DNA of 64,000 bases. Origin: Streptomyces halstedii (GTDB taxonomy: Bacteria; Actinomycetota; Actinomycetes; Streptomycetales; Streptomycetaceae). Made by a program: the position numbers and the translations under genes. The DNA lies in NCBI GenBank assembly GCA_000720535.1, contig JOAZ01000015.1, forward strand, positions 62,001-126,000, written 5' to 3'. Below are positions 1 to 64,000 of this stretch, piece by piece. The number at the start of each line of letters is the position of its first letter. The first letter of the stretch is position 1. The notes beneath the pieces were generated by a model. It made no database searches. It saw nothing but the letters and a program-made list of their open reading frames with translations, and was not told the DNA's origin.

Positions 1-513
1 GAAGAGGTGGTTGGCACGGGGCGCGAGTGCGGGTTGATCGCCGACCCACGCGAGCATGGCGATCAGGGCGAAGAGGTCGTCGCCGTCGATGTCGTCCCGG
101 GCCGCGCCCGTGGCCTGAGCCCGGACGAGGAGCCGGGCACCGGCTGCGCGCAGGGTGACGCACGAGGCGTGGAGGGCGGATTCGGGGTCCTCGATGGCCG
201 CCGCCATCAGCACGGTCACCCCTCGGTACTCGGTTGTCCAGGCGACGCAGTCCCGCACCCATGAGACGAGAGCGTCCTCGGCCGCGTGCGCCGCCTCAAG
301 CTCGCTCGCCCTGGACGTCAGGTCGCCGAAGCTCGCGTGGAGCAGGCCCTCCAGGAGCGCCTCGCGCGTCGGGAAGTGCCGCAGCAGCGTCGCGAGGCCG
401 ACATCGGCCCTGCGCGCGATGTCGCGCATCGACACGTCGATGCCCTGCTCGGCCACGACGGGCCCCGCCACGGCGAGCAGATGGTCGCGGTTCCTCTGTG
501 CGTCGGCTCGCAT
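1..513 (-). CDS. TetR/AcrR family transcriptional regulator (C-terminus cut by window start)
   Basis: The gene begins at an ATG (complement 511-513) and stays open to base 1, giving 171 residues without a stop, so its C-terminus lies outside the window. The N-terminus MRADAQRNRDHLLAV followed by an HTH containing DIARRADVGLATLLRHFPT is a typical TetR DNA-binding domain, roughly residues 5-55. The remainder is the helical ligand-binding domain. It is divergent from the oxidoreductase at 631, and the gap holds a large palindrome, so it most likely represses both genes. The ligand cannot be predicted; by analogy with TetR/quinone-reductase pairs it could be an electrophile or quinone. The family call is secure; the target is inferred. 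Confidence 0.88.
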   Translation of the reverse strand, partial: MRADAQRNRDHLLAVAGPVVAEQGIDVSMRDIARRADVGLATLLRHFPTREALLEGLLHASFGDLTSRASELEAAHAAEDALVSWVRDCVAWTTEYRGVTVLMAAAIEDPESALHASCVTLRAAGARLLVRAQATGAARDDIDGDDLFALIAMLAWVGDQPALAPRANHLF

Positions 514-525
514 CGGTCTCCTCGC

Positions 526-555
526 TTGACCAATCGGTTCACTGATCCATATATT
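526..555 (+). promoter_or_regulatory. Sigma-70-type promoter for the oxidoreductase gene
   Basis: TTGACC at 526-531 and TATATT at 550-555 are separated by 18 bases, which is a strong vegetative promoter pattern in an otherwise GC-rich chromosome. The -10 hexamer lies inside the first inverted repeat of the palindromic operator, so a bound repressor would block RNA polymerase directly. Confidence 0.6.
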
Positions 556-595
556 CGGATCAGCGAACCACTTATGTGGTCCACTGATCCGAATA
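542..595. promoter_or_regulatory. Composite palindromic operator of the divergent TetR/oxidoreductase pair
   Basis: CTGATCC occurs at 542-548 and again at 584-590, and its complement GGATCAG at 557-563. The 12-base arms TATTCGGATCAG (552-563) and CTGATCCGAATA (584-595) are perfect inverted repeats. They share their centre (573.5) with the inner repeat ACCAC-TTAT-GTGGT (567-580). Together 552-595 is a 44-bp palindrome with 19 of 22 paired positions matching. A direct repeat GGTtCACTGATCC/GGTcCACTGATCC lies at 536-548 and 578-590. This fits two or more TetR dimers binding cooperatively. Confidence 0.75.
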
Positions 596-630
596 AGCGT
601 ATACCCATGTTCGTAGCCAGGAGGAACACG

Positions 631-1644
631 ATGCCGACCCGCATGATGAAGGCGATCCAGCTGCACGAGTTCGGCGGCGCCGAGGTGCTGCGTCACGAGG
701 AGGTGGCAGTTCCCGAACCGGCCTCCGGCGAGGTACTCGTCCGTGTGAGGGCGGTCGGTCTCAACCCGCCCGACTGGTACGTACGCGAGGGCATGCCCGG
801 CATCCCTGCCGAGTTCAGGCCTCCGTTCGACCTGCCCCTGATCCCGGGGACCGACATCTCGGGTGTCGTGGAAGCCGTCGCCGCCGATGTCCCCGGCTTC
901 ACCCCCGGGGACGAGGTGGTGGGGCTGCTGCGCTTTCCCGTCCTGATGCAGAGCGGCGCGTACGCCGAGTACGTCACCGCACCCGCGTCCGACCTCGCGC
1001 CCAAGCCGGCCACCGTGGACCACACGCACGCTGCCGCGCTGCCCATGTCGGGGCTGACGGCGTGGCAGTACCTGATCGACGTCGGGCACGACCACCCCTC
1101 CCCGTTCCAGGAGGCAAGGCACCGCCCCATGGCGCTGGGCAGCGACACCACGGTGCTCGTCAACGGAGCCGGCGGCGGCGTCGGCCACCTCGCCCTGCAA
1201 CTGGCCAAGTGGAAGGGGGCCCGCGTCATCGCCGTGGCCTCCGGCCCCCACGAGACCTTCCTTCGCGACCTCGGCGCCGACGAGTTCATCGACTACACCA
1301 AGCAGCGACCCGAGGACGTCGTCCGGGACATCGACCTCGTCCTGGACGCCGTCGGGGGCCCCGAAAGCCGACGCTTCCTGCCCACTCTCAAGCGCGGCGG
1401 CGCGCTGTACCCGGTGTACTTCGGAGAGTTCGACGACGAGGAGAACGCGAGGCTGGGCCTCACCGTATCCGGCACGCAGGTACGAGCGAACGGCGCTCAG
1501 CTCGCGGAACTGGGACGGCTGATGGACGCGGGCACGATCCGCGTCGCCATCGACAGCACGTTCGCGCTCGCGGACGCCCAAGCGGCACACAAGCGCGCCG
1601 CCCAGGGGCACATCCAAGGCAAGATCGTGCTCACGGTCCCTTAA
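631..1644 (+). CDS. NADP-dependent oxidoreductase, quinone-oxidoreductase / zinc-type alcohol dehydrogenase superfamily
   Basis: The product has 337 residues. The start at 631 is chosen because AGGAGG precedes it at good spacing and the family N-terminus (MKAIQLHEFGGAEVLRHEEV) begins just after. The GroES-like domain comes first (LVRVRAVGLNPPDWYVREG, then LPLIPGTDISGVVEAV), followed by a Rossmann domain with the nucleotide-binding turn VNGAGGGVGHLALQLAKWKG and the D-rich DLVLDAVGG stretch. Zinc-ligand cysteines are absent, so it belongs to the zinc-free QOR-like branch that reduces quinones or enones with NADPH. It is divergent from a TetR gene and its promoter overlaps the palindromic operator. 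The substrate is unknown. Confidence 0.88.
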   Translation: MPTRMMKAIQLHEFGGAEVLRHEEVAVPEPASGEVLVRVRAVGLNPPDWYVREGMPGIPAEFRPPFDLPLIPGTDISGVVEAVAADVPGFTPGDEVVGLLRFPVLMQSGAYAEYVTAPASDLAPKPATVDHTHAAALPMSGLTAWQYLIDVGHDHPSPFQEARHRPMALGSDTTVLVNGAGGGVGHLALQLAKWKGARVIAVASGPHETFLRDLGADEFIDYTKQRPEDVVRDIDLVLDAVGGPESRRFLPTLKRGGALYPVYFGEFDDEENARLGLTVSGTQVRANGAQLAELGRLMDAGTIRVAIDSTFALADAQAAHKRAAQGHIQGKIVLTVP

Positions 1645-1655
1645 GCCGGCCGACG

Positions 1656-1701
1656 AGCCGGGGACGGGCACCATCCGGTACAACTTCCTCACTCCCCGGC
1701 T
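1656..1701. terminator. Possible bidirectional terminator hairpin
   Basis: AGCCGGGGA (1656-1664) and TCCCCGGCT (1693-1701) form a 9-bp stem with a long 28-base loop between the convergent oxidoreductase and TetR genes. The long loop makes this a weak call. Confidence 0.35.
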
Positions 1702-1774
1702 GCCCCGACCTCAGCCGTGATCGGCGGCGTGTCGGTCGCGCGGGGGCGGCAGACCGCCGGGCAGGTCGTGGACG

Positions 1775-2356
1775 TCACGCGTGCGACGGCGCGGGGCGCA
1801 CGCCTTCGAGCAGGGTGCCGAGGTAGCGGCGGGCGGTTTCGGCCTTGTCGGCGGGGGTGCCGCCGTGGACGTTCACGGCATGGGCGATGCCGCACATGAG
1901 CGGGACCAGGTCGCGGGCGGCGAGGTCCGGCCGGACGGCTCCGGCGTCACGGGCCCGGTCGAGGAGCTCGGTGCCGGCCGACGCGAGCGACTCTTTGAGT
2001 TCCGTGGTCCGCGGCAGGGCGTCCACGGCGGCTGCGGCGACCGGGGGCAGGGCTGCCTCGGTGAGCTGTGCTTCGAGGACGCGGGACAGGAAGCCCTCCA
2101 GCGCCCGCCAGGGGTCGGCGTCGGCCAGGGCTTGCCTGCCATGGCCGACGAGGCCTTCGAGGCAGGGGGCGGCGACGGTCTCCAGCAGTGCTTCAGGGGT
2201 GGGGAAGTGCCGGTAGACGGTGGCAACCCCGAGGCCGGCCCGGTGTGCGACATCGTTGAGCTGCAGGGTGGCGCCCTGGTCGACCAGGGAACGGGCGATC
2301 GCCACGATCCGTTCCCAGTTGCGGGCGGCGTCCTTGCGCAGCGGTGCGGTCGTCAT
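1775..2356 (-). CDS. TetR/AcrR family transcriptional regulator
   Basis: From the ATG at 2356 the product has 193 residues. A GTG at 2389 would add 11 residues, but the family consensus starts at MTTAPLRKDAARNWERIVAIA, and AGGGA sits about 9 bases before the ATG. The HTH is LNDVAHRAGLGVATVYRHFPT, followed by a helical effector domain containing PRTTELKESL and the C-terminal helices common in Streptomyces TetR proteins. It lies 131 bases downstream of the SDR gene in the same direction, so the two may be co-transcribed. The inverted repeat upstream of the SDR (3420-3434) is a candidate operator for it. Confidence 0.88.
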   Translation of the reverse strand: MTTAPLRKDAARNWERIVAIARSLVDQGATLQLNDVAHRAGLGVATVYRHFPTPEALLETVAAPCLEGLVGHGRQALADADPWRALEGFLSRVLEAQLTEAALPPVAAAAVDALPRTTELKESLASAGTELLDRARDAGAVRPDLAARDLVPLMCGIAHAVNVHGGTPADKAETARRYLGTLLEGVRPAPSHA

Positions 2357-2487
2357 GGGGAGTGTCCCTGGTTGCTCGTCTTGGTTCACGGGCCGGTCAG
2401 GTGATCATATGCGGGCGTTTCCGGGCGCTCGCGAACCTGGGTGGTACGCGGACGGCGGTAGTCCTGCGGACGGCGTCGGCCCCGGGC

Positions 2488-3399
2488 TCACGTGAGGTGC
2501 TCCGTGTTCGCCGAAGTGGCCACAGGCGCGTGCGCCTGACTGAGCCGACGCACGGCGTCGGCGACACGGGGGTCGGTCGCGGCGCGGAACGGGGCGACGG
2601 GATCGGCCGAGGGGCCGATGACGAGGCCGGTCCGGCCGGTCAGCGCGGGGTCGGTGGCGGCGGTGATCGAGGGCCGGGCGGCCACGGATGCGGAGCCGGA
2701 GGTGGAGCGTTCGAACCGGCGGCGCACCAGCGGCCACAACAGCCGCAACGGCGGGGAGACGATCTTCGGGTCGGTGAGGGTGCCGTTGGTCATGTCGGTC
2801 GCGGCGCCACCAGGGTCGGCGGCGAAGACCGACACGCCCGTACCCCGCAGCCTCTTCGCCAGGTCAAGCAGGTAGGCGAGGTTGGCCAGCTTGGCACGCC
2901 CGTACCAGTGGAAGCCGTAGTAGCCGCCCGGCGGCTCGACGTCGTCGAACACCCGCCTGGCGGCGACGACCGCGGCCGAGGTCACGTTCACGACTCGGCT
3001 GGGTGCCCCCGCCGTGAGCGTGGGCAGCAACAGCTCGGTCAGCAGGTACGGCGACAGGTGATTGACCACGAACGACGCTTCGACGCCGTCGATGTGCTGC
3101 CGCCGGGCGAACATCGCCCCCACGTTGTTGACCAGCACCGTCAACGGTTCCCCCGACGCCGCGTGCTCGGCTGCGAGCGTGTCGGCCAGCGCTCGGACCT
3201 GGTCGAGCGAAGCCAGGTCGGCGGAGAGGAACCGGCCCGGGTGCGCGGGTTGCTCCGCGTTGATCCGCTCGACCGCCCTGGCACCCCGGTCGGCGTCGCG
3301 ACCGATCACGGTGACGGCGAATCCCGCGGCGGCCAGCCCCAGTGCCGTCTCCAGGCCGATGCCGCCCGTGCCGGCCGTGACCACGGCTGTCTTCGTCAT
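2488..3399 (-). CDS. Short-chain dehydrogenase/reductase family oxidoreductase
   Basis: The 303-residue product starts at an ATG (complement 3397-3399) preceded by GGTGGAGGACCTC. It begins TKTAVVTAGTGGIGLETALGLA, the SDR cofactor-binding turn. The NNVGAMF motif follows, then NVTSAAVV (catalytic Ser region) and the catalytic WYGRAKLAN (YxxxK). The late PGGAATDM segment is also typical. The architecture resembles the retinol dehydrogenase/WW-domain-oxidoreductase-like SDRs common in actinomycetes. The substrate is unknown. Together with the downstream TetR gene it looks like a small self-regulated redox unit. Confidence 0.88.
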   Translation of the reverse strand: MTKTAVVTAGTGGIGLETALGLAAAGFAVTVIGRDADRGARAVERINAEQPAHPGRFLSADLASLDQVRALADTLAAEHAASGEPLTVLVNNVGAMFARRQHIDGVEASFVVNHLSPYLLTELLLPTLTAGAPSRVVNVTSAAVVAARRVFDDVEPPGGYYGFHWYGRAKLANLAYLLDLAKRLRGTGVSVFAADPGGAATDMTNGTLTDPKIVSPPLRLLWPLVRRRFERSTSGSASVAARPSITAATDPALTGRTGLVIGPSADPVAPFRAATDPRVADAVRRLSQAHAPVATSANTEHLT

Positions 3400-3419
3400 G
3401 AGGTCCTCCACCAAATAAT

Positions 3420-3434
3420 CGGATAGTTCATCCG
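3420..3434. promoter_or_regulatory. Operator-like inverted repeat upstream of the SDR gene
   Basis: CGGAT (3420-3424) and ATCCG (3430-3434) form an inverted repeat around AGTTC, 21-35 bases before the SDR start. The surrounding sequence is AT-richer than its neighbours. This is a typical place and shape for a TetR-type site. Confidence 0.45.
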
Positions 3435-3761
3435 TTTGAGGGACGGTAGCATAAGCAGATGACCTATCCGGTTGCGAGTTCCGGTCGGCCCGCGTCGATC
3501 GCGAGGCGCCTCTGCGCCGATATGCCGGGCAGGCGGCACTTCGGTGAGAACCGCAACCACTGTGCTGCGGACGGAACTGAGCCGACGGGAGCCCGCAGGT
3601 GCGAAGATGAGCCACGGTCTTGGGCAGCAGGTGGCCACGTGCAAGGGAGTTGGCCCCGGGCTGGTGGGCAGGGGGCGTTTCGTCCCCGAGTCTCTGGATG
3701 TTCGATCTGCGGAACCGGTCAGACAGGAGTTCCAGGTCATGCAGGCGGTGGAGAACGGCTG
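3435..3761. other. Intergenic region without a supported gene
   Basis: Open frames exist on both strands here, but none has a ribosome site, a recognisable domain or Streptomyces-like codon bias. It must hold the promoter of the lipoprotein gene at 3762 and possibly that of the SDR gene. No promoter stands out. Confidence 0.4.
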
Positions 3762-4493
3762 ATGTGGGAACGCTCCGGGCGCTGGCCGTCCACCCCGTAC
3801 CGCGACCGCTCCGCCAAACGGCGCGGCGGTATCCCCGACACGTCCAGGACGCCCATCCGGGCGGCCCTATGCGCGGTGCTCGTCCTCGGTGGTGCGAGCG
3901 CGTGCAGCGACGACCAGGGAGCGGGGAAACAGCCGGATGCCCTTTCGGCGCCCCAGGTGTGCGACGGCGCGCTGTCCTCGACGGGTGCGGAGGCACTGGA
4001 CCGCATCGGAGGCACCGAACGCTTCACGGAGATCCAGATCGCCGACGACCCGGACTACCGGTGGTCGCTGAAGCAAGCCGCGAAGGACCTTCAGGCCGAC
4101 TACACCGACGTGCACGAGTGCCTCCTGTACAAGGCATCCGACAAGAGCGGTCTGCCGCTCGTCACGATCCGTTTCAGCTCCGACTCACAGCATCCCGACC
4201 CGGCCGAGGACGAGGACGGTGACCGGCTGCTCTTCCCGATCGGGCTGTACGCCGCTGCGGACGAGAACTTCGGCACCAGTCTCTACTTCGCGTGCCCTGC
4301 CGAGGGGCCCGAGGGAAGAACGCCCTACGTCAAGGCGGAGATGTACGGCGCCCGGAACCAGGTGGACCCCGCGAGCACGGCCGAAGACCGGATGACCGTC
4401 CTCAACGACGTGTCCCGTGCCCTGGCCGAGGAAGCGGGCTGTGCCTCCGAGGCGAACCTGCCGGCGAAGCTGCCCGCCCCCACGTCCGGCTGA
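3762..4493 (+). CDS. Secreted lipoprotein, paralogue of the gene at 8562-9224
   Basis: The 243-residue product begins at an ATG with GGAG about 10 bases upstream. An Arg-rich n-region is followed by a hydrophobic stretch, AALCAVLVLGGASAC, ending in a lipobox-like ASAC. The mature part carries further cysteines in the contexts QVCDG, HECLL, FACPAEG and EEAGC, enough for two disulfides outside the membrane. The same layout, including an STGA(A)EAL motif after the first Cys, occurs in the lipoprotein at 8562, so the two form a paralogous family within 5 kb. I do not recognise a named domain. It probably sits on the outer face of the membrane. Confidence 0.75.
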   Translation: MWERSGRWPSTPYRDRSAKRRGGIPDTSRTPIRAALCAVLVLGGASACSDDQGAGKQPDALSAPQVCDGALSSTGAEALDRIGGTERFTEIQIADDPDYRWSLKQAAKDLQADYTDVHECLLYKASDKSGLPLVTIRFSSDSQHPDPAEDEDGDRLLFPIGLYAAADENFGTSLYFACPAEGPEGRTPYVKAEMYGARNQVDPASTAEDRMTVLNDVSRALAEEAGCASEANLPAKLPAPTSG

Positions 4494-4533
4494 CCGACGG
4501 TTCCCCGGCGGGCGAAGCGCCGCCGCCCGCTCA

Positions 4534-4576
4534 CCGTGGGGGGTGCTCCGCGATCGTTGCGGAGCACCCCCCACGG
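4534..4576. terminator. Strong bidirectional terminator hairpin
   Basis: CCGTGGGGGGTGCTCCGC (4534-4551) and its perfect complement at 4559-4576 make an 18-bp stem with a 7-base loop. It lies between the convergent lipoprotein (ends 4493) and helicase (ends 4659) genes. The lack of a T run is normal for Streptomyces. Confidence 0.85.
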
Positions 4577-4658
4577 GCACCCAAGAGGCCCACGGCGCCC
4601 ACGGGCCTCCGCCGGCTCGCACGGCTGCCACCACGTGCCGGCCGGCCGGCCGCCCGGC

Positions 4659-6443
4659 TCACCGCATCCGCGTGGCCCACTCCTGGACCTTCGTGATCCG
4701 GTCCTGGATCTGCCCGGCCGTCGCCTCCGCGCTCGGCGGGCCGCCGCACACCCGGCGCAGCTCCGTGTGGATCACCCCGTGCGGCTTGCCGCTCTGGTGG
4801 GTGTAGGCCGAGACCATGGTGTTGAGCCGCTTGCGCAGCTCCAGCAACTGCTTGTGCGTGACGACCGGCCTGGCCTCCGCGGGCTTCTCCAGGAGGTCCG
4901 CCTCCGAGGCCGGCTTCTGCCTGCTGTGCGCGATCTGCCGGGTCTGCCGCTTCTGGAGGAGCAACTGCACCTGGTCGGGTTCGAGCAGCCCCGGGATGCC
5001 CAGGTAGTCCTGCTCCTCCTCGCTGCCCGGGTGGGCCTGCATGCCGAACTCGGCCCCGTCGTACAGCACCCGGTCGAAGACCGCGTCGGACTCCAGTGCC
5101 TCGAAGGGCAGTTGGTCCTCGGTCTCCTCGTCCTCCAGCTTCTCCGCGTCCGCGAGGAGCTGGTCCTCCTCCGCGAAGGGGTTCTCCTCGTCGCTGCCCT
5201 TCTTCGGCTTGTCGAGCACATGATCGCGCTCGACCTCCATCTCGTTCGCGAAGTCGAGCAGCATCGGGATGGTCGGCAGGAACACGGACGCCGTCTCGCC
5301 GCGCCGCCGCGACCGTACGAAACGCCCCACGGCCTGGGCGAAGAAGAGCGGCGTGGAGATGGTGGTGGCGTACACGCCGACGGCGAGACGCGGCACGTCC
5401 ACGCCCTCCGACACCATCCGGACCGCGACCATCCAGCGTGATCCGTCCTGGCTGAACTTGTCGATGTTCTTGGACGCGGCCTTCTCGTCGGAGAGGACCA
5501 CGGTGGGGCGGTCGCCGGTGATCTTCTTGAGGATCTTGGCGTATTCGCGCGCCGACTCCTGGTCCGTCGCGATGACCAGTCCGCCCGCGTCCGGGATGCC
5601 CTTGCGCACCTCGGTCAGCCGCTTGTCGGCGGCGGCCAGGACGTTGGGGATCCAGTCGCCGGTGGGCGAGAGCGCGGTGCGCCAGGCCTGCCCGATCGCG
5701 TCCTTGGTCATCGGTTCGCCCAGCCGGGCGGCGATCTCGTCACCGGCCTTGGTGCGCCAGCGCATGTTGCCGCTGTAGCTGAGGAAGATCACGGGGCGGA
5801 CGACACCGTCGGCGAGCGCGTTGCCGTAGCCGTACGTGTAGTCGGCCGAGGAGCGGCGGATGCCGTCGTTGCCCTCCTCGTACGCCACGAAGGGGATCGG
5901 GTTGGTGTCGGAGCGGAACGGCGTGCCGGTGAGCGCCAGCCGCCGGGTCGCCGGGTCGAACGCCTCCTGGCAGGCCTCGCCCCAGGACTTCGAGTCGCCG
6001 GCGTGGTGGATCTCGTCGAGGATCACCAGCGTCTTGCGCTGCTCGCAGCGGTTGCGGTGCAGCATCGGGCGTACGCCGACGCCCGCGTACGTGATCGCGA
6101 CCCCGTGGTACTCCTTGCTGACGGGTCCGGCGCTGTAGTCGGGGTCGAGCTTGATGCCTATCCGGGCGGCGGCCTCCGCCCACTGCTTCTTCAGGTGCTC
6201 GGTGGGCGCCACGACGGTGATCTGCTGCACCACGTGGTGGTGCAGCAGCCATGAGGCGAGGGTCAGCGCGAAGGTGGTCTTGCCGGCGCCGGGCGTCGCG
6301 ACGGCGAGGAAGTCGCGTGGCTGCTCCTGGACGTACTTCTCCATGGCGCCCTGCTGCCAGGCGCGCAGCTTGCCGGCCGTCCCCCAGGGGGCGCGGCCGG
6401 GAAAGGCGGGTGAGAGGTGGTGGGAGGAGGCTGTAGTAGTCAC
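4659..6443 (-). CDS. DEAD/DEAH-box superfamily 2 helicase
   Basis: The product has 594 residues. Walker A is ATPGAGKTT (49-57), the DExH box is DEIH (143-146) and motif III-like LTGTPF is at 171-176. Motif V-like MVSEGVDVP is at 343-351 and the arginine-finger motif VI QAVGRFVRSRR at 370-380, so both RecA lobes are complete. After about residue 400 comes an acidic, low-complexity linker (EEDQLLADAEKLEDEETED) and a C-terminal helical domain. The fold resembles SF2 nucleic-acid translocases of the RAD25/UvsW/type I restriction type. No nuclease or methylase neighbour is present, so it appears to act alone. Its specific role is unknown. Confidence 0.85.
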   Translation of the reverse strand: MTTTASSHHLSPAFPGRAPWGTAGKLRAWQQGAMEKYVQEQPRDFLAVATPGAGKTTFALTLASWLLHHHVVQQITVVAPTEHLKKQWAEAAARIGIKLDPDYSAGPVSKEYHGVAITYAGVGVRPMLHRNRCEQRKTLVILDEIHHAGDSKSWGEACQEAFDPATRRLALTGTPFRSDTNPIPFVAYEEGNDGIRRSSADYTYGYGNALADGVVRPVIFLSYSGNMRWRTKAGDEIAARLGEPMTKDAIGQAWRTALSPTGDWIPNVLAAADKRLTEVRKGIPDAGGLVIATDQESAREYAKILKKITGDRPTVVLSDEKAASKNIDKFSQDGSRWMVAVRMVSEGVDVPRLAVGVYATTISTPLFFAQAVGRFVRSRRRGETASVFLPTIPMLLDFANEMEVERDHVLDKPKKGSDEENPFAEEDQLLADAEKLEDEETEDQLPFEALESDAVFDRVLYDGAEFGMQAHPGSEEEQDYLGIPGLLEPDQVQLLLQKRQTRQIAHSRQKPASEADLLEKPAEARPVVTHKQLLELRKRLNTMVSAYTHQSGKPHGVIHTELRRVCGGPPSAEATAGQIQDRITKVQEWATRMR

Positions 6444-6732
6444 GGTCTCCGGTTCAGGGCACTCGGGTACGTGGGGGCACTGTCGGTACGGGCCGGGAGG
6501 ACCCGTACGCGATACGACAACCGGGCCACCCTACCGGCGCACACGACCGGACCCGGCCCGGACCGGCCGGGGTCCGCCACGGCTGAGACCGGCCTCACAG
6601 AGAGCGGTCCGGGCGGGGCGCCGTCGGCGTGGGCGGGGCCGGTGCCTGGGTGCGGGGGCCCTGCCCACGGGTGGGGCGAGGCCGGTCCACGGGGTCGGGG
6701 CCGGGGCGCGGGCCGGGCGCCGGAGACGGTGC

Positions 6733-8196
6733 CTACGGCGTCACCCGTACCCGGCCGGCCACCCACACCCCCACCGCGGCCACCACCGCCATCGGCAGGA
6801 ACACCGCCGTGAACGCCCCGGGGTGCGATCCGGTCGCGCCGTCCGCCGCCGCCCCGTGCACCGCCGCGCCCACCGTGCCGCCGCCGAGCGCGGCGAACGC
6901 GGCCCCGCCGCCGGTGAGCAGCAACACGTTGGCCAGCCCGTCGGAGATCTGGAGGGCGGCGGAGTTGCCTCCGGCCTCCCCCGGGGCCGACAGCTTCAGC
7001 AGCAGCACACTCGTCGAGGCGATCACCATGCCCATGCCGAAGCAGCCGACCCCCCAGACCGCCGCCAGCGTCCACACCGGCACCGCCTCGATCAGTACGG
7101 CCGGTGCCGCCGCGATGGAGAGGGCCACCAGCACCATGCCGACGACCATCAGGGACTCGCGGTGCGGCTCAAGCCGGGGGCGCGCCAGGACGTACGAGCC
7201 GAGGGCCCAGGTCAGTCCGCCCGCGGCGAGGGACAGCCCGGCCAGGGTCGGGGTCAGTCCGCGCTGGGTCACCAGCATCAGCGGCACGAACGACTCGGCC
7301 GCGATGAACGACCCGGCGGATATCCCGCGCAGCAGGATCACCGCGGGCAGCCCCCGCGTGGCCCGCACCGTCCCCCGGGGCAGCAGCCCGAGCACGGCGG
7401 GCACGAGCAGCGCGGCACCGGCCACGGCGGGCAGCAGCGAGAGCCACCGCAGGTCCTGCCCGGCGTACTGGAGCAGACCCGCTCCCAGCGAGATCCCCAG
7501 AGCGAGCCGGAGCCGCCGCCGGTCGAACGACTGAGCCCCCGCGGCGGCGTCGGCCGGGCCGGACGCCATCCGCCGGATCGCGGGCAGCGCGAGGCCGAGC
7601 GGGAGCAGGATGAGCACCGGGATGCCGACGAAGACCCAGCGCCACCCGAGGTGTTCGGTCACGGTCCCGGCGGCGAGCGGCCCGACGACGGACGGGACGA
7701 TCCAGGCGGCGGAGAACGCGGCCATGATCGCCGGACGGATCCGCTCCGGGTACGCCCGGCTGATGACGACGTACAGCGCCACGATGACGAGGCCGCCGCC
7801 CACGCCCTGGACGGCCCGCCCCAGGATGAACATCCACATGCCGCCCGCCGTCCCGGAGAGCAGCAGCCCGGCGCCGAACGCCCCGATCCCCGAGGCGAGC
7901 GGCGCGAGCGGGCCGTTCCGGTCGGCCCACTGCCCGGAGAGCACCATGGCGAACAGGCTGGTGGTGAAGTACGCGGAGAAGGCGAACGCGTAGAGCGGGA
8001 TACCGTGCAGTTCCCGGGCCGCCACCGGCATCGCCGTACCGACGGCGGTCGCCTCGAAGGCGATGAGCAGCACGACGGAGACGATGCCGACGCTGAGTGC
8101 CCGGTAGGTACGGCCGAGCACGCCCTCAATCGGTGGGGCGGTGGTGTCGACGACGGGGACGGTGACATCGGCGTCACGGGGTTCGAGGGCGCTCAT
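6733..8196 (-). CDS. MFS transporter, drug:H+ antiporter type
   Basis: The 487-residue protein starts at ATG 8196. Multiple hydrophobic segments span the whole protein, beginning with GIVSVVLLIAFEATAVGTAMP, and the MFS signature loop is SGQWADRNGP. The size and the pattern ILGRAVQGVGGG suit the 14-helix DHA2-like or large DHA1 group that exports drugs or toxic metabolites. The last segment (AVVAAVGVWVAGRVRVTP) ends at the C-terminus. It lies upstream of the helicase in the same direction, but 289 GC-rich bases separate them, so an operon is doubtful. No regulator gene is adjacent. The substrate is unknown. Confidence 0.85.
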   Translation of the reverse strand: MSALEPRDADVTVPVVDTTAPPIEGVLGRTYRALSVGIVSVVLLIAFEATAVGTAMPVAARELHGIPLYAFAFSAYFTTSLFAMVLSGQWADRNGPLAPLASGIGAFGAGLLLSGTAGGMWMFILGRAVQGVGGGLVIVALYVVISRAYPERIRPAIMAAFSAAWIVPSVVGPLAAGTVTEHLGWRWVFVGIPVLILLPLGLALPAIRRMASGPADAAAGAQSFDRRRLRLALGISLGAGLLQYAGQDLRWLSLLPAVAGAALLVPAVLGLLPRGTVRATRGLPAVILLRGISAGSFIAAESFVPLMLVTQRGLTPTLAGLSLAAGGLTWALGSYVLARPRLEPHRESLMVVGMVLVALSIAAAPAVLIEAVPVWTLAAVWGVGCFGMGMVIASTSVLLLKLSAPGEAGGNSAALQISDGLANVLLLTGGGAAFAALGGGTVGAAVHGAAADGATGSHPGAFTAVFLPMAVVAAVGVWVAGRVRVTP

Positions 8197-8393
8197 GGAC
8201 CTAAGAGTAAGGGCCGAAATGCCGGGTTGACCCTGTCGATGGGGGGAGAGCGGACCCGTCCTTGGTCCTAGGTCGTACGGGCGGGGCGTGAACGGCGTAT
8301 GGCAGTCGCGTTGCGCGGCGTCCCGCGCCCTTGAGGGGCGTCACACCGGGCCCGTACGGTCGAGAGCGCGAGGAAGGAACGCGAGAACACCCC

Positions 8394-8468
8394 GACCGTG
8401 TGCCCGAGTGGTTCAGGGGCTCGACTGCAACTCGAGTTACACCGGTTCGAATCCGGTCACGGTCTCCA
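8394..8468 (+). tRNA. tRNA-Cys(GCA), with encoded CCA
   Basis: The acceptor stem is GACCGTG (8394-8400) pairing with CACGGTC (8458-8464). The anticodon stem CTCGA/TCGAG encloses the loop CTGCAAC, giving anticodon GCA. The T arm is ACCGG-TTCGAAT-CCGGT. The discriminator base is U (8465), the universal cysteine identity element, and CCA is encoded at 8466-8468. The D arm is irregular: only three C-G pairs (8403-8405 with 8416-8418) and a non-standard base where A21 is expected. Short D stems are known in cysteine tRNAs. A strong hairpin at 8503-8548 ends the transcript. Confidence 0.8.
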
Positions 8469-8502
8469 GCGGCCCCGGCCTGTCGGGCGGGCCGGAGGAC
8501 AA

Positions 8503-8548
8503 CGGCGGAACGGCCGCCCCCCACCGTACGGGGGCGGCCGTTCCGCCG
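8503..8548. terminator. Terminator hairpin shared by tRNA-Cys and the convergent lipoprotein gene
   Basis: CGGCGGAACGGCCGCCCCC (8503-8521) pairs perfectly with 8530-8548, giving a 19-bp stem and 8-base loop. It lies 35 bases after the tRNA end and 14 bases before the stop of the opposing gene. Confidence 0.85.
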
Positions 8549-8561
8549 TGCCGGATCCGGC

Positions 8562-9224
8562 TCACAACCGGTCCAGGGAAGGGTTCGACTTCAGCTGCCC
8601 GTCGTTCTCGCAGCCCAGTTCCTTCGCCATGGCCAGGGAGAAGGAGTGGGCGACGGTGGCGTAGGCGTCCTTCAACGCCTCGGGGTCGCCCTCGGGTTCC
8701 GTGGGCGTCCCCCCACGCTCCACCCCGATGTCGATACGGACCGGACCGGAACCCGGCACCCTTTCGCTGCGGCAGGCGAACCGGAGGAACGCGCCGTCCG
8801 GCGCGGCCAGCGCCCGCTCCCCCATGTCCAGCAGGCTGAACTTCGACGCCGGGTCGTCCACGGATGCGCCGTCGGACAACCGCCAGGTGATGCGGAGCTC
8901 GCTCCGGGCCGTGTACACGCGGCAGACCTCCCCGTCGATGACGGCGGAGGACGTGGCACCCTCGACCAGCTCCTTCGCAGCACGCGCGACCGTGGACGTC
9001 TCGCCCGCCGCATAGAACCGCGAGGCCCCGGTGATCGTCTCCAGTGCCTCGGCCGCGCCGGTGGATACGGCGGAACCACCGCAGAGAGATCCGGCCGCCA
9101 CCGGGGCGTCCGGCTCTTTCTCGGCCCGGTCGTCCCCTCCCGAGCAGCTTGTGGCCCCGACGATCAGAAAGCCGGTCAAGGCCGCCCCGAGGAGGCCCCC
9201 CTGTCGGGTCCTACGGTTGGTCAC
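8562..9224 (-). CDS. Secreted lipoprotein, paralogue of the gene at 3762-4493
   Basis: The 220-residue product starts at GTG 9224 behind a GGAGGGAG-rich leader. Its signal peptide is MTNRRTRQGGLLGAALTGFL ending in the lipobox ATSC. The mature protein has cysteines in LCGG, EVCRV, RFACRS and KELGC contexts, matching the spacing of its paralogue at 3762, as does the shared STGAAEALETI stretch. It is the third gene of a unit with the large ESX-like protein (9280) and its small partner (11629), with 55 bases to the gene before it. An extracytoplasmic accessory role in that unit is inferred. No named domain was recognised. Confidence 0.78.
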   Translation of the reverse strand: MTNRRTRQGGLLGAALTGFLIVGATSCSGGDDRAEKEPDAPVAAGSLCGGSAVSTGAAEALETITGASRFYAAGETSTVARAAKELVEGATSSAVIDGEVCRVYTARSELRITWRLSDGASVDDPASKFSLLDMGERALAAPDGAFLRFACRSERVPGSGPVRIDIGVERGGTPTEPEGDPEALKDAYATVAHSFSLAMAKELGCENDGQLKSNPSLDRL

Positions 9225-9279
9225 CCTCTGTCTCCCTCCGCGTCCCCACCACTCCCGGGCATCGTTCCTCCCACTGGGA

Positions 9280-11616
9280 TCAGCCAGTCTCCGGGTCGTT
9301 GCCCTGCTGGTTCTCGCGGTCGTTGCCCGTCGCGTAGCCGATCCTCATCGACCCCTTCAGGTCCTGGCCGAACTCACTGTCGGAGGTCACCCCGTGCTGC
9401 CGCATGAACTCCTCCATCGGAGACTCTGCCATGCTCTCGCCCGCGGAGTAGATCTTGGTCTTCTCCACCCGGGTGAGTTCCTCAACCTTCTCCTTGTGCT
9501 GGTCCACGGAGTTGTCGGCGACATCGCCGACCACTTGGCCAATGGCCTGTTCGAGGCCCCCGACGGCCGTGTCGGTGGCCAGCGGGATGAGGACCGCCGC
9601 CGTGCCTACGGCCGCTATCTCGGGCAGAAAGGCGACGCCCGCAGCCACGCCGGTCACGGCACCGAACTCGACCCACCCGGCCCGCTTGGCCACGGCCTTC
9701 TCGTAGTCCTCGTGGGTCTTGAGGTTGGTGGCCTCGACCTGGTCGGCCCGTGACTGATCAAGCATGCCCTGTACTTCGGCGCCCGTGTGCACAGTCGCCC
9801 TGGCCGCGCCGGTGTCGATCTTCCCGTCGGCTCCCACCTGACCTTCCAGCACGCTACGCGTATAGAGCTGCTCGGCTGTCGACACTGTCGCGTAGGCATC
9901 CGGGTGTTGGCCCAGGGTGCTGAGAAAGCCGCGGACGACGCTCCGGCCGTTCCTATCCGTGGTGTCCGCGAAGTCGAGGCGTCCGTCACGGTCCTTGTTC
10001 GGTGCGAAGGGGCTGTTCTCGTCGTTCTTCTCCAGCGCCCAGTTGATGTCGTCGATGTAGCCGGCGCCCATCGTGCCCAGGCTGTCGGCCATAGCCTCGT
10101 GCTTCTTGAGCAGGCCGGCGTCCGCCCCGTACTTCTCCATGACTTGCTGCATGACCGCAGCGTGGTCCGCGTCCCGCACCACGCCCGCGTCCGGTTCCCC
10201 CGCCGGATAGCCGAGGGTCGCCGCCTCCAGGGCATGCCCAAGGGCATCGGGCATCTGGTCGCGCGATGCCTTCAGCTCATCCTGGCCGAGGGAGTTGGCA
10301 TCTGGGAAGGACTCCCACTTTTCGTTCCCGAAAAGGTCGAGGTAGTTGTCGATGCCCTTACCAAGGCCGGCCTTGGCACCGCGGTCGACCGTGCCGTCCT
10401 CGTTGTACGCGGTCGGCTCATCGGTGAAGAACTTCTTCGCCGCCTCTGGGCTGTTGCCAAGCGCCTCCAGCATGGCGGTGGCCGGGTCGTAGCCCGCTCC
10501 GTTCACACCGGACGGGTTGAAAGGATTCTTGAACGGACTGTTCACCACCTTGTTGTCGGCGAACATGTACGGATCCTTCCGGTGCAGCTGCGCCACGTGC
10601 TCGGCGATCGGATTGAGGAACTTCGCGTCATAGTTCCCGTACCGCATGATCCCGCCGAGCAGCTGGTAGCCGAACGGCCCGTTGTAGTCGTGCTTCGCGA
10701 GCGGTATGCGTTCTGTGCCCAACTTGCGCAGCTCGGACCCCCACTTCTCGGTGAACTCCTTGTCGTGGGAGGCGGTGGCGAGGTTGAGGCCCAAGTTCTT
10801 CTGGAGTTCCTGAACGTCCTTGAGCCGCTGCTCGTCGAGCTTGCCGTACTCGTACGTATCTGTGGAGAGCTGCCCGAAGAAAGCAAGCGACTTCTCCGGC
10901 CCGAGCTTCTCGTAGAAGGCTTTCGAGAAATCTACGGAATTTCGGTTGTCTCTCAGCAGTTCGTTGAAGGATTGGATTTCTGCGTGCGTGATGTCACGCC
11001 CCTTAGCGGCCAGCGCGGCAGCCCGGAAGGCCTCTTCCTGATCCATCTTCGTGAACTTCGGGGCGTTGAAGTCCTTGCGGTCGGTGACATTGGCTTCGAG
11101 AGAGTTCTTGAAGGAGACATCGGTGTCATTGCAATTGTCGACGATCAGGTCGATCTTCTTCTGCCAGGCAGCGATGTTCTCGATCTGCTGCCGTACCAGT
11201 TCGGGATAGTCGGGGTCATGGGCCCGCTCGAAGGCGGGAATGTCCTCGATCGGATGGCGGGCGCTGACCTTGCCCGCGGCGTCCACCTTGATCCCGGCCG
11301 CAGGACCCTCCTGATCCCTGATGTTGATCAGGTCAGTCTTGGCCTTCTTGATGACCGCGTGACCCTCTTCGAGGATCAATTTCACACCCTCGGCCTCTGC
11401 CACGGCGTCCGCGAACTCCTTGACCGTCTTGGTGACGAACGCCTTGGTGACCCCCGCGTTGAGCCCCTCCCAGTCCGCCTTGTCCGACTTGGCCTTCATC
11501 CCGTCGACGGCGTCGGTGGCCAGCTTGTCCAAGTCACCGGCCATCTTGGCCCAGTCGTCCGCAGCTGCCTTCAGTTTCGCCACCGGCGCATCGACTATGT
11601 CCTCGTACTTGAGCAT
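9280..11616 (-). CDS. Large WXG/ESX-like helical protein, putative type VII-type secreted or toxin-related protein
   Basis: The 778-residue product is started at ATG 11616 because AGGGGGG lies 5-6 bases upstream; a GTG two codons earlier lacks spacing. The first 110 residues are Ala/Lys/Asp-rich helices (MLKYEDIVDAPVAKLKAAAD, then W at the KADWEGLN turn) like the WXG100-style N-terminus of ESX substrates. The middle is a long soluble helical body. A Gly/Ala-rich hydrophobic patch (FGAVTGVAAGVAFLPEIA) follows near residue 660, then a charged tail. It resembles the Streptomyces proteins annotated DUF6571, from memory. It follows the small gene at 11629 by 12 bases, so the two are surely coupled. 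Several stretches use AT-rich codons (AGA, ATA, AAA), unlike neighbours, suggesting transfer. Confidence 0.65.
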   Translation of the reverse strand: MLKYEDIVDAPVAKLKAAADDWAKMAGDLDKLATDAVDGMKAKSDKADWEGLNAGVTKAFVTKTVKEFADAVAEAEGVKLILEEGHAVIKKAKTDLINIRDQEGPAAGIKVDAAGKVSARHPIEDIPAFERAHDPDYPELVRQQIENIAAWQKKIDLIVDNCNDTDVSFKNSLEANVTDRKDFNAPKFTKMDQEEAFRAAALAAKGRDITHAEIQSFNELLRDNRNSVDFSKAFYEKLGPEKSLAFFGQLSTDTYEYGKLDEQRLKDVQELQKNLGLNLATASHDKEFTEKWGSELRKLGTERIPLAKHDYNGPFGYQLLGGIMRYGNYDAKFLNPIAEHVAQLHRKDPYMFADNKVVNSPFKNPFNPSGVNGAGYDPATAMLEALGNSPEAAKKFFTDEPTAYNEDGTVDRGAKAGLGKGIDNYLDLFGNEKWESFPDANSLGQDELKASRDQMPDALGHALEAATLGYPAGEPDAGVVRDADHAAVMQQVMEKYGADAGLLKKHEAMADSLGTMGAGYIDDINWALEKNDENSPFAPNKDRDGRLDFADTTDRNGRSVVRGFLSTLGQHPDAYATVSTAEQLYTRSVLEGQVGADGKIDTGAARATVHTGAEVQGMLDQSRADQVEATNLKTHEDYEKAVAKRAGWVEFGAVTGVAAGVAFLPEIAAVGTAAVLIPLATDTAVGGLEQAIGQVVGDVADNSVDQHKEKVEELTRVEKTKIYSAGESMAESPMEEFMRQHGVTSDSEFGQDLKGSMRIGYATGNDRENQQGNDPETG

Positions 11617-11628
11617 GCTCACCCCCCT

Positions 11629-12057
11629 CTACTTCATGTACTCCCGGAGCTTGGAGATCGGAGCCAGATCTCCCTCAATCCTTATTTCATCCTTCGCATG
11701 CTGGGCTTTGGTGTAGTCGAGGTGATTGGAAATGTGCGCCAAAGAGTCCAGCAGCGTCTTCAGGTGGGCCTTCCAGTTGTCGTGCACCTTGAGCACCGCC
11801 GAACCACTGGTGAAGTTACCGTTGGTCAGCGCCGTGGCCGCTTCGAACGTAGCGGGCCGGGCATGGTCACCCTGCCTCGACAACCGTTCCCGCAGGTCGT
11901 AGGCGTCGTTCCCGATGGCTCCGAGGGAGTCCCGGTGGACCACCAGATCGGCTGCCCCTCCGCCCTCGACCTCGGCCGGACCGCTGTTGATCCGCATGCC
12001 ATTCCGTCTCGCGGCCGCCGCCTCGCGAAGCTGAGTCCATTCCTCCTCGAACGACAT
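11629..12057 (-). CDS. Small helical protein paired with the ESX-like protein
   Basis: The 142-residue product starts at ATG 12057 behind GGGGGGAAC. It is mostly predicted helix: MSFEEEWTQLREAAAARRNG at the start and a second helix around NWKAHLKTLLDSLAHISNHL. The EEWTQLR opening and the length suit a WXG100-superfamily or ESX-chaperone-like partner that pairs with the protein encoded 12 bases downstream. It has no signal peptide. Its C-terminal codons (GAA ATA AGG ATT) are unusual for Streptomyces. The 250 bases upstream (12058-12307) should hold the promoter of this three-gene unit. The function is inferred from context only. Confidence 0.65.
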   Translation of the reverse strand: MSFEEEWTQLREAAAARRNGMRINSGPAEVEGGGAADLVVHRDSLGAIGNDAYDLRERLSRQGDHARPATFEAATALTNGNFTSGSAVLKVHDNWKAHLKTLLDSLAHISNHLDYTKAQHAKDEIRIEGDLAPISKLREYMK

Positions 12058-12307
12058 GAAGTTCCCCCCAAATGTTTCCTGTTGACCGCCTCTCCCGGGA
12101 AAACGCGGCCACTGACCCAATACCGTATCGGCTCTTCCCCGTGAGTGCCGCCTGTCGTTCCGGCCACACCTCGATGTGCCGGACGGCAACACACATCTGA
12201 TGAGCCGGCGTTGCGGCGCGCGAAGGGGAGAGGAGTTCGTGTAGGCGGAGCTGTTGTACGGGCCGGCGGGGCCAACTGGTCCTGAAGGACGGGTGAGGTG
12301 GATCCTG

Positions 12308-13036
12308 TCAACCGCCGATCCTGGCGCGGAACGCGTCCATGGTCAGGGTCTTGTCGGCGCTCGGGAGCGTGACGGTCGTCTCCTTGCCGAAGTCCACGTA
12401 CGTCGTGCTGCTCGTCCTGCCGTCGCGCGTCGACTTCAGCTTCAGCAGGTACGCGGGGTCCTCGGCGCTGACGTAGTACATGTCCGTGGCCGACGCCGAC
12501 GCCGACACCTTCACGGCGCGGGCCGGGGTGCCGTTCACCTCGGCGTCGTCGGCCGGGGAGAAGCGTCCGGTCGGGGACAGGGCGAAGTACGCGTCGCAGC
12601 CCTCCCCCGACTTCGTGGTGACGTACACGTCGTCCAGGCCGGCGGGGACGGTGATCTCCTGGCCCTGCTGCTTAAGGCTCTCGGCGAAGAGGTTGGAGCT
12701 GATGTAGGTCACGCCGTCCTGGCAGTACATGTGGCCGCCGATGGTGCCGCTGATCCGGATGTGGAGGCCCTGCCGCGGGTTCCACGTCATGTTCTGGAGG
12801 GCTCCGTCGTACGCGGTCGAGGTGCCGATCGCGCTGAAGGCCGTGGTGCGCATCGTCTCGTTCACGGCCTCGACGCGCGCGGCGGCCGAACCGCCGGCCG
12901 CGTCGTCGGCGGGAGCGGGAGAGGACGACGCGGACGACTCGGCCGTGGACGTGCCCTCGTCGGAGGAGTCGCCGCACGCGACCGCGCCGGCCAGGAGCAG
13001 GGCGGCCAGGGCCGCGGCGCGCAGGGGGTGGGGCAT
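12308..13036 (-). CDS. Secreted lipoprotein, LppX/LprG-like
   Basis: The 242-residue product starts at ATG 13036 with AAGGA about 8 bases upstream. Its signal peptide MPHPLRAAALAALLLAGAVA ends at Cys21 (lipobox AVAC), and a Ser/Ala/Asp-rich linker follows. The mature domain has alternating beta-strand character (LHIRISGTIGGHMYCQDGVT, then a strand ending DMYYVSAEDPAYLLKL) reminiscent of the LppX/LprAFG or LolA half-barrel that carries lipids or senses ligands at the membrane. It lies 16 bases downstream of the gene at 13053 in the same direction, so both are probably one operon. The specific ligand is unknown. Confidence 0.75.
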   Translation of the reverse strand: MPHPLRAAALAALLLAGAVACGDSSDEGTSTAESSASSSPAPADDAAGGSAAARVEAVNETMRTTAFSAIGTSTAYDGALQNMTWNPRQGLHIRISGTIGGHMYCQDGVTYISSNLFAESLKQQGQEITVPAGLDDVYVTTKSGEGCDAYFALSPTGRFSPADDAEVNGTPARAVKVSASASATDMYYVSAEDPAYLLKLKSTRDGRTSSTTYVDFGKETTVTLPSADKTLTMDAFRARIGG

Positions 13037-13052
13037 GTGAACGGTCCTTCGG

Positions 13053-13409
13053 TCAGGGGATGGTGACGCGCGGGCAGGCGTGGGCCGCGGCCGCCGCGTC
13101 GAGGAAGTTCTGGAACGTGGCCTTCGTGACCTCCACGCTCGCGAGCCCGCGGATACCGGCGGCGCGCAGGGCTCCGTAGTAGTCGGTGTTCTCCTTGGTG
13201 GCGAAGTGCACGTCTCCGTCGGCACAGTGCAGTACCGCCTCGTCGACCCCCGCACGCCCCTTGTCGTCCGGGAGCGTCGCGGATCCGCCCCAGGCCTCCG
13301 TGGCCGCCTCCACGAGATTCCGGTCCGATGTCGCGGAGAAGGACACGACCGCCTTGGCCGAGCCCGCCAGGTGCAGGTCACACGGCCATGTGCCGGGACT
13401 CTCGTTCAC
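13053..13409 (-). CDS. Hypothetical protein, probably the extracytoplasmic part of a membrane-anchored protein
   Basis: From GTG 13409 the product has 118 residues. It contains WPCDLHLAGSAKAVVSFSAT, a second Cys in VLHCADGDV, a third in AHACP, and a final VEVTKATFQNFLDAAAA helix. These look like an exported, disulfide-bonded domain, yet there is no signal peptide. The GTG overlaps the stop of the short membrane-segment gene at 13406-13546 by four bases (GTGA). The frame also stays open upstream to 13598. Either two genes are translationally coupled or one gene carries a -1 frameshift. I do not recognise the domain. Confidence 0.6.
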   Translation of the reverse strand: MNESPGTWPCDLHLAGSAKAVVSFSATSDRNLVEAATEAWGGSATLPDDKGRAGVDEAVLHCADGDVHFATKENTDYYGALRAAGIRGLASVEVTKATFQNFLDAAAAAHACPRVTIP

Positions 13410-13546
13410 CTGCTCCTGCCCCGGTTCGGCCCGGGATTCGTGTTCCACCAGAGGTACGACGAGCCGACCGCGGCGCCCGCGACCACCACCACCGAGGCGG
13501 CCGCCGCCCCACGTATCGGCCTCTTCTTCCGCGCCTGGGCTTCCAT
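13406..13546 (-). CDS. Short single-pass membrane peptide, or the broken N-terminus of the next gene
   Basis: The 46-residue product starts at ATG 13546. A basic head (RKKRPIRG) precedes one transmembrane segment (AAASVVVVAGAAVGSSYLWW), then a short tail. It ends in TGA overlapping the GTG of the next frame. The segment is exactly the anchor missing from the protein at 13053-13409, so the pair may be a single gene split by a -1 shift. AGGAG lies only one base before the ATG, which leaves the start uncertain. Confidence 0.5.
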   Translation of the reverse strand: MEAQARKKRPIRGAAAASVVVVAGAAVGSSYLWWNTNPGPNRGRSR

Positions 13547-13699
13547 GCTCCTGCTTACCGGTTCCTTGCGTCGGGCCGTGCGGAGGTCGGTGTCGCACAG
13601 GCGCTCACCAACTGCGGGGACCGCAAAGCCTCGTACACTACCCGGCGCCCGCCCCGGCACCGGCCCCGGGGCCGGACGCCGCGCAACCGCCCCGCCCAC

Positions 13700-16033
13700 C
13701 TACGACTTGTGGGCCGCCACCGCCGACTGGGGGCGGATCGGGAGGCGGTTGACCGGGCGGCCCGTCGCCGCGCGGACCGCCGCCGCCACCGCTGCCGGGG
13801 ACGTCACCACCGGGACCGCCGAGGCCGCCTTGGCGCCGAAGGGAGCCACCACGTCGCGTTCCTCGACCAGTTTGACGATGTGGATGTCCGGAGCGTCCAG
13901 CGACGTCGGAAGCGCGTACCCGGTGAGGTCGGGGTGGCGGATCAGACCGCGTGCCGTGCGGAGGTTCTCCGTGAGGGCGGCGCCGATGCCCTGCGTGACG
14001 CCCGCCTCGATGCGGACCGCGAGCTGGGACGGGTTGAGGACACGGCCGACGTCCTGGGCCACGGCCATCTCGACCACCCGGACCGAGCCGAGCTCGATGT
14101 CCACGTCGACCACCGCCCGGACCGCGCAGAACGCCAGGCCGACGAAGGCGTCCCCCTGGCCCGCGCCGTCGAGGGGTTCGGTCGGGTGGGGGCGGCACTG
14201 GGCCGTGGCCCACAGCTCCTTGCCGTCCATCGCCTCGGTGACCGTCGTGGACAGCACACCGTCGTACGAGGTGATCTTGCCGTCCGCGATCTGGAGCAAC
14301 TCCGTGGACATGCCGAACTGGTGGGCCAGCGGCTGGAGCAGTTGCGTACGGACCATCTTGGCCGCGCGTTCCACCGCGCCGCCCGAGACCCAGGTGTGGC
14401 GGCCGTGCGTGGCCGGTCCGGCGGGGGGCTGGTCGGTGTCCACCGCCGCCACGTGGACCTCGTCGATGCCCAGGGTCTCCTGGACGATCTGGCGGGCCAG
14501 CGTGCTGAAGCCCTGGCCGGTCTCGACGGCCGCGCAGATCACCGTGGCGGCGCCGTCGTGCACCCGGACCGTGGCCGTGGAGACCTCGTCCGCGCCTTCC
14601 GCGCCGAGCATGTGCACCATGCCGAGGGCGTACCCGACGCCCCGGCGTACGGCTCCGGGCTCCCCGGCGCCCTCCGGGCCGCCCGGCAGCAGCCAGTCGT
14701 CCTCCGGATCGTCCTTCGGCAACGCGGGCAGCGGGAAGTCCCGTACCGCTTCGAGGAGTTCGGCCACCGGGGCCGGGCAGGTCACCGTCTGGCTGGTGGG
14801 CAGGATGTCGCCGGTGGCCAGGACGTTGCGGAGGCGCAGCTCGGCCGGGTCGACGCCCAGCTTGGCGGCGAGCTTGTCCATCTGGCCCTCGTACGCCGCG
14901 CAGACCTGCATGGCGCCTTCGCCGCGTACGTGGCCGGAGGGCGGGTTGTTCGTCCGGACCACCCAGCCCTCGATGAACGCGTGCGGGACCACGTACGGCC
15001 CGCAGGCGAACGCCACCGCGGCGGCCAGGGATTCGGAGGAGGAGTCGGCGTACGCGCCCGCGTCGAGGAGGATCTGCGCCTCGACCTTGACGAGCCGGCC
15101 CTCGGCGTCCGCGTGATGGCGGTAGCGCAGCAGGGTGGGGTGGCGGTGGGCGTGGCCGAGGAAGGACTCCTCGCGTGTCGCGGCGAGTTTGACCGGGCAG
15201 CCGGTGCGCAGGGCGAGCAGTCCGAGCGGGATCTGGAAGCCCGGGTCCTCCCGGTCGCCGGTCGCGCCCGGAACGCCCGTCACGACGACCTTGACCCGGT
15301 CGGGCTCCAGGCCGAAGCAGGCGGCCGCCAGGTCGCGGTCGGTGTGCGGGTCGGTGGAGGCCGTGTAGAGCTCGACGCCGCCGTCCGGGCGCGGCACGGC
15401 GAGGCCGGCCTCGGCGCCGATCGGGGCCGGGTCCTGGCGGCCGATGCGGTACAGGCCCTCGACGATGACCTCGCCCACCGCGTCCGGGTCGCCGTAGCGC
15501 AGCGGGATGTGCCGGATCAGGTTGCCGTCGGGGTGCAGGGGTTCGGCGACGAAGGCCTTCTCCGGATCGGTGACCGGTTCGAGTACCTCGTACTCGACGG
15601 TGATGGCCGCGGCGGCCAGCCGGGCCGTGTCGGGGTGGTCGGCGGCGACGGCGGCGATGGCCTCCCCGTGGTGCCGTACGAGGTCGGCGGCGAAGACCGG
15701 GCGGTCCACGACCCGCCGGCCGTACGCGCTGTCCCCGGGGATGTCCTCGTGCGTGACGACGGCCCGCACCCCGGGCATGGCGGCGGCGGCCGTCGTGTCG
15801 ATCGACAGGATGCGCGCGTGCGGGTGCGGGGAGCGCAGCAGTGCCGCCCACAGCAGTCCCTCGGCCCACAGGTCGGCGGCGTACGGGAACGTGCCCTCGG
15901 TCTTGGCGCGGGCGTCGGCCGGCGGGAGCGAGGCGCCCAGGCCGTGGGCGGGCGGCTCCTGGTCGGGGCCGGTGCCCTCGGCCCGCGGCGTGGTGTGGGT
16001 GGTGCCGGTCGCGGTGGCTGCGTCGCTGGTCAC
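13700..16033 (-). CDS. Xanthine dehydrogenase-family molybdopterin-binding large subunit, lacking the usual catalytic Glu
   Basis: The 777-residue product starts at GTG 16033 behind AAGGAGG. The N-terminal hammerhead domain is YAADLWAEGLLWAALLRSPHPHARI. The molybdopterin domains include NNPPSGHVRGEGAMQ and CAAVETGQGFSTLARQIV. It would form a three-subunit hydroxylase with the [2Fe-2S] and FAD subunits encoded just upstream. The C-terminal segment where family members carry GVGEPP, with Glu as the general base, reads APFGAKAASAVP (about residues 730-741), so the Glu aligns with Ala. It is therefore either a divergent hydroxylase with another base or an inactive homologue. The substrate is unknown; purine use is only one possibility. 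Confidence 0.85.
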   Translation of the reverse strand: MTSDAATATGTTHTTPRAEGTGPDQEPPAHGLGASLPPADARAKTEGTFPYAADLWAEGLLWAALLRSPHPHARILSIDTTAAAAMPGVRAVVTHEDIPGDSAYGRRVVDRPVFAADLVRHHGEAIAAVAADHPDTARLAAAAITVEYEVLEPVTDPEKAFVAEPLHPDGNLIRHIPLRYGDPDAVGEVIVEGLYRIGRQDPAPIGAEAGLAVPRPDGGVELYTASTDPHTDRDLAAACFGLEPDRVKVVVTGVPGATGDREDPGFQIPLGLLALRTGCPVKLAATREESFLGHAHRHPTLLRYRHHADAEGRLVKVEAQILLDAGAYADSSSESLAAAVAFACGPYVVPHAFIEGWVVRTNNPPSGHVRGEGAMQVCAAYEGQMDKLAAKLGVDPAELRLRNVLATGDILPTSQTVTCPAPVAELLEAVRDFPLPALPKDDPEDDWLLPGGPEGAGEPGAVRRGVGYALGMVHMLGAEGADEVSTATVRVHDGAATVICAAVETGQGFSTLARQIVQETLGIDEVHVAAVDTDQPPAGPATHGRHTWVSGGAVERAAKMVRTQLLQPLAHQFGMSTELLQIADGKITSYDGVLSTTVTEAMDGKELWATAQCRPHPTEPLDGAGQGDAFVGLAFCAVRAVVDVDIELGSVRVVEMAVAQDVGRVLNPSQLAVRIEAGVTQGIGAALTENLRTARGLIRHPDLTGYALPTSLDAPDIHIVKLVEERDVVAPFGAKAASAVPVVTSPAAVAAAVRAATGRPVNRLPIRPQSAVAAHKS

Positions 16034-16115
16034 GCCGCCTCCTTGTCGTTCGCCCCGCTGCGGTTGCGGCTGATGGTGGTGGTGTGGGTGACCGGGTGTG
16101 CGGGGGACGCGGTTC

Positions 16116-18170
16116 TCACCGGGCGTCTCCCTCGTGCGGGTGGGCCTGGACGCTGCCCGCGCCGGGCGCCGCCTGGTGCGGGATACGGGGCTCGTCGGCC
16201 TCCGGGACGGCGGTGTCGCGGCTCGCGACGACCTCGCGTACGGCGTCGAGCACGCCCCGGTAGCCGGAGCAGCGGCAGAGGTTGCCGCAGAGCGCCTGCC
16301 GGGTCTCCAGCTCGCTGGGGGCGTGGTTGCCCTCCAGGAGGTCGTGGACGGTCATGGCCATCCCGGGGATGCAGAAGCCGCACTGGACGGCTCCGCGCGC
16401 GGCCAGGGCGCGCTGGATGTCCGAGGGTTCGCCGTTCACGGCGAGGCCCTCGACCGTACGGACCTCGCTGCCCGCGGCGGTGGCGGCGGGGACGAGGCAG
16501 GAGGCCACGAGGCGGCCGTCCACCTGGACGTTGCAGGCGCCGCACTCGCCTTGGGAGCAGCCGTCCTTGGCTCCCGCGAGACCGAGGCGTTCGCGGAGCA
16601 CGTAGAGCAGCGACTCCCCGATCCAGGCGTCGCTGACGGGGCGGTCCACGCCGTTCACGTGCAGGACGTACGAGGCGGAGGCGTGCGCGCTGGGTACGTC
16701 GGCGGGGGCGGCGGGCTCGGCCGGTTCCGCCGAAACGGCCGGGTCGGCCGGGTCGGCCGGCTCCGTCGACTCGGACGCTTCCGCCGCTTCGGCCGGTTCC
16801 GTCGACTCGGACAGGTCGGTCGGTTCGGTCGGCTCGGTGGGTTCGGTCGGCTCGGTGGCGGGCCCGGGAAGCGGGTCGGCGCCGGCGTCCCCCGGGGCCG
16901 TCCCCGGTCCGGCCTGCGGCTCCGCCGCCGGGTCGGTCCGGTCCACCGGCTCCGGGTGGCGCGGTTCGGGGGCGGACCCCTCGGCGGAGTGCGCGACGGG
17001 GGGCTCGGTGGAGTGTGACGAGGGCTCGGGGAATCCGGTGGGCTCCTGGGGCGCCCCTGGTGCCTCCGCGTGCTCCGGACGGAACGTCCCCGGGGTCTCT
17101 TCGTCCCGGGTGCGCGTGCCGGAGTGCCCAAGCCCACCGTCCTGAGGCCCAAGCACGCCGTCCTGAGGCCCGAGCCCACCGTCCAGGTGCCCAGGCACAC
17201 CGTCCTGGCGCACGGACACATCGTCCCGCTCGGCGTATCCGTCCGGCGCGCCCGGCTCGGCGTACCCGGTCGGCGCGCCCCGCTCGGCGTGTCCGGCCGA
17301 GGTGTCCGATCCGGGCCCGGCGGCGTCCCGGGCACCCTGGGTGTCCTGAGCGCTCTGGGTGTGCTCGGCCCACGGCGCCGGGGCGCCGCCCGGCAGCGTC
17401 GCCGGGGCGGTGTCGGCGTACCACGGGGAGGCGGGCGCCGAAGCCGTGAACTCGCCCGAGTCCTCCGGGAGGTCACCGTCGACCACCGGGATCGTCCACT
17501 GCCCGGAGTGCCCGGCAGGCCCGGCCGCCTCCGTGTGCCCCGGGAGCCCGCCGGGACCGGCCGCGGTCCTGTGGTCCGACGCCACGGGGTGCTCGGTGTG
17601 GGGCCCGGGGTGCTCCGCGTGGGGCCCAGGGTGCTCCGCGTGGGGCCCGGCGGGCTCGGTGCGGTGCTCGGCCTGGCCACCGGGGTGCTCGGCGGGCCCG
17701 GTGTGGTGCTCGGTCGGCGGGACGGCCTCGGTGAAGTTCCACTGGGCCGTCGTGGACGAGGTGTGCCCGTATCCGGGCGAGGCGTCCTGGTACGCCTGCG
17801 GGTAGTGCTGCTGCCCGTACGGTTCCCGCTGGTTGGGGTCCGGCCAGTGCACCGCCTCCGGGGCACCGGCGGTGCCCGCTTCGGCGGCCTCGGCGGCCCG
17901 CTCCTGCTGGCTCCGGGTCTGCGTGACCCAACTGCCGGTGGCCGCCGGGTCCAGTCCGGCCGCCGGGGTCAGCGGCAGGATCATCGGCGGTACGTAGCCG
18001 TGGCCGGGCGCGGCCAGCGGGTCGCTCCCGAGGCTCGCCAGGTCGTCCGGGTCCAGGTGGACGAAGGCGGTGGCCTCGGCGTCGTACTCGCCGCCCTGCG
18101 GGGTCGGCTGCCAGCCGGCGTAGGGGTCCGACGGCCCGTGCCGCTGCTCGGGGTTCTCCTCATTGCTCAC
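16116..18170 (-). CDS. [2Fe-2S] subunit of a molybdenum hydroxylase with a 500-residue disordered N-terminal extension
   Basis: The product has 684 residues. The conserved part begins near residue 501 (YVLHVNGVDRPVSD). Plant-type cluster ligands GCSQGECGAC lie at 538-546 with a further Cys at 558; the second cluster uses CGFC (597-600) and CRC (632-634). This is the complete XdhC/CoxS fold of about 160 residues. The first 500 residues are Pro/Glu/Gly/His-rich with imperfect repeats such as AEHPGPH, GPQDG and EPTEPTEPT, and show no domain. Extensions of this size are unusual for the family. The ATG overlaps the stop of the FAD subunit (ATGA), so expression is coupled; the large subunit follows after 82 bases. 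Confidence 0.88.
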   Translation of the reverse strand: MSNEENPEQRHGPSDPYAGWQPTPQGGEYDAEATAFVHLDPDDLASLGSDPLAAPGHGYVPPMILPLTPAAGLDPAATGSWVTQTRSQQERAAEAAEAGTAGAPEAVHWPDPNQREPYGQQHYPQAYQDASPGYGHTSSTTAQWNFTEAVPPTEHHTGPAEHPGGQAEHRTEPAGPHAEHPGPHAEHPGPHTEHPVASDHRTAAGPGGLPGHTEAAGPAGHSGQWTIPVVDGDLPEDSGEFTASAPASPWYADTAPATLPGGAPAPWAEHTQSAQDTQGARDAAGPGSDTSAGHAERGAPTGYAEPGAPDGYAERDDVSVRQDGVPGHLDGGLGPQDGVLGPQDGGLGHSGTRTRDEETPGTFRPEHAEAPGAPQEPTGFPEPSSHSTEPPVAHSAEGSAPEPRHPEPVDRTDPAAEPQAGPGTAPGDAGADPLPGPATEPTEPTEPTEPTDLSESTEPAEAAEASESTEPADPADPAVSAEPAEPAAPADVPSAHASASYVLHVNGVDRPVSDAWIGESLLYVLRERLGLAGAKDGCSQGECGACNVQVDGRLVASCLVPAATAAGSEVRTVEGLAVNGEPSDIQRALAARGAVQCGFCIPGMAMTVHDLLEGNHAPSELETRQALCGNLCRCSGYRGVLDAVREVVASRDTAVPEADEPRIPHQAAPGAGSVQAHPHEGDAR

Positions 18171-19063
18171 GACAGTGCCCTCCCCAGCGCGCGTCGGGCG
18201 AGCGCGGCGACCGTGCGCCGCAGATGGAGGACGGCGGGGGACAGCGGTGGTGCCTCTCCCCCGTCGTCCGGTGGTGCCTGGTCCGGGACGCAGGCGGCGG
18301 CGACGTACTCGCCGAAGGCGGCCAGCGCGTCGGGGGCCAGGCCCCGTTCGCCGTCCCAGTCGATCAGGGAGGCGATCCAGCGTTCGGCCTCCAGCGGCCG
18401 CAGCGGCATCGGGGCGATCGCGCCGACCGCGCAGCGCACCCCGCGCCTGGCCGGGTCCAGGACGACGGCGACCGAGGCGGTGGCGCGGCCCGGACCGGTG
18501 CGTCCGGTCGACTTGAGGAAGACCTGCGGGGCGTGCAGCAGCGGTACGCGGACGAAGCCGATCAGCTCCGCGGGCTCCAGCAGCTCACGTCCGGCCAGCA
18601 GATGGGAGACGGGGATCTCGCGGCGGGCGCCGTCCGGGCCGGCGATGACGAGTTCGGCCTCCAGGGCCGCCAGCACCGGCAGGGTGTCGCCGGTCGGGGC
18701 CGCGGAGGCGATGTTGCCGCCGAGGGTGCCGGCGTTGCGGATCTGGGGCGGGCCCGCGGCGCGCGCGGAGGCGGCCAGGGCGGGGATCAGGGCGGCGAAG
18801 TCGGGCCGCCCCATGCGGGCGTGCGTGAGACCCGCGCCCAGCAGGGCGTGGCCGTCCTGGTAGTGCCAGCCGCGCAGCTCGCTGATCCGGCCCAGGCCGA
18901 CCAGCCCCGCGGGCCGCAACAGGCCCTTGTTGACGGCCGCCATGAGGTCCGTGCCCCCGGCGACCGGTACGGCGGCGGGCATGGCGCCGAGAGCCGCCAC
19001 GGCCTCGTCGAGCGAGGCCGGCAGCGTCACCGGCTGCGTCGCCTGCGGTGCGTGCGTGGTCAA
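18167..19063 (-). CDS. FAD-binding subunit of a molybdenum hydroxylase (XdhB/CoxM type)
   Basis: The 298-residue product probably starts at TTG 19063, preceded by AAGGGG and followed by the family-like LTTHAPQATQPVTLPASLDEA. The first FAD-binding loop is VPVAGGTDLMAAVNKG and the second QIRNAGTLGGNIASAAPTGD. A C-terminal FeS-contact/CO_deh_flav_C domain follows (FLKSTGRTGPGRATASVAVV). It passes electrons from the [2Fe-2S] subunit to NAD+ or another acceptor. It is the first gene of the three-gene unit, with a four-base overlap into the Fe-S gene. The promoter should lie in 19064-19332. Confidence 0.88.
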   Translation of the reverse strand: MTTHAPQATQPVTLPASLDEAVAALGAMPAAVPVAGGTDLMAAVNKGLLRPAGLVGLGRISELRGWHYQDGHALLGAGLTHARMGRPDFAALIPALAASARAAGPPQIRNAGTLGGNIASAAPTGDTLPVLAALEAELVIAGPDGARREIPVSHLLAGRELLEPAELIGFVRVPLLHAPQVFLKSTGRTGPGRATASVAVVLDPARRGVRCAVGAIAPMPLRPLEAERWIASLIDWDGERGLAPDALAAFGEYVAAACVPDQAPPDDGGEAPPLSPAVLHLRRTVAALARRALGRALS

Positions 19064-19206
19064 CCCAGCTGCCCCTTCCCGGTGTCCCGGCAGTCCCGCC
19101 TGTCCGCCGTACGGTACGTGCTCACGGCCGGGACGTGGCAACTCTGGCACATCTTCGGGGCGGACCGACGCGAGGGTCCGCGAAGGACACTTCCGCCCCC
19201 GACCTG

Positions 19207-19274
19207 AAGGTAAATCACCTTTCGGAGGTCCGCCGGGCACCGTACGAATTGCCGCTCTTCAGCGAGTTCGTACG
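19207..19274. promoter_or_regulatory. Two inverted repeats upstream of the molybdenum hydroxylase operon
   Basis: AAGGT-AAATC-ACCTT lies at 19207-19221, and CGTACGAA (19241-19248) with TTCGTACG (19267-19274) frames 18 bases. The stretch is AT-richer than its surroundings and lies 140-210 bases before the FAD-subunit start. An operator or promoter function is inferred from position. Confidence 0.4.
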
Positions 19275-19332
19275 ACTTATTCGGTTCACGTACCGCGGGA
19301 AGGCGACGGGCGCCCCGGGAAGGGGCCGGGTC

Positions 19333-20976
19333 TCACACGTTCGGAGGCGGTCCCTCGATCGGGCGACCCAGGATGCCGGGCCGCCGTTGCCACGGGAGCG
19401 GGCCGCCGGGCGGCCGGTAGTCGACACCCAGGGCGTCGAGCCGGGCGTAGTGCTCGCTCATCCGGCGTTCGAAACCGGCGAAGTCCCGCTCGCCGGGGGC
19501 CGGGAGCGGCGACCAGGCCACCTCGGCGAGGGCGGCGAGGCGCGGGAAGACCTGGTAGTCGACGCGGGCCCGGTTCTGCATGACCTCGGTCCAGACGTTG
19601 GCCTGGGTGCCGATGACGTGGGCGGCCGCCTCCTCGGAGAGCTGCGGGGGGACGGGCTCGAAGCGGTAGACGTCCTCCAGGGTGCGTACGTATCCGATGG
19701 GCATCGGCTCGTCGGGGCCGCCGTCCTGGCGGTGGTCCAGATAGACCTGCTGCTCGGGGCACATCACGACGTCGTGCCCGGCCTCGGCCGCCGCGACACC
19801 GCCCGCGTATCCGCGCCACGAGGAGATCGCGGCGCCTTCGGCGAGCCCGCCTTCGAGGATTTCGTCCCAGCCGATGAGACGGCGTCCCCGGGCGGTCAGC
19901 CAGGTGTCGAAGTGCCGGATGAACCAGGACTGGAGCTCGTCCTCGTCACGCAGGCCGAGTTCGGCGATCCGGGCCTGTGCGGCCGGTGACGCCTTCCACT
20001 GGTCCTTGAGGCATTCGTCTCCACCGATATGGATGAACGGCGAGGTGTCGGCGGGGAAGAGTTCGAGCAGCTCCTCGAAGACCCCTTCGAAGAAACGCAG
20101 GGTGGTGTCAGTGGGGGCGAGTACGTTCGGGTTGATGCCCCAGGTGTCCCACACGGAAAGGGTGGAGGTGTCGATGACGTCGGTGTTGCCGAGTTCGGGA
20201 TACGCGCTGATGGCCGCCTGCGAGTGCCCCGGGATGTCGATTTCGGGGACGACCCGGATATGCCGCGCGGCGGCGTAGGCGACGATTTCGCGGATGTCGT
20301 CCTGGGTGTAGAAGCCGCCGTGCGGGGTCTCGTCCCACAGTTCGGAGGCGCGGTGGCCGTATTTGCTGCGGGCCCGCCAGGAGGCGGTCTCGGTGAGCCG
20401 GGGGTGGCGCTTGATCTCGACGCGCCAGCCCTGGTCGTCGGTGAGGTGGAAGTGGAAGACGTTGAGTTTGTGGGCGGCGAGCAGATCGAGGTAGCGCAGG
20501 ACGTCGTCCTTGCGCATGAAGTGCCGTGCGACGTCGAGCATCATGCCGCGCCAGCCGAAGCGCGGGGCGTCCTCGATCTCCAGGAAGGGGACGGGCCGGA
20601 CCTGACCGGAGGCGACGGGCGCCCGCCGGAACGCCTCGGGTCCCAGGAGCTGGCGGAGGGTCTGCGCCCCCCAGAACACCCCGGCGGGGTCCCCTCCGGT
20701 GATCCGCACGCCCGTCCCGGGGGCCACCGTGAGCTGGTAGGCCTCGGGGGCGAGGGCCGGGTCGACGCGCAGCTCGACGGTGTTGCCGGTGGCCTCGTCC
20801 CCGGGGCGCGCGGGCGCGAGGGGCAGTCCGAGGGAGGCGCCGAGGGCGGACCGGAGCCAGCGCTCGGTCGTCCCGGTGCCCGGCCCCGCGAGGAGGGTGG
20901 TGGAGTGGTCCGGGAGGAATCCGGTCCCCTGGTCGTTTCGGCCGACGCGCACGGGCGCCGGAACAAGGTTGTCCAC
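19333..20976 (-). CDS. Beta-N-acetylhexosaminidase, glycoside hydrolase family 20
   Basis: The 547-residue product starts at GTG 20976 with AAAGGA five bases upstream. The small N-terminal GH20b domain is followed by the catalytic TIM barrel: FHFHLTDDQGWRVEIKRHP (174-192), VPEIDIPGHSQAAISAYPEL, and the catalytic Asp-Glu pair in HIGGDECLK (D320, E321) used for substrate-assisted cleavage. There is no signal peptide, so it acts inside the cell on chitobiose or GlcNAc-containing oligosaccharides brought in by the ABC system encoded upstream. It is the last gene of that operon (one base between stop and start regions). This matches the SCO2943-type arrangement as I remember it. Confidence 0.92.
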   Translation of the reverse strand: MDNLVPAPVRVGRNDQGTGFLPDHSTTLLAGPGTGTTERWLRSALGASLGLPLAPARPGDEATGNTVELRVDPALAPEAYQLTVAPGTGVRITGGDPAGVFWGAQTLRQLLGPEAFRRAPVASGQVRPVPFLEIEDAPRFGWRGMMLDVARHFMRKDDVLRYLDLLAAHKLNVFHFHLTDDQGWRVEIKRHPRLTETASWRARSKYGHRASELWDETPHGGFYTQDDIREIVAYAAARHIRVVPEIDIPGHSQAAISAYPELGNTDVIDTSTLSVWDTWGINPNVLAPTDTTLRFFEGVFEELLELFPADTSPFIHIGGDECLKDQWKASPAAQARIAELGLRDEDELQSWFIRHFDTWLTARGRRLIGWDEILEGGLAEGAAISSWRGYAGGVAAAEAGHDVVMCPEQQVYLDHRQDGGPDEPMPIGYVRTLEDVYRFEPVPPQLSEEAAAHVIGTQANVWTEVMQNRARVDYQVFPRLAALAEVAWSPLPAPGERDFAGFERRMSEHYARLDALGVDYRPPGGPLPWQRRPGILGRPIEGPPPNV

Positions 20977-20977
20977 G

Positions 20978-21826
20978 TCAGTCCTTTACCGCTCCGCCCA
21001 GTCCGGAGACCAGACGGCGCTGTACGAGTACGAAGAAGACCAGGACGGGAATGGTCATCACCGTCGAGGCCGCCATGATCCCTCCCCAGTCGTTCTCGTC
21101 GGGTTTGAAGAAGACCAGCAGCGCCATGGGAAGCGTCGACTGGGAGGTGTCACTGATGATGAACGACTTGGCGAACAGGAAGTCGTTCCAGGTCGAGATG
21201 AAGGAGAAGACGCTGGTCGCCACGAGCCCGGGGAAGACGAGCGGGAAGAGGATCTGCCACAGGAAGCGGGTGCGGCTCGCCCCGTCGATGTAGGCGGCCT
21301 CCTCCAGCGCTTCCGGGACGGCCTTGACGAAGCCGCGCAGCATCCAGATCGCGAACGGCAGCGAGAAGGCCAGATGGGGCAGGATCAGCGACCCCAGGGT
21401 GTTCAGCTGGCCGAAGTCCCGCATGAGGAAGAACAGCGGGATGGTGAGGGCCTCGACCGGCACCATCTGGGCCACCAGGAACATGATCAGCAGGGTGGTG
21501 CGGAATCTGAAGCGGAACCGGGTCACGGCCGTCGCGGCGAGAAACGCGATCAGCGCGGAGGCGATGACGACGGTTCCGGCGACGGTCAGGCTGTTGAGGA
21601 AATAGCGCCCGAAGTCCTGTTGTTCGAAGACCCGTCGGAACGAGTCGAGCGACGGTGCCAGGGTCCAGGGCCGGGCCTCGGTGGACTGGATCTCACCGGC
21701 CGGTTTGAACGCGGAGAGCACCATCCAGTACAGCGGGAAGGCGACCGCGGCGGCGATGACGAGTGCGGCCGCCTCCGCCGCCAGCCTGCCGGGCCGGCGG
21801 ACGCGCAGCAGTGTGCGTGTGCTCAC
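20978..21826 (-). CDS. Carbohydrate ABC transporter permease, MalG type
   Basis: The 282-residue product starts at GTG 21826, overlapping the previous stop as GTGA and preceded by GAGGAAC. Six transmembrane segments are visible, from AALVIAAAVAFPLYWMVLS to VMTIPVLVFFVLVQRRL. The cytoplasmic EAA loop (EALEEAAYIDGASRTRFLWQ) contacts the ATPase. It pairs with the MalF-type permease encoded upstream. No ATPase gene lies in the operon, as is usual for Streptomyces sugar importers that share MsiK. Confidence 0.92.
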   Translation of the reverse strand: MSTRTLLRVRRPGRLAAEAAALVIAAAVAFPLYWMVLSAFKPAGEIQSTEARPWTLAPSLDSFRRVFEQQDFGRYFLNSLTVAGTVVIASALIAFLAATAVTRFRFRFRTTLLIMFLVAQMVPVEALTIPLFFLMRDFGQLNTLGSLILPHLAFSLPFAIWMLRGFVKAVPEALEEAAYIDGASRTRFLWQILFPLVFPGLVATSVFSFISTWNDFLFAKSFIISDTSQSTLPMALLVFFKPDENDWGGIMAASTVMTIPVLVFFVLVQRRLVSGLGGAVKD

Positions 21827-22791
21827 AGTTCCTCCCCCTGGCGTCGCACCAGGCGCAGATAGACCAGCGTCACGGCCAGCAGGATCACCAGCATCACGAC
21901 GCCGATGGCCGAGCCGAGGCTGTACTGCGAGGACGCGAACGCCTTCTGGTACGCGTACACGTTGAGCACCAGGTTCTGGCCGGCGATGCCTCCGCCGTTG
22001 GTCATGACATAGATCTGGGTGAAGACCTTGAAGTCCCAGATGATCGACTGGATGGTGACGACGATCAGGATCGGCCGCAGCATCGGGGCCATGACCGACC
22101 GCCAGATCCGCCACTGCGAGGCGCCGTCCAGCGAGGCCGCCTCCAGCACCTCGGTGGGGATGGCGCGGATGCCCGCGTAGACGGTCACCATCACGAACGG
22201 GAACGAGCACCAGAGCACTTCGAGCAGCACCAGGGCGAAGGCGCTGTAACGCCCGTACGTCCAGGAGAAGTCGCCGAGGCCGAGCACTTTGTTGACGGGG
22301 CCGAAGTCCGGGTCGAAGAGGAAGACCCAGACGGTCGAACCGGTGATCGCCGGGGTCGCCCAGGCCCCCAGCGCCGCCATCATCAGGACGAGCCGGGGCA
22401 GGGCCCGGACGCGGGTCAGCAGGACGGCCAGGGCGCAGCCGACGAACAGGGTGGCCAGCACACAGGTGGCCGCGAAGACCACGGTGGCCAGGAGCACCTG
22501 CCAGAACTGGCTGTCCCCGAAGAGGTCCGCGTAGTTGCCGAACCCCACGAAGGTGGTCGGTTCGCCACCGCTGACCTGTGCCTGGGTGTACTCCAGGAAG
22601 GAGATCAGGCCCAGTTGGTAGATCGGGTAGACGAGGAGGCCGCCGAGCGTGACCAGGGCGGGCAGCAGATAGAGCCAGGGGGTCCAGCCGGTGCGCCGGA
22701 GGGGCGACCCCCGGCGCCGGGGCGGGCGGGCCGGCGTGCCGCCCGCCCCGGTCGTCTCGGGGGCCTTGTACGCCGTCGTGTTCGCGGTCAT
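21823..22791 (-). CDS. Carbohydrate ABC transporter permease, MalF type
   Basis: The 322-residue product starts at ATG 22791. An Arg/Pro-rich cytoplasmic head precedes TM1 (WLYLLPALVTLGGLLVYPIY). The EAA loop is PTEVLEAASLDGASQWRIWR, and the last segment ends in RLVRRQGEEL. The normal family length and short TM3-TM4 loop contrast with the enlarged MalF homologue at 58709. It follows the binding-protein gene by two bases and overlaps the next permease by four. Confidence 0.92.
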   Translation of the reverse strand: MTANTTAYKAPETTGAGGTPARPPRRRGSPLRRTGWTPWLYLLPALVTLGGLLVYPIYQLGLISFLEYTQAQVSGGEPTTFVGFGNYADLFGDSQFWQVLLATVVFAATCVLATLFVGCALAVLLTRVRALPRLVLMMAALGAWATPAITGSTVWVFLFDPDFGPVNKVLGLGDFSWTYGRYSAFALVLLEVLWCSFPFVMVTVYAGIRAIPTEVLEAASLDGASQWRIWRSVMAPMLRPILIVVTIQSIIWDFKVFTQIYVMTNGGGIAGQNLVLNVYAYQKAFASSQYSLGSAIGVVMLVILLAVTLVYLRLVRRQGEEL

Positions 22792-22793
22792 CG

Positions 22794-24098
22794 TCAGCCC
22801 GCGTCGGCGAACGCCGCGTCCATCTTCTTCGCCGCGTCGTCGGAGGCCGTGGCGACGTCCTTACGGCCGCTGGCGATCTCCTGGAACATCGTCGGAAGGA
22901 TCAGCGAGGCGTCGATCTGGCCCCAGGCCGGGGACGCCGGGACGAACTTGGCGCCCGCGCCGAGGGTGTTGACGAACGGCTCGACGAAGGGCTCCTTCTT
23001 CGCGACCGTGTCCCGCACGTCGGTGTAGGTCGGCAGGAAGCCCATCGCGTCGAACATCTCGGCCTGGGTCTTCTTGCCGGTGAGCTGCTTCATCAGATCG
23101 ACGGCCAGGGTGCGGTGCGCGCTGCTCTTGAGCACACCGATGTTGTTGCCACCCGCGAACGCCGGGGCGATCGAGCCCTTCTCCACGCCGGGCAGCGGGA
23201 CGACCGCGTACTTGCCCTTGACGGAGCCCTCCTCGACGGCGGCGTGGCTGAAGTCGCCGCCGATCGCCATGGCCGCCTTGCCCGAGGCGAAGGCGGTGAC
23301 GGTGGCGTTGCCGCCCATGGCCGCGCACTTGGCGGCGGGGCAGTTGTCGTCGCCGAAGAGCGAGGTGTAGGCCTTGATGCCCTTGCGGGCCTTCTCGCTG
23401 TTGATGGCCGCCTCGTAGGTCACCCCGGTCTCGTCGGCGAGTTCGCCGCCGTGCGCCCAGATGAAGGGCATCGCGCCGTAGGTGTAGGCGCCGCCGACCG
23501 CGAGGCCGTAGAGGTCCGGCTTCTCCTTGTGGACCTTCTTCGCGGTGGCGATCAGCTCGTCCTGGGACTTGGGCGGCTCGATGCCCAGGTCCTCGAAGAC
23601 GTCGGTGCGGTAGTACAGGGCCCGCACGCCGACGAAGAGCGGCGCGCCGTAGACCTTGCCGCCGACCGTCACGGACTGCTTGGCCGCCGGGTCGGTGTCC
23701 TTGGCCTCGTCCCAGGCGGCGAACGCGTCGCTGATGTCGGCGAGTCCGCCGTCCTTCACGTATCCGGCGGTGTCGGTGTTGCCGTACTCGATGAGGTCGG
23801 GGGCGCTCTTCGGGTCGTTGAAGGCTGCCTTGATCCGCTCGGCGCGGGTGTCGACCGGTATGTACTCGATCTTGACCTTCGCTCCTTCGTGGGACTTCTC
23901 GAAGGCGGCGACGGCCGCGTCGACGACCTTCTCCTTGGGCTTGTTGCCGACCTCCTGGAAGAGCCAGACGCGAAGCGTGCCGCTCTTGTCGTCCGACGTG
24001 GCGTCGGTGTCGGAGGTCCCCGGCGCGCAGGCGGTGGCGGTGAGCCCCGCCAGCACGAGGGCGGCGGCAGGCGCGGCAATTCGGGCAGAAAGCTTCAT
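22794..24098 (-). CDS. Sugar ABC transporter substrate-binding lipoprotein, probably for chito-oligosaccharides
   Basis: The 434-residue product starts at ATG 24098. Its signal peptide MKLSARIAAPAAALVLAGLT ends in a lipobox (TATAC), and a Ser/Thr/Asp linker follows. The mature family 1 solute-binding fold starts at GTLRVWLFQEVGNKPKEKVV, with PDLIEYGNTDTAGYV, YGAPLFVGVRALYYRTDVF and the C-terminal FPASP-like FVPASPAWGQIDA. The operon context (two permeases and an intracellular hexosaminidase) and the DasR-like site upstream argue for GlcNAc or chitobiose-type sugars, as with DasA and NgcE. The exact ligand is not shown by the sequence. Confidence 0.88.
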   Translation of the reverse strand: MKLSARIAAPAAALVLAGLTATACAPGTSDTDATSDDKSGTLRVWLFQEVGNKPKEKVVDAAVAAFEKSHEGAKVKIEYIPVDTRAERIKAAFNDPKSAPDLIEYGNTDTAGYVKDGGLADISDAFAAWDEAKDTDPAAKQSVTVGGKVYGAPLFVGVRALYYRTDVFEDLGIEPPKSQDELIATAKKVHKEKPDLYGLAVGGAYTYGAMPFIWAHGGELADETGVTYEAAINSEKARKGIKAYTSLFGDDNCPAAKCAAMGGNATVTAFASGKAAMAIGGDFSHAAVEEGSVKGKYAVVPLPGVEKGSIAPAFAGGNNIGVLKSSAHRTLAVDLMKQLTGKKTQAEMFDAMGFLPTYTDVRDTVAKKEPFVEPFVNTLGAGAKFVPASPAWGQIDASLILPTMFQEIASGRKDVATASDDAAKKMDAAFADAG

Positions 24099-24119
24099 CC
24101 GGAACCCTTACCGATCGGT

Positions 24120-24138
24120 CGTTGCAGCATGTGCAACG
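24120..24138. promoter_or_regulatory. Inverted repeat in the 5' leader of the chitosugar operon
   Basis: CGTTGCA (24120-24126) and TGCAACG (24132-24138) are perfect arms around GCATG, 22 bases before the start codon and downstream of the proposed promoter. This is a LacI-like operator shape that could act as a roadblock. Confidence 0.5.
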
Positions 24139-24165
24139 TGCGTTTCGTTCTGCACAACTGGCAGG

Positions 24166-24194
24166 AGAGTAAGGGTGTGCCCCGAAGTGGACAA
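24166..24194 (-). promoter_or_regulatory. Promoter of the chitosugar ABC/hexosaminidase operon
   Basis: On the minus strand TTGTCC (24189-24194) and TACTCT (24166-24171) are 17 bases apart, pointing at the binding-protein gene about 60 bases downstream. The DasR-like site abuts the -35 box. Confidence 0.5.
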
Positions 24195-24209
24195 GTGGTC
24201 TCAACCACA
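24194..24209. promoter_or_regulatory. DasR-responsive element (dre)-like site
   Basis: AGTGGTCTCAACCACA matches the near-palindromic GntR/DasR consensus ACTGGTCTAGACCACT-type element at 13 of 16 positions when compared with AGTGGTCTAGACCACT. It sits just upstream of the -35 box of an operon for GlcNAc-containing sugars, the kind of gene DasR represses until GlcN-6-P accumulates. Confidence 0.7.
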
Positions 24210-24228
24210 CTGTGACCGGCGGGCACGC

Positions 24229-24274
24229 ACACGGCCCCCGGGACGCGCGGGTCCGCGCGTCCCGGGGGCCGTGT
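24229..24274. terminator. Terminator hairpin after the DUF3039 gene
   Basis: Bases 24229-24250 and 24253-24274 are perfect complements (22 bp, core GGCCCCCGGGACGCGCG). They lie 34 bases beyond the DUF3039 stop and before the promoter of the downstream ABC operon. The T run lies on the plus-strand side, so termination could work in both directions. Confidence 0.75.
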
Positions 24275-24307
24275 TTTCCGGAGGCTTCCGTAACACCGGG
24301 GCGGAGA

Positions 24308-24604
24308 CTACTTCTTGCCGTCGCCCTTGCCGCCGCCCTTGCCCTTGTCGCCGCCGGCGCCCATGGACTCGTAGATCTCCTTGCACATGGGACAGACCGG
24401 ATACTTCTTGGGGTCGCGCCCCGGCACCCAGACCTTGCCGCACAGTGCCACCACGGGAGTGCCCTCCAGGGCACTCGCCATGATCTTGTCCTTCTGGACG
24501 TAATGGGCGTAGCGCTCGTGGTCGCCGTCGCCGTTCGACACCTGCGGCGTCGGCTCTACGAGGGTCCCCGTACCTGCCCCGCGCTCGGGCTCAAGAGTGC
24601 TCAT
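24308..24604 (-). CDS. DUF3039 family protein
   Basis: The 98-residue product starts at ATG 24604. The core HERYAHYVQKDKIMASALEG, then VVALCGKVWVPGRDPKKYPVCPMC, is the conserved DUF3039 zinc-ribbon-like domain, with three cysteines in CGK and CPMC that probably bind a metal. A Gly/Lys-rich tail (GGDKGKGGGKGDGKK) follows. The family is small, cytosolic and restricted to actinobacteria, without known function. It lies 30 bases downstream of the YqgE gene in the same direction. Confidence 0.9.
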   Translation of the reverse strand: MSTLEPERGAGTGTLVEPTPQVSNGDGDHERYAHYVQKDKIMASALEGTPVVALCGKVWVPGRDPKKYPVCPMCKEIYESMGAGGDKGKGGGKGDGKK

Positions 24605-24634
24605 GGACCCCAAGCGTACTGAAAGCTCCGGGCA

Positions 24635-25243
24635 TCAGTTCAGCGAAGGGTCGTCCGGATACGTGGCGATCATCGCCAGCTCGCTCCGCTGGCGCCGCAG
24701 AACCGCGCGCCACAGCTTCTCCGGGTGCGGCGAGGACACGTCGCCGGGCTCCGACTCGACCACGTACCAGGCGCCCTCCGACAGCTCCCGCTCCAACTGG
24801 CCGGGGCCCCAGCCCGCGTACCCCGCGAAGATCCGCAGTGCCCCGAGGGCCGGGGCCAGGAGCTCCGGGGGCATCTCCAGGTCCACCAGGCCGATCGCCC
24901 CGTGCACCCGGCGCCAGCCGAGGGGGGCTCCCCGGCGCGGGGCTCCGGGCCGGAGCCGGGACCCCGGGGCGGCGCCCTCGTCCCCGGGCATCACGGCCAC
25001 GCCCAGCGCCGAGTCGAGGGAGACCGGGCCGCCCTGGAAGACCACGTCCGGCGCCGCGGTCCGGCCGGCCCAGGCCGCGAGGATGTCGCCGACACCGACC
25101 GGGGTCGGGCGGTTGAGGACCACGCCGAGGGAGCCCTCCTCGTCGTGGTCGAGGAGCAGCACCACCGCGCGGTCGAAGTTCGGGTCCGACAGGGCGGGCG
25201 CGGCCACGAGCAGCCGCCCTGTGAGCGAGGACACCTCGGTCAT
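24635..25243 (-). CDS. YqgE/AlgH family protein (DUF179)
   Basis: The 202-residue product starts at ATG 25243. The motifs SLTGRLLVAAPALSDPNFDR, LLLDHDEEGSLGVVLNRPTP, FQGGPVSLD and FAGYAGWGPGQLERELSEG are the hallmark blocks of the YqgE fold. The middle has a Gly/Arg-rich insertion (APGSRLRPGAPRRGAPLG). The biochemical role of the family is unresolved. It is divergent from murA, and the 296-base gap contains strong palindromes. Confidence 0.92.
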   Translation of the reverse strand: MTEVSSLTGRLLVAAPALSDPNFDRAVVLLLDHDEEGSLGVVLNRPTPVGVGDILAAWAGRTAAPDVVFQGGPVSLDSALGVAVMPGDEGAAPGSRLRPGAPRRGAPLGWRRVHGAIGLVDLEMPPELLAPALGALRIFAGYAGWGPGQLERELSEGAWYVVESEPGDVSSPHPEKLWRAVLRRQRSELAMIATYPDDPSLN

Positions 25244-25329
25244 GGCAGAAATGATCCCGCATCTTTCCCTCCCGTGGGGCCCAAGTCGCCCGCCGGGCCG
25301 GTGCCGGAGATCACACGCAGCTCAGAGCG

Positions 25330-25376
25330 CCCGCGCACCGCACGGTGCGCGGGAAGCGCGCGCCCCGGGGCGCGCG
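25330..25376. other. Two GC-rich palindromes in the yqgE-murA divergent region
   Basis: CCCGCGCACCG (25330-25340) pairs with 25343-25353, and CGCGCGCCCC-GGGGCGCGCG (25357-25376) is a perfect 20-base palindrome. They lie upstream of both genes, so they are not simple terminators. A role in the leader or in DNA structure is possible. Confidence 0.45.
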
Positions 25377-25539
25377 GTCCCACCGGGCGGACGGTGACCC
25401 TCCGCAAGCCCCTCCGAGCAGAGCGTGCCGGGGCGGATGCACGGCGCTCGTACGCCACCCGGAGGCTTAGGGAACAAGGGGAGGGGCCCATTACCCTTTT
25501 CGATGGCCCCCTGCCCGACCACTCCGGAACGCGAGATAC

Positions 25540-26880
25540 ATGACCGGCACAGACGATGTCCTGCTTGTCCACGGCGGCACCCCGCTGGAGGGCGAGATCC
25601 GCGTCCGAGGCGCCAAGAACCTGGTGCCGAAGGCAATGGTCGCCGCGCTGCTCGGCAGCGGGCCGAGCCGCCTCCGCAACGTGCCCGACATCCGTGACGT
25701 ACGGGTGGTACGCGGGCTGCTCCAGCTGCACGGGGTGACCGTCCGCCCCGGTGACGAGCCGGGCGAACTCATCCTCGACCCCTCCCACGTCGAGAGCGCG
25801 AACGTCGCCGACATCGACGCCCACGCGGGCTCGTCGCGCATCCCGATCCTCTTCTGCGGCCCCCTGCTGCACCGCCTGGGCCACGCCTTCATCCCGGGCC
25901 TCGGCGGCTGCGACATCGGCGGCCGGCCGATCGACTTCCACTTCGAGGTGCTGCGGCAGTTCGGCGCGACCATCGAGAAGCGGGCGGACGGCCAGTACCT
26001 GGAGGCCCCGCAGCGGCTGCGCGGCACCAAGATCCGGCTGCCGTACCCGTCGGTGGGCTCCACCGAGCAGGTCCTCCTGACGGCCGTGCTGGCCGAGGGC
26101 GTCACCGAGCTGTCCAACGCGGCCGTGGAGCCCGAGATCGAGGACCTCATCTGCGTGCTGCAGAAGATGGGCGCGATCATCTCCATGGACACCGACCGGA
26201 CGATCCGGATCACCGGTGTCGACCGGCTCGACGGCTACACCCACCGGGCGATCCCGGACCGCCTGGAGGCGGCCTCCTGGGCGTCCGCCGCGCTGGCGAC
26301 CGAGGGCAACATCTACGTACGCGGCGCCCAGCAGCGTTCGATGATGACCTTCCTGAACACCTACCGCAGGGTCGGCGGCGCCTTCCAGATCGACGACGAG
26401 GGCATCCGCTTCTGGCACCCCGGCGGCGCGCTGAACGCCATCGCGCTGGAGACGGACGTGCACCCGGGCTTCCAGACCGACTGGCAGCAGCCCCTCGTGG
26501 TGGCCCTGACGCAGGCCACGGGGCTCTCGATCGTCCACGAGACGGTGTACGAGTCGCGGCTCGGCTTCACCTCGGCGCTCAACCAGATGGGCGCGCACAT
26601 CCAGCTCTACCGTGAATGCCTCGGGGGCTCCGACTGCCGCTTCGGGCAGCGGAACTTCCTGCACTCCGCGGTCGTGTCCGGGCCCACGAGGCTCCAGGGC
26701 GCGGATCTGGTCATCCCGGACCTGCGCGGCGGGTTCTCGTACCTGATCGCCGCCCTGGCGGCCCAGGGGACGTCCCGGGTGCACGGCATCGACCTGATCA
26801 ACCGGGGCTACGAGAACTTCATGGACAAGCTGGAAAAGCTCGGCGCGAAGGTGGAGCTGCCGGGCGGTTCACTCGTCTGA
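25540..26880 (+). CDS. murA: UDP-N-acetylglucosamine 1-carboxyvinyltransferase
   Basis: The 446-residue protein transfers enolpyruvate from PEP to UDP-GlcNAc, the first committed step of peptidoglycan synthesis, in the cytosol. The substrate-binding pair K26-N27 is in GAKNLVPK. The catalytic loop is LGGCDIGGRPIDFH with the PEP-attacking Cys124, the residue that fosfomycin alkylates. The length is slightly above the usual 420 residues, with the EPT-synthase two-domain pseudo-repeat intact. It starts at ATG 25540. A perfect hairpin at 26951-26988 ends the transcript. It is probably the MurA1 orthologue given its neighbours (hup, yqgE). Confidence 0.96.
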   Translation: MTGTDDVLLVHGGTPLEGEIRVRGAKNLVPKAMVAALLGSGPSRLRNVPDIRDVRVVRGLLQLHGVTVRPGDEPGELILDPSHVESANVADIDAHAGSSRIPILFCGPLLHRLGHAFIPGLGGCDIGGRPIDFHFEVLRQFGATIEKRADGQYLEAPQRLRGTKIRLPYPSVGSTEQVLLTAVLAEGVTELSNAAVEPEIEDLICVLQKMGAIISMDTDRTIRITGVDRLDGYTHRAIPDRLEAASWASAALATEGNIYVRGAQQRSMMTFLNTYRRVGGAFQIDDEGIRFWHPGGALNAIALETDVHPGFQTDWQQPLVVALTQATGLSIVHETVYESRLGFTSALNQMGAHIQLYRECLGGSDCRFGQRNFLHSAVVSGPTRLQGADLVIPDLRGGFSYLIAALAAQGTSRVHGIDLINRGYENFMDKLEKLGAKVELPGGSLV

Positions 26881-26950
26881 CAGCCGCCGCGCGCCCCGGC
26901 GTACGCACAGTGCTGCCGCACACAGCATCGCGCGCCCCGCGCACACCTGT

Positions 26951-26988
26951 CCGCCGCCCCGGTCCCGCCTCAGGGACCGGGGCGGCGG
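26951..26988. terminator. Terminator of murA
   Basis: CCGCCGCCCCGGTCCC (26951-26966) and GGGACCGGGGCGGCGG (26973-26988) form a perfect 16-bp stem with a 6-base loop 70 bases after the murA stop. Confidence 0.85.
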
Positions 26989-27339
26989 CCGTGTCACGGG
27001 CTCACAGGTACGACGGGCACGGCGGGCACAGGCAGGTCGGGCACCGGCGCGACGGGCGGGTCGGGACAGCGGGCGCGGGCACCCGGGAACGGCCCGCGGG
27101 CGCCGGGCACGGGGCGGGGACGGCGAACGGGTGACGCCTGAGGGGCCACCGGCGGTCCCGGTCCCGGTCCGGCGGGAGCCGGGGCCGAGGCCCGGGGCCG
27201 TCCGGGAGCCATGGGGCCGCCTGGAGCGGCCTGGGAGGCCCTGGGCCCGCGACCTGGGCTTCCCACGGCCGGGTCCACCCGGGAAGCCCGGAGAAGCCCG
27301 GGAGTGCCGTCCCAGACATCCCAGGCACCTGGGTGTGCC
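26989..27339. other. Low-complexity G/C-rich intergenic region
   Basis: The stretch between the murA and hup terminators is dominated by short GGCAC/GGGCC-type repeats. The open frames in it are Pro/Gly/Arg-rich, overlap in several registers, and have no ribosome site or domain. No gene is supported. Confidence 0.55.
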
Positions 27340-27376
27340 GAAGGGCGGCCGCCCCGGTCGAGGACGGCCGCCCTTC
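27340..27376 (-). terminator. Terminator of the HU gene
   Basis: GAAGGGCGGCCG (27340-27351) pairs perfectly with CGGCCGCCCTTC (27365-27376), 12 bp with a 13-base loop, 16 bases beyond the HU stop. Confidence 0.8.
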
Positions 27377-27392
27377 TTGATGCCTGGGGGGC

Positions 27393-27674
27393 TTACTTGC
27401 CCTTGGCGGCTTCCTTGAGCTTCGAGCCCGCGGAGACCTTCACGCTGTAGCCGGCCGGGATGTTGATCGGGTCGCCGGTCTGCGGGTTACGAGCGGTGCG
27501 AGCGGCACGGTGGGTGCGCTCGAAGGTCAGGAAGCCGGGGATGGTGACCTTCTCGTCGCCCTTGGCGACGATCTCGCCGACGGTCTCGGCGAGCGCGGCC
27601 AGAACGGCGTCGGCGTCCTTGCGGGTCACCTCGGCACGGTCGGCCAGGGCGGCCACCAGCTCACTGCGGTTCAT
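27393..27674 (-). CDS. hup: Nucleoid-associated DNA-binding protein HU
   Basis: The 93-residue product, MNRSELVAALADRAEVTRKD at the N-terminus, is a complete HU/IHF monomer: dimerising helices, then GFLTFERTHRAARTARNPQT, the flexible beta-arm containing the intercalating Pro in RNPQTGDPI. It compacts and bends DNA as a dimer. It lacks the long Lys/Ala-rich tail of the second Streptomyces HU (HupS), so it corresponds to HupA/Hup1. An 18-base palindrome sits about 85-100 bases upstream. Confidence 0.95.
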   Translation of the reverse strand: MNRSELVAALADRAEVTRKDADAVLAALAETVGEIVAKGDEKVTIPGFLTFERTHRAARTARNPQTGDPINIPAGYSVKVSAGSKLKEAAKGK

Positions 27675-27757
27675 GTTGTTACTCCCGTGTTCTTCTTGCC
27701 TGTGAGGCGTGAGATCGAAGCCGATGCTGCCAGGGCCCTCTGACAGTCCCCGGACCC

Positions 27758-27775
27758 GGGTCTGATGTCAGACCC
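27758..27775. promoter_or_regulatory. Perfect palindrome upstream of hup
   Basis: GGGTCTGA (27758-27765) and TCAGACCC (27768-27775) are perfect arms around TG, 84-101 bases before the HU start. It is the only clear structure in the 27675-28055 gap. Position suggests an operator. Confidence 0.5.
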
Positions 27776-28055
27776 TCGCGCCCGAATACGCATCCTGCCC
27801 CCACCTGCGGCGCTAACGCCAATCCGGCGCCGATCCGGAACCCTTCGACGTCGCACGAAAAGCGCCACTGAATGCCCGCCGTGACGTTCCGTCGACCCGG
27901 TGAAGCGGTCCGCAGCGGATGCCGGGCCTGTGGGGCTCGCTGCCCGCCCACCCTAAAGGGGCGTTTGGGACGCCGCGACACGCGACGCGCCGGACACGAG
28001 CCCCGGACGTCCGGTCATCCGCCGCCCTCGGGGGCCGTGGGGGCGGGCCCGGACG

Positions 28056-28082
28056 CCCGCTCCGGGCCGTGCCCGGAGCGGG
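28056..28082 (-). terminator. Terminator of the malic enzyme gene
   Basis: CCCGCTCCGGGC (28056-28067) pairs perfectly with GCCCGGAGCGGG (28071-28082) across a 3-base loop, 8 bases beyond the malic enzyme stop. Confidence 0.8.
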
Positions 28083-28090
28083 TGGAGGAC

Positions 28091-29524
28091 CTACGCCGGG
28101 CCGGCCGTGGCCTCGGCCACCCCGGCGGCCTTCGCCGCCTCGCGCACGGCTCCGGCGACCGCGCCCGCGACCTTGTCGTTGAAGACCGAGGGGATGATGT
28201 AGTTCGCGTTCACCTCGTCCTCACCGACGACGTCCGCGAGCGCCCGGGCGGCGGCCAGCATCATCTCCGTGTTGACGGTGCGGGACTGCGCGTCCAGCAG
28301 GCCCCGGAAGACGCCCGGGAAGACCAGGACGTTGTTGATCTGGTTCGGGAAGTCGGAACGGCCGGTGGCCACGACCGCCGCCGTCTCACGGGCGACCGCC
28401 GGGTCCACCTCGGGGTCCGGGTTCGCGAGCGCGAACACGATCGCGCCCTCCGCCATCGCGGAGACGTCGGCCCCGTCCAGGACGTTGGGGGCGGAGACGC
28501 CGATGAAGACGTCGGCGCCGACGACGGCCTGCTTGAGGGTGCCGGTGACGCCCTCGGGGTTGGTGTTGTCCGCGATCCAGCGCAGGGGCGAGTCGTCGGC
28601 GGCGGCGACCAGGTCCTCACGGCCGGCGTGCACCACACCGTGGATGTCCGCGACGACCGCGTGCTTGACGCCCGCGGCGAGGAGCAGCTTCAGGATGGCC
28701 GTACCGGCGGCTCCGGCGCCCGACATGACGACGCGCACGTCACCGATGGACTTGCCGACCACGCGCAGGGCGTTGGTCAGGGAGGCCAGGACGACGATCG
28801 CGGTGCCGTGCTGGTCGTCGTGGAAGACGGGGATGTCCAGGGCCTCGCGCAGCCGTGCCTCGATCTCGAAGCAGCGGGGGGCGGAGATGTCCTCCAGGTT
28901 GATGCCCGCGAAGCCGGGGGCGATCGCCTTGACGATGTCGACGATGGCGTCGGTGTCCTGGGTGTCCAGGCAGAGCGGCCAGGCGTCGATGCCCGCGAAC
29001 CGCTTGAAGAGGGCGGCCTTGCCCTCCATCACGGGGAGCGCGGCCTTGGGGCCGATGTTGCCGAGGCCGAGGACGGCGGAGCCGTCCGTGACGACGGCGA
29101 CGGAGTTGCGCTTGATGGTGAGGCTGCGAGCGTCCTCGGGGTTCTCGGCGATGGCCATGCAGACCCGGGCCACACCCGGGGTGTAGATCATCGAGAGGTC
29201 GTCGCGGTTGCGGATGGGGTGCTTGGACGCCATCTCGATCTTGCCGCCGAGGTGCATCAGGAACGTACGGTCGGAGACCTTGCCGAGGACGACGCCCTCG
29301 ATGCCCCGCAGACCCTCGACGATCTCCTCCGCGTGGGCGGTCGAGGTGGCCGCGATGGTGACGTCGATCCGCAGCTTCTCGTGGCCGGAGGCGGTCACGT
29401 CGAGGCCGGTGACCGAACCGCCGGAGGACTCCACGGCCGTGGTGAGCTGGGAGACCGCTGTGCCGCTCGCGGGCACCTCCAGCCTGACCGTCATCGAGTA
29501 CGAGACGCTGGGCGCCGTTGCCAT
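28091..29524 (-). CDS. NAD(P)-dependent malic enzyme with N-terminal ACT domain
   Basis: The 477-residue product decarboxylates malate to pyruvate. Residues up to about 85 form an ACT-like regulatory domain (VSYSMTVRLEVPASGTAVSQ). The malic domain follows with MIYTPGVARVC, VVTDGSAVLGLGNIGPKAALPVMEGK and FHDDQHGTAIV, giving the metal- and malate-binding residues. The NAD domain has VVMSGAGAAGTAILK and ALANPDPEVDP. The short bacterial MaeB-like form without phosphotransacetylase domain is seen. From memory the S. coelicolor orthologue at this locus (SCO2951) is the NAD-dependent enzyme. The start at ATG 29524 suits the ACT domain. Confidence 0.93.
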   Translation of the reverse strand: MATAPSVSYSMTVRLEVPASGTAVSQLTTAVESSGGSVTGLDVTASGHEKLRIDVTIAATSTAHAEEIVEGLRGIEGVVLGKVSDRTFLMHLGGKIEMASKHPIRNRDDLSMIYTPGVARVCMAIAENPEDARSLTIKRNSVAVVTDGSAVLGLGNIGPKAALPVMEGKAALFKRFAGIDAWPLCLDTQDTDAIVDIVKAIAPGFAGINLEDISAPRCFEIEARLREALDIPVFHDDQHGTAIVVLASLTNALRVVGKSIGDVRVVMSGAGAAGTAILKLLLAAGVKHAVVADIHGVVHAGREDLVAAADDSPLRWIADNTNPEGVTGTLKQAVVGADVFIGVSAPNVLDGADVSAMAEGAIVFALANPDPEVDPAVARETAAVVATGRSDFPNQINNVLVFPGVFRGLLDAQSRTVNTEMMLAAARALADVVGEDEVNANYIIPSVFNDKVAGAVAGAVREAAKAAGVAEATAGPA

Positions 29525-29607
29525 GGCGAGTCCTTCACTTTCTTCGCTTCATTGCCGCACGCGGATGGGGGAACGCCCCTGTTGACGCGCGTCTCCGATC
29601 GTCGCAC

Positions 29608-29621
29608 CTACCGGCCGGTAG
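29608..29621. promoter_or_regulatory. 14-base palindrome upstream of the malic enzyme gene
   Basis: CTACCGGCCGGTAG is a perfect palindrome 84-97 bases before the start, followed by an AT-rich tract (29640-29672) that could hold the promoter. Function is inferred from position only. Confidence 0.35.
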
Positions 29622-29731
29622 CCGGTAATGACTGCCACCTTTCGGAAACTTTTTTCCACCATACGAGAAGTTGAGGGACCGAAGGAACCCCCACAGGCGC
29701 ATGGATCGGGCAGATGTCCTCGTCAACGAAA

Positions 29732-29767
29732 ACAGACCCGCGCCACCATCAGGTGACGCGGGTCTGT
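29732..29767 (-). terminator. Rho-independent terminator of the helD transcript
   Basis: On the minus strand ACAGACCCGCG pairs with CGCGGGTCTGT (29732-29742 with 29757-29767), with an inner CACC/GGTG helix, and is followed by TTTT. It faces transcription arriving from helD. Confidence 0.8.
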
Positions 29768-30105
29768 CTTTCACGTTGGACGACACCGGCCCGCCATGCT
29801 CGCCTCGCGGCAAGTGGTCGCTCGAAGCGACGAAGGTTGGGCCCGGGGGCTTGGATCGAACCGGTGCCGACACCCAGGCTAACAAAGACCCCGGGGAAGT
29901 GATTCCCGCGCGCCGGACGGATCCCGCACGGATCCCTGGCGGATCCCGGAGAGCCGTCGTGCCGCGCGCCCGCACCGGCCCCTCGGCCGACGTGGGTCCA
30001 CGGGCTCTTCCGGCCAGGGGGCTCCGATCAGCCCCTCAGCAGGTCCGGTACGCCCGCGGGCCCCGTAACGCCGTGCGGGCCCCGTACGCCGGCCAGGGCC
30101 GCCCG
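29768..30105. other. Intergenic region without a supported gene
   Basis: This stretch between the helD stop and its terminator has no open frame with domain or ribosome site. A tRNA-like TTCGATCC loop near 29850 does not fold into a tRNA. Confidence 0.45.
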
Positions 30106-32487
30106 TCAGTCCCTCAGCAGGTCCGGTACGCCGTCCTCGTCCGGCAGGTCCCGCTCCCCCGACACCACGGTGAGCTGCCGCGTCGCCCGGGTGAGCGCCA
30201 CGTACAGCACCCGCAGGCCCGCCGGGGACTCGTCCGCGATCTCCGCCGGCGAGACGACCACCGTGGCGTCGTACTCCAGGCCCTTCGCCTCCAGGCTGCC
30301 CAGCGCCACCACCCGCTCGCCGAGCTCCTCCAGCCAGCCCCGCGCCTCGGCACGGCGGTCCATGGCCACCACGACGCCCACGGTGCCGTCCACCTCCGCG
30401 AGCAGCCTGCGCGCCTCCTCGCGTACGGTCCCGGCGAGGTCCCCGTCCCGTACGGGCTCGAAGCGCGGACGGACACCCGTCGAACGCACCGCCTCGGGGG
30501 ACTCCATCCCGGGCATGGCCAGCGCCAGCACCTTCGCCGCGAGCTCCGCGATCTCCGCCGGGTTGCGGTAGTTCACGGTCAGCGTGAACCGGCGCCGGGG
30601 CCTGCTGCCGAGCGCCTCGTCGCGGGCGGCGGCCGCCTCGTCCGGGTCGGACCAGGAGGACTGCGCCGGATCGCCCACGATCGTCCAGGTGGCGTGCCGG
30701 CCGCGGCGGCCGACCATGCGCCACTGCATGGGCGTGAGGTCCTGCGCCTCGTCGACGATGACGTGGGCGTACTCGGTGCGCTCCGCCGCCAGCCGCTCGG
30801 CCCGCTCCCACTGGGTCTCTTCGCGCCGCGGCATCAGCTCCTCCAGCCCCGTGAGGTGGTCGAGCGGGTCCAGCTCGCGCTTCCTCTTCGGCCGGGGCGG
30901 TGCGCCCAGCAGGGTGTGCAGCTCGTCCAGGAGGGCCACGTCGTGCACGGACAGGGGGCCCGTGCCGTCCGCGTCCAGCCGCTTGAGCGACCGGGCGAGC
31001 CGGCGCACCTCGCCCTGGTTGAGGATGCGGCGCGCCCACCGGGACAGCCTGCGCTCGTCGGCCATCGCCGCCAGCACGCGGCGCGGGGTGAGCTCCGGCC
31101 ACCAGGCGTCGAGGAAGGTGAGGAAGGGGACCTCGGTCGAGACGTCCTCGTCGAAGGAGGACCGCAGTTCCGCGACCAGTTCGGGGTCGGTGTAGCGGCC
31201 CCGGCCGGACGACTTGTTCCACAGGGCGTCCAGGAGGAGCTTGCGGGCGCGCGGGCGCAGCAGGTTGACCGGGGCGCTTCCGCCCAGGACGTTGTGCCGG
31301 ATGCGCTTGAGCTCGTCCGCCTCCAGCTCGACGCGGCCGCCGAAGGCGACCACCCGCAGCCTGTCGGGGGTGGAGCGGCCTCGCGCGGGCTCCTCCGTCT
31401 CCCCGAAGGCCATCTGCCCGCCCTGGGACGTGTTCCGGGGCGCTGCGGGCTCCTCCAGGGCGCCCCGGGACGCCTTGCGCAGGACGTGCAGCATCCGCGA
31501 GGAGCCCTTGATCCGGGCGACGGCGGGCTCGTCGTACGTGGTCGCCCCCTCGACGCCCGCCGCCTCGTCGGACAGCGCGCCGACCGCGCGGATCGCGACC
31601 TGCCCCTCCTCGCCGAGCGAGGGCAGCACCCCCTCGGTGTACGCGACGAGCAGCGGCGTCGGCGAGACGACGAGGATGCCGCCCGCGTACCGCCGCCGGT
31701 CCTGGTAGAGCAGGTACGCGGCCCGGTGCAGGGCCACGGCGGTCTTGCCGGTCCCGGGGCCTCCGGAGACCTCCGTGACGGACGCGGCGGGGGCCCGGAT
31801 CACCAGGTCCTGTTCGGCCTGGATGGAGGCCACGATGTCGCGCATGGTGTGGCCGCGGGCCTGGCCCAGGGCGGCCATCAGGGCGCCGTCACCGATGACG
31901 GGCAGCTTCTCGCCCCCCAGGTACGCGGTCAGCTCCGGGCGCATCAGGTCGTCCTCGACGCCGAGGACCCGGCGCCCCTTGGAGCGGATGACCCGGCGGC
32001 GTACGACCCGTCCCGGGGCCTTCGGCGTCGAGCGGTAGAACGGCGCGGCGGCCGGCGCGCGCCAGTCGATGACCAGGGGCGCGTAGTCGGAGTCGAGTAC
32101 GCCGATCCGGCCGATGTGCAGCGTCTCCGCGATGTCGGCCGTGCCGTCCTCGCGTACGGCGTCGTCGTCGGGCTCGACAGAGGTGTACGCGCCGTCCGGG
32201 CCGCGCTCGCCGTCCTTGCCGAGCAGCAGGTCGATGCGCCCGAAGAGGAAGTCCTCGAACTCGCTGTTCAGCCGGTTGAGGTGGATCCCGGCGCGGAAGA
32301 CCTGGGCGTCCCGTTCCGCGAGCGCGCCGGGCGTGCCCACCTGGGCCCGTCGTCCGGCGTCCCGCATGAGGAATTCCGCCTCGTCGATCTTCTCCTCAAG
32401 ACGGTGGTAGACCCGGTCCAGATGTTCTTGCTCGACACCGGTCTCCCGGTCCCGCAACGACTCGACAGCGGCATCCTGCGCGGCCAC
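30106..32487 (-). CDS. helD: HelD-like UvrD-superfamily ATPase (RNA polymerase recycling factor)
   Basis: The 793-residue product starts at GTG 32487. Residues 1-90 are a charged helical/coiled-coil N-terminus (EHLDRVYHRLEEKIDEAEFL). A beta-rich segment with VLDSDYAPLVIDWRAP follows, then Walker A GGPGTGKTA (242-250), HVIVDEAQDLTPMQWRMVGR (Walker B), TWTIVGDPAQSSW, VNYRNPAEIAEL and the C-terminal VLYVALTRATRQLTVV. This split SF1 layout with the DWRAP block is HelD, which pushes into the RNA polymerase channels to release stalled enzyme, rather than UvrD/PcrA. The length is normal for the actinobacterial class. It is probably single-gene transcribed with a terminator at 29732. Confidence 0.9.
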   Translation of the reverse strand: MAAQDAAVESLRDRETGVEQEHLDRVYHRLEEKIDEAEFLMRDAGRRAQVGTPGALAERDAQVFRAGIHLNRLNSEFEDFLFGRIDLLLGKDGERGPDGAYTSVEPDDDAVREDGTADIAETLHIGRIGVLDSDYAPLVIDWRAPAAAPFYRSTPKAPGRVVRRRVIRSKGRRVLGVEDDLMRPELTAYLGGEKLPVIGDGALMAALGQARGHTMRDIVASIQAEQDLVIRAPAASVTEVSGGPGTGKTAVALHRAAYLLYQDRRRYAGGILVVSPTPLLVAYTEGVLPSLGEEGQVAIRAVGALSDEAAGVEGATTYDEPAVARIKGSSRMLHVLRKASRGALEEPAAPRNTSQGGQMAFGETEEPARGRSTPDRLRVVAFGGRVELEADELKRIRHNVLGGSAPVNLLRPRARKLLLDALWNKSSGRGRYTDPELVAELRSSFDEDVSTEVPFLTFLDAWWPELTPRRVLAAMADERRLSRWARRILNQGEVRRLARSLKRLDADGTGPLSVHDVALLDELHTLLGAPPRPKRKRELDPLDHLTGLEELMPRREETQWERAERLAAERTEYAHVIVDEAQDLTPMQWRMVGRRGRHATWTIVGDPAQSSWSDPDEAAAARDEALGSRPRRRFTLTVNYRNPAEIAELAAKVLALAMPGMESPEAVRSTGVRPRFEPVRDGDLAGTVREEARRLLAEVDGTVGVVVAMDRRAEARGWLEELGERVVALGSLEAKGLEYDATVVVSPAEIADESPAGLRVLYVALTRATRQLTVVSGERDLPDEDGVPDLLRD

Positions 32488-32579
32488 CGGGGCCCCCTTC
32501 TGACGTGCACTGGGCAGCCGTCAACCGTACGCGAAAGGAGGCCCGCCGCGCACCTGCCACCCGGGGCGCCGGGTTGCGG

Positions 32580-33206
32580 TTACGCGTCGATCTCCCGGGA
32601 CGGGTCCGGTGCCGCCTCGCCGCCCTTGACCCGGCGGCGGTGCCGGGCCACCCGTTCGCGGTTCCCGCAGACCTCGCTGGAGCACCAGCGGCGCCGCCGC
32701 CCGCGCGAGCCGTCCAGGTACAGCCGTCCGCACGCCTCGCCCTCGCAGCGGCGCAGCGCGCCCCGGGCCACCGGGTCGGTCAGCAGTTCCACCGCGTCCC
32801 GGGCCACCGCGGCCAGCAGCCTCTCGCAGTCCGGGCCGTCGCTCAGCACGCGTACGAGTACGCCGCCCTCCCGTACCGCCCGCAGCCCCGGGGGCGGGAC
32901 GGCGGCCAGGGCGTTCAGTCCGGCCAGGGCGCTGTCGGCCGTGCGGCCGGTCAGTTCGGCGGTCATCAGCCGGTCGACGGCCGCGCGCAGCCCCCGGAAG
33001 CGGGCTGGCCAGGTCTCGTCCACGACCGTCAGCGGGGTGCCCCGGGGAACCAGCCCGGAGGACACCAGCCAGTCGGCGAGGCGGGCGGGGCGGTCCAGTC
33101 GCTCGTGGCCACCGTGGGGCCCCGGCCCGGTCGCCACCAGGTCCAGGCAGATCCGCCCGGAGTCGAACGGCCGGCCCCGCGCGCCCGTTCCCGTACCCAT
33201 TGCCAT
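32580..33206 (-). CDS. CGNR zinc-finger (ABATE-type) putative transcription factor
   Basis: From ATG 33206 the product has 208 residues (a second ATG follows two codons later). The N-terminal ABATE domain is FDSGRICLDLVATGPG then RLADWLVSSGLV. The C-terminal zinc finger has CEGEACGRLYLD and RRWCSSEVCGNRERVARHRRR, whose CGNR block names the family. These are presumed DNA-binding regulators with a stress or metabolite sensor domain. It lies between helD and an acetyltransferase gene in the same direction. Target genes are unknown. Confidence 0.9.
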   Translation of the reverse strand: MAMGTGTGARGRPFDSGRICLDLVATGPGPHGGHERLDRPARLADWLVSSGLVPRGTPLTVVDETWPARFRGLRAAVDRLMTAELTGRTADSALAGLNALAAVPPPGLRAVREGGVLVRVLSDGPDCERLLAAVARDAVELLTDPVARGALRRCEGEACGRLYLDGSRGRRRRWCSSEVCGNRERVARHRRRVKGGEAAPDPSREIDA

Positions 33207-33400
33207 GAGCCTGTCACCGCCTTGGGTCGCCCGCGGGCCGTCGCGCACAGGTGCCCGGCCGGGAACTCGGTAGGTACTCGATCGGTGTGGGACCCACGGG
33301 AACCACGGGAATCCCACCCCCCAGAGTGCCTGTACCCGCCCCACCCCGGAACCCCTCCCGCCGGGTCGCCGGGAAGTCCGGGCCGCGTCCGGTGAAGGGG

Positions 33401-33964
33401 TCAGTGTCGCGGTGGGCCGTCGTGCAGGATCCGCTGGAACAGCCGGTGGTCCCGCCACGCCCCGTCGATGTGGAGGTAGCGCGGCGCCGTGCCGATGACC
33501 TCGAACCCGGACTTCGCGAGCACCCGCTGCGAGGCCGCGTTGTCGACCACCGTGCCGGCCTCGACTCGGTGCAGTCCGAGCCGGTCCCGGGCGTCCACGC
33601 AGACCCGGCCGACCGCGGCCGTGGCGAGGCCCTCGCCCGCCCGGTCCACGTCGATCCAGTAGCCGAGACGGGCGTTGCGGAACGGGCCGTGCTCGATCGA
33701 GGCGAGCGTCATCGCCCCGACGACACGGTCCTCCTCGTCGGCCAGCACCCAGGGCATCGCGCGGCCCGCGTCCTGTTCCGCCAGCAGCCCGGTCAGCCGC
33801 ATGACCTGGCCCTCGACGGTGTAGAAGGTGTCGGGCCGTACGGGTTCCCAGCGCTTCATGTAGGCGCGGCTGCGGGTCAGGGCCTCGGCGAAGGAGAGGG
33901 CGTCGTCGAGCGCCGCGGGCCTCAGCCGGACGCCGGCGGTCAGGGGATGGATCAGATCGGTCAT
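33401..33964 (-). CDS. GNAT family N-acetyltransferase, RimJ/RimL type
   Basis: The 187-residue product starts at ATG 33964. The acetyl-CoA site is RAGEGLATAAVGRVCVDARD (motif A), preceded by VVGAMTLASIEHG and followed by LHRVEAGTVVDNAASQRVLAKSGF, the usual RimJ/RimL ending. It should acetylate an amino group of a protein N-terminus or small molecule; the substrate cannot be told. It ends its unit 194 bases before the CGNR gene and lies 19 bases downstream of nnaR, so it may be co-transcribed with nnaR. Confidence 0.88.
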   Translation of the reverse strand: MTDLIHPLTAGVRLRPAALDDALSFAEALTRSRAYMKRWEPVRPDTFYTVEGQVMRLTGLLAEQDAGRAMPWVLADEEDRVVGAMTLASIEHGPFRNARLGYWIDVDRAGEGLATAAVGRVCVDARDRLGLHRVEAGTVVDNAASQRVLAKSGFEVIGTAPRYLHIDGAWRDHRLFQRILHDGPPRH

Positions 33965-33983
33965 CCCCCGACCGTAACGCCCG

Positions 33984-35141
33984 TCAGGACTCCGGGGACG
34001 GGGCGTCGGTCCCGGTGCCGGCCGTGGGGTCCAGCGCGAGCCGGTAGCCGCGCTTGACGACGGTACGGACCAGCCCGGACAGCCCGAGTGCCGTACGCAG
34101 CCGGGCCATCGCCGTCTCCACGGCGTGCTCGTCGGTACCGCTGCCCGGCAGGGCCCGCAGCAGCTCGGCGCGGGAGACCACCCAGCCCGGACGGCGGGCG
34201 AGGGCGTGCAGCAGGGCCATGCCGGCCGGCGGCACCGGGCGCGGCACCCCGTCGATCAGGACGGCGTGCCCACGGATCTCCACCAGGTGCCCGGCGACCG
34301 GCAGCGCCGGTGTGCGGGCGGGCAGCCGGGCGCAGAGCAGTTGGACCAGCGGGCCGAGCCGGAAGCGCTCCGGCTGGACGGTGTCGATGCCCCGGGCCTG
34401 GAGCGGCTGCGCGGTGACCGGGCCGACGCAGGCGACGAGGACGTCGTGGCCGAGCGCGGACAGCACCTCCGGAAGCATGCCGCGCGCCTCGGCCCGGTTC
34501 AGGTACGAGGTGACGGCGGGGGCGCTGGTGAAGGTCAGGGCGTCCAGCCCCCGGGCGGCCGTGACGTCCAGCATCCGGTCGAGCGGGGCGATGTCCTCCG
34601 GCGGCATCCACCGGTAGACCGGGACCCCGACGACCTCGGCACCCGCCTCCCGGAGCGACTCGACGAAGCCGGGCAGGGGTTCGCCGTGCAGTTGGAGGGC
34701 GATCCGGCGCCCCTCGACGCCCTCACCCAGCAGCCGGTCCAGGACCTCCGCCATGGACTCCGACCCCGGCGACCAGGACTCGGTGAGTCCGGCGCCCCGG
34801 ATCGCGCCCTTGACCTTGGGGCCCCGGGCGAGCAGTTCGGCGCCGCGCAGCACGTCCAGCAGCCGTTCGCCCGTGCCCCAGCCGTCCGCCGCCTCGATCC
34901 AGCCGCGGAACCCCACGGCGGTGGTGGCGATCACCGTGTCGGGCACCTTGTCAAGGAGTTCCCCGGTGGCGGCGCGGAGTTCGCTGTCGTCCGCGAGCGG
35001 CACGATCCGCAGCGCGGGCGCGTGCAGGACCGCGGCGCCCCGGCGGGTGAGGAGGGTCCCCAGCTCCTCGGCGCGACGGGCCGCGGTCACCCCGACCGTG
35101 AAGCCCGTGAGGGGCCCGTGCTGTGCGTCGTCGTCGTGCAT
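33984..35141 (-). CDS. nnaR: NnaR-like regulator: HemD (uroporphyrinogen-III synthase) domain fused to a winged helix
   Basis: The 385-residue product starts at ATG 35141. Residues to about 270 form a HemD fold (GFTVGVTAARRAEELGTLLT, later FTSAPAVTSYLNRAEARG and LVACVGPVTAQPLQARGI). The last 100 residues are an OmpR/PhoB-type winged helix (RPGWVVSRAELLRALPGSGT, then VETAMARLRTALG and VVKRGYRLAL). This fusion is the NnaR family, which with GlnR activates nitrate/nitrite assimilation genes in S. coelicolor. A four-part GlnR box lies upstream at 35281-35318, in keeping with its known control by GlnR. The adjacent nitrate transporter seen in S. coelicolor, from memory, is absent here. Confidence 0.88.
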   Translation of the reverse strand: MHDDDAQHGPLTGFTVGVTAARRAEELGTLLTRRGAAVLHAPALRIVPLADDSELRAATGELLDKVPDTVIATTAVGFRGWIEAADGWGTGERLLDVLRGAELLARGPKVKGAIRGAGLTESWSPGSESMAEVLDRLLGEGVEGRRIALQLHGEPLPGFVESLREAGAEVVGVPVYRWMPPEDIAPLDRMLDVTAARGLDALTFTSAPAVTSYLNRAEARGMLPEVLSALGHDVLVACVGPVTAQPLQARGIDTVQPERFRLGPLVQLLCARLPARTPALPVAGHLVEIRGHAVLIDGVPRPVPPAGMALLHALARRPGWVVSRAELLRALPGSGTDEHAVETAMARLRTALGLSGLVRTVVKRGYRLALDPTAGTGTDAPSPES

Positions 35142-35280
35142 GTGCGTGATGACCCGGCTCTCGTCCCGCCGGGCCGTGTACGGGTCCCTGCCGCGGCCGC
35201 CCGTCAGGGGCGTACGGCGGCGGGCCGTGCGCGCACGCCCCAGCTTCGATGGTGCGGAGGAACGAGACTGCCGTTCCCGC

Positions 35281-35318
35281 GTGACAGCCTCGGTTCCCCC
35301 GTGTTTCCCGCCCGTTAC
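35281..35318. promoter_or_regulatory. GlnR box upstream of nnaR
   Basis: Read towards nnaR the site is GTAAC-n6-GAAAC-n6-GAACC-n6-GTCAC, four pentamers at exact 11-base steps (35314, 35303, 35292, 35281 on the plus strand). The first pair matches the GlnR consensus gTnAC-n6-GaAAC perfectly and the second pair partly. It lies 140-178 bases before the start codon. Confidence 0.78.
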
Positions 35319-35419
35319 GTCGGTCGACGCCGGACCGCCATCTTCACACCTCCGGGTGGCGCCCCCGGGACCGGGCTCCGGCTCGCCCGCACCCCCGGGG
35401 CGCCGGGGTCCCGGACCGG

Positions 35420-36799
35420 TCAGGCCGTGGCGCGGCGCTTGTCGGACCCGTTGGGCCAGAACCGTGGCCGCCGCTTGGCCGCCACGTCCTCGACCCAGCC
35501 GAACGACAGGATCGCCAGCCCGATCAGCGGCCAGATCGCGATGAGGATCAGCGCGTCGTACGACTGCTCGATGTACGTGTCGAACGTGTCGCCGAACCAC
35601 GGGATGTTCCACAGCTGGTCGACGAGGTGGGCTCCGGCCATCAGCAGGATGTTGTGCCAGAGGTAGATCGTCACGGCCCGGTTGTTGGCCAGGGTGACCA
35701 GGCCGTCCCATCCGGCGAGCTTGCCGGGCAGCTTCCGCCAGGAGGGCGCGTACACCAGCAGGATGGCGCAGAAGCCCAGGGACCAGGTGGCCTGGGCCAA
35801 GGGGATCTCGTCCAGGTTCCAGCCCTCCTCGGTGAGGTGGCCGGACGCCCACCACAGGCCGAAGCCCATGACGATCGTGGCGGAGGAGACCGCCAGATAG
35901 CGCGGTACCTCCTTCAGCAGCCCGTCGTTGTGGGCGAACCCGAGCACCCAGCAGGCGCCGAACACGGCGAAGTCGATGAGGCTCTCACCGAGCATGCCCG
36001 GCACTGTCACCAGGCCCGTACCGATCACGGCCGTCAGGACGACCGGGGCGAGCATCGTCACCCAGGGCAGCCTGCGGAACGCCTTGAGCAGCAGCGGGGA
36101 GGCGATCACGAACCAGAGGTAGGCCCGGATGTACCAGAGCGGCCCCACCGCCTGGTCGGCCCAGGTCAGCTCCAGCAACCCGCCCGGCGAACCGCTCTCC
36201 TCCGGGTACGGCGGGGAGCCGATCGGGAAGAGGTAGCAGCCGAGCTTGAGGAACCACCACAGTCCCTCGTCCCGGACGGGCTTCCAGCTCAGCGCGAACA
36301 TGACCGGTACGACGACGAGCGAGAACGCCCACATGGGCGGCAGCAGCCTGCGCAGCCGGGAGCGGATGACACTGCCGGCGGGGCGGGACAGCGAACGGGC
36401 CATCAGCGAACCGGCCAGGGCGAACATCACGCCCATGGACGGGAAGAGGACGGTCAGCCAGGCCCACCCGAAGAGGTGGAAGAAGACGACCCGGACGAGC
36501 GCGACGGCCCGGAGCAGGTCGAGGTAGCGGTCACGGCCGGGCCGCGCCGGAGGGGCGGGCCGGGCCTGGTCCGCCGAGTCCGCCGTGTCCCCCGCCGCCT
36601 CCGGCTTCGTGAGGACGGCCGCCGCCCCGGGGAGCGGCGCGGTGACGTCCGGCGCGGTGGCGCGGCCCTGCGGACGGTCGCCCTGTACCGGGAAGCCGCC
36701 CTCCCGTCCCGGGTACGCGCTGTTCTGCGGCCACCCGGCCGGGGCGTCGGAGCCGTCCGGGCCGAAGCCGTCCGGGCGGGGCTGGTTCGGGTAGGTCAT
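35420..36799 (-). CDS. Membrane acyltransferase, family 3 (OafA/NRF-6 superfamily)
   Basis: The 459-residue product starts at ATG 36799, overlapping the matB stop as ATGA. A 90-residue Pro/Gly/Ala-rich cytoplasmic head precedes the acyltransferase-3 core: RDRYLDLLRAVALVRVVFFH (with the conserved His at its end), then about ten transmembrane segments, including AYLWFVIASPLLLKAF and TIYLWHNILLMAGAHL. Such enzymes move acetyl or succinyl groups across the membrane onto exported glycans. Tight coupling to the matAB genes implies that the MatAB polymer is the acceptor. Confidence 0.9.
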   Translation of the reverse strand: MTYPNQPRPDGFGPDGSDAPAGWPQNSAYPGREGGFPVQGDRPQGRATAPDVTAPLPGAAAVLTKPEAAGDTADSADQARPAPPARPGRDRYLDLLRAVALVRVVFFHLFGWAWLTVLFPSMGVMFALAGSLMARSLSRPAGSVIRSRLRRLLPPMWAFSLVVVPVMFALSWKPVRDEGLWWFLKLGCYLFPIGSPPYPEESGSPGGLLELTWADQAVGPLWYIRAYLWFVIASPLLLKAFRRLPWVTMLAPVVLTAVIGTGLVTVPGMLGESLIDFAVFGACWVLGFAHNDGLLKEVPRYLAVSSATIVMGFGLWWASGHLTEEGWNLDEIPLAQATWSLGFCAILLVYAPSWRKLPGKLAGWDGLVTLANNRAVTIYLWHNILLMAGAHLVDQLWNIPWFGDTFDTYIEQSYDALILIAIWPLIGLAILSFGWVEDVAAKRRPRFWPNGSDKRRATA

Positions 36800-39000
36800 G
36801 CGACCGGCCTCCGGTCCTTCTGCGACGCGTCCTTGCGGCGGGCCGGTGCCCCGCCGGGTGCCTCCACCACGCCCGTACGGCGTAGCTTCTGCCAGCGCAG
36901 CCGGCCACCGGTGAGAGCGGTGATCCACGACTGGAGCAGCACCATGTACATGAGCTGCCGGTAGAGGACCTGCTGGAGCGGCAGCGAGATGAGATGGGTC
37001 ATGCGTTCGCGGTCCAGCCGGAAGGCGTACGCGGCGCACACCGCCTGGATCAGCAGGACGCCGAACCACGCCGTGACGGTCTTGCCCGTCGGGCCGAAGA
37101 CCAGCCCGTACAGCAGGAAGACGTCGATCAGGGGGGCCAGCAGCGGGGCGACCACCATGAACAGGGAGACGAACGGCAGTCCGACCCGCCCGAAGCGGCC
37201 CGAGGGCCCCCGCTCGACGACGGCACGACGGTGCTTCCAGATGGCCTGCATGGTGCCGTACGACCAGCGGTAGCGCTGTGACCACAGCTGTTGCACGGAC
37301 TCGGGGGCCTCGGTCCAGGCGCGGGCGTTCTCGGCGTAGACGACGCGCCAGCCGTCGCGGTGCAGCGCCATCGTGACGTCGGTGTCCTCGGCAAGGGTGT
37401 CCTCGCTCATGCCGCCGACCCGGTCCAGCGCCTCCCGGCGGAAGGCGCCGACCGCGCCGGGGATGGTGGGCATGCAGCCGAGGATGTCGTACATCCTGCG
37501 GTCGAGGTTGAAGCCCATCACGTACTCGATGTGCTGCCAGGCGCCGATCATCGAGTCCCGGTTGCCGACCTTGGCGTTGCCCGCGACCGCGCCGACGCGG
37601 GGGTCCCCGAAGGGCTGCACGAGTTCGCGGACGGTGGACGGTTCGAAGACGGTGTCGCCGTCCATCATCACGACGATGTCGTAACGGGCGTGCGCGATGC
37701 CGTTGTTGAGGGCGGCGGGCTTGCCGCCGTTGCGCTGGCGGACGACCCGGACGTTCGGGATGCCCATCGCCTCGACGACGTCGGCCGTACCGTCCGTGGA
37801 GCCGTCGTCGATGACGACGACCTCGATCGGGTAGTCACTGGCCACCAGCGACCGCACGGTCGACTCGATGCACCTGCGCTCGTTGTACGCCGGTACGAGC
37901 ACCGACACCGGGCGGGTGAAGGGGTCGCCCCAGCGGAAACCCTTGCGGCGGACCCGCCGGGCGTGCAGGAAGGAGAGCAGCAGCATCAGCCCGAAGCGGG
38001 TGATCACCAGGGCGCCGATGACGGCGAGGCCGACCACCAGGACGCCGGTGACGTGCTCGGAGATGCCCACGGCGAAGATGAAGGCCTTGCCCTTCCACAG
38101 CTCGACCCCGGTGACCTGGGTGTGCGCGCTGGGTGCGCCGAGGGCGGCGGTCAGGCTGGTGAACTCGTAGCCCTTGTCCTGCATCTTCGGCAGGAACTTG
38201 TCCAGGGCGCGCACGGTCTGGGACCGGTCGCCGCCGGAGTCGTGCATCAGGATGACGGCGCCCTTGCCGTGCCGGGGCGTGGCGCGGTCGATGATCGCCC
38301 GGACGCCGGGGCGCTTCCAGTCCTCGCTGTCGGTGTTGTTCACGACGGTGAGGTAGCCGCGGCTGCCTATGTACTGGGTGACCGGCCAGGACTTGTTGTC
38401 CATGGCGTCGGCGAACGAGGAGTACGGGGGGCGGAACAGCGAGGAGCGGATACCGGCCGCGCCCGCCAGCACCAGTTGGTTCTGGGACAGCTCCCAGTCG
38501 ATGCGGCTGGTGGACTGGTAGGAGAGGTCGGGGTGGTTGAAGGTGTGCAGCCCGACCTCGTGGCCCTCGTCGACCATGCGCTTGACCAGTTCCGGATAGC
38601 GCGAGGCCATGGTGCCGGTGACGAAGAAGACGCCGTGCGCGTCGTGTTCCTTCAGCTTGTCCAGGACCTTCGGGGTCCAGACGGGGTCCGGGCCGTCGTC
38701 GAAGGTCAGGACTATCTTGTGGTCGGGTATGCGGAGCGTCGTGGCGGGTTCGCCGGGCGTCCGCGCGTCGATGACGGGGCCGCCGTCGAGCACCTCGTCG
38801 GGCACCTGGCTGGTGGAGGCCGGCGGCTGGACGCGGTGGTCCGCGAGGATCTCGCTGTGTACGTAGCCACGCAGCATCAGCATGGCGAGCAGGGCCACGA
38901 GCAGGAGCGAGGGAAGCAGGAAGCGCATCGGCATTCTGCGCGGGCCGGTCCGCTTCTTCTTCCTCGGGTTGTGCCTGCCCCGCGGGGCGGGGGACGTCAT
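36796..39000 (-). CDS. matB: Bifunctional polysaccharide deacetylase / family 2 glycosyltransferase, MatB type
   Basis: The 734-residue product starts at ATG 39000. A basic head (RKKKRTGPRR) and TM1 are followed by an extracytoplasmic NodB deacetylase domain (IVLTFDDGPDPVWTPKVLDK, GLHTFNHPDLSY, RPPYSS, VILMHDSGGDRS). Another TM leads to a GT2 domain on the inner face: SVLVPAYNERRCIESTVRSL, VIDDGSTDGT, VVMMDGDT, DTLAEDTDVTMAL and the processive QRYRWSYG motif. C-terminal TM segments form the export path. In Streptomyces, MatAB makes a poly-beta-1,6-GlcNAc-like polymer needed for hyphal aggregation. It is preceded by matA (one-base gap) and followed by an overlapping acyltransferase gene. Confidence 0.92.
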   Translation of the reverse strand: MTSPAPRGRHNPRKKKRTGPRRMPMRFLLPSLLLVALLAMLMLRGYVHSEILADHRVQPPASTSQVPDEVLDGGPVIDARTPGEPATTLRIPDHKIVLTFDDGPDPVWTPKVLDKLKEHDAHGVFFVTGTMASRYPELVKRMVDEGHEVGLHTFNHPDLSYQSTSRIDWELSQNQLVLAGAAGIRSSLFRPPYSSFADAMDNKSWPVTQYIGSRGYLTVVNNTDSEDWKRPGVRAIIDRATPRHGKGAVILMHDSGGDRSQTVRALDKFLPKMQDKGYEFTSLTAALGAPSAHTQVTGVELWKGKAFIFAVGISEHVTGVLVVGLAVIGALVITRFGLMLLLSFLHARRVRRKGFRWGDPFTRPVSVLVPAYNERRCIESTVRSLVASDYPIEVVVIDDGSTDGTADVVEAMGIPNVRVVRQRNGGKPAALNNGIAHARYDIVVMMDGDTVFEPSTVRELVQPFGDPRVGAVAGNAKVGNRDSMIGAWQHIEYVMGFNLDRRMYDILGCMPTIPGAVGAFRREALDRVGGMSEDTLAEDTDVTMALHRDGWRVVYAENARAWTEAPESVQQLWSQRYRWSYGTMQAIWKHRRAVVERGPSGRFGRVGLPFVSLFMVVAPLLAPLIDVFLLYGLVFGPTGKTVTAWFGVLLIQAVCAAYAFRLDRERMTHLISLPLQQVLYRQLMYMVLLQSWITALTGGRLRWQKLRRTGVVEAPGGAPARRKDASQKDRRPVA

Positions 39001-39001
39001 G

Positions 39002-39691
39002 TTACTGAGCACCTTCACGTGGTTGCGTCGTTGCTTCCGAGGGGTCCGAGGACGGGGTCGGCGGGGGCCCGCCGGAATCCCCGGGTTCCGTCACCGGTGT
39101 GGTGGGGACGTCCGCGTCCGACGCGGAGGCCGAGGGGCCGGGGCCCGGTGCGTCGGCGGTCTCGCCGCCGGAGGGCGGCGCCGGGCTCTTCGACGCGGAG
39201 ACGCCCGTACCGGCCGCGGTTCCCGGTGCGGAGGCGGGGACGCCACCGCCCGGATCCGTGACCGTGCCGGTGTCCACGGTCGAGGCGGAGGGGCCGAGGG
39301 TGGCGCCGGGGGACTCGGTCGCCGGTCCGGTGCTGGCGGACGGCGCGGGGCGCACCTCGACCTCCTCGCCCTGCTTCTCCTCCTGCCCGGTTATCGGCAG
39401 CCAGGGGGCGCTGGAGTTCCCGCCGAGCACGGCCGCCACCAGCGTCACCGCGTAGACGGCGCAGATCGTGGCGAGGAGCCAGCCCAGGCGGCGGTACGTC
39501 TTGCTGCGACGACCGCTCTCGTCCACGAAGACCGGACCGTCCGAGGGGTCCGGAGGGCTGGGCTCCACCGGCAGGTCGGCGAGCTGACGCCCGAGTCCGT
39601 CGAGGCGGATGGTGACGTCGTTCGGCTCATGCGTATGCCCGGTGCGAGTGCCTTCGCGCCAATTGTCCACAGCTGTTTGCACTTCCCCCAC
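39002..39691 (-). CDS. matA: MatA-like single-pass membrane protein
   Basis: The 229-residue product probably starts at GTG 39691; GTGs at 39682 and 39670 are alternatives. About 65 soluble residues (NDVTIRLDGLGRQLADLPVE) precede one transmembrane helix (LGWLLATICAVYAVTLVAAV), then a long Ser/Pro/Thr/Gly-rich extracellular tail (SASTGPATESPGATLGPSAS) without a fold. It is directly upstream of matB. MatA is required together with MatB for polymer production in Streptomyces; its mechanism is unknown. The assignment rests on position and topology more than on sequence motifs. Confidence 0.78.
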   Translation of the reverse strand: MGEVQTAVDNWREGTRTGHTHEPNDVTIRLDGLGRQLADLPVEPSPPDPSDGPVFVDESGRRSKTYRRLGWLLATICAVYAVTLVAAVLGGNSSAPWLPITGQEEKQGEEVEVRPAPSASTGPATESPGATLGPSASTVDTGTVTDPGGGVPASAPGTAAGTGVSASKSPAPPSGGETADAPGPGPSASASDADVPTTPVTEPGDSGGPPPTPSSDPSEATTQPREGAQ

Positions 39692-39813
39692 TCAATGAAA
39701 CAGGCGCGTGGGAATTGTCTGGATTCTTGCCATGAGTCGGACGCCCCCGCGTCCATTCACGGCCCCCTGCCGCTACGCACCGGAGACCTGAATGTAGCGC
39801 ACGGCGGTGGCCG

Positions 39814-40809
39814 TCAGGCCCCGGCCGCGGGTGTTGTTCTGCAACGGTGACGCATGAGTGATGCATCGGTGTCGGGCAGCCATGATCCAGTTGGCTGCAC
39901 CATCCACCCTTCCCTGGCAGCGAGTTCGTCCGCCGCCGCGCGAAGTGCCGCCAAACCGGGATGATGCGCTCCGTTTCGCCACACCATCAGCAGCGGGGAG
40001 AGCGGAACCGGCCGTACCAAGGGCCGCACCACGGTTCCGGGCAGTGGCGGAAAGTCCACGACCGCCAGCACAGGGTGACCGGTCTTCGACATCACGCGCT
40101 GAAATTCGGCCACACCGACAGCGAGCGGCGCGGGCGGGGCGAGCACGATGTCCCAGACCTCGAAGAGGCGCTCCGCGAGATCGGTCCATTCCAGGGTGCG
40201 CGTATTGCCCGCCCCCGCGTAGACGGTTTCCCCGGACAGATCGGCCGGGGTGACGACCTCACGCCCGGCGAGGGGGTGATCGTCGCGGAGCAGCACGGCC
40301 ATCGGCTCGTACCGCACCGGGTGTACGGAGAGCCGCGAGAGGACGGCGGGGTCCAGTCCGGCGGCCCGGCCGAAGGAGACGTCGAGCCGCCCGGCGAGCA
40401 CCTCGCCGGCCGCCCAGGTCAGCCCGCTCTCGAAGCGCGCCATCAGTTCGCACTCGGGTACGAGCTCCCGCGCCCTGGCCAGCACCCTCGCGGCGGTCAT
40501 CCCGTCGGTGTTGAGATCGACGAGCAGGGGCCGGGTCACCGGGTCGGCGAAGGCGGTGGTGAGCGCGGCGTGGGCGTCGAGGACCCGGCGGGCGTACGGC
40601 AGGAGGCGTTCGCCGTCCGGGGTGAGTGCCACCTGACGGGTGGTACGGACGAAGAGCGGGCAGCCCAGCTCGCGCTCCAGCCGGCGGATGTCCCGGCTCA
40701 ACGCCTGCTGGGCGACGTAGAGGCGCGCGGCGGCCCGGGTGAAGTGCAGGTCCTCCGCGACGGCGACGAAGGAGCGCAGGAGCCGGGGGTCGGTGTCGGG
40801 AACGGTCAC
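39814..40809 (-). CDS. LysR family transcriptional regulator
   Basis: The 331-residue product starts at GTG 40809. The HTH is LLRSFVAVAEDLHFTRAAAR, then LYVAQQALSRDIRRLERELG, followed by a type 2 periplasmic-binding-like effector domain (PLLVDLNTDGMTAARVLARA, LVDFPPLPGTVVRPLV). It is divergent from the MFS transporter at 40893 across only 83 bases, which LysR proteins typically control. The co-inducer is unknown. Confidence 0.93.
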   Translation of the reverse strand: MTVPDTDPRLLRSFVAVAEDLHFTRAAARLYVAQQALSRDIRRLERELGCPLFVRTTRQVALTPDGERLLPYARRVLDAHAALTTAFADPVTRPLLVDLNTDGMTAARVLARARELVPECELMARFESGLTWAAGEVLAGRLDVSFGRAAGLDPAVLSRLSVHPVRYEPMAVLLRDDHPLAGREVVTPADLSGETVYAGAGNTRTLEWTDLAERLFEVWDIVLAPPAPLAVGVAEFQRVMSKTGHPVLAVVDFPPLPGTVVRPLVRPVPLSPLLMVWRNGAHHPGLAALRAAADELAAREGWMVQPTGSWLPDTDASLMRHRCRTTPAAGA

Positions 40810-40892
40810 CCCCCGAATTTACAACGCGGGCGCGTGAATCGGCGGTGATCAGGTGTTGGACGGCACGGGCACCCCGCCACCAGGCTGCTTCC

Positions 40893-42242
40893 GTGTCCCA
40901 GGAAACGTCCCAGCCAACAACGTCCGACGCACCGGCCCACGCGACGACGTCCGACGCACCGGCCCACGCGACGACGTCCGACGCACCGGCCCAGCACACG
41001 TCCCACGAAGCGGCCCCCGAAACGGATCGCGCGCCGGCCCCGGACGTCGTCACGGCCCGCCCCGCGCCCGCCCGCAACCCCTACCTCCGGCTGCTCGCCA
41101 CCCCTGGCGCCCGCGCCTTCACGGCGGGCAACCTGCTCGCCCGGCTGCCGATGGGCATGTTCAGCGTCAGCGCCGTCATCATGATCGCCGGGGCCCACGA
41201 CTCGTACGCCCTGGCCGGTGCGGTCACCGCGACGGGCCTCGCCGCGACCGCCGTGGTCGCGCCGTGGACGGCCCGGCTGGTCGACCGGTACGGCCAGGCC
41301 CGGGTCGCGGTCCCGGCCACCGCGCTCGCCGTGCTCGGCTCCCTGACCCTGGTGCTGTGCGTACGCTTCGACGCCCCGGTCTGGACGCTCTTCGCCGCGT
41401 ACGCCGCGACCGCGACCACCCCGAACACCGGTGGCATGTCCCGTGCCCGCTGGGCCCATCTGCACCGGGGCGATCCGGCGGCCCTGCACACCGCGAACTC
41501 CTTCGAGCAGGCGGCGGACGAGCTCTGCTTCATGCTGGGCCCGGTGCTGGCCGCGACCCTGTGCGGGGCGCTCTTCCCGGAGGCCGGGACGCTGACCGGC
41601 GCGGTCCTGCTGATGACCGGCGTCCTGGTCTTCGCCGCGCAACGGGCGACCGAGCCCCCGGTGGCCCCGCGCACGACGGCCACCGCCTCCCCGCTCCGCA
41701 GCCCCCAGATGCCCGCGCTGCTGACCGTCTTCCTCGCCACGGGGGCGGTGTTCGGCTCGATGGAGGTCGTCTCCATCGCCCACGCCGGGGGCGCGATCCT
41801 CGCGCTCCAGGCCGCGGGTTCCTGTGTGGCGGGCCTGGTCTACGGTTCACTGCGCCCCGCCGGGGACGTACACCGCAGGCTGCTGCTCTGCCTGGCCTGC
41901 ATGACCGCGCTCATGTCCCTTCCCCTGCTGGCCGCCACCACGACCGGCTCGATCCCCGTCCTGGCCGGCTGCCTCCTCCTGGCGGGCGCGGCCACTGCCC
42001 CGACCATGGTCACCGGCATGACCCTGATCCAGCGCGTCACCCCACAGGCGCAGCTCAACGAGGGCATGACGCTCGCGGTCACCGCCCTGCTCGGCGGCAT
42101 AGCGGCGGGCTCGGCGGCGGGCGGCTGGCTGGTGGAGCACGCCGGTACGGTCACGGGTTACACGGCCCCCCTCGGAGCGGCGGCCCTGGCCCTGGTCATC
42201 GCGGTGGCCGGGTACGCGACGCGGCGGCCTGGACGCCGCTGA
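40893..42242 (+). CDS. MFS transporter
   Basis: From GTG 40893 the product has 449 residues (an in-frame ATG at 40845 would add 16, but lies inside the likely promoter). The first 60 residues are cytoplasmic with a repeated TTSDAPAHA unit. Twelve hydrophobic segments follow, starting at AFTAGNLLARLPMGMFSVSA, with the A-like loop LVDRYGQARVAVPATAL. The arrangement resembles efflux-type MFS proteins of the YceL/SET-like group. Regulation by the divergent LysR is likely. The substrate is unknown. Confidence 0.85.
   Translation: MSQETSQPTTSDAPAHATTSDAPAHATTSDAPAQHTSHEAAPETDRAPAPDVVTARPAPARNPYLRLLATPGARAFTAGNLLARLPMGMFSVSAVIMIAGAHDSYALAGAVTATGLAATAVVAPWTARLVDRYGQARVAVPATALAVLGSLTLVLCVRFDAPVWTLFAAYAATATTPNTGGMSRARWAHLHRGDPAALHTANSFEQAADELCFMLGPVLAATLCGALFPEAGTLTGAVLLMTGVLVFAAQRATEPPVAPRTTATASPLRSPQMPALLTVFLATGAVFGSMEVVSIAHAGGAILALQAAGSCVAGLVYGSLRPAGDVHRRLLLCLACMTALMSLPLLAATTTGSIPVLAGCLLLAGAATAPTMVTGMTLIQRVTPQAQLNEGMTLAVTALLGGIAAGSAAGGWLVEHAGTVTGYTAPLGAAALALVIAVAGYATRRPGRR
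40921..40993. repeat. 27-bp in-frame tandem repeat at the start of the MFS gene
   Basis: The unit begins CGTCCGACGCACCGGCCCAC and is 27 bases long. Copies occupy 40921-40947 and 40948-40974, with a 19-base partial copy to 40993. Each unit encodes nine residues, so the copy number can vary without breaking the frame. Confidence 0.85.
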
Positions 42243-42273
42243 CCAGGGGCAGTCGGTCCGGCGGCCCGCCGAC

Positions 42274-42489
42274 TCAGGCCCGTTGCCGGATCCAGGCGGC
42301 CAGTTCGCGGACCAGCGCGGCGGAAGCCCCGCCCAGATGCACGAGCGGCTGGTCGGTGACGGTGGGGAAGTCGCCGCGCAGTGAGGGCAGGGTGATGCCC
42401 GCCAGCTTCAGCGCGTCGGCCAACTCCCGTGCCGCCAGGTCGGCTTCCCTGAGCGCATCGCCGTTCGCCGTCGGTCGATCCACAGCCAC
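42274..42489 (-). CDS. Small conserved hypothetical protein
   Basis: The 71-residue product starts at GTG 42489 (a second GTG two codons on) with GAGG seven bases upstream. The blocks LREADLAARELADALKLAGI-TLPSL, then QPLVHLGGASAALVRELAAW, match a small-protein type that Streptomyces often encodes beside DUF397 or XRE genes, as I remember it. It is soluble and helical, with no known function. Across from it lies a DUF397-like remnant on the other strand. Confidence 0.65.
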   Translation of the reverse strand: MAVDRPTANGDALREADLAARELADALKLAGITLPSLRGDFPTVTDQPLVHLGGASAALVRELAAWIRQRA

Positions 42490-42529
42490 GTGCCGCCTCT
42501 TTTCGCCGGATGTGGGTGCCGGGACGTCA

Positions 42530-42652
42530 GTCCCGACGTGGCGGGGGTGCCGCGAGGGCGAGTCCGAGTTCACCGGCCGCCTCCACCACGAGCGACCCCA
42601 GTGGGCAGCCTTCACCGACAGCGTCAAGTCGGGCACCCCCGACACCGCCTGA
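42530..42652 (+). pseudogene. DUF397 remnant
   Basis: The frame reads VPTWRGCREGESEF at its start and QWAAFTDSVKSGTPDTA before the stop at 42650-42652. DUF397 proteins begin with a WRKSSYS-like strand and end with a WxAFxxxVKxG-like helix, so both ends are recognisable. The middle, with the usual CVEVA core, is missing. There is no start codon or ribosome site. An internally deleted, dead copy is the simplest reading. Confidence 0.45.
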
Positions 42653-42766
42653 CCAGCGCCGCCCCCACGACGGGTCGGTTCCCACGGATGACGTCCGCGG
42701 GACCCCGGCCCGTCGTCGTACGAGGACACGGATGACCGGGCGAACCGGACCCCCGGAACATCCGAA

Positions 42767-42789
42767 TGTAATTTCTACCTGCAATTACA
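42767..42789. promoter_or_regulatory. AT-rich operator-like palindrome
   Basis: TGTAATT (42767-42773) and AATTACA (42783-42789) are perfect arms separated by nine bases. The composition is strikingly AT-rich for this genome. It lies 173-195 bases before the killer-toxin-like gene, which is the only intact gene reading away from it on the plus strand. Confidence 0.5.
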
Positions 42790-42865
42790 ATCACAGGCGC
42801 ACTCATGGGTGAGTCCGGCGCGAACAGCCGGATGTGCACGATCAGGTGATTTCCGTTGCCTTCTC

Positions 42866-42892
42866 TTGAGCGGATGAATTACTTCGTACGAT
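42866..42892 (+). promoter_or_regulatory. Candidate promoter of the killer-toxin-like gene
   Basis: TTGAGC (42866-42871) and TACGAT (42887-42892) are 15 bases apart in an AT-richer patch 70 bases before the start codon. The spacing is short, so this is tentative. Confidence 0.35.
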
Positions 42893-42961
42893 GCTTGGCG
42901 AGCGCCGATGCACCACCACGACCTCGTGGGTATTGGTTCCGCATCCGAATCGAAGGAAAAT

Positions 42962-43312
42962 ATGTTCTCAAGGACGAGGAACGTTCCGCGCACCCTGGCC
43001 CTCGCGCTGGCGGCCGCCGCGGCGTTCACCCTCGGTGGACCGCTCACCACCGCCTCCGCCATCGACCACGTCACCTGTGACCCCGACGCCGGCTTCCTGA
43101 AGATCTGGTCGCACCTGAACGGGCGCCAGAGCGTGGATTGCTACGCGAACCGGGGGAAGACCGACTTCGGCGGCTGGTGGGTCGACCAGATCTCCACCGG
43201 GAACAACGACGTGAAGTACTACGACGCCAACGGCGACGTCGTGAAGATCGCCCGGTGGAACAACGTCAAGTACAACAACACGCCGAAGGTCAAGGCCATC
43301 GAGATCCTCTAG
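42962..43312 (+). CDS. Secreted beta/gamma-crystallin, Streptomyces killer toxin-like (SKLP) family
   Basis: The 116-residue product starts at ATG 42962 behind GAAGGA. Its Sec signal peptide (RTLALALAAAAAFTLGGPLT) is probably cleaved after TTASA. The mature part, beginning IDHVTCDPDAGFLKIWSHLN and including SVDCYANRGKTDFGGWWVDQ and STGNNDVKYYDANGDVVKI, is the crystallin fold of SKLP, with one disulfide (two cysteines). SKLP proteins resemble yeast killer toxins and can affect yeast and filamentous fungi. A strong terminator follows at 43384. AT-rich upstream DNA and neighbouring gene debris point to an accessory gene. Confidence 0.88.
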   Translation: MFSRTRNVPRTLALALAAAAAFTLGGPLTTASAIDHVTCDPDAGFLKIWSHLNGRQSVDCYANRGKTDFGGWWVDQISTGNNDVKYYDANGDVVKIARWNNVKYNNTPKVKAIEIL

Positions 43313-43383
43313 GTCTGCCTCCGGCCGGGGACGTGCCGAGCCCCCGGCCGGTCGTCAGGTGCCGGGTGCCGCACGACGCAGAA

Positions 43384-43423
43384 AAGCCTCCGCCCCGCGA
43401 GTGAACTCGCGGGGCGGAGGCTT
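43384..43423 (-). terminator. Terminator of tmRNA, shared with the killer-toxin-like gene
   Basis: AAGCCTCCGCCCCGCGAG (43384-43401) pairs perfectly with 43406-43423, 18 bp with a 4-base loop. On the minus strand it is followed by a short T run. It lies 8 bases beyond the tmRNA CCA end and 71 bases beyond the convergent gene. Confidence 0.9.
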
Positions 43424-43431
43424 ACATGGGG

Positions 43432-43819
43432 TGGTGGAGATGGCGGGAATCGAACCCGCGTCCAACGGTGCGGAACCAGGGCTTCTCCGAGTGCAGTTCG
43501 CTTCGCTTTTCTCGGCCCCGGAGGTCACGCGAACAAGCCTCCGACAGGCCCAGTCACTGTTTGATTTCCTTCAGAGACCCGTGACCGGACTCAGAAGTTT
43601 AGATCCCTTGATGATGCCAGGATCCGGGTCGGGATCACCCCCGGGCTGACACTCCGCAGAGTCTTCGCTTAGCTGCTAATTAGGCAGCGAGGGCGAAGGC
43701 GGAGGAATCGCGCTTGGTGTTGGCGATTATTGGTTGCGACATATGGTTAACGAGATCATTGCCGCTTCCTCGACTCGCTTCCCCTGCTTCGACATCCGCT
43801 GTCGAAACCGATCATCCCC
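43432..43819 (-). ncRNA. ssrA: Transfer-messenger RNA (tmRNA)
   Basis: The minus strand starts GGGGATGATCGGTTTCGACA and ends with the T arm CGGGTTCGATTCCCG, acceptor CATCTCC, discriminator A and an encoded CCA, so the tRNA-like domain is complete. The reading frame encodes the degradation tag ANTKRDSSAFALAA followed by TAA. It is 388 nt with CCA. It rescues stalled ribosomes together with SmpB, encoded 120 bases upstream in the same direction. The 5' end is placed by pairing GGGGATG with CATCTCC. Confidence 0.95.
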
Positions 43820-43939
43820 ATGTTGATTTTTCAATCCGCGCACCCTCTGTGGGGTGCACGGCCCATCGTACGTGATCAACGCACGCGGATGCCACCGTAT
43901 TCCCGTGGCTCCGGGCACGCGCCACGCCCGCCAGGGGCC

Positions 43940-44428
43940 TCAGCCCTGGCGCTGCCGCCGGCGGGCCGCCGAGATCGCGCGGTTGGTCTCCCGCGTGTCC
44001 TGCTTCTCCCGCAGGGTCTGCCGCTTGTCGAACTCCTTCTTGCCCTTCGCGAGCGCGATCTCGACCTTGACCCGGCCGTCCTTGAAGTACAGGGCCAGGG
44101 GCACGATCGTGTGTCCCGTCTCCTGTGACTTGGACGCCAGCTTGTCGATCTCGGCCCGGTGCATGAGCAGCTTGCGCTTGCGCTTGGCGGCGTGGTTGGT
44201 CCAGGTCCCCTGGACGTACTCGGGGACGTGGATGTTGTGCAGCCACGCCTCGCCGTTGTCGATCTGGACGAAGCCGTCCACCAGCGACGCCCGGCCCATC
44301 CGCAGCGACTTGACCTCCGTACCCATGAGGACGAGCCCGCACTCGTAGGTGTCGAGGATGTGGTAGTCGTGCCGCGCCTTCTTGTTCTGCGCGATCATCT
44401 TGCGCCCGGTGTCTTTTTCCTTGGCCAT
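43940..44428 (-). CDS. smpB: SsrA-binding protein SmpB
   Basis: The 162-residue product has [60 protein letters not shown] and a basic C-terminal tail ([20 protein letters not shown]) that enters the ribosomal mRNA channel. The length is normal for the family. It sits directly upstream of ssrA and 18 bases downstream of the S41 protease gene. It starts at ATG 44428. Confidence 0.97.
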
Positions 44429-44446
44429 AGTGCGGTCATTTTCGCA

Positions 44447-45634
44447 CTACGACCCACCCCCGAGGCCACTCAATACCGTCTCGGCCCGTTTCTGGGCCTC
44501 CGGGCCCGCTCCCACGTCCGGTGTGATGCCGCTTCCCTCGACGCTGCGGCCCGCGGGCGTGCGGTACTGCCCCACGGTCAGCTCGGCCACGGAACCGCCC
44601 GGGAGCTTGCTGGGCATCTGGACGGACCCCTTGCCGAACGTACGGCTGCCCACGGTCACGGCCCGCCCACGGTCCTGTAGGGCGCCCGTCAGCAGCTCGG
44701 CGGCGCTCATCGTGCCGCCGTCCACCAGGACCACCACGGGACGCTCGGTGTCGCCGCCCGGCTCGGCGTACAGGGCGCGCTCCTCCCCGTGCACGTCGTA
44801 GGTGGCGACCAGGCCGCCGTCCAGGAAGGCGGAGGACGCGGTGACGGCCTCGGCGACCAGGCCGCCCGAGTTCTCCCGCAGGTCCAGCAGGATCCCGGCG
44901 TCCACGGGGGCCGCGTCCACGGCCTCGCGGACCTTGCCGCCCGTGCCCTTGGTGAAGGCGGCCACCTTGATCAGTACGGCGGCGGCCGGGTCGGGTCCCA
45001 GCCTGCGCACGGTGACCGGCTCGGTGCTGAGCCGGGCCCGCCGCAGGGTCGCGGACCAGGTGTGGGCGCCGCGCCGGAGCCCGAGGGCGACCTCGGTCCC
45101 CACGGCCGCCTCCTCGCGGTCCCCGCGCAGCAGGGCGACCACCTCGGCGACGGGGCGCTTCTCGACGGTCCGGCCGTCGACCGACCGGAGCAGGTCGCCG
45201 GGGCGTACCCCGGCCCGGTCGGCGGGCCCGCCGGGCTGGACCCGGGTGACCGCCACGTCTCCGTGGGCGGTGCGGCGCGCGGAGAGGCCGACGCCGGTGT
45301 ACGTGCCGTCGAGGGCCCGCTCGAACTCCTCGTACTCCCGCTCGTCGTACACCGCGCCCCAGCGGTCCCCGCTGCGGCTGACGACCTCCTCGGCGGCGTC
45401 GGTGCCGGACTTCCCGTCCGCCTCCGCGTCGGCCGCGGCGTGCGCGACCTCCTCGCGGTCCACCGGTGCGACGGTGGAGGAGACGGCCCGCGCCTCTATC
45501 TCGGTGCCCTCGCCATCCTCCCGGGGCAGGGACCCGGTGGCCGCCGCGGTCGCCAGCACACTCGCGAACACCAAGGTCAGGGCCGCCCCGCGGCCGAGGC
45601 CACGGGGTCCGAAACGGTGCGTATGGCCCGGCAT
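44447..45634 (-). CDS. S41 family C-terminal processing peptidase (CtpA-like) with PDZ domain
   Basis: From ATG 45634 the product has 395 residues and a signal peptide or anchor (GLGRGAALTLVFASVLATAA). An ATG at 45706 overlapping ftsX is less likely because it buries that signal. The N-terminal helical cap is followed by a PDZ domain (VAVTRVQPGGPADRAGVRPG), then the protease core with nucleophile Ser in GGTMSAAELL and general-base Lys in SRTFGKGSVQ. It works outside the membrane, trimming or degrading exported proteins. Its position right after ftsEX suggests a link with cell-wall remodelling at division. Confidence 0.88.
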   Translation of the reverse strand: MPGHTHRFGPRGLGRGAALTLVFASVLATAAATGSLPREDGEGTEIEARAVSSTVAPVDREEVAHAAADAEADGKSGTDAAEEVVSRSGDRWGAVYDEREYEEFERALDGTYTGVGLSARRTAHGDVAVTRVQPGGPADRAGVRPGDLLRSVDGRTVEKRPVAEVVALLRGDREEAAVGTEVALGLRRGAHTWSATLRRARLSTEPVTVRRLGPDPAAAVLIKVAAFTKGTGGKVREAVDAAPVDAGILLDLRENSGGLVAEAVTASSAFLDGGLVATYDVHGEERALYAEPGGDTERPVVVLVDGGTMSAAELLTGALQDRGRAVTVGSRTFGKGSVQMPSKLPGGSVAELTVGQYRTPAGRSVEGSGITPDVGAGPEAQKRAETVLSGLGGGS

Positions 45635-45702
45635 GAGCCTGAGTGTAGGACAACGCCCCGCCGGCACACGGCGCCTTGGCCGCATGCCGCACGGGGCGAT
45701 GG

Positions 45703-46623
45703 TCACACCTTGAGGTACTTGCGCAACGCGAACAGAGCGGCCACGGCGGGCATCAGCAGCCCGATCGCGAGGACCAGCGGGAGCTTGGTCAGCACCGCGT
45801 CCCAGCCGATGAAGTCGATCAGGTTCAGCTTCTCCTGGAGGGCGAGACCGCCGTCGATCAGGAAGTACCGGGCGGCCAGCAGCAGACCGCAGGCCAGGAC
45901 GCCGCCGATCAGCCCGGCGAAGGCGGCCTCCATGATGAACGGCATCTGGATGTAGAAGCCGGAGGCCCCCACCAGCCGCATGATGCCCGTCTCCCGTCTC
46001 CGGCTGAACGCCGAGACGCGGACGGTGTTCACGATGAGCATCAGCGCGATGACCAGCATCAGCCCCATCAGGAAGATCGCGGCCACGTTCATGCCGTTCA
46101 TCAGCTCGAAGAGGTTGTCCAGGATGCTGCGCTGGTCCTGCACGGACTGCACCCCGTCACGGCCCGCGAAGGCCGTCGCGACCACCTTGTACTTCTGCGG
46201 GTCCTTCAGCTTGACCCGGTACGACTCCTGCATCTGGTCCGGCGTGATGTTGCCGGCCATCGGAGAGTCGCCGAACTGCTCCTGGTAGTGCTTGTACGCC
46301 TCGTCGACCGTCTCGAAGAGGACCGGCTTCTCGACGGCGTCCATCTTTTCGAGATCGGCCTTGATCTCGGCCTTCTGCTCCGCCGTGACGGCGCCCTTGG
46401 CGCACTTGGGCACGTCCTTGGCGTCGTTCTTGTTGCAGAGGAAGATCGATACGTTGACCTTGTCGTACCAGTAGGTCTTCATCGAGCTGACCTGCTCGCG
46501 CATCAGCAGCGCGCCGCCGAACAGGGCGAGCGAGAGGGCGACGGAGACCACGACCGCGAAGGTCATCGTGAGGTTGCGACGAAGACCGACGCCGATCTCC
46601 GACAGGACGAACTGGGCGCGCAT
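45703..46623 (-). CDS. ftsX: Cell division protein FtsX
   Basis: The 306-residue product has a short cytoplasmic start (MRAQFVLSEIGVGLRRNLTM), TM1 (FAVVVSVALSLALFGGALLM), and a large extracytoplasmic loop (about residues 45-170) with two cysteines that could pair and that activates cell-wall hydrolases. Three further TM segments follow (AAIFLMGLMLVIALMLIVNT; FIMEAAFAGLIGGVLACGLL; LPLVLAIGLLMPAVAALFAL). It forms the FtsEX complex with the ATPase encoded 23 bases upstream. Confidence 0.96.
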   Translation of the reverse strand: MRAQFVLSEIGVGLRRNLTMTFAVVVSVALSLALFGGALLMREQVSSMKTYWYDKVNVSIFLCNKNDAKDVPKCAKGAVTAEQKAEIKADLEKMDAVEKPVLFETVDEAYKHYQEQFGDSPMAGNITPDQMQESYRVKLKDPQKYKVVATAFAGRDGVQSVQDQRSILDNLFELMNGMNVAAIFLMGLMLVIALMLIVNTVRVSAFSRRRETGIMRLVGASGFYIQMPFIMEAAFAGLIGGVLACGLLLAARYFLIDGGLALQEKLNLIDFIGWDAVLTKLPLVLAIGLLMPAVAALFALRKYLKV

Positions 46624-46646
46624 GGCGTCCTTTCAGTACTCGATGC

Positions 46647-47336
46647 TCAGTGCTGGTAGCCGTAGACGCCGCGCGCCTGGTCACGTACGAGACGGCCCTG
46701 TTCGAGCTCGATGACGCGCTTGCGCATCTGGTCGACGATGTTCTGGTCGTGGGTGGCCATGATCACGGTGGTGCCGGTCCGGTTGATCCGGTCCAGCAGC
46801 TTCATGATGCCCACGGAGGTCTGCGGGTCGAGGTTGCCGGTCGGCTCGTCCGCGATCAGCAGCATGGGACGGTTGACGAACGCCCGCGCGATGGCCACAC
46901 GTTGCTGCTCACCACCGGAGAGCTCGCCGGGCATCCGGTCCTCCTTGCCGCCGAGCCCGACGAGGTCGAGCACCTGCGGCACGGCCTTGCGGATCTCACC
47001 GCGCGGCTTGCCGATGACCTCCTGGGCGAAGGCCACGTTCTGGGCGACCGTCTTGTTGGGCAGCAGCCGGAAGTCCTGGAAGACGGTGCCCAGTTGGCGG
47101 CGCATCTGCGGCACCTTCCAGTTGGACAGCCGTGCCAGGTCCTTGCCCAGGACGTGGACCATGCCCTGACTGGCGCGCTCCTCACGGAGGATGAGCCGCA
47201 TGAAGGTGGACTTGCCGGAGCCCGAGGACCCCACCAGGAAGACGAACTCGCCCTTCTCGATGTCGAGTGAGACATCCCGGAGAGCGGGGCGGCTCTGCCT
47301 CGGGTAGGTCTTGGAGACGTTGTCGAATCGGATCAC
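46647..47336 (-). CDS. ftsE: Cell division ATP-binding protein FtsE
   Basis: The 229-residue product starts at GTG 47336. Walker A is GSSGSGKS (36-43), the signature [14 protein letters not shown], Walker [14 protein letters not shown] and the switch His in MATHDQNI. The opening [20 protein letters not shown] is typical for FtsE. ATP hydrolysis here drives FtsX to control peptidoglycan cleavage at the septum. No ribosome site is obvious before the GTG; a weak leader or leaderless start is possible. Confidence 0.96.
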
Positions 47337-47591
47337 GGATGCACCACGGTCGGCCGGGAATAGGTGTGCGTGACCATACGCGAATGGGGGTAGGGCGTGC
47401 AGTCGGCGTCCGTCAATGAGTGATTTGTTCGGAAACGCGGTGGGGTACGAACCGGGGCGTGCCGGACCCGGGTCCACCGGGCCGCGCCGAATCCCTTTCG
47501 AGCTGGCAGAGTGGGAGGGGGAACGGTTGCGTTTCCTTGAACGTTGTACGGAGAGAACGCGTACAGGCGGCTCCGCCACGCGGGAGGAGGA

Positions 47592-47786
47592 ATGCGCGTG
47601 ACCTATGACCGACTGGTGTGCGCGAACTGCGCGGCGCCCGTGGCCGAGGGCCGCTGCCGTGTCTGCCGGGCGAGCCGGGAGCGGATGGACCAGGGTCCGT
47701 TCGCCGGGCTGAACCCGGCGATGCTGGTGGCGCTGATGGTCGTCCTGGTGGCGGCGCTGGCGCTGCTGGCGCACCAGGCAGCCTGA
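47592..47786 (+). CDS. Small zinc-ribbon membrane protein
   Basis: From ATG 47592 the product has 64 residues; a GTG at 47598 has better spacing from GGGAGGAGG and would remove two. The motifs [11 protein letters not shown] and CRVCRASRE make a CxxC...CxxC zinc ribbon of about 20 residues. One C-terminal transmembrane helix follows ([20 protein letters not shown]). It is probably a tail-anchored small membrane protein. It lies divergent from ftsE and convergent with the LAETG surface protein. I know of no function. Confidence 0.8.
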
Positions 47787-47854
47787 GCGGTCCCGCGGCG
47801 CCCTCACGGCGCCCCGAGGCGGGCGCGTACGGCCCGATGACACCGCAGACACCC

Positions 47855-47897
47855 GGAAGGGCCCGGGAGAGGCGTGAAGCCTCTCCCGGGCCCTTCC
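47855..47897. terminator. Strong bidirectional terminator
   Basis: GGAAGGGCCCGGGAGAGGC (47855-47873) pairs perfectly with 47879-47897, 19 bp and a 5-base loop, between the convergent small membrane protein and LAETG protein genes. Confidence 0.9.
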
Positions 47898-47935
47898 ACG
47901 TACGTCCGTGTACGTCTACGTACGGCCTACGGCGT

Positions 47936-48595
47936 TCAGGCGGCCGTGCGGTTTCCGCCGGCCAGACGCGGCAGGATACGGAAGCCGATACCACCGGCGA
48001 TCATCGTCGCGGCCCCGACCAGCAGGAACGTGGTCTCGGCCGCACCGGTCTCGGCCAGTTCGTCCTTGCCCTTGCCCTGCTCGACCGGCTGGTTGCCGAC
48101 ACTGTCGGTGTCGGTGTTGTCGGCGCAGGCCACCCCGTTGGCGTCGACGGTGCAGTCGCCACCGCCGCCGTTCCCGACGGCGCCGTTGCCGCCGGTGGAG
48201 CCGCCGCCGGGCTTCTCCGTCGGCTTACCGGTGGGACCCTCGGTGGGCTCGCCGGTGGGCTCCTGCGTCGGCTCGCCGGTCGGCTCCTCGGTGGGCTCGC
48301 CGGTCGGCTCCTCCGTGGGCTCACCCGTCGGCTCTTCGGTGGGCTCCTGGGTGGGCTCGCCCGTGGGCTCACCCGGGTTCGGCGGCTCCTCGGTGGGGCC
48401 CTCGGTCGGCTCCCCCGGGTTGGGCGGCTCCTCGGTCGACTCGCCCGGGTTGGTCGGGTCGTCGTAGCCGGTCTCCACACCGATCCCGACGAGGCCGGCG
48501 GCCTGCGCCACACCCGTGACGGTCAGGGAGGCACCCGCGGCGATAACCGCGCCCGCGGCTATCCGCGCGACGCGGACTCGCGTCTTCTTCGTCAT
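47936..48595 (-). CDS. Class E sortase-anchored (LAETG) surface protein with Pro/Glu/Thr repeats
   Basis: The 219-residue product starts at ATG 48595. A Sec signal peptide (RIAAGAVIAAGASLTVTGVAQA) comes first. A stalk of about 90 residues follows, built from PTEEPTGEP-like units. A Gly/Asn-rich stretch with two cysteines (DCTVDANGVACAD) leads to the sorting signal LAETG, a hydrophobic helix (TTFLLVGAATMIAGGIGF) and a basic tail. Class E sortases of Streptomyces recognise LAxTG, as in the long chaplins. The stalk would lift a small C-terminal cap off the peptidoglycan. The repeat number may vary between strains. Confidence 0.85.
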   Translation of the reverse strand: MTKKTRVRVARIAAGAVIAAGASLTVTGVAQAAGLVGIGVETGYDDPTNPGESTEEPPNPGEPTEGPTEEPPNPGEPTGEPTQEPTEEPTGEPTEEPTGEPTEEPTGEPTQEPTGEPTEGPTGKPTEKPGGGSTGGNGAVGNGGGGDCTVDANGVACADNTDTDSVGNQPVEQGKGKDELAETGAAETTFLLVGAATMIAGGIGFRILPRLAGGNRTAA

Positions 48596-48902
48596 CTGTT
48601 GCTACCCCCAGTAGCTGAATTCGTCGTTGGAGCAGCTCTATGCGGTCCACGGCCCTGCGGGGTCACTCGCTCCGCGGGGCCACGTCCATGCGTGTCCATC
48701 CCGCTCCGCCCCCGTTCACACCTGTCCCAGACATAAGCGCGCTGCCCTAGCACCCTGTCCACAGTTAAGGAGAACGTCAAGGCCGTTCCGGGGCATACGG
48801 GCCGGTATGGCGGCTCTTGACGGGTATTCACCGTCACGACTGTGACCCGTTCGCCACACCACGTCCCCAACTCGGCCACTCCGCAGGGACGCTGAGAAAG
48901 CA
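48596..48902. other. Intergenic region between prfB and the LAETG gene
   Basis: About 300 bases without an open frame of coding character. It should hold the promoter of the LAETG gene; bases 48725-48790 are AT-richer, but no clear hexamer pair stands out. Confidence 0.45.
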
Positions 48903-48936
48903 CCGGGCCCGGACAGAGGTCTCTGTCCGGGCCCGG
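48903..48936 (-). terminator. Terminator of prfB
   Basis: CCGGGCCCGGACAGAG (48903-48918) pairs perfectly with 48921-48936, 18 bases beyond the prfB stop. Confidence 0.85.
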
Positions 48937-48953
48937 CCGCCGTACGGGGACGG

Positions 48954-50060
48954 CTACTTCTCGTTCTGCTTGCGCCAGCGGATGCCCGCCTCGATGAAGC
49001 CGTCGATCTCGCCGTTGAACACCGCTTCGGGGTTGCCGATCTCGAAGTCGGTCCGCAGGTCCTTGACCATCTGGTACGGGTGCAGGACGTACGAACGCAT
49101 CTGGTTGCCCCAGGAGTTGCCGCCGTCACCCTTGAGGGCGTTCATCTTCTCCTGCTCCTCCTGGCGGCGGCGCTCAAGAAGCTTCGCCTGGAGGACGTTC
49201 ATCGCGGACGCCTTGTTCTGGATCTGCGAGCGCTCGTTCTGGCAGGAGACGACGATGCCGGTGGGCAGGTGGGTCAGCCGCACCGCGGAGTCCGTGGTGT
49301 TGACGCCCTGGCCGCCGGGGCCCGAGGAGCGGTACACGTCCACGCGGAGGTCCGACTCGTCGATCTCGATGTGGTCGGTCTGCTCGACCACGGGCAGCAC
49401 CTCGACACCCGCGAAGGACGTCTGGCGGCGGCCCTGGTTGTCGAAGGGCGAGATCCGCACGAGGCGGTGGGTGCCCTGCTCCACGGAGAGCGTCCCGTAG
49501 GCGTACGGCACCTGCACGGCGAAGGTGGTCGACTTGATGCCGGCCTCCTCCGCGTACGACGTCTCGTAGACCTCGGTCTTGTAGCCGTGCTGCTCGGCCC
49601 AGCGGAGGTACATGCGCTGGAGCTTCTCCGCGAAGTCCGCGGCGTCGACGCCCCCGGCCTCGGCCCGGATGTTGACGAGCGCCTCCCGGGCGTCGTACTC
49701 ACCGGACAGGAGGGTGCGGACCTCCATCTCGTCGAGCGCCTTGCGGACGGACTCCAGCTCCGACTCGGCCTCGGCCCGCGCGTCGGCGTCGTCCTCGTCG
49801 TCGGCGAGCTCGAAGAGGATCCCGAGGTCGTCGATGCGCCCGCGCAGGGCCTCGGCCTTGCGGACCTCGGCCTGGAGGTGCGAAAGCCGGCTGGTGATCT
49901 TCTGGGCCGCCTCCGGATCGTCCCAGAGGGACGGCGCCGCCGCCTGCTCTTCGAGCGCGGCGATGTCGGCCCTCAGCGCATCGAGGTCCAGGACGGCCTC
50001 GATCGACCCCATGGTCGAGGAGAGGGACTTCAGCTCTTCGGAAATATCGACGACTGCCAC
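48954..50060 (-). CDS. prfB: Peptide chain release factor 2
   Basis: The 368-residue product starts at GTG 50060. The stop-codon recognition tripeptide SPF (204-206, in [12 protein letters not shown]) identifies RF2, which reads UGA and UAA. The hydrolysis motif GGQ (249-251, in [17 protein letters not shown]) enters the peptidyl-transferase centre. The gene is one uninterrupted frame without the internal UGA frameshift that autoregulates RF2 in E. coli. The terminator follows at 48903. It is the usual neighbour of pkaB in Streptomyces. Confidence 0.97.
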
Positions 50061-50129
50061 GGGTCCAGCGTAACGGCTGCACGGGCGAACCTGTCCCGCC
50101 GCCCGCCGCCGGGTCCCCGCCGGGCGCCC

Positions 50130-51371
50130 TCAGGGGGCCGCCGGCGCGGAATTCCGGGTGTCCTCGGGGGCCGTACCGGAATCGTCGCCACCGGCGGCGA
50201 GCCAGCCGCCGACCCCGATCGCCGCACACAGGGCGATCACCGCCGCACCGAGGGTGATGCGGCGCTTGCGGACGGCGGCGGACCGGTTGCGGGCCGAGCC
50301 GGGCCGGGGGCGGCCGGGGGCGCGCGGGGCGCGCGCGGTGCCCAGGGGGCCGCCCGCCAGTTCGTCGGGGGCCGGGACCCGCATGCTCGTGTGGGTGTCC
50401 CGGTTGGAGTCCGGGGAGGAGCCGGGGACCAGCGGGACCGCGCCACGGCGGCGGGGTTCCTCGGGGGCGGGGGTGTACTGCTGCTCGTCGTACGCCTGCG
50501 GTCCGGACCCGGCCGCCTCCGGCTCGTCCACGTCGAGCGGGGGTATCCCCGCCAGCAGCGGGATCAGCTCGCGCAGCCGGGCCGCCAGCTCCGAGGCGCG
50601 CAGCCGGGAGGCCGGCGCCTTGGCCAGGCACTGCACGAGGAGCTGCCAGAGCTCCTCCGGAATGCCGGGCAGGGGGACGACGGTCTCGGTGACGTGCCGG
50701 CGCAGGACGGCTCCGGGGTGGCCGCCGCCGAACGGGGTGAAGCCGGCGAGGAGTTCGTAGAACACCGTCGCCAGGGCGTAGATGTCCACGGCGGCGCGCG
50801 GCGGCAGGCCCTCCACGATCTCGGGGGCCAGGTAGTCCGGCGTACCGATGATCTTGGTGGCCTTGGTGCGGCGCGGGGTGTCGATCAGCTTGGCGACGCC
50901 GAAGTCGGTGAGCAGGGCGGGGTGCGCGCCGCCGGGGCCGAGCGGACCCTCCATGTCGAGCAGGATGTTCTCCGGCTTGACGTCGCGGTGGACGACCCCG
51001 GCGCGGTGGGCGGCGGCCAGGCCGTCGGCGACGTCCGCGACGATCGCCGCGGCGGCCTCGGGCGCCAGGCGCCGCTCACGGTCGAGGCGGGTGCGCAGAT
51101 CGGTGCCCCGGACCAGGTCCATGACGAGCGCCAGATCGTTGCCGTCCACGACGAGGTCGCGGACCGCGACGATGTGCGGGTGGTCGAGTCCGAGCAGGGC
51201 GGTGCGCTCCTGCACGAAGCGGCCCACGAGCTCCTGGTCGGACGCGAGGTCCTCGCGGAGGAGCTTGATCGCGACGGGACCCTCCGGTCCCTCGCCGAGC
51301 CACACCGTTCCGGCGCTGCCGCGCCCCAGGATCTGGTGGGCGGTGTACCGGCTGCCGATATTCCGTGCCAA
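50130..51371 (-). CDS. pkaB: Membrane Ser/Thr protein kinase, PkaB type
   Basis: The 413-residue product is a Hanks-type kinase: glycine loop LGRGSAGTV (15-23), ATP Lys36, HRDVKPEN (128-135), DFG (156-158), APE in DYLAPEIVEG. After about residue 275 a Pro/Gly/Arg-rich linker leads to one C-terminal TM helix (ITLGAAVIALCAAIGVGGWL) and a short outside tail without PASTA repeats. The length fits PkaB (417 residues in S. coelicolor, from memory). It lies 145 bases downstream of pkaA's terminator hairpin in the same direction. Confidence 0.92.
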   Translation of the reverse strand: MARNIGSRYTAHQILGRGSAGTVWLGEGPEGPVAIKLLREDLASDQELVGRFVQERTALLGLDHPHIVAVRDLVVDGNDLALVMDLVRGTDLRTRLDRERRLAPEAAAAIVADVADGLAAAHRAGVVHRDVKPENILLDMEGPLGPGGAHPALLTDFGVAKLIDTPRRTKATKIIGTPDYLAPEIVEGLPPRAAVDIYALATVFYELLAGFTPFGGGHPGAVLRRHVTETVVPLPGIPEELWQLLVQCLAKAPASRLRASELAARLRELIPLLAGIPPLDVDEPEAAGSGPQAYDEQQYTPAPEEPRRRGAVPLVPGSSPDSNRDTHTSMRVPAPDELAGGPLGTARAPRAPGRPRPGSARNRSAAVRKRRITLGAAVIALCAAIGVGGWLAAGGDDSGTAPEDTRNSAPAAP

Positions 51372-51515
51372 GACTGCTCCCTCAGCGGCTGGCGTTGACC
51401 CCCGGCGACAAAGTTACGCGGAGATCGGGGTGTTGCGTGCGACGGGCAGCGCCGACCTCGGCTTCCGCGGGCGAATTCGGCCCGCGGAAGTCGACAAAGA
51501 CACCGGGCGGGTGCC

Positions 51516-51578
51516 AGGGCGTGTTCCGAACGTGGCGCCGTCCGCCCGGAGGGCGGGCGGGACCTCGGAACACGCCCT
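51516..51578 (-). terminator. Branched terminator hairpin after pkaA
   Basis: AGGGCGTGTTCCGA (51516-51529) pairs perfectly with TCGGAACACGCCCT (51565-51578), and the 35-base interior has its own CCGCCC/GGGCGG helix. The right arm overlaps the pkaA stop codon. Confidence 0.75.
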
Positions 51579-53223
51579 AACCGCCGAGGGCCTTGAGCCA
51601 GTCGGTGACCGTGGAGACGCCGTCCCCGAGCGCCTCCCAGTAGCCCTTGCCCTCGGCGATCCAGCCCTGGAGCGGGGTCAGCTCCCAGATCAGCCAGCCG
51701 GCGACGACGAGCAGCACCACCGTGAACAGGCATCCCTTGAGGCAGCCGAGCCCCGGGATACGCATGGGGTTGGCGCTGCGCTGCCGTGGCTGACGCGGGG
51801 CCGGCGGCTCGGGCGCCGGCCGGGGCGCGGGCTGCCGCGGCGGCGCGTACTGCTGCCGCTGGGGCTGCGCTTGGTACTGCTGGGGCTGGTACTGCTGCTG
51901 CGCCTGGTACTGCGGGGGCTGCTGCTGCGGGTACTGCTGACCGCGCTGCTGCTGCGGGGGGTACTGCTGCTGGTGCTGCGGGGGCTGCTGAGCCTGCGGG
52001 GGCGGCTGGCGGCGCTGCGGACGGCGGCGCAGCGGGTCCTCGGCGGGGTCGAGGTACTGGACCTGGGTCTGCTCGTTGCGGTCGCGGGCGGCCCTCAGCT
52101 GGGACTGCCAGGGGTGCGGCTCGTCGGGTCGCGGGGGCCCGTCGGACCCCGGCGGCACGGGGGGCATGACGGCGGTCGGGTCGGCGTGGCCGGCCGCGCC
52201 CGCGGTCTGCGGCAGGACGTTGGTCGGGGCCGCCGGGTCGTACGAGCCCGCGTTGCTCGGAAGTACCTGGGTCGGGTCGGCCGCGCCCGGGGTGTCGGGG
52301 ACGGCGGCGGGCGCCGGGTCGGGGGCGAGCAGGGCGCCCACCCCTTCGGCGGCCGCGATCTGCGCGGAGTTCGCGTGCACCCCGACACCGGCGCCGACGG
52401 TACGCAGCGCGCGGGCGAGGTTCACGGCGCTGGGCCGCTGGTCGGGGTCCTTGCGCAGGCAGCGCTCTATGACCGTCCACAGCGGTTCGGGGACGGTGTC
52501 CGGCCTGCTGGGCTCCTCGCTGAGGTGCCGTTGCAGGACCTCCAGGGCGGTGCCCCCGGCGAACGGCGGCCGCCCGGTGACCAGTTCGTACAGCAGGATG
52601 CCCGCGCCGTAGATGTCCACGGCGGAGGTCTGCGGGCGGCCCTCGGCGGACTCGGGTGCCACGTAGGCGGGCGTGCCGACGAACTCGTGGGTCCGGGTCA
52701 GGCCCGGGGAGTCGGCCAGCCGCGCGATGCCGAAGTCGGTGAGCATGGGGTGCATCTCGCCGTCGCGCTCGTCCAGCAGCACGTTGGCGGGCTTCAGGTC
52801 GCGGTGGACCACGCCGTCCGCGTGGCTGGCGGCGAGCGCGTCCGCGATCTGGGCGGTGAGCAGAGAGGCGGCGACCGGGGTGAGCGGGCCGTTCTCCCGG
52901 AGGTAGCGGTGCAGGTCGGGGCCGTCGATCAGATCCATGACCAGGGCGAGCAGGTCACCCTCGACGACGAGGTCCCGGGTCCGCACGATGTTGGGGTGGG
53001 TGAGCCGCAGCAGCACGGAGCGCTCGCGCAGGAAGCGCATCACGATGTCCGCGTCGTTGGCCAGCTCCTCCTTGAGGACCTTGATCGCCACGGTCTCGCC
53101 CGGCTGCCCGGCGACGGCCGCCTCGGCCCCGGCGGCTTCCCGCTGCCGGGCTCGCCAGACGGTGCCCGTGGCGCCGCGCCCGAGCGGCTCCTCAAGCAGG
53201 TACTTGCTGCCTACCGGCCGCAC
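51577..53223 (-). CDS. pkaA: Membrane Ser/Thr protein kinase, PkaA type, with Gln-rich linker
   Basis: The 548-residue product starts at GTG 53223. The kinase domain has LGRGATGTV (14-22), ATP Lys48, HRDLKPAN (138-145), DFG (161-163) and YVAPESAEG. Residues 280-480 are a disordered linker, first Pro/Ala-rich, then strongly Gln/Pro/Tyr-rich (QQYPPQQQRGQQYPQQQ). A single TM (GCLFTVVLLVVAGWLIWELT) and a short outer tail follow. The length matches PkaA (543 residues in S. coelicolor, from memory). It is divergent from the FHA protein gene at 53736, a natural phospho-Thr reader for this kinase pair. Confidence 0.92.
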   Translation of the reverse strand: MRPVGSKYLLEEPLGRGATGTVWRARQREAAGAEAAVAGQPGETVAIKVLKEELANDADIVMRFLRERSVLLRLTHPNIVRTRDLVVEGDLLALVMDLIDGPDLHRYLRENGPLTPVAASLLTAQIADALAASHADGVVHRDLKPANVLLDERDGEMHPMLTDFGIARLADSPGLTRTHEFVGTPAYVAPESAEGRPQTSAVDIYGAGILLYELVTGRPPFAGGTALEVLQRHLSEEPSRPDTVPEPLWTVIERCLRKDPDQRPSAVNLARALRTVGAGVGVHANSAQIAAAEGVGALLAPDPAPAAVPDTPGAADPTQVLPSNAGSYDPAAPTNVLPQTAGAAGHADPTAVMPPVPPGSDGPPRPDEPHPWQSQLRAARDRNEQTQVQYLDPAEDPLRRRPQRRQPPPQAQQPPQHQQQYPPQQQRGQQYPQQQPPQYQAQQQYQPQQYQAQPQRQQYAPPRQPAPRPAPEPPAPRQPRQRSANPMRIPGLGCLKGCLFTVVLLVVAGWLIWELTPLQGWIAEGKGYWEALGDGVSTVTDWLKALGG

Positions 53224-53380
53224 GTCATGCGCTCCCTGCTGATCGTGGTCTCGGCGGCCCCCCGGCCCGCCCGGATGTTCCGGCCCACTCTAATGCCGCC
53301 GTGGGGGGCCCTGGCCGGTCGTCCTCCGCCCGTGTTGCCCACCGGGCCCGGCGGGCCTCTCCACCGTGCCGCCCGGTGTG

Positions 53381-53447
53381 TTCCGGCGTGTTCCGGTTGT
53401 CTTCCGGCGCCTTCCGGTTGTCCTCCGGTCGGTCTTCCGGTGTCCGG
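53381..53447. repeat. Helically phased TTCCGG array between pkaA and the FHA gene
   Basis: TTCCGG begins at 53381, 53391, 53402, 53412 and 53435, with CTCCGG at 53423 and GTCCGG at 53442. Steps are 10-12 bases except the last. The rest of the 512-base divergent gap shows no gene. The array sits 160-230 bases from pkaA and about 290 from the FHA gene. Confidence 0.7.
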
Positions 53448-53735
53448 GGAAGACGCGGAGACCGGGGAAATGGTTGCCGGACCTGTGTGCGGTGCCTCCG
53501 AAGCGGGACCAAGCGGGCACTTTTGCACCCACACTCGGCCATTCATGATCACTAAGCGGTCACCCCCGGGCGTGTTGTCAGTGGCAGGTGGGAGGATGCC
53601 TCCAGCACGGAGCTGTGAGGCCGGGCCTTGCGCTCCGTGACGACCTGTACCGGACGACGCGTCCGTGCCGGGTGGGGGGAATCACAGGGCATCTCCCCTG
53701 CCGGGCGCCCCGCGCAGAAGGGACCGCTGACGGCG

Positions 53736-56700
53736 ATGCAGATCCGGCTGACCGTCCTCGCGCCGCGCAGCGGCCAGACCCCGCCACGCGCCTGCGACGT
53801 GCTCGTCACCGCCCCCGCGGGGACCTCGCTCGCCGCCGTCGCGTCGAACCTCGCCGCCGCCGTGACCGGGCCGGAGGGCTCCCAGAGCGGCGGTGCCGTC
53901 GTGCTGTACGCCGGACGCGAGCGCCTGGACGCCCAGCGCTGCGCCCTCGGCGAACCGCCCCTGGTGGACGGCGCGGTGCTCTGCCTCCAGGCACCCGGCG
54001 AGGACGAGGGCGCGGACGACGCCGTCCCCGCGCGACTCCACGTCGTCGCCGGGCCGGACGCCGGCGGGGTCCACCTGCTGCACGGCGGCCCGGTCCGCGT
54101 CGGCCGCTCCGCCGAGGCGGACGTCCCGCTCGACGACCCGGACGTGTCCCGGCTGCACTGCGCGGTGACGGTCTCCGAGGACGGCCGGGTCTCGGTCGCC
54201 GACCTCGGTTCCACCAACGGCACCTCGCTGGACGGCGCACCGGTCCACGACCGCCCGGTCCGGCTCGCCCCGGGGGCCCTGCTGCGGCTCGGCGAATCGA
54301 CGCTCCGGCTCACCACGGGCCGCCGCGCACCGGCGCTCACGACCACCCCGGACGGCGAGGGCCACCTCCGGGTGGCCCGGAACCCGGGCGCCACCGCCCC
54401 CGCGGGGGATCCCGACGACGACCGCGCCCACACCTTCGGCACCCCCCACCCCGGCGGCCACGATCCGTACGGGGCGTACGGCGAGCGCCCGGCGGGCCAC
54501 GACGAGACCCGGCGCGCGAGCGGCGCGGCCGCCGAGCATCCCACCCATGGACGCGGCGCCCCGCTCACCCCCGAGGAGGCCCCCCGGCGCGGCGGCATAG
54601 GAGCCTGGGCGCGGCGGCTGACCGGCGGCCGGGCCGAAGGCCCCCACGGACCGGCCGGGCAGCACCCCGGCGCGGGCCCGGAGGACGGTGCCGAGGGCGC
54701 CCCCGCGTACGCCGGGCCCGACCGTTCCCCGGCCGCCCCCGAGGGGACCTGGCCCGACCCGGCGGCCGTCCTGCTCACCGCGCTGGGACCCGGTCCCCGG
54801 CTGTGGGAGCGCGACCCCGGACACCCGGAGACGCTGGTCGTCCGCCTGGGCACCACCGACCGGGCCGATCTGCCCGCCGTGCCGGTCACCGTGGGACTGC
54901 GGGAGGCCGGGTCGCTCGGGCTCGCCGGGCCGCGCACCCGGCTCTCCGGCCTGGCCCGCTCCACCGTGGCGCAGCTCGCCGCCCTGCACTCGCCGTTCGA
55001 CCTGGAGATCGTGCTGATCAGCACGGACCGCGCGCGCGGCGTGGAGGAGCGGCGGCGCGAGTGGTCCTGGCTCGGCTGGCTGCCGCACCTGCGCCCGCTG
55101 CACGGCCAGGACTGCCGGCTGCTGCTGGCCTTCGACCGGGAGCAGGCCGACGCCCGCGCCGCGGAGCTGGTCCGCCGCATGGGCGACGGGCCGCTGGGCC
55201 CCGGCTGGGCCGGCGCCGACGGACCGGCGGTGGCCGGGGCCGCCCGCGCGCACACCGGCCCGTTCACGGTGGTCGTGCTGGACGGCGACCCCGGCTCCGC
55301 CGCGCTGCGCGAGACCATGGCCGGGCTGGCCTGGGCCGGCGCGGCCTCGGGCATCCACCTGGTCTGCCTGGCCGAGACCCCGGCCGCCTCCCCCACCTCT
55401 CCGGTGGACGCCACGTACGACACCGCGTGCCGGGTCTCGATCCCGTTCCGCGAGTGCGGCGCGGTCGCGATGCTGAGCGGGGACGTGGCGACCGCGTTGC
55501 GGCTGCTGCGCACGACGGGCGGCCAGGTCGCGGGACACGGCACCGTCGCGACGGTGGACGCGGTGTCGGCGGCCTGGGCCGAGCGGTTCGGACGGGCGCT
55601 GGCGCCCCTGCGCGACGCGGGCGCGCTCACGGGACGGCCGGTGGCGGCGGCGCTGCCCCCGTCGGCCCGGCTCCTGGACGAGCTGGGTCTGGCCCGTGCC
55701 ACCCCGGCGTCCCTGATGGCCCGCTGGGCGTCGACGGCGGAGGACCAGCCGGGCGCTACGGTCCGCGCGGCAGCCGTGTCCGGGGACCTGGAGACCTCCG
55801 GCTCCGGCCGCACGCCGAACGCCGGCGCCCGCGTGGGGGCGCAGCGCGAGTCCCCCGAGTCCGGCCGCCCCGCCGGACACGCTCCGGGGGCGGGACCGGA
55901 TCACGCCGGCACCGGGCACCCCGGCCGCACCGGCTCCGTCCGTACCGACAGCGGGTCCTCCGCCTGTTCCGGCGAGCCCTGCCCCGGCGGTCCCTACCCC
56001 GGCGGCGGGCCCACCCGTTCGGGGCCGGGGCGGTCCTCCTATCCGTCCGCCACCGCCGTACCCGCGCAGCGCCGGGCCGCCGCGCCGCCGGGTGCCTCCC
56101 ACGCCGGGCGGCCCGTGGTCGTGCTCGGAGCCGGGCCCCGGGGCCCCCTCTCCGTCGATCTGACCGAGGAGGGACCCCATCTGCTGATCGAGGGGCCCCA
56201 GGGCAGCGGCCGTACGGAACTGCTGCGGGCGATCGCCGCCTCCCTGGCGTCCGCGGACCGCCCCGACCGCCTCGGCATCCTGCTGATCGACGGAGGGGGA
56301 CGCGACGGTCTGCGCCCCTGCACGGAGCTGCCGCACGTCTTCACGCACCTGGTCGCCTCGGACCCCGTACGGATGCGGGAGTGCGCCCAGGCACTCGGCG
56401 GTGAGCTGAAGCGCCGCGCGGAGCTGCTGGGCGGCCTGGACTTCGCCACCTGGCACGCGCGGTACGAGGAGGCGCGGGCGCTCCCGGGCGGCAGGCGCCC
56501 CTTCGGTCCCGGTGACCGGCGTGGCGACCTCGACTCCCCGGCCAGCAGCACCCTGCGGCTGCGGCCCGCCGCCCCGCCGGCTGATCCCGGCCCCTCCCCG
56601 CTGCCCCGGATCGTCGTCCTGGCCGACGACTTCGACGCCCTGGTCGCCCCGGCGCTCGGCAGCCCCGGCCGCCCGTCCGCCGGGTCCGTCGTGCGGGTGC

Positions 56701-57128
56701 TGGAGGCCGTGGCCAGGGACGGGGAGCGGCTGGGTGTCCATCTGGTCGCCACGTCCGCCCGCCCGGACCGCACCGAGGACACCGAGCTGGCCCGCGGGGC
56801 CCGGCTGCGCATCGTGCTGGACCCGCCCGTCGTCCCCCCGTCGCCCGACGAGGTGGCTCCGGGACGGGGCAGGCTGGGGCATCCGGACGGCCGGGTGACC
56901 CCCTTCCAGGGCGGCCGGGTCACCGGCCGGATCCCGCGTACGGCGACCCTGCGCCCCACCGTCGTCCCGCTGGAGTGGGAGCGGATGGGGGATCCGCCCG
57001 CCCGGCGTCCGGTCCGCGAGCTGGGCAACGGCCCCACCGATCTCGCGCTGCTGGCCAGCGCCCTGGAGCGGGCGGCCCGCTCGGTCAACGCCGAGCGGCT
57101 GCCCCCGCTGGTCCCGTCGCCGACCTGA
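53736..57128 (+). CDS. FHA-domain protein with FtsK/SpoIIIE-like (EccC-like) ATPase region
   Basis: From ATG 53736 the product has 1130 residues. Residues 1-95 form a ubiquitin-like/YukD-like lead. The FHA domain has RVGRS (121-125), SRLHC (138-142) and STNGT (159-163), the phospho-threonine contacts. A disordered stretch follows, then an FtsK-like region, and later another disordered linker (about 690-785). A P-loop-like GPQGSGRT (820-827) and a Walker B-like IVVLADDFD (959-967) follow. The usual P-loop Lys is Arg, so ATPase activity is doubtful. The layout recalls FHA-FtsK proteins linked to type VII secretion. It is divergent from pkaA. The opposite strand is open over its whole length, which is a high-GC shadow. 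Confidence 0.82.
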   Translation: MQIRLTVLAPRSGQTPPRACDVLVTAPAGTSLAAVASNLAAAVTGPEGSQSGGAVVLYAGRERLDAQRCALGEPPLVDGAVLCLQAPGEDEGADDAVPARLHVVAGPDAGGVHLLHGGPVRVGRSAEADVPLDDPDVSRLHCAVTVSEDGRVSVADLGSTNGTSLDGAPVHDRPVRLAPGALLRLGESTLRLTTGRRAPALTTTPDGEGHLRVARNPGATAPAGDPDDDRAHTFGTPHPGGHDPYGAYGERPAGHDETRRASGAAAEHPTHGRGAPLTPEEAPRRGGIGAWARRLTGGRAEGPHGPAGQHPGAGPEDGAEGAPAYAGPDRSPAAPEGTWPDPAAVLLTALGPGPRLWERDPGHPETLVVRLGTTDRADLPAVPVTVGLREAGSLGLAGPRTRLSGLARSTVAQLAALHSPFDLEIVLISTDRARGVEERRREWSWLGWLPHLRPLHGQDCRLLLAFDREQADARAAELVRRMGDGPLGPGWAGADGPAVAGAARAHTGPFTVVVLDGDPGSAALRETMAGLAWAGAASGIHLVCLAETPAASPTSPVDATYDTACRVSIPFRECGAVAMLSGDVATALRLLRTTGGQVAGHGTVATVDAVSAAWAERFGRALAPLRDAGALTGRPVAAALPPSARLLDELGLARATPASLMARWASTAEDQPGATVRAAAVSGDLETSGSGRTPNAGARVGAQRESPESGRPAGHAPGAGPDHAGTGHPGRTGSVRTDSGSSACSGEPCPGGPYPGGGPTRSGPGRSSYPSATAVPAQRRAAAPPGASHAGRPVVVLGAGPRGPLSVDLTEEGPHLLIEGPQGSGRTELLRAIAASLASADRPDRLGILLIDGGGRDGLRPCTELPHVFTHLVASDPVRMRECAQALGGELKRRAELLGGLDFATWHARYEEARALPGGRRPFGPGDRRGDLDSPASSTLRLRPAAPPADPGPSPLPRIVVLADDFDALVAPALGSPGRPSAGSVVRVLEAVARDGERLGVHLVATSARPDRTEDTELARGARLRIVLDPPVVPPSPDEVAPGRGRLGHPDGRVTPFQGGRVTGRIPRTATLRPTVVPLEWERMGDPPARRPVRELGNGPTDLALLASALERAARSVNAERLPPLVPSPT

Positions 57129-57245
57129 GCATCCCGGCGTCCGTCGCCACTGACGCCACGTCACGAGCCCATTACGATCACCGGCTTGGGCCTGAGCACG
57201 GTATTGCGGCCTCCGTTCACTCCGCGTAGACCTGTCCGCACGGAC

Positions 57246-57307
57246 GACGTGAACCGCGCGATGTGAGACGTGAACCGGCACCACGGGTCCCCCGTCGGTG
57301 CCGGTTC
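57246..57307 (+). promoter_or_regulatory. Direct repeat and leader hairpin upstream of the second sugar ABC operon
   Basis: GACGTGAACC occurs at 57246-57255 and 57267-57276, exactly 21 bases apart (two helical turns). It is followed by a hairpin: GAACCGGCACC (57272-57282) with 57297-57307 and inner ACGGG/CCCGT around a 3-base loop. The hairpin ends 32 bases before the start codon. Confidence 0.5.
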
Positions 57308-57339
57308 GCGCACACGCGCGCAGGAGAAACGGGGCAGGA

Positions 57340-58704
57340 ATGCGCACAACCCCTCGCATGCGTAGGGCAGCAGTGGTGTTCACCGCGGTCGGGGCGCTGG
57401 CCCTCACCGGTTGCGGTGGCGGCGACGACGGCAAGGACTCCGCGGACAAGAGCTCCGGCAAGGAGAAGGAGAGCACGTCGACCGTCGACCTGCCGAAGCT
57501 CGACGGTGAGCAGATATCCGTCGCGGCGGTGTGGACCGGGCCCGAGCAGGCCAACTTCACGAAGGTGCTGGGCGAGTTCGAGAAGCGCACCGGCGCCAAG
57601 GTCACCTTCGTCCCCGCCCAGGACCCCATCGTGAACTTCCTGGGGACGAAGATCGCGGGCGGCCAGCCGCCGGACGTGGCGATGATCCCCCAGGTCGGCG
57701 CCATCCAGCAGGCCGTGGCCAAGAAGTGGGCGAAGCCCGTCGGCAACGAGGCGCGGGCCCAGCTGGGCCAGAACTACGCGCAGGTCTGGCAGGACCTCGG
57801 CGCGGTGGACGGCACCCAGTACGGCGTCTACTTCAAGGCCGCCAACAAGTCCCTGATCTGGTACAACGCCCAGGCGTTCGAGAACGCGGGCGCGAGCGAG
57901 CCGAAGACCTGGAAGGACTTCCTGAACACGGCCGAGACGGTCTCCGCCTCCGGGGTCACCCCGGTCTCGGTCGGCGGCGCGGACGGCTGGACGCTCACCG
58001 ACTGGTTCGAGAACATCTACCTCTCCCAGGCGGGCCCGGAGAAGTACGACCAGCTGGCCAAGCACGAGATCAAGTGGACGGACCCGTCCGTCAAGGACGC
58101 GCTGACCACCCTCGCCGAGCTGTTCGGCAAGCCGAACCTGATCGCGGGCGGCGCCGACGGGGCGTTGCAGACCGAGTTCCCGACCTCCGTCACCCAGACG
58201 TTCACCGGAGGCGACCAGCCCAAGGCCGCCATGGTGTTCGAGGGCGACTTCGTCTCGGTCAACATCGCGCAGACCGAGGCCAAGATCGGTACGGACGCCA
58301 AGGTGTTCCCGTTCCCGGCGGTCGGCGCCGACTCCCCCGTGGTGACGGGCGGCGACGCCGCCGTGGCGCTGAAGGACACCAAGGGCGCGCAGGCGCTCCT
58401 GACCTGGCTCGCCTCGACGGACGCGGCGAAGATCTGGGCCGAGGCGGGCGGTTTCATCTCGCCCAACAAGTCGCTGGACGCGGCCGCCTACCCGAACGAG
58501 GTACAGCGCACGATGGCCCAGGCGCTGATCGACGCCGGTGACGACGTCCGGTTCGACATGTCCGACCAGGCCCCGCAGTCGTTCGGCGGGACGCCCGGCA
58601 AGGGCGAGTGGAAGACCCTCCAGGACTTCCTGAAGAACCCGAAGGACATCGCGGGGACCCAGGCGAAACTGGAGTCCGACGCGGCCAAGGCGTACAAGAG
58701 CTGA
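57340..58704 (+). CDS. Sugar ABC transporter substrate-binding lipoprotein
   Basis: From ATG 57340 the product has 454 residues; ATG 57358 is an alternative. The signal peptide (RRAAVVFTAVGALAL) ends in the lipobox LTGC. A charged linker follows, then a family 1 solute-binding fold: VAAVWTGPEQANFTKVLGEF, VTFVPAQDPIVNFLGTKIAG, PDVAMIPQVGAIQQ and AMVFEGDFVSVNIAQ. It is the first of three genes with two permeases and no ATPase. The sugar is unknown; the binding cleft shows W and Y residues typical for di- or oligosaccharides. The operon is followed by a teichoic-acid-type transferase gene. Confidence 0.9.
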   Translation: MRTTPRMRRAAVVFTAVGALALTGCGGGDDGKDSADKSSGKEKESTSTVDLPKLDGEQISVAAVWTGPEQANFTKVLGEFEKRTGAKVTFVPAQDPIVNFLGTKIAGGQPPDVAMIPQVGAIQQAVAKKWAKPVGNEARAQLGQNYAQVWQDLGAVDGTQYGVYFKAANKSLIWYNAQAFENAGASEPKTWKDFLNTAETVSASGVTPVSVGGADGWTLTDWFENIYLSQAGPEKYDQLAKHEIKWTDPSVKDALTTLAELFGKPNLIAGGADGALQTEFPTSVTQTFTGGDQPKAAMVFEGDFVSVNIAQTEAKIGTDAKVFPFPAVGADSPVVTGGDAAVALKDTKGAQALLTWLASTDAAKIWAEAGGFISPNKSLDAAAYPNEVQRTMAQALIDAGDDVRFDMSDQAPQSFGGTPGKGEWKTLQDFLKNPKDIAGTQAKLESDAAKAYKS

Positions 58705-58708
58705 CGGG

Positions 58709-60067
58709 ATGACGACAGCGACAGCGGGGGGCGCCCCGGCGGCGCCCCCCGCCGACAAACGTCCCGGCAGGCGCCGCGGCGTCACCGGCACCCGCGGGAC
58801 GGTGGCGGCGCTCTTCCTGCTGCCGGCCCTGGTGCTGCTCGGCGCCCTCGTCGTCTATCCGATCGGGTACTCCGTCTACCGGTCCTTCTTCGACCAGGCG
58901 GGTACCGGGTTCGCCGGCTTCGACAACTACACGGCGCTGTTCTCCGACGAGACCATCCGCACGGCGGTGAAGAACAACGCGATCTGGGTCGTGTTCGCCC
59001 CGACGGTCGCCACCGCGCTGGGGCTGATCTTCGCGGTGCTGACCGAGCGGATCCGGTGGGGCACGGCGTTCAAGCTGGTCGTCTTCATGCCGATGGCGAT
59101 CTCGATGCTGGCCGCAGGCATCATCTTCCGGCTGGTGTACGACCAGGCTCCGGAGCGCGGGGTCGCCAACGCGGTGGTGGTCGGCGTGCACGACACGTTC
59201 GCCGAGTCGTCGGGCTTCCCGAAGGCGCACCCGCTGCCGGTCCATCCGCTGGAGGCGGGCGGCGACGGCTCGTTCGTCACGAAGGAGCCGGCGCGGGCGG
59301 GCGAGCCGGTCCTGCTGCCCCTGGTCGGGGTGGCCCCCGCCAAGATGCCCGCCGACGCGCGGCCGGCCGAGGCCGCCTCCCCGTCCGCGGACGGGAAGAT
59401 CACCGGCACCGCCTGGCTGGACTTCACCCGGGGCGGCGGCGGCAAGCCCAACGTCGTCGACCCGGAGGAGCTCGGTCTCAAGGGCATCCGGGTCGAGGCC
59501 GTCCGGGACGGCGAGGTCGTCGCCACGGCCACGGCGGGCGCGGACGGGGTGTTCACGCTGCCCGCCTCCGCCGACGGGGCCCTGATCCGGCTTCCGGAGG
59601 CGAACTTCCACGAGCCGTACCACGGCGTGGACTGGCTCGGCCCGACCCTGGTGACGCCCGCGATCATCGGCAGTTACGTCTGGATGTGGGCGGGCTTCGC
59701 CATGGTGCTGATCGCGGCGGGCCTGGCCGGGCTGCCGCGTGAACTCCTGGAAGCCGCACGGGTGGACGGTGCCAACGAGTGGCAGGTGTTCCGCCGGATC
59801 ACCGTGCCCATGCTGGCCCCGGTCCTGGCGGTGGTGCTGGTCACCCTGATGATCAACGTACTGAAGGTCTTCGACCTGGTCTTCATCATCGCGCCGGGCT
59901 CCTCCCAGGACGACGCGAACGTCCTGGCGCTCCAGCTCTACCGGTCCTCGTTCGGCACGGACGCCGATCTCGGGATCGGCAGCGCGATCGCCGTCCTCCT
60001 CCTGCTGCTGGTGGTTCCGATGATGCTCGTCAACATCCGCCGGATACGGAAGGAGGGGCGCCGATGA
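58709..60067 (+). CDS. MalF-type sugar ABC permease with a large extracytoplasmic Ig-like insert
   Basis: The 452-residue product starts at ATG 58709. TM1 is TVAALFLLPALVLLGALVVY; TM2 and TM3 lie at about 92-112 and 122-143. Instead of the usual short loop, residues 150-310 form an insert. Its middle (GKITGTAWLDFTRGGGGKPN, then GLKGIRVEAVRDGEVVATAT and ADGVFTLPASADGALIRLPE) reads as an SdrD-B/CarboxypepD-regulatory-like beta sandwich. TM4 follows (IIGSYVWMWAGFAMVLIAAG), then the EAA loop LPRELLEAARVDGANEWQVF and TM5-6. The insert is on the outer face, at the position of the P2 loop of E. coli MalF that touches the binding protein. It overlaps the next gene by four bases. Confidence 0.9.
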   Translation: MTTATAGGAPAAPPADKRPGRRRGVTGTRGTVAALFLLPALVLLGALVVYPIGYSVYRSFFDQAGTGFAGFDNYTALFSDETIRTAVKNNAIWVVFAPTVATALGLIFAVLTERIRWGTAFKLVVFMPMAISMLAAGIIFRLVYDQAPERGVANAVVVGVHDTFAESSGFPKAHPLPVHPLEAGGDGSFVTKEPARAGEPVLLPLVGVAPAKMPADARPAEAASPSADGKITGTAWLDFTRGGGGKPNVVDPEELGLKGIRVEAVRDGEVVATATAGADGVFTLPASADGALIRLPEANFHEPYHGVDWLGPTLVTPAIIGSYVWMWAGFAMVLIAAGLAGLPRELLEAARVDGANEWQVFRRITVPMLAPVLAVVLVTLMINVLKVFDLVFIIAPGSSQDDANVLALQLYRSSFGTDADLGIGSAIAVLLLLLVVPMMLVNIRRIRKEGRR

Positions 60068-60978
60068 CCACGACCGAACCGGTCAGGACCGCGGCCGCCG
60101 TCGGTGGCGCCGCGCCGGCGAAGCCACGGCCGCCGCTGGCCGCCCGGATCGCCGCGCGGGCGGGCGGCGGGGTGATGCGGGTCGTCCTCGTCCTGGTCGC
60201 CCTGTTCTGGCTGATGCCGACCATCGGCCTGCTGCTGTCCTCGCTGCGCAGTTCGGAGAACATCGCGGCGACGGGCTGGTGGAAGGTGTTCACCGCTCCC
60301 TCGGAGCTCACCTTCGACAACTACCAGCGCCTGCTGGACAATTCGGCGATCACCGATTCGCTGGTCAGCACCCTCCTGATCACCGTCCCGGCCACCTTCC
60401 TGGTGGTGGTGCTCGGCTCGTTCGCCGGGTACGCCTTCGCCTGGATGGAGTTCCCCGGCCGGGACTGGTGGTTCCTGGTGGTCGTCGGGCTGCTCGTCGT
60501 GCCCGTCCAGGTGGCGTTGATCCCGGTCTCCGAACTCTTCGGCGCCATCGGGATCTTCGAGACCACCGTCGGGGTGATCCTCTTCCACACGGCGTTCGGC
60601 CTGCCGTTCGCCATCTTCCTGCTGCGGAACTTCTTCGCGGAGATCCCGCGCGAACTGCTGGAGGCCGCGCGGCTCGACGGCGCGGGCGAGATCCGGCTGT
60701 TCACCCGCGTCGTGATGCCGCTGGGCGGTCCCGCGATCGCCTCGCTCGGCATCTTCCAGTTCCTCTGGGTGTGGAACGACATGCTGGTCGCGCTGATCTT
60801 CGCGGACTCGGGGTCGCCGCCGATCACCGTCGCCCTCCAGCAGCAGGTCCGGCAGTTCGGCAACAACATCGACGTGCTGGCACCCGGCGCCTTCGTGTCG
60901 ATGGTGATCCCGCTGGCGGTCTTCTTCGCCTTCCAGCGGCAGTTCGTCTCCGGGGTGATGGCCGGGGCCGTCAAGTGA
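60064..60978 (+). CDS. MalG-type sugar ABC permease
   Basis: The 304-residue product starts at ATG 60064, overlapping the previous stop (ATGA). A basic cytoplasmic head precedes TM1 (VVLVLVALFWLMPTIGLLLS). The EAA loop is IPRELLEAARLDGAGEIRLF, and the family ending FAFQRQFVSGVMAGAVK is present. Six TM segments are visible and the length is ordinary, without the insert of its partner. It needs an ATPase encoded elsewhere. Confidence 0.93.
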   Translation: MTTTEPVRTAAAVGGAAPAKPRPPLAARIAARAGGGVMRVVLVLVALFWLMPTIGLLLSSLRSSENIAATGWWKVFTAPSELTFDNYQRLLDNSAITDSLVSTLLITVPATFLVVVLGSFAGYAFAWMEFPGRDWWFLVVVGLLVVPVQVALIPVSELFGAIGIFETTVGVILFHTAFGLPFAIFLLRNFFAEIPRELLEAARLDGAGEIRLFTRVVMPLGGPAIASLGIFQFLWVWNDMLVALIFADSGSPPITVALQQQVRQFGNNIDVLAPGAFVSMVIPLAVFFAFQRQFVSGVMAGAVK

Positions 60979-61066
60979 GCGGGGCTCCGGTCAGCCGGAC
61001 GGCCTGGGCCGCCGGGTGACCGAAGCCGGGTAACACCCGCCAACAGCACACCCGTTCGTCAATATC

Positions 61067-61100
61067 AGGGCGGCCCGTTCACTCTCGTCCGGGCCGCCCT
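61067..61100 (+). terminator. Terminator of the second sugar ABC operon
   Basis: AGGGCGGCCCG (61067-61077) pairs perfectly with CGGGCCGCCCT (61090-61100), an 11-bp stem with 12-base loop, about 90 bases after the last permease gene. Confidence 0.75.
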
Positions 61101-61201
61101 ACCTCGCTCTTCGCCCGGATGCCACATTCGGCGTAACCAAGTCACTCCATCGGCCGTTTGCGGGCCACCTGCCCGCCCGCGAGCGAATCCCTGGATGTGT
61201 T

Positions 61202-63436
61202 GTGCCCCGGTTCAGTGTCATCGTGCCCGCGTACCGGGTCCAGGCGTATCTGCACGCGTGTCTCGACTCCGTGCTGAACCAGTCGTTCAAGGACTACGAG
61301 ATCATCGTGGTCGACGACTGCTCACCGGACGCCTGCGGCTCGATCGCCGACGAGTACGCGGCGCGCGACCCCCGGGTCGGCGTCGTCCACCTCCCCCGCA
61401 ACGAGGGCCTCGGGCCCGCCCGCAACGCCGGTCTGTCCCGGGCCGTCGGGGACTACCTGCTCTTCCTCGACGGTGACGACACCTTCACCCCCGAGGCGCT
61501 CCAGACCATCGCCGACCGTCTGGAGACCACCGGCGGCCCCGACGTCCTCGTCTACGACTACGCCCGCACCTACTGGTCCGGCGAGAGCGTCCGCAACACC
61601 TTCGCCCGGTGCCTGGCCGAGAACGGACCGGCCTCCTTCCGGCTGGCGGACCGGCCCGAACTGCTCAAGGTCCTCATGGTCGTCTGGAACAAGGCCTACC
61701 GGCGGGAGTTCGTCGAGGCGGAAGGGTTCACCTTCCCGCCCGGCTACTACGAGGACACCCCCTGGACCTACCCCGTCCTGATGTCCGCCGGGTCGATCGC
61801 CGTCCTGGACGCCGTCTGCGTCGCCTACCGCCAGCGCCGCCGGGGCAACATCCTCTCCACCACCACCCGCCGGCACTTCGACGTCTTCGACCAGTACGAC
61901 CGCGTGTTCGCCTTCATCGACGCCCGGCCCGAACTCGCCGTCTGGCGACCCGTGATGTTCCGCCGGATGCTCGACCACTTCTCGACCCTGTTCACCTCGC
62001 GCGGCCGCCTCCCCCGGGGCACCCGGGCGCAGTTCTTCCGCCGCGCCCGCGCCCACTGCGCCCGCCACCGCTCCCCCGGCGCGGCCGTACCGCGCCGCGC
62101 CCGGCTGCGGCACGCGCTGTTCCGGCTGGGCGCCCACCGCACGTACCGCACCCTGTGGGCCGGCCAGCGGGTGTACCGGGGGGTGCGGCAGGCCGCCACG
62201 GCAGCCCGCCGGGCCGTGCGCGCGGCCGCCCTCCAGCTCCACTACCGCCTCCAGCTGTGCCTGCCGCTGCGGCCCGCCGAGGCGGTGTTCGCCGCGTACT
62301 GGAACCGCGGCTACACCTGTAGCCCCGCCGCCCTGGAGGCCACCGCGCGCGCCCTCGTCCCGGGGCTGCGCACCACGTGGATCTGCCGCCCCGAGGACGC
62401 GCACACCGTCCCCGGCGCCACCCGGGTGGTGCACCCGGGGACGGCGGCGTACTGGACGGCCCTGGCGCGCTCCCGGTACCTCGTCAACAACGTCAACTTC
62501 GACCGGCGGCTGGTCAAGAGGCGCGGTCAGATCATGGTGCAGACCCACCACGGCACCCCCCTGAAGACCATGGGGACCGACCTCGTGCACCGGCCCGCCG
62601 CGGCCGGGACCATGGACTTCGGCCAGCTCCTGCGCAACATCGACAAGTGGGACTTCTCGCTCTCCGCCAACCAGCACTCCACCCTGGTGTGGGAGCGCAC
62701 CTACCCCTCCCGGTACACCACGCTGGAGTACGGCAGCCCGCGCAACGACGTCTTCCACCGCACCCGCCCCGAGGAGATCGCCCGGCTGCGCGCGCGGCTG
62801 GCCGTCCCCGAGGGCAGCACGGCCCTGCTGTACGCCCCCACCCACCGCGACTACCGGCGCGGCCCCCACCACCCGCTGGACCTGGAGCAGTTCGTCCGGG
62901 TGCTCGGCCCCCGCTTCGTGGTCCTGGTCCGCTCCCACTACCTCGACACGACGTCCCGGGCCACGGCCGGACGCGCCCCGCACCCGCAGATCATCGACGT
63001 CGGCGACCACCCGTCCGTGGAGGAGCTCTGCCTCGCCTCGGACGCGCTGGTCACGGACTACTCCTCGCTGATGTTCGACTACGTCAACCTGGACCGCCCC
63101 GTCGTCCTGTTCCTGGAGGACCGGCAGGCGTACGAGGCGGCCCGCGGCACGTACTTCGACCTGGAGGCGTTCCCGCCCGGCGCGGTCTCCCGCAGCCAGG
63201 AGGAGCTGCACGAGATCTTCGCGACCGACCACTGGCGCGGCCCCCGCTCGGCCCAGCGCCGGGCCGCGTTCCGGGCCCGGTTCTGCCCGTACGACGACGG
63301 GCACGCGGCGGAGCGGGTGGTGCGCCGGGTGTTCCTCGGCGACACGTCGGGGCTGCCGCTGCCGGTCTCCTCGGGCGGCCGGCGGCCCTCCGGGGTGCCC
63401 CGGCAGGTGACCGTGCGGGAGTACACCAACGGGTGA
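61202..63436 (+). CDS. Bifunctional family 2 glycosyltransferase / CDP-glycerol glycerophosphotransferase (TagB/TagF-like)
   Basis: The 744-residue product starts at GTG 61202. The N-terminal GT2 domain has FSVIVPAYRVQAYLHACLDS, IIVVDDCSPDACGSIADEYA, RNEGLGPARNAGL and YLLFLDGDD. A basic helical linker (residues 270-360) is followed by a TagF-like domain: VNNVNFDRRLVKRRGQIMVQ-THHGTPLKTMG, LEYGSPRNDVFH, LLYAPTHRDYRRG, VVLVRSHYLD, then VGDHPSVEELCLASDALVTD-YSSLMFDY. These catalytic blocks transfer polyol phosphate from a CDP-polyol to a lipid-linked acceptor. The fusion is used for teichoic-acid-type polymers on the inner membrane face. S. coelicolor has related genes at this place (SCO2981 onward), from memory. 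Confidence 0.9.
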   Translation: MPRFSVIVPAYRVQAYLHACLDSVLNQSFKDYEIIVVDDCSPDACGSIADEYAARDPRVGVVHLPRNEGLGPARNAGLSRAVGDYLLFLDGDDTFTPEALQTIADRLETTGGPDVLVYDYARTYWSGESVRNTFARCLAENGPASFRLADRPELLKVLMVVWNKAYRREFVEAEGFTFPPGYYEDTPWTYPVLMSAGSIAVLDAVCVAYRQRRRGNILSTTTRRHFDVFDQYDRVFAFIDARPELAVWRPVMFRRMLDHFSTLFTSRGRLPRGTRAQFFRRARAHCARHRSPGAAVPRRARLRHALFRLGAHRTYRTLWAGQRVYRGVRQAATAARRAVRAAALQLHYRLQLCLPLRPAEAVFAAYWNRGYTCSPAALEATARALVPGLRTTWICRPEDAHTVPGATRVVHPGTAAYWTALARSRYLVNNVNFDRRLVKRRGQIMVQTHHGTPLKTMGTDLVHRPAAAGTMDFGQLLRNIDKWDFSLSANQHSTLVWERTYPSRYTTLEYGSPRNDVFHRTRPEEIARLRARLAVPEGSTALLYAPTHRDYRRGPHHPLDLEQFVRVLGPRFVVLVRSHYLDTTSRATAGRAPHPQIIDVGDHPSVEELCLASDALVTDYSSLMFDYVNLDRPVVLFLEDRQAYEAARGTYFDLEAFPPGAVSRSQEELHEIFATDHWRGPRSAQRRAAFRARFCPYDDGHAAERVVRRVFLGDTSGLPLPVSSGGRRPSGVPRQVTVREYTNG

Positions 63437-63445
63437 GGGTGTCCG

Positions 63446-63462
63446 GGGGCGCCCGGCGCCCC
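63446..63462. terminator. Compact hairpin between convergent glycosyltransferase genes
   Basis: GGGGCGCC (63446-63453) and GGCGCCCC (63455-63462) are perfect arms around one base, 10 bases after the stop at 63436. In RNA the two inner pairs would open into a 5-base loop. Confidence 0.5.
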
Positions 63463-63491
63463 AGGACGCGCCCCGGCCCCTCCCCGAGGGC

Positions 63492-64000
63492 TCAGCGCTC
63501 CAGGAGCGCGAACAGCTCCTCCCAGCGGCGCACGATCTCCGCCTCCGAGAACCGCTGGACCCCGGTCCGCGCCCGGTCCCCCATCGCGTCCCGCATCCGG
63601 GGGTTGCCGGTCAGCCGCAGCAGCCGGTCGGCCAGCGCGCCGATGTCCCCGGCGGGCGCGAGCAGCCCGTCCTGGCCGTCCCGCACGATCTCCCGCACCC
63701 CCGGCGCGCAGTCGAACGCCGCACACGGCACCCCGCTCGCCATCGCCTCCATCAGGGCCAGCGGGAACCCCTCGCCCCGGGAGGACTGGACGAAGACGGA
63801 GGACCGGGCGAGCGCCCCGGGCACGTCGTCCGTGCGGCCCCGCCACCGCACCGAACCGTCCAGCCCCAGGCCGGTGCACTGTGCCCGCAGGGCCGCCTCG
63901 TCCTCGCCCGCCCCGTACACGTCCAGGGTCCAGTCGGGACGTCGGGGAGCGACCAGCGCCCAGGCGTCCAGGAGCATGTCGATGCCCTTCTGGTCGGTGA
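63492..64000 (-). CDS. Family 4 glycosyltransferase (N-terminus beyond window end)
   Basis: The frame runs from the window edge (reading TDQKGIDMLLDAWALVAPRR) to the stop at 63492, giving the C-terminal nucleotide-sugar-binding half of a GT-B enzyme. The motifs LDVYGAGEDEAALRAQ, SVFVQSSRGEGFPLALMEAM (the E-x7-E block), and GVPCAAFDCAPGVREIVRDG are diagnostic for GT4. It is convergent with the TagF-like gene, and both probably serve cell-surface glycan synthesis. The acceptor and donor cannot be told from this half. Confidence 0.88.
   Translation of the reverse strand, partial: TDQKGIDMLLDAWALVAPRRPDWTLDVYGAGEDEAALRAQCTGLGLDGSVRWRGRTDDVPGALARSSVFVQSSRGEGFPLALMEAMASGVPCAAFDCAPGVREIVRDGQDGLLAPAGDIGALADRLLRLTGNPRMRDAMGDRARTGVQRFSEAEIVRRWEELFALLER

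What the first reader, a model, noticed from the sequence alone, without database searches (positions are those of the whole stretch)
58709..60067. MalF-type permease with a roughly 160-residue Ig-like domain at the P2 position
Actinobacterial MalF homologues normally have a short TM3-TM4 outer loop, as in the permease at 21823. Here this loop carries a predicted beta-sandwich of SdrD-B/carboxypeptidase-regulatory type. E. coli MalF has a structurally similar-sized P2 domain at the same place, which docks the binding protein. An independent origin of a docking domain in a Gram-positive transporter, where the binding protein is lipid-anchored, would be novel.
Basis: partly seen in the sequence, partly recalled or inferred. 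Interest (0 to 1): 0.7.

Follow-up and report, generated by a model that had tools for sequence, protein, structure and literature searches.

The report
Sugar importer with extra outer domain
A sugar importer common in Streptomyces-like soil bacteria carries an extra folded domain on its outer side that its closest insert-less relatives lack; the domain is real, old and conserved, but it sits in a different loop from the E. coli docking domain it was likened to, and its job is unknown.

Summary
ORF 58709-60067 is a MalF-type (CUT1, type I) ABC permease with a loop of about 160 residues (147-307) between core helices 3 and 4. The insert is predicted with high confidence as a beta domain. Its second half is SdrD-B/CnaB (transthyretin)-like, and helix order and charge place it outside the cell.

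The "P2 position" claim is wrong. MalF P2 (residues 91-271) lies between core TM1 and TM2; the insert maps between MalF residues 343 and 364 (core TM3-TM4). A profile comparison finds no kinship with P2.

The insert is not peculiar to this gene. Orthologues occur in 149 of 150 genomes of the genus (probably Streptomyces), in other genera of the class, in Thermoleophilia and in some Chloroflexota. A core tree fits a single gain. The SBP-permease-permease order is conserved, and the insert is under purifying selection.

SBP docking is neither shown nor excluded. A weak co-evolution test points to the partner permease rather than the SBP. Ten literature searches, five aimed at the insert, found no description. 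It is a new variant of a known kind, of moderate interest.

The parts
57298..58704 (+). Solute-binding protein (SBP_bac_1), predicted lipoprotein (LTGC lipobox); the ORF opens at a GTG, the likelier start is the ATG at 57340
   Evidence: Pfam SBP_bac_1 E 4.6e-26; lipobox-like site; relatives next to insert-bearing permeases in 48 of 51 loci, main pieces 42-56% identical; start choice is inference
58709..60067 (+). MalF-type permease (PF, 452 aa) with outer insert
58784..59146 (+). Core TM1-TM3 (residues 26-146): helices 26-58, 81-112, 117-144
   Evidence: AF2 model md7c5726fdb26; aligned to SugA and MalF
59147..59629 (+). Insert in the TM3-TM4 loop (residues 147-307): short helix 152-164, then beta strands from about 181; 13 K/R, 21 D/E, no Cys
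59393..59617 (+). SdrD-B/CnaB-like half of the insert (residues 229-303); acidic positions of the B-repeat loop are kept (D238 45/45, D/E251 45/45, E254 45/45)
   Evidence: metal binding not tested
59630..60061 (+). Core TM4-TM6 with EAA loop (EAARVDGANEWQVFRR), residues 308-451
   Evidence: BPD_transp_1; AF2 helices 308-340, 344-352, 357-394, 422-451
60064..60978 (+). Partner MalG-type permease (PG, 304 aa), overlapping PF by 4 nt; no large insert
   Evidence: BPD_transp_1 E 9.4e-14; a relative lies downstream of PF in 50 of 51 loci, mostly 51-64% identical

Best explanation
This is the PF subunit of a CUT1-type sugar importer (SBP + PF + PG; no ATPase gene adjoins it in the window, so it presumably shares a MalK/MsiK-type ATPase). 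It acquired an SdrD-B/transthyretin-like domain in the outer loop between core TM3 and TM4. Shown by computation: position, conservation, single-clade distribution, conserved gene order, purifying selection. Inferred: the domain projects from the outer face beside the SBP dock and works in assembly of the transporter, as a brace over PF/PG and/or a seat for the SBP, rather than in catalysis or inside the cell. Between the two, bracing against PG is slightly favoured by the distance test; SBP contact is not excluded. Substrate is probably an alpha-glucoside-type oligosaccharide, because a related set directly follows a GH13 gene (weak inference).
For: Position and topology: (positive N- and C-terminal segments; insert 13 K/R against 21 D/E). 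Fold. One side of a branch on a core-only tree (43 insert, 25 without; one change; SH-aLRT 100). Loop 155-170 aa in 43 of 43 insert-bearing rows against 15-25 aa in 25 of 25 others. Distribution. Gene order. A MalK-type ATPase directly upstream of the SBP in the three loci where that gene was scanned (L093, L109; L072). Selection. Residual distance correlation with PG (r 0.37, 0 of 2000; 0.335, 6 of 2000 with 37 clean rows) and with PG outer loops (r 0.29, 1 of 2000; 0.30, 1 of 2000). GH13 beside a related set.
Confidence: 0.5

Rival explanations
1. Functional analogue of MalF P2: the insert docks the lipid-anchored SBP, evolved independently in another loop.
For: Outer face, folded, constant SBP partner. 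In simulations MalF P2 touches MalE and shows rigid-body motion (PMC3150292 and PMC8134467, passages), so such domains exist in this family.
Against: Not at the P2 site. No profile similarity to P2 (hhalign probability 0.3%). No clear residual distance correlation with the SBP: r 0.09, 337 of 2000; 0.12, 220 of 2000 with two frame-shifted SBPs dropped; 0.05, 544 of 2000 without WIN and L113.
Confidence: 0.25
2. Glycan- or wall-binding module that keeps the transporter near polysaccharide or peptidoglycan.
For: SdrD-B/CarboxypepD_reg domains are common in surface proteins (recalled); a parallel beta-helix protein lies downstream in 6 of the 13 loci with a downstream gene scanned, and GH13 lies beside a related set.
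Against: SdrD B repeats are recalled as spacers rather than binders; no binding surface was examined; the gene set is kept without a constant enzyme neighbour.
Confidence: 0.13
3. Passive decoration: an old insertion tolerated because the outer loop is free, with no role beyond folding.
For: It evolves faster than the core (pN/pS 0.36 against 0.145; mean distance 0.87 against 0.42).
Against: No insert-less row falls inside the insert clade on the 68-row tree, and the rows listed for the genus all run through the insert (list cut). W236, D238, F239, G243-G245, E254, G280, F300, G306 and W309 are invariant in 45 of 45. pN/pS is well below that of the tail.
Confidence: 0.12

Closest known systems
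E. coli MalF (MalFGK2) with periplasmic P2 domain
   Same: CUT1 type I permease of the same superfamily; a large folded outer domain in one loop of the MalF-type subunit; comparable size (about 160 against 181 residues)
   Different: Different loop (core TM3-TM4 here, core TM1-TM2 in MalF); six core helices instead of eight (MalF's eight recalled); no detectable sequence kinship of the two domains
Mycobacterial SugA of LpqY-SugABC
   Different: SugA has about 30 residues where the query has about 175 (SugA 139-169 against query 144-319)
S. aureus SdrD B repeats (PF17210) and CarboxypepD_reg (PF13620)
   Different: A single copy inside a membrane permease loop; the middle N/D residues of the B-repeat loop are replaced by a GGG stretch (alignment)
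Insert-less close relatives in Chloroflexota and small-genome Actinomycetota
   Same: Same permease subfamily, next to the insert clade on the core tree
   Different: Loop of 20-25 residues

Membership tests
CUT1/MalF-type ABC permease (BPD_transp_1) | BPD_transp_1 domain above cut-off | tested here: met
   70.8 bits, cut-off 26.4
CUT1/MalF-type ABC permease (BPD_transp_1) | EAA coupling loop and six core helices | tested here: met
   EAARVDGANEWQVFRR conserved; six long helices in the AF2 model
CUT1/MalF-type ABC permease (BPD_transp_1) | Encoded with SBP and a second permease | tested here: met
   window genes; SBP found in 48 and PG in 50 of 51 related loci
MalF equivalog (NF008232) | Score above the curated cut-off | tested here: not met
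   58.8 bits against 392
MalF equivalog (NF008232) | P2 domain between MalF TM3 and TM4 | tested here: not met
   The insert maps to MalF 343-364; P2 is 91-271 (PMC3150292 passages)
MalF P2 domain | Sequence-profile kinship of the insert with P2 | tested here: not met
   hhalign probability 0.3%, E 0.21; an analogue is not excluded
MalF P2-like docking domain (by function) | Binds the SBP | not testable with these tools
   No complex prediction; distance test negative but weak
SdrD_B (PF17210) | Score above cut-off 29.7 bits | tested here: inconclusive
   Not reported for the window protein at E<=1. In 7 whole homologues: above in L123 37.8, L085 34.1, L126 33.2, L096 30.9, L118 30.4; below in L125 27 and L109 26.1
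SdrD_B (PF17210) | Structural match to SdrD B repeats | tested here: inconclusive

The most novel reading that the evidence does not exclude
A second, independent solution to SBP docking in type I importers: an SdrD-B-like domain grafted into the core TM3-TM4 loop of an actinobacterial importer, doing at another site what MalF P2 does in E. coli, and kept in one clade spanning Actinomycetota and Chloroflexota.
Probability: 0.25. Interest if true: 0.65.

Novelty: new variant of a known kind. Interest (0 to 1): 0.42.

Why it matters
How binding proteins are held and positioned on importers outside E. coli is known from few structures. A transporter found in nearly every sampled genome of the window's genus, with an extra outer domain in a loop not used by MalF, gives a clean test case: it has insert-less sister permeases for comparison and a domain small enough to delete or purify. 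If it docks the SBP, different loops of the same permease fold can be used for docking; if it braces PG, it shows a new way to stabilise the outer gate.

Tried and rejected
Rejected: insert at the MalF P2 position; insert homologous to P2; insert as a chance or frame-shifted ORF; insert as a peculiarity of this genome.

Lead that failed its control: partner SBPs in seven actinobacterial loci (L082, L085, L088, L089, L097, L099, L107) seemed to have a signal peptide without a lipobox, which would have fitted a docking domain that replaces the lipid anchor. By a crude rule 31 of 44 SBPs scored as having a lipobox (24 of 39 by another crude rule; of the 13 misses the other six are unclear, and L081 scored). 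Of 30 SBP loci from those seven genomes, partner SBPs among them, only 6 scored as lipoproteins (several rows were read in a wrong frame or cut, and some of the 6 look spurious). It looks like a trait of the genomes, not of this gene set.

Led nowhere: Foldseek of the insert (no hit at E<=0.001); PDB sequence search with the window insert alone (none); literature searches, of which some were aimed at the insert. The library lacks most subscription journals.

Limits: phyla other than Actinomycetota and Chloroflexota were not sampled by whole genomes; the genome-contig scan used the pattern WRDF[KRT]PGG, which by design misses inserts of the window's type.

Full report
Check of the observation. 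The ORF 58709-60067 encodes a 452-residue protein with a BPD_transp_1 domain (E 1.5e-19). Upstream lies a solute-binding protein (SBP_bac_1, E 4.6e-26) with a lipobox; downstream, overlapping by 4 nt, lies a second permease, PG. The predicted structure has six long helices (26-58, 81-112, 117-144, 308-340, 357-394, 422-451) and, between the third and fourth, a short helix and eight beta strands of three or more residues. The insert folded alone reaches mean pLDDT 85.6, with block means of 90-98 over most of its ordered part and a dip to 72. The N-terminal and C-terminal segments are rich in K/R while the insert has 13 K/R and 21 D/E; with the helix order this puts the insert outside the cell (inference from topology).

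Position. A profile of 47 permeases aligns only its C-terminal part, query 294-447 with MalF 335-511. MalF P2 is residues 91-271 (Figure 3 legend of PMC3150292; passages seen). P2 therefore sits where the query has its short TM1-TM2 loop, and the query insert sits between MalF 343 and 364. The confusion comes from numbering: MalF has two extra N-terminal helices (recalled), while in six-helix permeases such as PotB the TM3-TM4 loop is itself called P2 (PMC11414716, passages seen). A profile of 45 inserts shows no kinship with the P2 sequence (hhalign probability 0.3%).

Distribution. 149 of 150 genomes of the genus have a match at E<=1e-40, and the rows listed run through the insert (list cut). 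In the family 87 of 121 genomes and 13 of 17 genera match at E<=1e-60, a few of them by fragments. In the class 69 of 394 genomes match, 40 of them own-genus. In a phylum sample 43 of 396 genomes match at E<=1e-30; by my reading of the rows 25 reach into the insert (12 own-genus, 13 others, of which G384 is cut by a contig end and G261 looks broken) and 18 match only the C-terminal half. In the phylum of a Chloroflexi locus 62 of 301 match; 6 carry the insert and 56 match only outside it in the rows listed. A scan of named genomes gave 51 loci: 25 titled as Thermoleophilia or as groups that I recall as belonging to it (Solirubrobacter-, Conexibacter- and Gaiella-type names), 23 titled only Actinobacteria, Actinomycetota or Actinomycetes, 2 Chloroflexi and 1 Bifidobacterium breve. 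Eleven plasmid records carry a relative covering at least 80% of the query, ten of Streptomyces and one of Nonomuraea; nine of the eleven are annotated, as an ordinary permease. In the window's own genome 17 other loci have the N- and C-terminal pieces of a MalF-type permease 9-135 nt apart, so none of these 17 has the insert; 14 further rows match one part only (my pairing). The genus is not named by any tool; I infer Streptomyces.

Origin. I chose 68 permeases (43 with insert, 25 without) out of those fetched. The loop is 155-170 residues in the 43 and 15-25 in the 25. On a tree from core columns only (258 kept), the 43 form one side of a branch with SH-aLRT 100 and one change of state (quick method, midpoint root, several long outgroup branches). 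Three pairs of rows are identical in the core (65 different rows). One ancient gain followed by descent, transfer or loss in between fits; the direction depends on the root.

Gene order and substrate. In the 51 loci an SBP relative was found in 48 (main pieces 42-56% identical to the window's) and a PG relative in 50 (mostly 51-64%); the misses are at contig ends. Directly upstream of the SBP in L093, L109 and L072 lies a MalK-type ATPase; in the Chloroflexi locus L113 the upstream gene scanned is an amidohydrolase. On Streptomyces plasmids a related SBP-PF-PG set directly follows a GH13 gene. The window's copy has no enzyme of sugar breakdown beside it: upstream is an FHA-FtsK/SpoIIIE protein and downstream a glycosyltransferase. 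The own genome has two OB_MalK ATPases above cut-off elsewhere, so sharing an ATPase is likely (inference).

Function. Among 29 within-genus pairs the median pN/pS is 0.36 (insert first half), 0.35 (second half), 0.145 (core) and 0.75 (N-terminal tail): the insert is constrained, though less than the core. I tested whether insert distances follow those of a partner after controlling for the others, on 39 gene sets with all three proteins complete, out of 51 loci plus the window. The insert follows PG (r 0.37, 0 of 2000 permutations) but not the SBP (r 0.09, 337 of 2000); PG also follows the SBP (r 0.33, 2 of 2000). Split by topology, PG outer loops give r 0.29 (1 of 2000) and the rest of PG r 0.29 (17 of 2000); without WIN and L113, 0.39 and 0.29, and the SBP 0.05 (544 of 2000). 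On re-checking, the SBPs of L097 and L102 proved frame-shifted; without them (37 rows) the insert gives 0.12 with the SBP (220 of 2000), 0.335 with PG (6 of 2000), 0.30 with PG outer loops (1 of 2000) and 0.30 with the rest of PG (16 of 2000). This is mild evidence against a P2-like SBP dock and for contact with PG, but matrix correlations of this kind are weak and PG may simply track the tree best.

Judgement. It is widespread and annotated as an ordinary permease. The analogy to P2 fails on position. I commit to an outer-face assembly role (brace and/or seat) at 0.5, with a strict SBP-docking role at 0.25.

Noticed in passing
window 53628-57128 (+): FHA domain plus FtsK/SpoIIIE protein of 1166 aa directly upstream of the SBP.
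   Followed up: partly
window 61202-63436 (+): Fusion of a family 2 glycosyltransferase with a CDP-glycerol:poly(glycerophosphate) glycerophosphotransferase domain, a teichoic-acid type enzyme.
   Followed up: partly
window 19333-24098 (-): GH20 hexosaminidase next to an SBP and the comparator permease at 21823, probably a separate amino-sugar uptake operon.
   Followed up: no
L082, L085, L088, L089, L097, L099, L107 (upstream of the permease): Partner SBPs with a signal peptide but apparently no lipobox cysteine; by the same crude rule most of 30 SBP loci of the same genomes also lack one. How these SBPs are retained is unclear.
   Followed up: partly
L072:12827-14065, L085:12357-14057, L089:12344-14044, L109:11445-13316, L110:11091-13340, L115:10739-12199: A parallel beta-helix protein lies downstream of the permeases in these six of the 13 loci with a downstream gene scanned.
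   Followed up: partly
L093:4981-6969 (-): Protein-arginine deiminase family protein (PAD and PAD_M) divergent from the transporter genes in a Solirubrobacteraceae MAG.
   Followed up: no
L083: Contig titled Bifidobacterium breve MAG whose permease groups with a Solirubrobacteraceae row; probably a mislabelled record.
   Followed up: no
L116 / L062 (G261): A copy of the gene set whose permease is split over frames, so it looks broken or mis-sequenced.
   Followed up: no
L097 and L102 (SBP upstream of the permease): SBP genes whose two halves lie in different frames.
   Followed up: no
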